Shown here in pieces: positions 1 to 8,063 of a stretch of 8,063 bases of DNA. Within the stretch, counting starts at the first letter, position 1; every line of letters starts with the position of its first letter. Below the pieces are notes generated by a model, which was given only the letters and a program-made list of their open reading frames with translations, searched no databases and was not told the origin of the DNA. The translations under genes and the position numbers were made by a program. The stretch is from Clostridia bacterium (GTDB lineage Bacteria > Bacillota_E > RBS10-35 > JAJYVN01): positions 1-8,063 of the forward strand of contig DAHWHT010000228.1 in the NCBI GenBank assembly GCA_027335515.1, given 5' to 3'.

Positions 1-1
1 G

Positions 2-1213
2 GCCACGCGCGCCCAGCGGCGCAACACGCGCCGGGTCAGTGGGCGCGCCGCGGAGCGGGCTGTCACGGCCAGCGCCGGCTGGGTGCGGCCGGCCGCCATC
101 GCGGCCGGGATCGTCGTGGGCGTGGCCGTGTTGATCGGCGGGGGCCTGGTGTTTGCCATGCGCTGGCTGTATGTGCCCGAGGAGGTCGTGCCGGTCGTGG
201 TGGGGCAGCGGCTGAGCACCGCGGAGGCGCGGCTCGAGGGGGCCCACCTCCGTCCCAAGGTGCATCTGGTCAACGCCAACTCCCCCGCGGGCCAGGTGGT
301 GCGCAGCCATCCGGCCGCGGGGTCGGTGGTCCGTCGCGGCAGCACGGTGGAGATTGTCTCGTCCCTGGGGCCGTCCCTGGAGCGGGTGCCCACCCTCGCG
401 GGCCTCGGCGTGCAGCAGGCACAGTTGGAGCTCAAAGACCGCAACCTGAAGGCCCACGTGGCGTCCACCCGCGTGAGCAGCCGGTCCGTGGCCGCCGGCG
501 GCATCGTGCACACCCGGCCCGCCGCCGGTTCGGAGGTGGATGCCGGCCGCACGGTGACGCTGATCCTGAGTTCCGGGCCCCCGGGGGCGGGCACGCTGCC
601 GGATTACGTCGGGCGCACCCTGTCCAGCGTGCGCCGTTCGCTGGCGCGCGACGGGTATACGCTGGGGCGGATCAAGCGCCTGCGCACCGGCTGGCCCGCG
701 GGGACGGTGGCCGCCACCGCGCCCGTGGCGGGGGCGGCGGCGCCCGCCGGCACCTCGGTCGCCCTGACGGTTTCGCAGGGCTGTATCCACCAGGTGGTGC
801 GGCACTTCGTCGCCGGCCCGACGGGAACCGTGTCCGCGTCCGCCACGGGGTCGGGTTCGTCGTCCACCACCGCATCCGCCAAGGGATGGCAGGAGACCGT
901 CCTGGTGCAGGATGTGGGGCATGCGGCGTCGCGGGTCGTCTTCAGCCGCCGGGTGCCCACGGGCACGCTTTTTGCGGTCACGCTGTGCTGGGCGTCTTCC
1001 CAGGGGGCCAACTGGACCTGGGAGCAGAACGGCGTGCCGGTTCACAGCGGCACGGTCGGCGGGCCCGCGGGTTCGCTGTCGCGCACGGGGTCCGGCGGCG
1101 GCACCCCCTCTTCGACCTCCTCCTCCTCCTCCTCCTCCTCGACCGCTTCGCCGGTGATGGGTACGCCTGGAACGGGAAGCACGGGCACGTCGGCGTCGTC
1201 GACCGCGCCCTGA
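2..1213 (+). CDS. prkC: PASTA-domain Ser/Thr protein kinase, C-terminal part (5' partial)
   Basis: This is the membrane-anchored, extracellular part of a PrkC/PknB-type kinase, which senses muropeptides or lipid II and phosphorylates cytoplasmic targets. The frame is open to the left window edge, so the GTG at 83 is an internal Val and the kinase domain lies upstream. Numbering from that Val: an Arg-rich juxtamembrane stretch precedes it, a transmembrane helix spans about 4-27, and three PASTA repeats span about 31-97, 98-166 and 168-233, each with a PAAG- or PVAG-like turn and a hydrophobic closing strand ending in SLGP, SSGP or SQG. Residues about 236-325 look like the Ig-like domain that ends B. 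subtilis PrkC. A Ser/Thr/Gly tail from about 328 includes eight consecutive Ser. The following rsgA, rpe and spoVM match the B. subtilis prkC neighbourhood, which supports the symbol although the kinase domain is not visible. The family is very likely; ligand specificity cannot be judged. Confidence 0.9.
   Translation, partial: ATRAQRRNTRRVSGRAAERAVTASAGWVRPAAIAAGIVVGVAVLIGGGLVFAMRWLYVPEEVVPVVVGQRLSTAEARLEGAHLRPKVHLVNANSPAGQVVRSHPAAGSVVRRGSTVEIVSSLGPSLERVPTLAGLGVQQAQLELKDRNLKAHVASTRVSSRSVAAGGIVHTRPAAGSEVDAGRTVTLILSSGPPGAGTLPDYVGRTLSSVRRSLARDGYTLGRIKRLRTGWPAGTVAATAPVAGAAAPAGTSVALTVSQGCIHQVVRHFVAGPTGTVSASATGSGSSSTTASAKGWQETVLVQDVGHAASRVVFSRRVPTGTLFAVTLCWASSQGANWTWEQNGVPVHSGTVGGPAGSLSRTGSGGGTPSSTSSSSSSSSTASPVMGTPGTGSTGTSASSTAP
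1116..1140 (+). repeat. CCT/TCC trinucleotide microsatellite in the prkC tail
   Basis: Eight CCT units in a row plus one extra base encode the run of eight Ser (TCC codons, the last TCG) in the extracellular tail of the PrkC-like protein. Because the unit is three bases, slippage would lengthen or shorten the tail without breaking the frame. Confidence 0.85.
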
Positions 1214-1292
1214 AGGGAGGTTGAAGCAGCTACCCGAAACGCCGCGCAAATCGCGCCCATAATGTAGGTATGAGCCGGTTTGACGGGTGACC

Positions 1293-1298
1293 GGAGGT
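1293..1298 (+). promoter_or_regulatory. Ribosome binding site of the IS607-type tnpA remnant
   Basis: GGAGGT lies 7 bases before the ATG at 1306 and fixes the start of the decayed transposase gene. It is one of the clearest Shine-Dalgarno matches in the window. Confidence 0.6.
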
Positions 1299-1305
1299 TC
1301 TCCGG

Positions 1306-1665
1306 ATGGCGGAGGCCGCACGGGCACGGAGGATGCACGTGGGGACTTTGCGTCGGTGGGACAAGGACGGCAGACTTCGTCGCGTTGCCCGACCCCAGGG
1401 TGGGCAGCGGCGGTATGCAAGGGCGGACGTCCTGGCCCTGCTGGGCGTGACTTCGCCACGGGCGAGAAGACGGCGGCCGTTGATACCCGGGTAAGTACAG
1501 GCAGGCAGGCCGAGGCGGGGAACCTGGAGCGGCAGCGCCTGCGTCTCATGGAGTACGCGGCGGTCAACGGCTACCGCGTGGTGTTGCAGGCGAGCGACGT
1601 GGCATCGGGTCTGAATGCGCGACGGCGAGGTCTGCGTGGGGTTGTGGAGGCGGCGCGTCGCCTTG
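1306..1665 (+). pseudogene. IS607-family serine recombinase (TnpA), frameshifted and truncated
   Basis: This is a relic of the TnpA transposase of an IS607-family element, a serine recombinase that cuts and rejoins DNA without target duplication. The first frame (1306-1494) encodes a MerR-like helix-turn-helix of the family type, with VGTLRRWDKDGRL and GGQRRYARADVLALLG, and stops at TAA 1492-1494. The catalytic domain continues in another frame from about 1479: TRVSTGRQ contains the nucleophilic Ser (codon at 1494), followed by NLERQRLRLMEYAAVNGY and DVASGLNARRRGLRG. One net base lost (or two gained) near 1480-1490 explains the break; the expected Tyr-Ala before RVST is damaged there. Similarity ends near 1662, so the rest of the catalytic domain and any tnpB partner are missing. 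The gene cannot make an active enzyme. It sits between prkC and rsgA, which are adjacent in many Firmicutes. Confidence 0.85.
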
Positions 1666-1699
1666 CTGCGCAGCCCAAGTCCGCCTGTTGCCTACCGCT

Positions 1700-1776
1700 C
1701 CGAGAGGGGCAAATCTCAGGCCGAAAGGGGCGAAAGCCTGGTCGGGCGGACGTGTGGAAGACCGAGCGATCGGTTT
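1700..1776 (+). other. Structured non-coding segment with competing hairpins
   Basis: Hairpin 1 pairs GAGA (1702-1705) with TCTC (1714-1717), extended by CC (1700-1701) with GG (1719-1720), around the loop GGGGCAAA. Hairpin 2 pairs CAGGC (1717-1721) with GCCTG (1736-1740). The two share bases 1717-1720 and so exclude each other. Hairpin 3 pairs ACCGA (1761-1765) with TCGGT (1770-1774) around a GCGA tetraloop, and a run of five T follows at 1784-1788, ten bases before the rsgA start. It may be the right end or omega-RNA remnant of the decayed IS607 element, or a leader RNA controlling rsgA. I could not assign it to a known riboswitch class. Confidence 0.35.
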
Positions 1777-1798
1777 GTACGCATTTTTCTAACCAGGC

Positions 1799-2866
1799 GT
1801 GCGACTGGACGGGCAGGAGACGTGCGGGCGGATCGTGCACGCCTGGAGCGGCTGGTATGAGGTGGCGACCGACGAAGGCCATGTGCTGTTGTGCCGGCCG
1901 CGTGGGCGGTTGCGCAGCCGAACCATGGGATGGCGCGATCGCCGCGATACCGACCGCGCCGATGCCGGGCTGTGGTCCGAAGAGGACGAGCCGGATGCGG
2001 CCGCGCTCCTGGGAAGCGGCACCCGGGCCGGTGCCGCCCGCCACACGCAGGCGCGGGCCGGCTCCGAAGGGGATGCCCCCGGGCCGGCCCTGCTGGCCGG
2101 CGATCGGGTGCGGCTCGTGGAACTCGGCGGCGGCGAGGGCCGCATTGATGCCGTGGAGCCGCGGCAGACCGTTTTGGTGCGCCCGCCGGTGGCCAACGTC
2201 GACTTCGTGCTGGTGGTGGCCGCCTGGGACGAACCGCCCTGGCACCCGGGGCTGATCGACCGTACCCTGGTGGAAGCGGCCCGCTGCGGGTGTGCCGTCG
2301 CCCTTTGCCTGAACAAGTGCGACCGCCTGGACGCAGCGAGCGCGGCGGCGGCGGCTGCCGCTGTGGCCCCCTACCGCGCGGCCGGGTATCCGGTCCTGCT
2401 GGCGTCGGCCGCCCGGGGCACGGGCATCGAAGCCATCCGCGCACTGCTTTGCGGCCGCGTCGCCGCCCTTGCCGGCCCAAGCGGCGGGGGAAAGTCGCGC
2501 CTGCTGGCGGCCCTCGTCCCCGGGGGCGCGGTCGGTCCGTCCGGGGCCCTGTCGCCGCGGCTGCGGCGGGGCCGGCATACGACGCGCTCGGTGCGGCTGC
2601 TCCCCCTGGAGCAGAGGGGCTGGGTGGCGGATACCCCGGGGTTCAGCCGCCTGGACCTGGCGGGGATGGACCCGGAGGCGTTGTCCGGCTGGTATCCCGA
2701 GTTTGTCGCCCCCGCAAAGCGGTGTCGGTTTCGCGGCTGCCTGCATGCCGACGAGCCGGATTGCGCCGTGCAGGCCGCGGTGCGCGCCGGAGCGGTCGAC
2801 GCCGGGCGCTATGCGCGCTACCGTGAACTGCTGGCGGAGCTGCGGGCCGCGCCGCCGCGCTGGTGA
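1799..2866 (+). CDS. rsgA: Ribosome small-subunit assembly GTPase RsgA (CpgA/YloQ)
   Basis: RsgA is a circularly permuted GTPase that binds the 30S subunit and checks late maturation. The permuted order is visible in this 355-residue protein: an N-terminal OB-fold (GRIVHAWSGWYEV from residue 10), then G4 NKCD (172-175), G5 LASA (201-204), G1 GPSGGGKS (226-233), G2 RHTT (259-262) and G3 DTPG (278-281). The C-terminal zinc finger has C309, C314, H316 and C322, followed by the family's RYARYRELLAEL helix. All motifs needed for activity are present. An in-frame TAA at 1790-1792 leaves GTG 1799 as the only start that keeps the first OB strand; its ribosome binding site is poor. The OB-fold carries an extra stretch of roughly 45 residues, rich in Ala, Gly, Arg, Asp and Glu, between RGRLR (36-40) and LLAGDRV (98-104). 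The stop overlaps the open frame of rpe, suggesting cotranscription. Confidence 0.95.
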   Translation: MRLDGQETCGRIVHAWSGWYEVATDEGHVLLCRPRGRLRSRTMGWRDRRDTDRADAGLWSEEDEPDAAALLGSGTRAGAARHTQARAGSEGDAPGPALLAGDRVRLVELGGGEGRIDAVEPRQTVLVRPPVANVDFVLVVAAWDEPPWHPGLIDRTLVEAARCGCAVALCLNKCDRLDAASAAAAAAAVAPYRAAGYPVLLASAARGTGIEAIRALLCGRVAALAGPSGGGKSRLLAALVPGGAVGPSGALSPRLRRGRHTTRSVRLLPLEQRGWVADTPGFSRLDLAGMDPEALSGWYPEFVAPAKRCRFRGCLHADEPDCAVQAAVRAGAVDAGRYARYRELLAELRAAPPRW

Positions 2867-2890
2867 GTGTGGTGCGGGTCCGCCGGCATT

Positions 2891-2899
2891 GGAAGGAAG
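2891..2899 (+). promoter_or_regulatory. Ribosome binding site for rpe
   Basis: GGAAGGAAG is the best purine-rich site ahead of rpe and lies about a dozen bases before ATG 2911. It favours this ATG over the GTG at 2863, which overlaps the rsgA stop, and over the GTG at 2899, which overlaps the site itself. Confidence 0.5.
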
Positions 2900-2910
2900 T
2901 GTGTCCCCTC

Positions 2911-3642
2911 ATGGCAGGGTTGCAGCCCGACCCGCCCGCCGCCGCGTTGGGTCCGAGGCACCCGGTCCGCCTGGCGCCGTCCCTGCTTTCGGCCGACTTT
3001 GGTGACTTGACGGCCGCCTGCCGCCTTGCGACCGAGGCTGGGGCCGAGGTGCTCCACCTGGATGTGATGGACGGCCACTTCGTGCCCAACTTGACCTTTG
3101 GCCCGCTCGTTGTCGAGGCGGTGCGGCGGGTCTGCCCACTGTATTTGGATGTGCACCTCATGGTGGAGCGGCCGGAGGCGCTGATCTCCGCCTTTGCCGC
3201 CGCCGGAGCCGACGGCATCACCGTGCACGCCGAGGCCAGCGTGCACCTGCAGCGGACGCTGGCGGCCATCCGCGAAGCGGGGGCCCGCGCCGGGGTGGCG
3301 CTCAACCCCGCCACGCCGCCCGGGGTCATGGAGTATGTGTGGGAGTCGGCCGACCTGGTGCTGGCGATGACGGTCAACCCCGGGTTTGGCGGCCAGGCCT
3401 TCCTGCCGCAGGTGCTTGGCAAGGTGCGCTGGCTGCGCGAGGCCGCAGAGGCCCGCAGCTGGGCGGGGCGCATCGAAGTCGATGGCGGCGTCGGCCCGGC
3501 GACCGCGGGGTTGGTGGTGGCGGCCGGGGCGGACACCTTGGTCGCCGGCTCCGCGATCTACGGCCAGGCCGATCCGGTGGCGGCCGCCCGGGCGCTGCGC
3601 GCCGCCGCCGCCGCCTGGGCTGGAGCGGCTGGCGGCCGCTGA
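2911..3642 (+). CDS. rpe: Ribulose-phosphate 3-epimerase
   Basis: Rpe interconverts ribulose 5-phosphate and xylulose 5-phosphate in the cytosolic pentose phosphate pathway. From ATG 2911 the protein has 243 residues, slightly longer than the usual 215-230 because of a Pro/Ala-rich N-terminal extension before the first barrel strand (RLAPSLLSADF, 20-30). Family motifs follow in order: HLDVMDGHFVPN (49-60), DVHLMVERPE (80-89), TVHAE, ALNPATP, MTVNPGFGGQ (153-162), IEVDGGV (188-194) and AGSAIYG (212-218). The metal ligands H49, D51, H82 and D191 are all present, with D51 and D191 as the acid-base pair. The frame is also open back to GTG 2863, which overlaps the rsgA stop as GTGA; I prefer ATG 2911 because a purine-rich site precedes it and translation from 2863 would add 16 residues with no family match. 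It follows rsgA as in B. subtilis. Confidence 0.95.
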   Translation: MAGLQPDPPAAALGPRHPVRLAPSLLSADFGDLTAACRLATEAGAEVLHLDVMDGHFVPNLTFGPLVVEAVRRVCPLYLDVHLMVERPEALISAFAAAGADGITVHAEASVHLQRTLAAIREAGARAGVALNPATPPGVMEYVWESADLVLAMTVNPGFGGQAFLPQVLGKVRWLREAAEARSWAGRIEVDGGVGPATAGLVVAAGADTLVAGSAIYGQADPVAAARALRAAAAAWAGAAGGR

Positions 3643-3917
3643 CGGCCGCAAGCGCCGGGATGGCGCGCGTGCCGACCGGGTTGCGGCTCAGAGGTTCCCA
3701 CCTCGCGGTGGCGGGGCGTGGCACTGGGCCGCCGCCGCGTCGGCACGGCGCTCCGCCTCCCGGCAACGCCCGACGAGCCGCGACAGGTTCCATTCCACTC
3801 CAGGCCGGCCACGCGCGGACGCAGGGGGCGCCGATCAGCGTGCTGGAAGGGACAGACCCCGTGACCGCGGGCGGGTGCGGCGCATAGGGTACGGCGCCTT
3901 CCCTTCAGGGGCGGGTG

Positions 3918-3943
3918 CGCACGGCGGGGGGGTTCGCCGTGCG
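3918..3943 (+). promoter_or_regulatory. Perfect 9-bp hairpin just upstream of the spoVM ribosome binding site
   Basis: CGCACGGCG (3918-3926) pairs exactly with CGCCGTGCG (3935-3943) around the loop GGGGGGTT. It ends seven bases before the AAGGGGG ribosome binding site. No T-run follows, so it is not an ordinary intrinsic terminator. A 5'-stabilising or translation-tuning hairpin is possible. Confidence 0.45.
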
Positions 3944-3950
3944 GCTGGCG

Positions 3951-3957
3951 AAGGGGG
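3951..3957 (+). promoter_or_regulatory. Ribosome binding site for spoVM
   Basis: AAGGGGG lies 9 bases before GTG 3967 and 15 before ATG 3973, which is the reason for preferring the GTG start of this very short gene. Confidence 0.5.
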
Positions 3958-3966
3958 CGCTTGGCC

Positions 3967-4050
3967 GTGCTGATGATCCGTGTGGTGCGGTTACCGGGGC
4001 TGCTGGCGCGCATTCTAAGGCTGTTCACCCGCGCGGGGCGCGCCGCCTGA
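3967..4050 (+). CDS. spoVM: Stage V sporulation protein SpoVM (27 aa)
   Basis: SpoVM is a tiny amphipathic helix that recognises the convex outer forespore membrane and anchors SpoIVA, the base of the spore coat. The 27-codon frame contains VVRLPGLLARILRLF followed by a short basic tail. It aligns with B. subtilis SpoVM (26 aa), which has IKLPKFLGGIVRAML: a short hydrophobic start, basic residue-Leu-Pro, then an amphipathic helix with spaced Arg. The Leu-Pro pair corresponds to the functionally important Pro9. With GTG 3967 the Pro is residue 10; with ATG 3973 it is residue 8. The position downstream of rpe matches B. subtilis, where spoVM lies after rpe and thiN, and this synteny supports the call as much as the sequence does. 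The gene is shorter than many annotation cut-offs. It ends 18 bases before the first M42 gene. Confidence 0.8.
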   Translation: MLMIRVVRLPGLLARILRLFTRAGRAA

Positions 4051-4068
4051 CGCCCTGCCCAGGGCAGG

Positions 4069-5196
4069 ATGCCCGTCCACCCGGGGCGAACGCAGGGGGG
4101 GGCCATCCGGGGGGTGCCGACGGCGGACGCGGTGGGGCTGCTGAAGGCGTTGTGTGGTGCGACGGACGGCGGGTCCGGTCTGGAGGCGCCGGTGGCGGGC
4201 ACGCTGCGCGGCGTCTGGGCGGGGGTTGCCGACGAGGTCGGCGGCGATGGGATCGGCAACCTCTGGGCCGTGCGCCGGGGCGGCGGTGGTCCTCCCGTGC
4301 TGCTGGCCGCGCATCTGGACGTGATCAGCCTGATCGTCACGCGCCGCCTGCCAGGCGGGTTTTTGCGCTGTGCCCCGCTTGGGGGCGTGGATCCGCGGAC
4401 GCTCCCCGGGCGGGAGGTGGTGGTCCACGGACGCCAGAGCCTGCGGGCGATCGTGGCGACGGTCCCCCCGCACCTCACCCGCAGTGCGTCCCGCAGTCGA
4501 CTGCCTGCAGCGGATGCCGTGACCCTGGACACCGGCTTTCGGGACGAAGCGCTGGAGGGGCTGGTGCGGCCCGGGGATCGGGCGCACTTTGCCACCGAGC
4601 CGGCGGAACTCCTGGGCGGGCGCTGGACCGCCGCGGGCCTGGACAACCGCGCCGGGGTGGCCGCGCTCACGCAGGCCCTGGCGGCGCTGTCCGGGGTGAC
4701 CCTGGATGGCGACCTCGTCGTGGCGGCCAACGTGCAGGAAGAGGTCGGCCTGCGGGGGATCGCGCCGCTGGGGGAGCGGTTGCGTCCCGCGGCCGCCGTG
4801 GTGGTGGACGTCGGCTTTGCGCAGCAGCCCGGTGTGGAGGAATACCAGGGCGCGGCCTGCGGGGGTGGGCCCGTGCTGGCGCTCGGCCCTTCGCTGCACC
4901 CGGAGGTCCACCACCTGCTGGCGGCGGAGGCCCAACGCCTGGATATCCCCTTGCAGCGCGAGGTGCTCGCCGGTCCCAGCGGCACGGACGCCTGGGCCCT
5001 GCAGGTCGCCGCGGGCGGTGTGCCGACGGGTCTGCTCTCGATCCCCCTGCGGTCGATGCACAGCCCGTCCGAGGTCGTGGACCTCGCGGACGTGCGGCGG
5101 ACCGGCCTGCTGCTGGCCGCCTGGGCCCGCGCGGCCGGGTTGCACTGGCGTCGCGGGCTGACGCGCCGCCTGGCCGGGGGGGCGGCGCAGCCATGA
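4069..5196 (+). CDS. M42-family (TET-type) metallo-aminopeptidase, paralogue 1
   Basis: M42 enzymes are cytosolic two-metal aminopeptidases, often tetrahedral dodecamers, that trim peptides. In this 375-residue protein the expected residues are present: AAHLD with H82 and D84, GLDNRAG with the bridging D192, VQEEVGLRG with catalytic E224 and ligand E225, VVVDVG with D247, SGTDAW (304-309) and RSMHSPSEVVDL with H331. The first motif is slightly unusual, reading HLDVIS where HxDEIG is common, and the Asp usual six residues after D247 is Gln (AQQPG). Activity is likely; substrate preference is unknown. ATG 4069 has a weak, close upstream AGGG; GTG 4114, preceded by a long G-run, would start nearer the family's usual N-terminus and is a fair alternative. 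The gene begins 18 bases after spoVM and its stop overlaps the next start as ATGA, indicating translational coupling to paralogue 2. Confidence 0.88.
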   Translation: MPVHPGRTQGGAIRGVPTADAVGLLKALCGATDGGSGLEAPVAGTLRGVWAGVADEVGGDGIGNLWAVRRGGGGPPVLLAAHLDVISLIVTRRLPGGFLRCAPLGGVDPRTLPGREVVVHGRQSLRAIVATVPPHLTRSASRSRLPAADAVTLDTGFRDEALEGLVRPGDRAHFATEPAELLGGRWTAAGLDNRAGVAALTQALAALSGVTLDGDLVVAANVQEEVGLRGIAPLGERLRPAAAVVVDVGFAQQPGVEEYQGAACGGGPVLALGPSLHPEVHHLLAAEAQRLDIPLQREVLAGPSGTDAWALQVAAGGVPTGLLSIPLRSMHSPSEVVDLADVRRTGLLLAAWARAAGLHWRRGLTRRLAGGAAQP

Positions 5197-6221
5197 GCGC
5201 GACCGTTGACCTGGAGTGGCTGGCCCGCATCTGCCGCCTGCCCGGGGTGTCCGGCTCCGAGGGGCCGGTGCGGGACGCGGTGTGGGAGCGGTTGCGCCCC
5301 CTGGCACACGAGGCCTGGATCGACCCGCTGGGCAACCTGGTGCTCACGCGGGGGTGGCGGGACGGCCGTGGGCCGCGCACGCTGCTGTGCGCGCATCTGG
5401 ACGAGGTCGGCCTGATCGTGACCGGGGTGGACCCTGCGGGGCTCTTGCGGTTCGACCTGGTCGGCGGGATCGATGTGCGGCTCCTGCCGGGGTGCGCGGT
5501 GCGGATCGGGCCGGAGGGTATCCCGGGTGCGGTGACGGCGGTCCCGGTTCACCTGACCCCCGTCGCCAAGCGCCGCCAGGCGGCTGCGCTGGAAGACCTG
5601 CGTCTGGACATCGGCGCGCGGGACGCGGCCCAGGCGCGTCGGGCGGTGGAACTGGGCGCCTGCGCGGTGTTCGCCGGCCCGGCCGGACCGTTGGGGCAGC
5701 TCTTTCGCGCCAAGGCATTGGACGACCGGGCGGGGATCTGCGTGCTGGCCGCCGCCCTGGAGGCCCTGGCCGACACCGGGCGGCCCCTGGCCGTCGCCTT
5801 CACCGTTCAGGAGGAGATCGGCACCCGCGGGGCGGCCGCGGTGGCCGACCGGTTGGCGCCGGACCAGGCTGTGATCGTGGAGACGACCACGGCGGTCGAC
5901 CTGCCCGGAATCCCCGGGCGCAACCAGGTGACGCGCCTCGGGCGGGGGCCGGTGTTGACCGCGCTGGACGGCGGCATGGTCGCGGCCCCCGATCTGACGG
6001 CATCCCTGGTGGCGGCCGCACAGCAGGCCGGCCTGGCGTATCAGTGGAAACAGGCCGCAAGCGGCGGTACCGACGCCGCCCGGTTTCAGGCGTCGGGGGC
6101 CCGCGCGGCGGTCGTCTCGGTCCCGGCCCGCTACCTCCACGCCCCGGCGAGCGTCCTGGACCCGCGGGACCTTCAGGGTGCCGCCGATCTGGTCGCCGCC
6201 TGGTTTCGCGCGGGTGGGTGA
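5193..6221 (+). CDS. M42-family (TET-type) metallo-aminopeptidase, paralogue 2
   Basis: This 342-residue protein is the most canonical of the three M42 paralogues. It has LPGVSGSEGPVRDAV (16-30) at the N-terminus; CAHLDEVGLIV with H68 and D70; KALDDRAG with the bridging D177; TVQEEIGTRG with catalytic E207 and ligand E208; VIVETTTAVDLPG with E230 at the fourth ligand position, where a sizeable part of the family uses Glu instead of Asp; SGGTDAARF (290-298); and RYLHAP with H316. The two-metal site therefore looks complete. The start overlaps the stop of paralogue 1 (ATGA, 5193-5196), so the two are probably made from one message and perhaps assembled together. The stop is followed after 40 bases by the start of paralogue 3. 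No signal peptide is seen, which agrees with a cytosolic enzyme. It could be called a glutamyl- or leucyl-type aminopeptidase, but specificity cannot be read from the sequence. Confidence 0.92.
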   Translation: MSATVDLEWLARICRLPGVSGSEGPVRDAVWERLRPLAHEAWIDPLGNLVLTRGWRDGRGPRTLLCAHLDEVGLIVTGVDPAGLLRFDLVGGIDVRLLPGCAVRIGPEGIPGAVTAVPVHLTPVAKRRQAAALEDLRLDIGARDAAQARRAVELGACAVFAGPAGPLGQLFRAKALDDRAGICVLAAALEALADTGRPLAVAFTVQEEIGTRGAAAVADRLAPDQAVIVETTTAVDLPGIPGRNQVTRLGRGPVLTALDGGMVAAPDLTASLVAAAQQAGLAYQWKQAASGGTDAARFQASGARAAVVSVPARYLHAPASVLDPRDLQGAADLVAAWFRAGG

Positions 6222-6261
6222 CGGGCGGGGCGCGGACAGGCATTCGGCAGCGGTGGGGGGG

Positions 6262-7308
6262 ATGGCGGGTCCGCAAGGGCACCGCCGCAAGGTGGACGAT
6301 CGGGCGGCCCTGACGCGTTGGATCTGTGAGTTGAGCGATGCCTTCGGTCCGAGCGGGCATGAGGCCCAGGTGCGGGCCCACCTGGAGACCCTGCTTCAGG
6401 GCGCGGTGGCGACCGTTCGTGTGGACGCGCTCGGCAATCTGATCGCGCGCCGGCCGGGACCGGGTCGGCGGCTGCTGATGCTTGTCCCGATGGACGAGGC
6501 GGGCGCGGCCTTGACCCATGTGGACGCCGCGGGGCGCGGTTGGCTGGCGGGGCTCGGGCCGCTGGACCCGGCGTCGCTGGTTGGCGGCCGGATGCGGCTG
6601 GCATCCGGGCAGGTGGCGGTGGTGGGCGTGCGTCCACGGCGTGCGGCCGACGCCAACGGCATCCCCTGGGCGCGGCTCTATCTGGACTTTGGGGGGGCCG
6701 CGGCAGGGGCGGCGATCGGAGTGGGCGATGCCGCGGTGCCCGACGTCGCGGCGCGGGTCCTGCCGGGTGGGGCGGCCTGCGGGCGGGCCATGGCTTCCCG
6801 GGCGGCGTGCGCCGCGGCCGTGACCGCCCTGCACGCAACCCGGGGCGACACCGCGGGGGTCGATCTGACCGTGGCCTTTGTGGTCCAGGGCGAACTCGGT
6901 CAGCGCGGGGTGCGGCCGGTGGTGGTTGGCTGCCCGGCGGATTGGATCGTCGCCGTCGGCGGGGTGGCGGCCACCGATACGCCGGGCGCCCGGGGGGCGG
7001 ACGTGCGCCTGGGGGGTGGGGCCTGCCTCGTCGTTCAGGACGATGGCCTGGTCGCCCCGCCGCCGGCTTTGGATGCGCTGACCGCCGCCGCCCAGCGGGC
7101 GGGCCGCAGCCTTCAGGCGGCCGTGGGGGATGGCGGGACCAGCGCCGCCGGACCGGCGCTGCAGGCTGCGGGCGGTGCGGCGGCCGGGGCCCTCGCCCTG
7201 CCCGTACGCTACCGCCATACCCCGGTGGAAGTGGTGGAGCCTGCGGATGCCGCCGCGCTGGTGGATGTGCTGGTGGCGCTCTGGCGGGAGTCAACGACCG
7301 TCGGCTAA
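6262..7308 (+). CDS. Catalytically degenerate M42-family paralogue (pseudo-peptidase)
   Basis: The 348-residue protein has the M42 layout: SDAFGPSGHEAQVRAHL (25-41), VDALGNLIARR (54-64), LLMLVPMDEAG (71-81), VVQGELGQRG (207-216), ATDTPG (237-242), GDGGTSAAG and RYRHTPVEVVEPAD (316-329). Most active-site residues are replaced: the first metal His is P76, the bridging Asp is A178 (RAMASRAA), the catalytic Glu is G210, the fourth ligand is G233, and the Asp of GGTDA is S294. D78, E211 and H319 remain. Distances between motifs match paralogues 1 and 2, so the fold is probably kept while catalysis is lost. The frame has no stops or frameshifts, so this is not simple decay. The start is the ATG after a G-run; GTG 6292 is an alternative. 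The last codons (Thr-Val-Gly-stop) lie at or inside the end palindrome of the adjacent TnpB element. A structural or regulatory subunit of a mixed M42 complex is a hypothesis. Confidence 0.82.
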   Translation: MAGPQGHRRKVDDRAALTRWICELSDAFGPSGHEAQVRAHLETLLQGAVATVRVDALGNLIARRPGPGRRLLMLVPMDEAGAALTHVDAAGRGWLAGLGPLDPASLVGGRMRLASGQVAVVGVRPRRAADANGIPWARLYLDFGGAAAGAAIGVGDAAVPDVAARVLPGGAACGRAMASRAACAAAVTALHATRGDTAGVDLTVAFVVQGELGQRGVRPVVVGCPADWIVAVGGVAATDTPGARGADVRLGGGACLVVQDDGLVAPPPALDALTAAAQRAGRSLQAAVGDGGTSAAGPALQAAGGAAAGALALPVRYRHTPVEVVEPADAAALVDVLVALWRESTTVG

Positions 7309-7317
7309 AGCCGACGG
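7298..7317. repeat. Palindrome at the 3' end of the TnpB element, holding two convergent stop codons
   Basis: CCGTCGGCT (7298-7306) and AGCCGACGG (7309-7317) are perfect inverted copies separated by two bases, or an 8-bp stem with the loop TAAA. Subterminal hairpins of this kind mark the ends of IS200/IS605/IS1341-type elements. The TAA of the third M42 gene (7306-7308) and the TAG of tnpB (7307-7305 on the minus strand) both fall in its centre. No T-run follows on either side, so termination of transcription is uncertain. Confidence 0.75.
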
Positions 7318-7440
7318 CTTGCAGCTACAGGATCGTGCTGCGATAGGCCGGTTGACGACGGCCCGCCAGTCCCACGTGTAGCAAGGCTGGCAAGGTGGTT
7401 GGCTCCGATGTTCCTGGCCGCATTCAGGTCCGCGTGAAGG
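7298..7440 (-). ncRNA. Candidate omega-RNA region at the 3' end of tnpB
   Basis: TnpB nucleases use an omega-RNA transcribed from the 3' end of tnpB and the right end of the element, with the guide supplied by flanking DNA. On the minus strand the last 30 or so codons of tnpB, after the final RuvC Asp motif, are not part of the conserved nuclease and run into the end hairpin, where the scaffold would be expected. The boundaries are approximate and rest on family knowledge, not on a recognised consensus. Confidence 0.35.
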
Positions 7441-8063
7441 GAGAAGCCGCATTGCTTGCAGCGGAAGTCGCCTCGGCTCCGGCGGTTGGCCTTCTCTCGG
7501 TGCCCGCACCGGCTGCACTTCTGGCTGGTGTAGCGGGGGTCGACCGTATCAACAACCACACCCACCAACGCCGCCTTGTAGCGTGCGAACCCGAGCAGGC
7601 GAGCAAAGGACCACGAGTGCAGGCGCCTACGCTGCCGCTTGCGTCCCTTCATGCGGGCACGGATGTCGGTCAAGTCCTCGAAGACCAGCGCGGCGCCTGG
7701 CTCCACGGACTGGACCAGGCGCTTGGACAGCACGTGGTCACAGTCCCGGCGGAAACGTTCCTGGCGGCCAGACACCTTGCGCAGGTGCCGCTTGGCCGAC
7801 CGTGTGCCTTTCGCCTGAAGAGCGCGGCGCAGACGGAACGAGCGGTCCTCGATCTCCCGCCAGCGGCGAGTACCGAGGAACTGGGCCTGGGAGGTCACGG
7901 CGGGGCACGCCACGCCGAGGTCAACACCGACCACCTCTCCCGTGGGTTGGACTTGCGGCTCCGGGGATTCGACCACGACATGCAGCCAAAGCCGACCCTT
8001 GCGGTCTACGCAGAGGTCGGACGAGCGAACAGGCAGATCCACACGCCCCGCATGGCAAAGGGG
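7305..8063 (-). CDS. tnpB: RNA-guided nuclease TnpB (IS200/IS605/IS1341 or IS607 type), 5' partial
   Basis: TnpB is the transposon-encoded, omega-RNA-guided DNA endonuclease related to the ancestor of Cas12. The frame is open to the right window edge, so the N-terminal third or so is outside and the GTG at 8042 is internal. Counting from that Val: GVDLG holds the first RuvC Asp (D41); a basic stretch follows; ALVFEDLTDIR holds the RuvC Glu (E122); the zinc finger is C176-C179 (CSRC) and C195-C198 (CKQC); and SLHADLNAARNIG holds the last RuvC Asp (D205). The triad and finger are intact with no frameshift, so this copy looks functional over the visible part. A tail of about 30 residues after the last motif overlaps the probable omega-RNA. 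It runs convergently into the third M42 gene and shares its end palindrome. Whether a tnpA lies beyond the window is unknown. Confidence 0.93.
   Translation of the reverse strand, partial: PLCHAGRVDLPVRSSDLCVDRKGRLWLHVVVESPEPQVQPTGEVVGVDLGVACPAVTSQAQFLGTRRWREIEDRSFRLRRALQAKGTRSAKRHLRKVSGRQERFRRDCDHVLSKRLVQSVEPGAALVFEDLTDIRARMKGRKRQRRRLHSWSFARLLGFARYKAALVGVVVDTVDPRYTSQKCSRCGHREKANRRSRGDFRCKQCGFSLHADLNAARNIGANHLASLATRGTGGPSSTGLSQHDPVAASRRL

What the first reader, a model, noticed from the sequence alone, without database searches (positions are those of the whole stretch)
6262..7308. An intact-frame M42 paralogue with a dismantled active site, encoded with two active-looking paralogues
Seen: the third tandem M42 gene keeps family spacing and several diagnostic segments but has Pro for the first metal His (P76), Ala for the bridging Asp (A178), Gly for the catalytic Glu (G210) and Gly for the fourth ligand (G233), while D78, E211 and H319 survive. 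Known: M42 peptidases form large tetrahedral assemblies, and hetero-oligomers of TET paralogues are known in archaea. Inference: this protein may be a non-catalytic structural, gating or regulatory subunit of a mixed TET complex, or may have gained a new binding role. The uninterrupted frame argues for selection on the protein rather than decay.
Basis: partly seen in the sequence, partly recalled or inferred. Interest (0 to 1): 0.85.

Follow-up and report, generated by a model that had tools for sequence, protein, structure and literature searches.

The report
Dead third subunit in peptidase operon
In a conserved three-gene set for cage-like peptide-cutting enzymes, the third protein has lost its cutting site in several bacterial lineages yet is still kept nearly intact by selection, so it probably serves as a non-cutting part of the cage.

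Summary
Window 6262-7308 encodes an intact 348-aa M42 (TET aminopeptidase) paralogue with Pro, Ala, Gly and Gly at H68, D182, E212 and D235 (PhTET2 numbering); D78, E211 and H319 survive. It is the third gene (C) of a conserved A-B-C tandem of Bacillota; A and B keep their sites.

It is not a private oddity. Its eight closest relatives (45-80% identity) share the loss. In 143 complete A-B-C tandems, C is dead in 15, B in none, A in none apart from one frameshifted copy. On the A+B tree the dead state needs four changes. C is constrained: dN/dS 0.20, against 0.16 for A and 0.17 for B. Every dead row lost the general-base Glu (24 of 24), while the flanking Gln and Arg, which contact the neighbouring subunit in PfTET3, remain in 23 and 21.

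Most likely C is a pseudoenzyme subunit that co-assembles with A and/or B in a mixed TET particle. Death (by sequence) and constraint are shown; co-assembly is inferred. Precedents: PhTET2-PhTET3 (in vitro), YtoP-YsdC (in-cell crosslinks); A and B are fused in two loci.

The parts
4069..5196 (+). M42 gene A (375 aa), ligands intact (H D D E E D H)
   Evidence: Pfam PF05343 E 6.1e-64; ligand string; groups with first genes of A-B-C tandems, 97*
5193..6221 (+). M42 gene B (342 aa), ligands intact with Glu as fourth ligand
   Evidence: Pfam PF05343 E 1.1e-67; ligand string HDDEEEH; groups with second genes of the tandems, 99*
6262..7308 (+). M42 gene C (348 aa), catalytically dead paralogue
   Evidence: Pfam PF05343 E 2.3e-34; AlphaFold pLDDT 92.9, pTM 0.93; eight closest relatives share the loss
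6487..6489 (+). codon of P76 (metal M2 His in active enzymes)
6493..6495 (+). codon of D78, kept in 24 of 24 dead C rows
6793..6795 (+). codon of A178 (bridging Asp in active enzymes)
6886..6906 (+). loop Q209-G210-E211-x-x-x-R215: general base lost, Gln and Arg of the subunit interface kept
   Evidence: interface role of the equivalent PfTET3 Gln206/Arg212 from PMC4745047 passages
6958..6960 (+). codon of G233 (fourth ligand, Asp in active C)
7216..7218 (+). codon of H319 (metal M1 His), kept
1799..2866 (+). rsgA, syntenic neighbour
   Evidence: Pfam RsgA_GTPase E 8.8e-42; same order in L081, L082, L083
2863..3642 (+). rpe (ribulose-phosphate 3-epimerase), syntenic neighbour
   Evidence: Pfam E 8.6e-74; same order in L081, L082, L083

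Best explanation
Gene C encodes a pseudoenzyme subunit of the M42/TET family. Its ancestor was probably the third member of a three-paralogue TET operon (A-B-C) whose C member usually keeps a complete active site and resembles the active aminopeptidase TmPep1050. In this lineage the general base and most metal ligands were replaced, so C should neither hold the dinuclear metal centre nor cut peptides (read from sequence, not assayed). The fold (predicted), the neighbour-contacting Gln and Arg of the catalytic loop and the coding frame were kept by selection. The most likely mode of action is as follows (inferred). C dimers enter mixed tetrahedral particles with A and/or B dimers. There they complete the cage and put a non-cutting pocket next to cutting ones at the vertices, which sets the number and mix of active sites, peptide handling or assembly. 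In known TETs metal at site M1 holds the dodecamer together, so a metal-free C would be expected to depend on A or B for assembly.
Against: No test of association was possible: only a single chain was modelled. Gene order does not show a complex, and the fusions join A to B, not C. M1 loss in the window's clade could also mean that C never joins a dodecamer. Ten loci have A+B and no C next to them (L013, L014, L024, L025, L154, L155, L157, L158, L208, L219), so C is not needed for an A-B particle. The tree does not prove that dead C descends from C: AU tests do not reject grouping it with A (p 0.54) or B (p 0.60), although the free tree puts it with C at 99*. The kept Gln and Arg may only reflect the fold; R215 is lost in L082 (P0009 is the same protein) and L083. 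PMC3511314 says that three S. thermophilum M42 proteins were characterised and all appear to be aminopeptidases (passage); if one is the C copy of G411, that copy is not dead.
Confidence: 0.6

Rival explanations
1. C has left the TET particle and works alone, as a free dimer that binds peptides, amino acids or another partner through the emptied pocket.
For: Metal loss removes a known assembly force (PMC4745047, passages). In the window's clade the pocket has its own conserved replacements, such as A287 (9 of 10 rows) for a Glu kept in 99% of intact C rows, and A299. C evolves faster than A and B in two bootstrapped pairs of the Symbiobacterium-like clade (dN/dS 0.30-0.31 against 0.16-0.21).
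Against: In the 15 complete dead-C loci C stands third after A and B, and subunit-contact residues are mostly kept. Different lineages lost different residues, which is not what one shared new ligand would predict.
Confidence: 0.22
2. C keeps or gained another chemistry. Most Symbiobacterium-like copies keep all three M2 ligands (H68, D182, D235) and could bind one metal and do something other than peptide hydrolysis.
For: HDDGEDG, HDDGQDG and HDDGADG strings keep M2 (M2 ligands from PMC4745047, passages).
Against: The window's own clade lost H68, D182 and D235 in all 10 rows examined, so this cannot apply to the window's protein; the general base is lost in all 24 dead rows.
Confidence: 0.08
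3. C is a decaying pseudogene under relaxed constraint.
For: C has a higher dN/dS than A and B in the window pair (slightly) and in four of the five other dead-C pairs.
Against: dN/dS 0.20 (0.144-0.276) for window against G524, close to A and B; in a fifth dead-C pair (L142-L150) C equals A and B (0.154, 0.156, 0.160); some pairs with intact C show a raised C too. Each dead C of the 17 loci lies in one open frame, though the scan saw only open frames. Many residues are invariant over nine proteins, eight of them at 45-80% identity to the window's.
Confidence: 0.03
4. C is still an aminopeptidase that uses other residues for metal and base.
For: D78 is kept in 24 of 24 dead rows and E211 in 14 of 24. 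Characterised S. thermophilum M42 enzymes may include its C copy (PMC3511314, passage).
Against: B keeps the full set in 143 of 143 tandems and A in 140, the other three being one frameshift and two cut by contig ends. In the window's protein the replacements are Pro, Ala, Gly and Gly, whose side chains cannot bind metal or act as base.
Confidence: 0.05

Closest known systems
TmPep1050 (Thermotoga maritima M42 aminopeptidase, PDB 4p6y/3isx)
   Different: TmPep1050 is an active, metal-dependent aminopeptidase with all five ligands and the base (PMC3511314, passages); C lacks the base and three of five ligands.
PhTET2-PhTET3 heterododecamers (Pyrococcus horikoshii)
   Same: Two M42 paralogues assemble into one defined tetrahedral particle (PMC4220976, passages).
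   Different: The paper speaks of active sites of both subunits, and the particles were reconstituted in vitro.
YtoP-YsdC heteromer (Bacillus subtilis)
   Same: M42 paralogues in contact inside a Bacillota cell by crosslinking MS (PMC10090944, passages; model 9a5r).
   Different: Not described as inactive in the two passages seen; dispersed genes (recalled).
ClpP-ClpR and inactive beta subunits of eukaryotic proteasomes (recalled, no call)
   Same: Dead paralogues kept as parts of a self-compartmentalised protease.
   Different: Unrelated folds and chemistry; the particle here is unproven.

Membership tests
M42 peptidase family (fold and homology) | Match to Peptidase_M42 profile over its length | tested here: met
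   PF05343 E 2.3e-34, 119 bits against cut-off 23.2, profile 1-291/292
M42 peptidase family (fold and homology) | M42 fold with catalytic and PDZ-like domains | tested here: met
Active M42 aminopeptidase | Dinuclear metal ligands H68, D182, E213, D/E235, H323 | tested here: not met
   P, A, E, G, H at these positions
Active M42 aminopeptidase | General base E212 | tested here: not met
   G210 in the window's protein; lost in 24 of 24 dead C rows
TET particle subunit | Interface loop Gln and Arg that contact the neighbour | tested here: met
   Q209 and R215 present in the window's protein; role taken from PfTET3 (PMC4745047, passages)
TET particle subunit | Assembles into a dodecamer, alone or with paralogues | not testable with these tools
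   Only single chains can be modelled here
Third member (C) of the A-B-C M42 tandem | Third position after A and B on the same strand | tested here: met
   Window order; same order in L080-L083
Third member (C) of the A-B-C M42 tandem | Groups with C in a tree | tested here: inconclusive
   With C at 99* in the free tree, but AU tests do not reject grouping with A (0.54) or B (0.60)

The most novel reading that the evidence does not exclude
The A-B-C operon makes one hetero-TET particle in which position C is evolutionarily free to lose catalysis. In several Bacillota lineages C has become a fixed non-catalytic subunit that sets assembly or gating of the particle, a pseudo-subunit class that I found described for no TET peptidase in the searches listed under Tried and rejected.
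Probability: 0.45. Interest if true: 0.78.

Novelty: new variant of a known kind. Interest (0 to 1): 0.66.

Why it matters
The M42/TET particles met in the papers read are mostly homododecamers of one active protein. A conserved three-gene set in which one defined member loses catalysis in several lineages, while the other two kept it in the 143 tandems read, argues that the three proteins have different jobs and may share a particle. It gives a natural separation-of-function case for the question of why TETs are multimeric and why many genomes keep several paralogues. It also warns that annotation by family name ("M42 family metallopeptidase") would mislead for these proteins.

Tried and rejected
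Decay was rejected by dN/dS and open frames. An assembly or sequencing artefact was rejected because separate genomes share the state. A single loss for all dead C is not favoured: starred branches of the A+B tree force at least three changes on 60 rows (two on 78 rows), and grouping the window's clade with L107 and L086 is rejected (p 0.006). But a change may be a regain, and grouping the window's clade with the Symbiobacterium-like clade is not rejected (p 0.31 on A+B; p 0.56 on C). L200 (G267) resembles the window's clade in sequence and sits next to it on the unrooted A+B tree, so it may not be a separate event. The count of independent losses is open, plausibly two to five. Two further AU tests did not finish. 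If losses fell at random among three subunits, three events in one subunit would have probability 1/9, so "only C" rests on few events.

Definitions: a copy was called dead if it departs at H68, D182, E212, E213, D/E235 or H323. D70 (window D78) was not counted; one B (L187) has Glu there.

Paper searches for inactive M42 or TET subunits listed nothing on dead TET subunits in the held open-access library; absence from the literature as a whole is not claimed. [quoted passage not shown] The Symbiobacterium M42 paper (Kumaki 2011) and Dutoit 2019 were seen only as references; the latter is not held and the former was not looked up. PMC3511314 aligned SthPep1079 and SthPep1080 and says all its aligned sequences have the base Glu; I could not tell whether either is the C copy of G411.

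Sampling: the 143 tandems are not a random sample. They are the window and loci matching the query; hits to the dead-C profile in one class (154 genomes, 91 with a hit, 83 of those read, 8 without a listed place; three of the 83, G058, G097 and G186, were read only and are not in the 143); seven genomes of a second class; and 60 regions around B hits (35 genomes without a C hit at 1e-60, 23 outside that draw, and G170 and G245 with a C hit). 34 of the 177 loci scored lacked a complete set and were left out. Loci L028-L079 from the search calls were examined but not counted. The scan used open frames, so a C broken by stops would be missed.

Full report
What is there. The window (74% GC) holds, on the + strand, a PASTA-domain protein (probably the end of a Ser/Thr kinase), rsgA, rpe, three M42 genes (A 4069-5196, B 5193-6221, C 6262-7308), then a TnpB-like gene on the - strand. 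A and B keep every catalytic residue. C is intact as a frame but has P76, A178, G210 and G233 for the first His, bridging Asp, general base and fourth ligand; E211 and H319 remain. In PfTET3, site M2 uses His63, Asp177 and Asp230, and site M1 uses Asp177, Glu208 and His314 (PMC4745047, passages). So C has lost all of M2 and the shared Asp of M1, as well as the base.

The loss is a property of a clade. Two searches of a database of about 5.8 billion proteins (some 8,000 candidates scored in each) gave the same nine close degenerate proteins, the window's included; one search also listed a distant degenerate one, P0019. All nine depart at the first His, the bridging Asp, the base and the fourth ligand; eight keep the last His. 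They form one clade (100*). Equal contig lengths and overlapping sources suggest that C and B lie on one contig in three further records: P0002 with P0024 (31,037), P0004 with P0025 (29,440), P0003 with P0030 (4,191). Four genomes of one class carry A-B-dead C directly: G522/L080, G524/L081, G521/L082, G520/L083. In three of them the PASTA gene, rsgA and rpe precede the tandem as in the window; the fourth contig is 4.8 kb long.

The A-B-C tandem is general and C is usually intact. In the tree A and B are each one group, and C forms one with the dead clade. Among solved structures the window's C and the Thermaerobacter C match TmPep1050 and its mutants best, and the window's B matches 2fvg (TM1049), so the same set probably exists in Thermotoga.

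C dies more than once; A and B did not in what I read. Of 143 complete tandems, C departs from the catalytic set in 15, B in 0 and A in 1, and that one is a frameshift near the end of A in G524; two further A copies are cut by contig ends. Two partial loci (L086, L134) add dead C. The states differ. The window's clade lost H68, D182, E212 and D235. A Symbiobacterium-like clade lost E212 and H323 but keeps M2 in most rows (HDDGEDG, HDDGQDG, HDDGADG; one row, L087, lost nearly all). L086 is HDGKEDF, L107 HDDSEEL, L200 PDGSLQT. On the tree of the A+B proteins the dead label needs 3 changes on 78 rows, of which starred branches force 2, and 4 on 60 rows, of which they force 3. Whether the window's clade, L200 and the Symbiobacterium-like clade share one loss is open. 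G411, in the latter clade, has a contig of 3,566,135 bases, which I recall as the size of the Symbiobacterium thermophilum genome; no call confirms the name.

Selection. Between the window and G524 the C proteins are 80% identical with dN/dS 0.20 (bootstrap 0.144-0.276), against 0.163 for A and 0.165 for B. In the Symbiobacterium-like clade C is at 0.27-0.31 over three close pairs (A and B 0.16-0.24), 0.395 for L087-L096 (A 0.337, B 0.342) and 0.154 for L142-L150 (A 0.156, B 0.160). Pairs with intact C vary as well: C is above A and B in three of five (up to 0.257 against 0.131 and 0.158) and below in two, so a faster C is not special to dead copies. Constraint is clear in all. This is a simple counting method, and dS of about 0.6 in GC-rich genes is only approximate.

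What is kept. Over 24 dead-C rows (P0009 is the protein of L082, P0005 is 99% identical to L080, and L096 and L134 are close in the tree) the base is lost in 24, while D78, R180 and R316 are kept in 24, E34 in all 22 rows with a residue, Q209 in 23 and R215 in 21. In PfTET3 the equivalents of Q209 and R215 (Gln206, Arg212) hydrogen-bond to the neighbouring subunit and lie in the same loop as the two catalytic Glu. Loss is thus concentrated on chemistry and not on the contacts. Mean conservation is similar across the domains. The model is a confident M42 fold (pLDDT 92.9) closest to TmPep1050 and other TET subunits.

Mechanism. Shown: homology, predicted fold, dead site by sequence, conserved tandem, constraint. 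Well supported: more than one loss, each in C. Inferred: C acts inside a mixed particle with A and/or B. Support: in 2 of 177 loci (L014, L200) A and B are one frame with a linker, as if they work as parts of one assembly; L200 also carries a dead C. Precedent: PhTET2 and PhTET3 dimers build defined heterododecamers whose vertices mix both subunits (PMC4220976, passages), and YtoP and YsdC touch in B. subtilis cells (PMC10090944, passages). Removing M1 metal partly dissociates PfTET3, and metals matter for dodecamer assembly (PMC8993905, passages). So a C without metal sites would probably need its paralogues. Of 11 dead-C genomes searched whole, 10 hold a further M42 gene outside the tandem, and G522 showed only the three; I did not check the sites of those further genes, and one (G520) has a stop inside. 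Lost C activity may thus be covered elsewhere.

Weak points. No association test. The tree does not by itself prove descent from C, though gene order and best matches favour it. Few independent events. The sampling was not random. Ten loci have A and B with no C beside them. One paper states that three S. thermophilum M42 proteins are aminopeptidases (PMC3511314, passage), and I could not see whether the C copy is among them.

Verdict. A real, conserved pseudoenzyme by sequence, the third member of a three-gene M42 set, dead in several lineages. New variant of a known kind: dead subunits of protease cages are known (recalled), but I found none described for TET in the searches listed under Tried and rejected.

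Noticed in passing
window 7290-8042: A TnpB-like element sits directly at the end of gene C. G524 ends C with GAG TGA; the window reads GAG TCA ACG ACC GTC GGC TAA, so the stop codon of C lies inside the hairpin-like GTCGGC-TAAA-GCCGAC at the edge of the element and C has gained a five-residue tail. The TnpB gene is short (245 aa) against a 389-position profile.
   Followed up: partly
L081:6705-6944: A TnpB-like fragment (59% identity to the window's) lies between rsgA and rpe in G524, where the window has none.
   Followed up: no
L081:8379-9523: Gene A of G524 is split by a frame change near its end (two tblastn pieces); it may be a sequencing error or a real lesion.
   Followed up: no
L014:118-2250 and L200:1727-4306: A and B are fused in one open frame with a linker, the only 2 such cases among 177 loci scored; L014 has no C beside it, L200 has a dead C.
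   Followed up: partly
P0019 (370 aa): A separate M42-like protein with an apparent signal peptide and a degenerate site (GDGSRGG), 29% identical to C; perhaps an unrelated secreted M42 pseudoenzyme.
   Followed up: no
L013, L014, L024, L025, L154, L155, L157, L158, L208, L219: A and B with no C next to them, so C can be absent.
   Followed up: partly
gene B of A-B-C tandems: B uses Glu as fourth metal ligand in 141 of 143 tandems, while A uses Asp in 143 of 143 and intact C uses Asp: a stable, subtype-specific metal site.
   Followed up: partly
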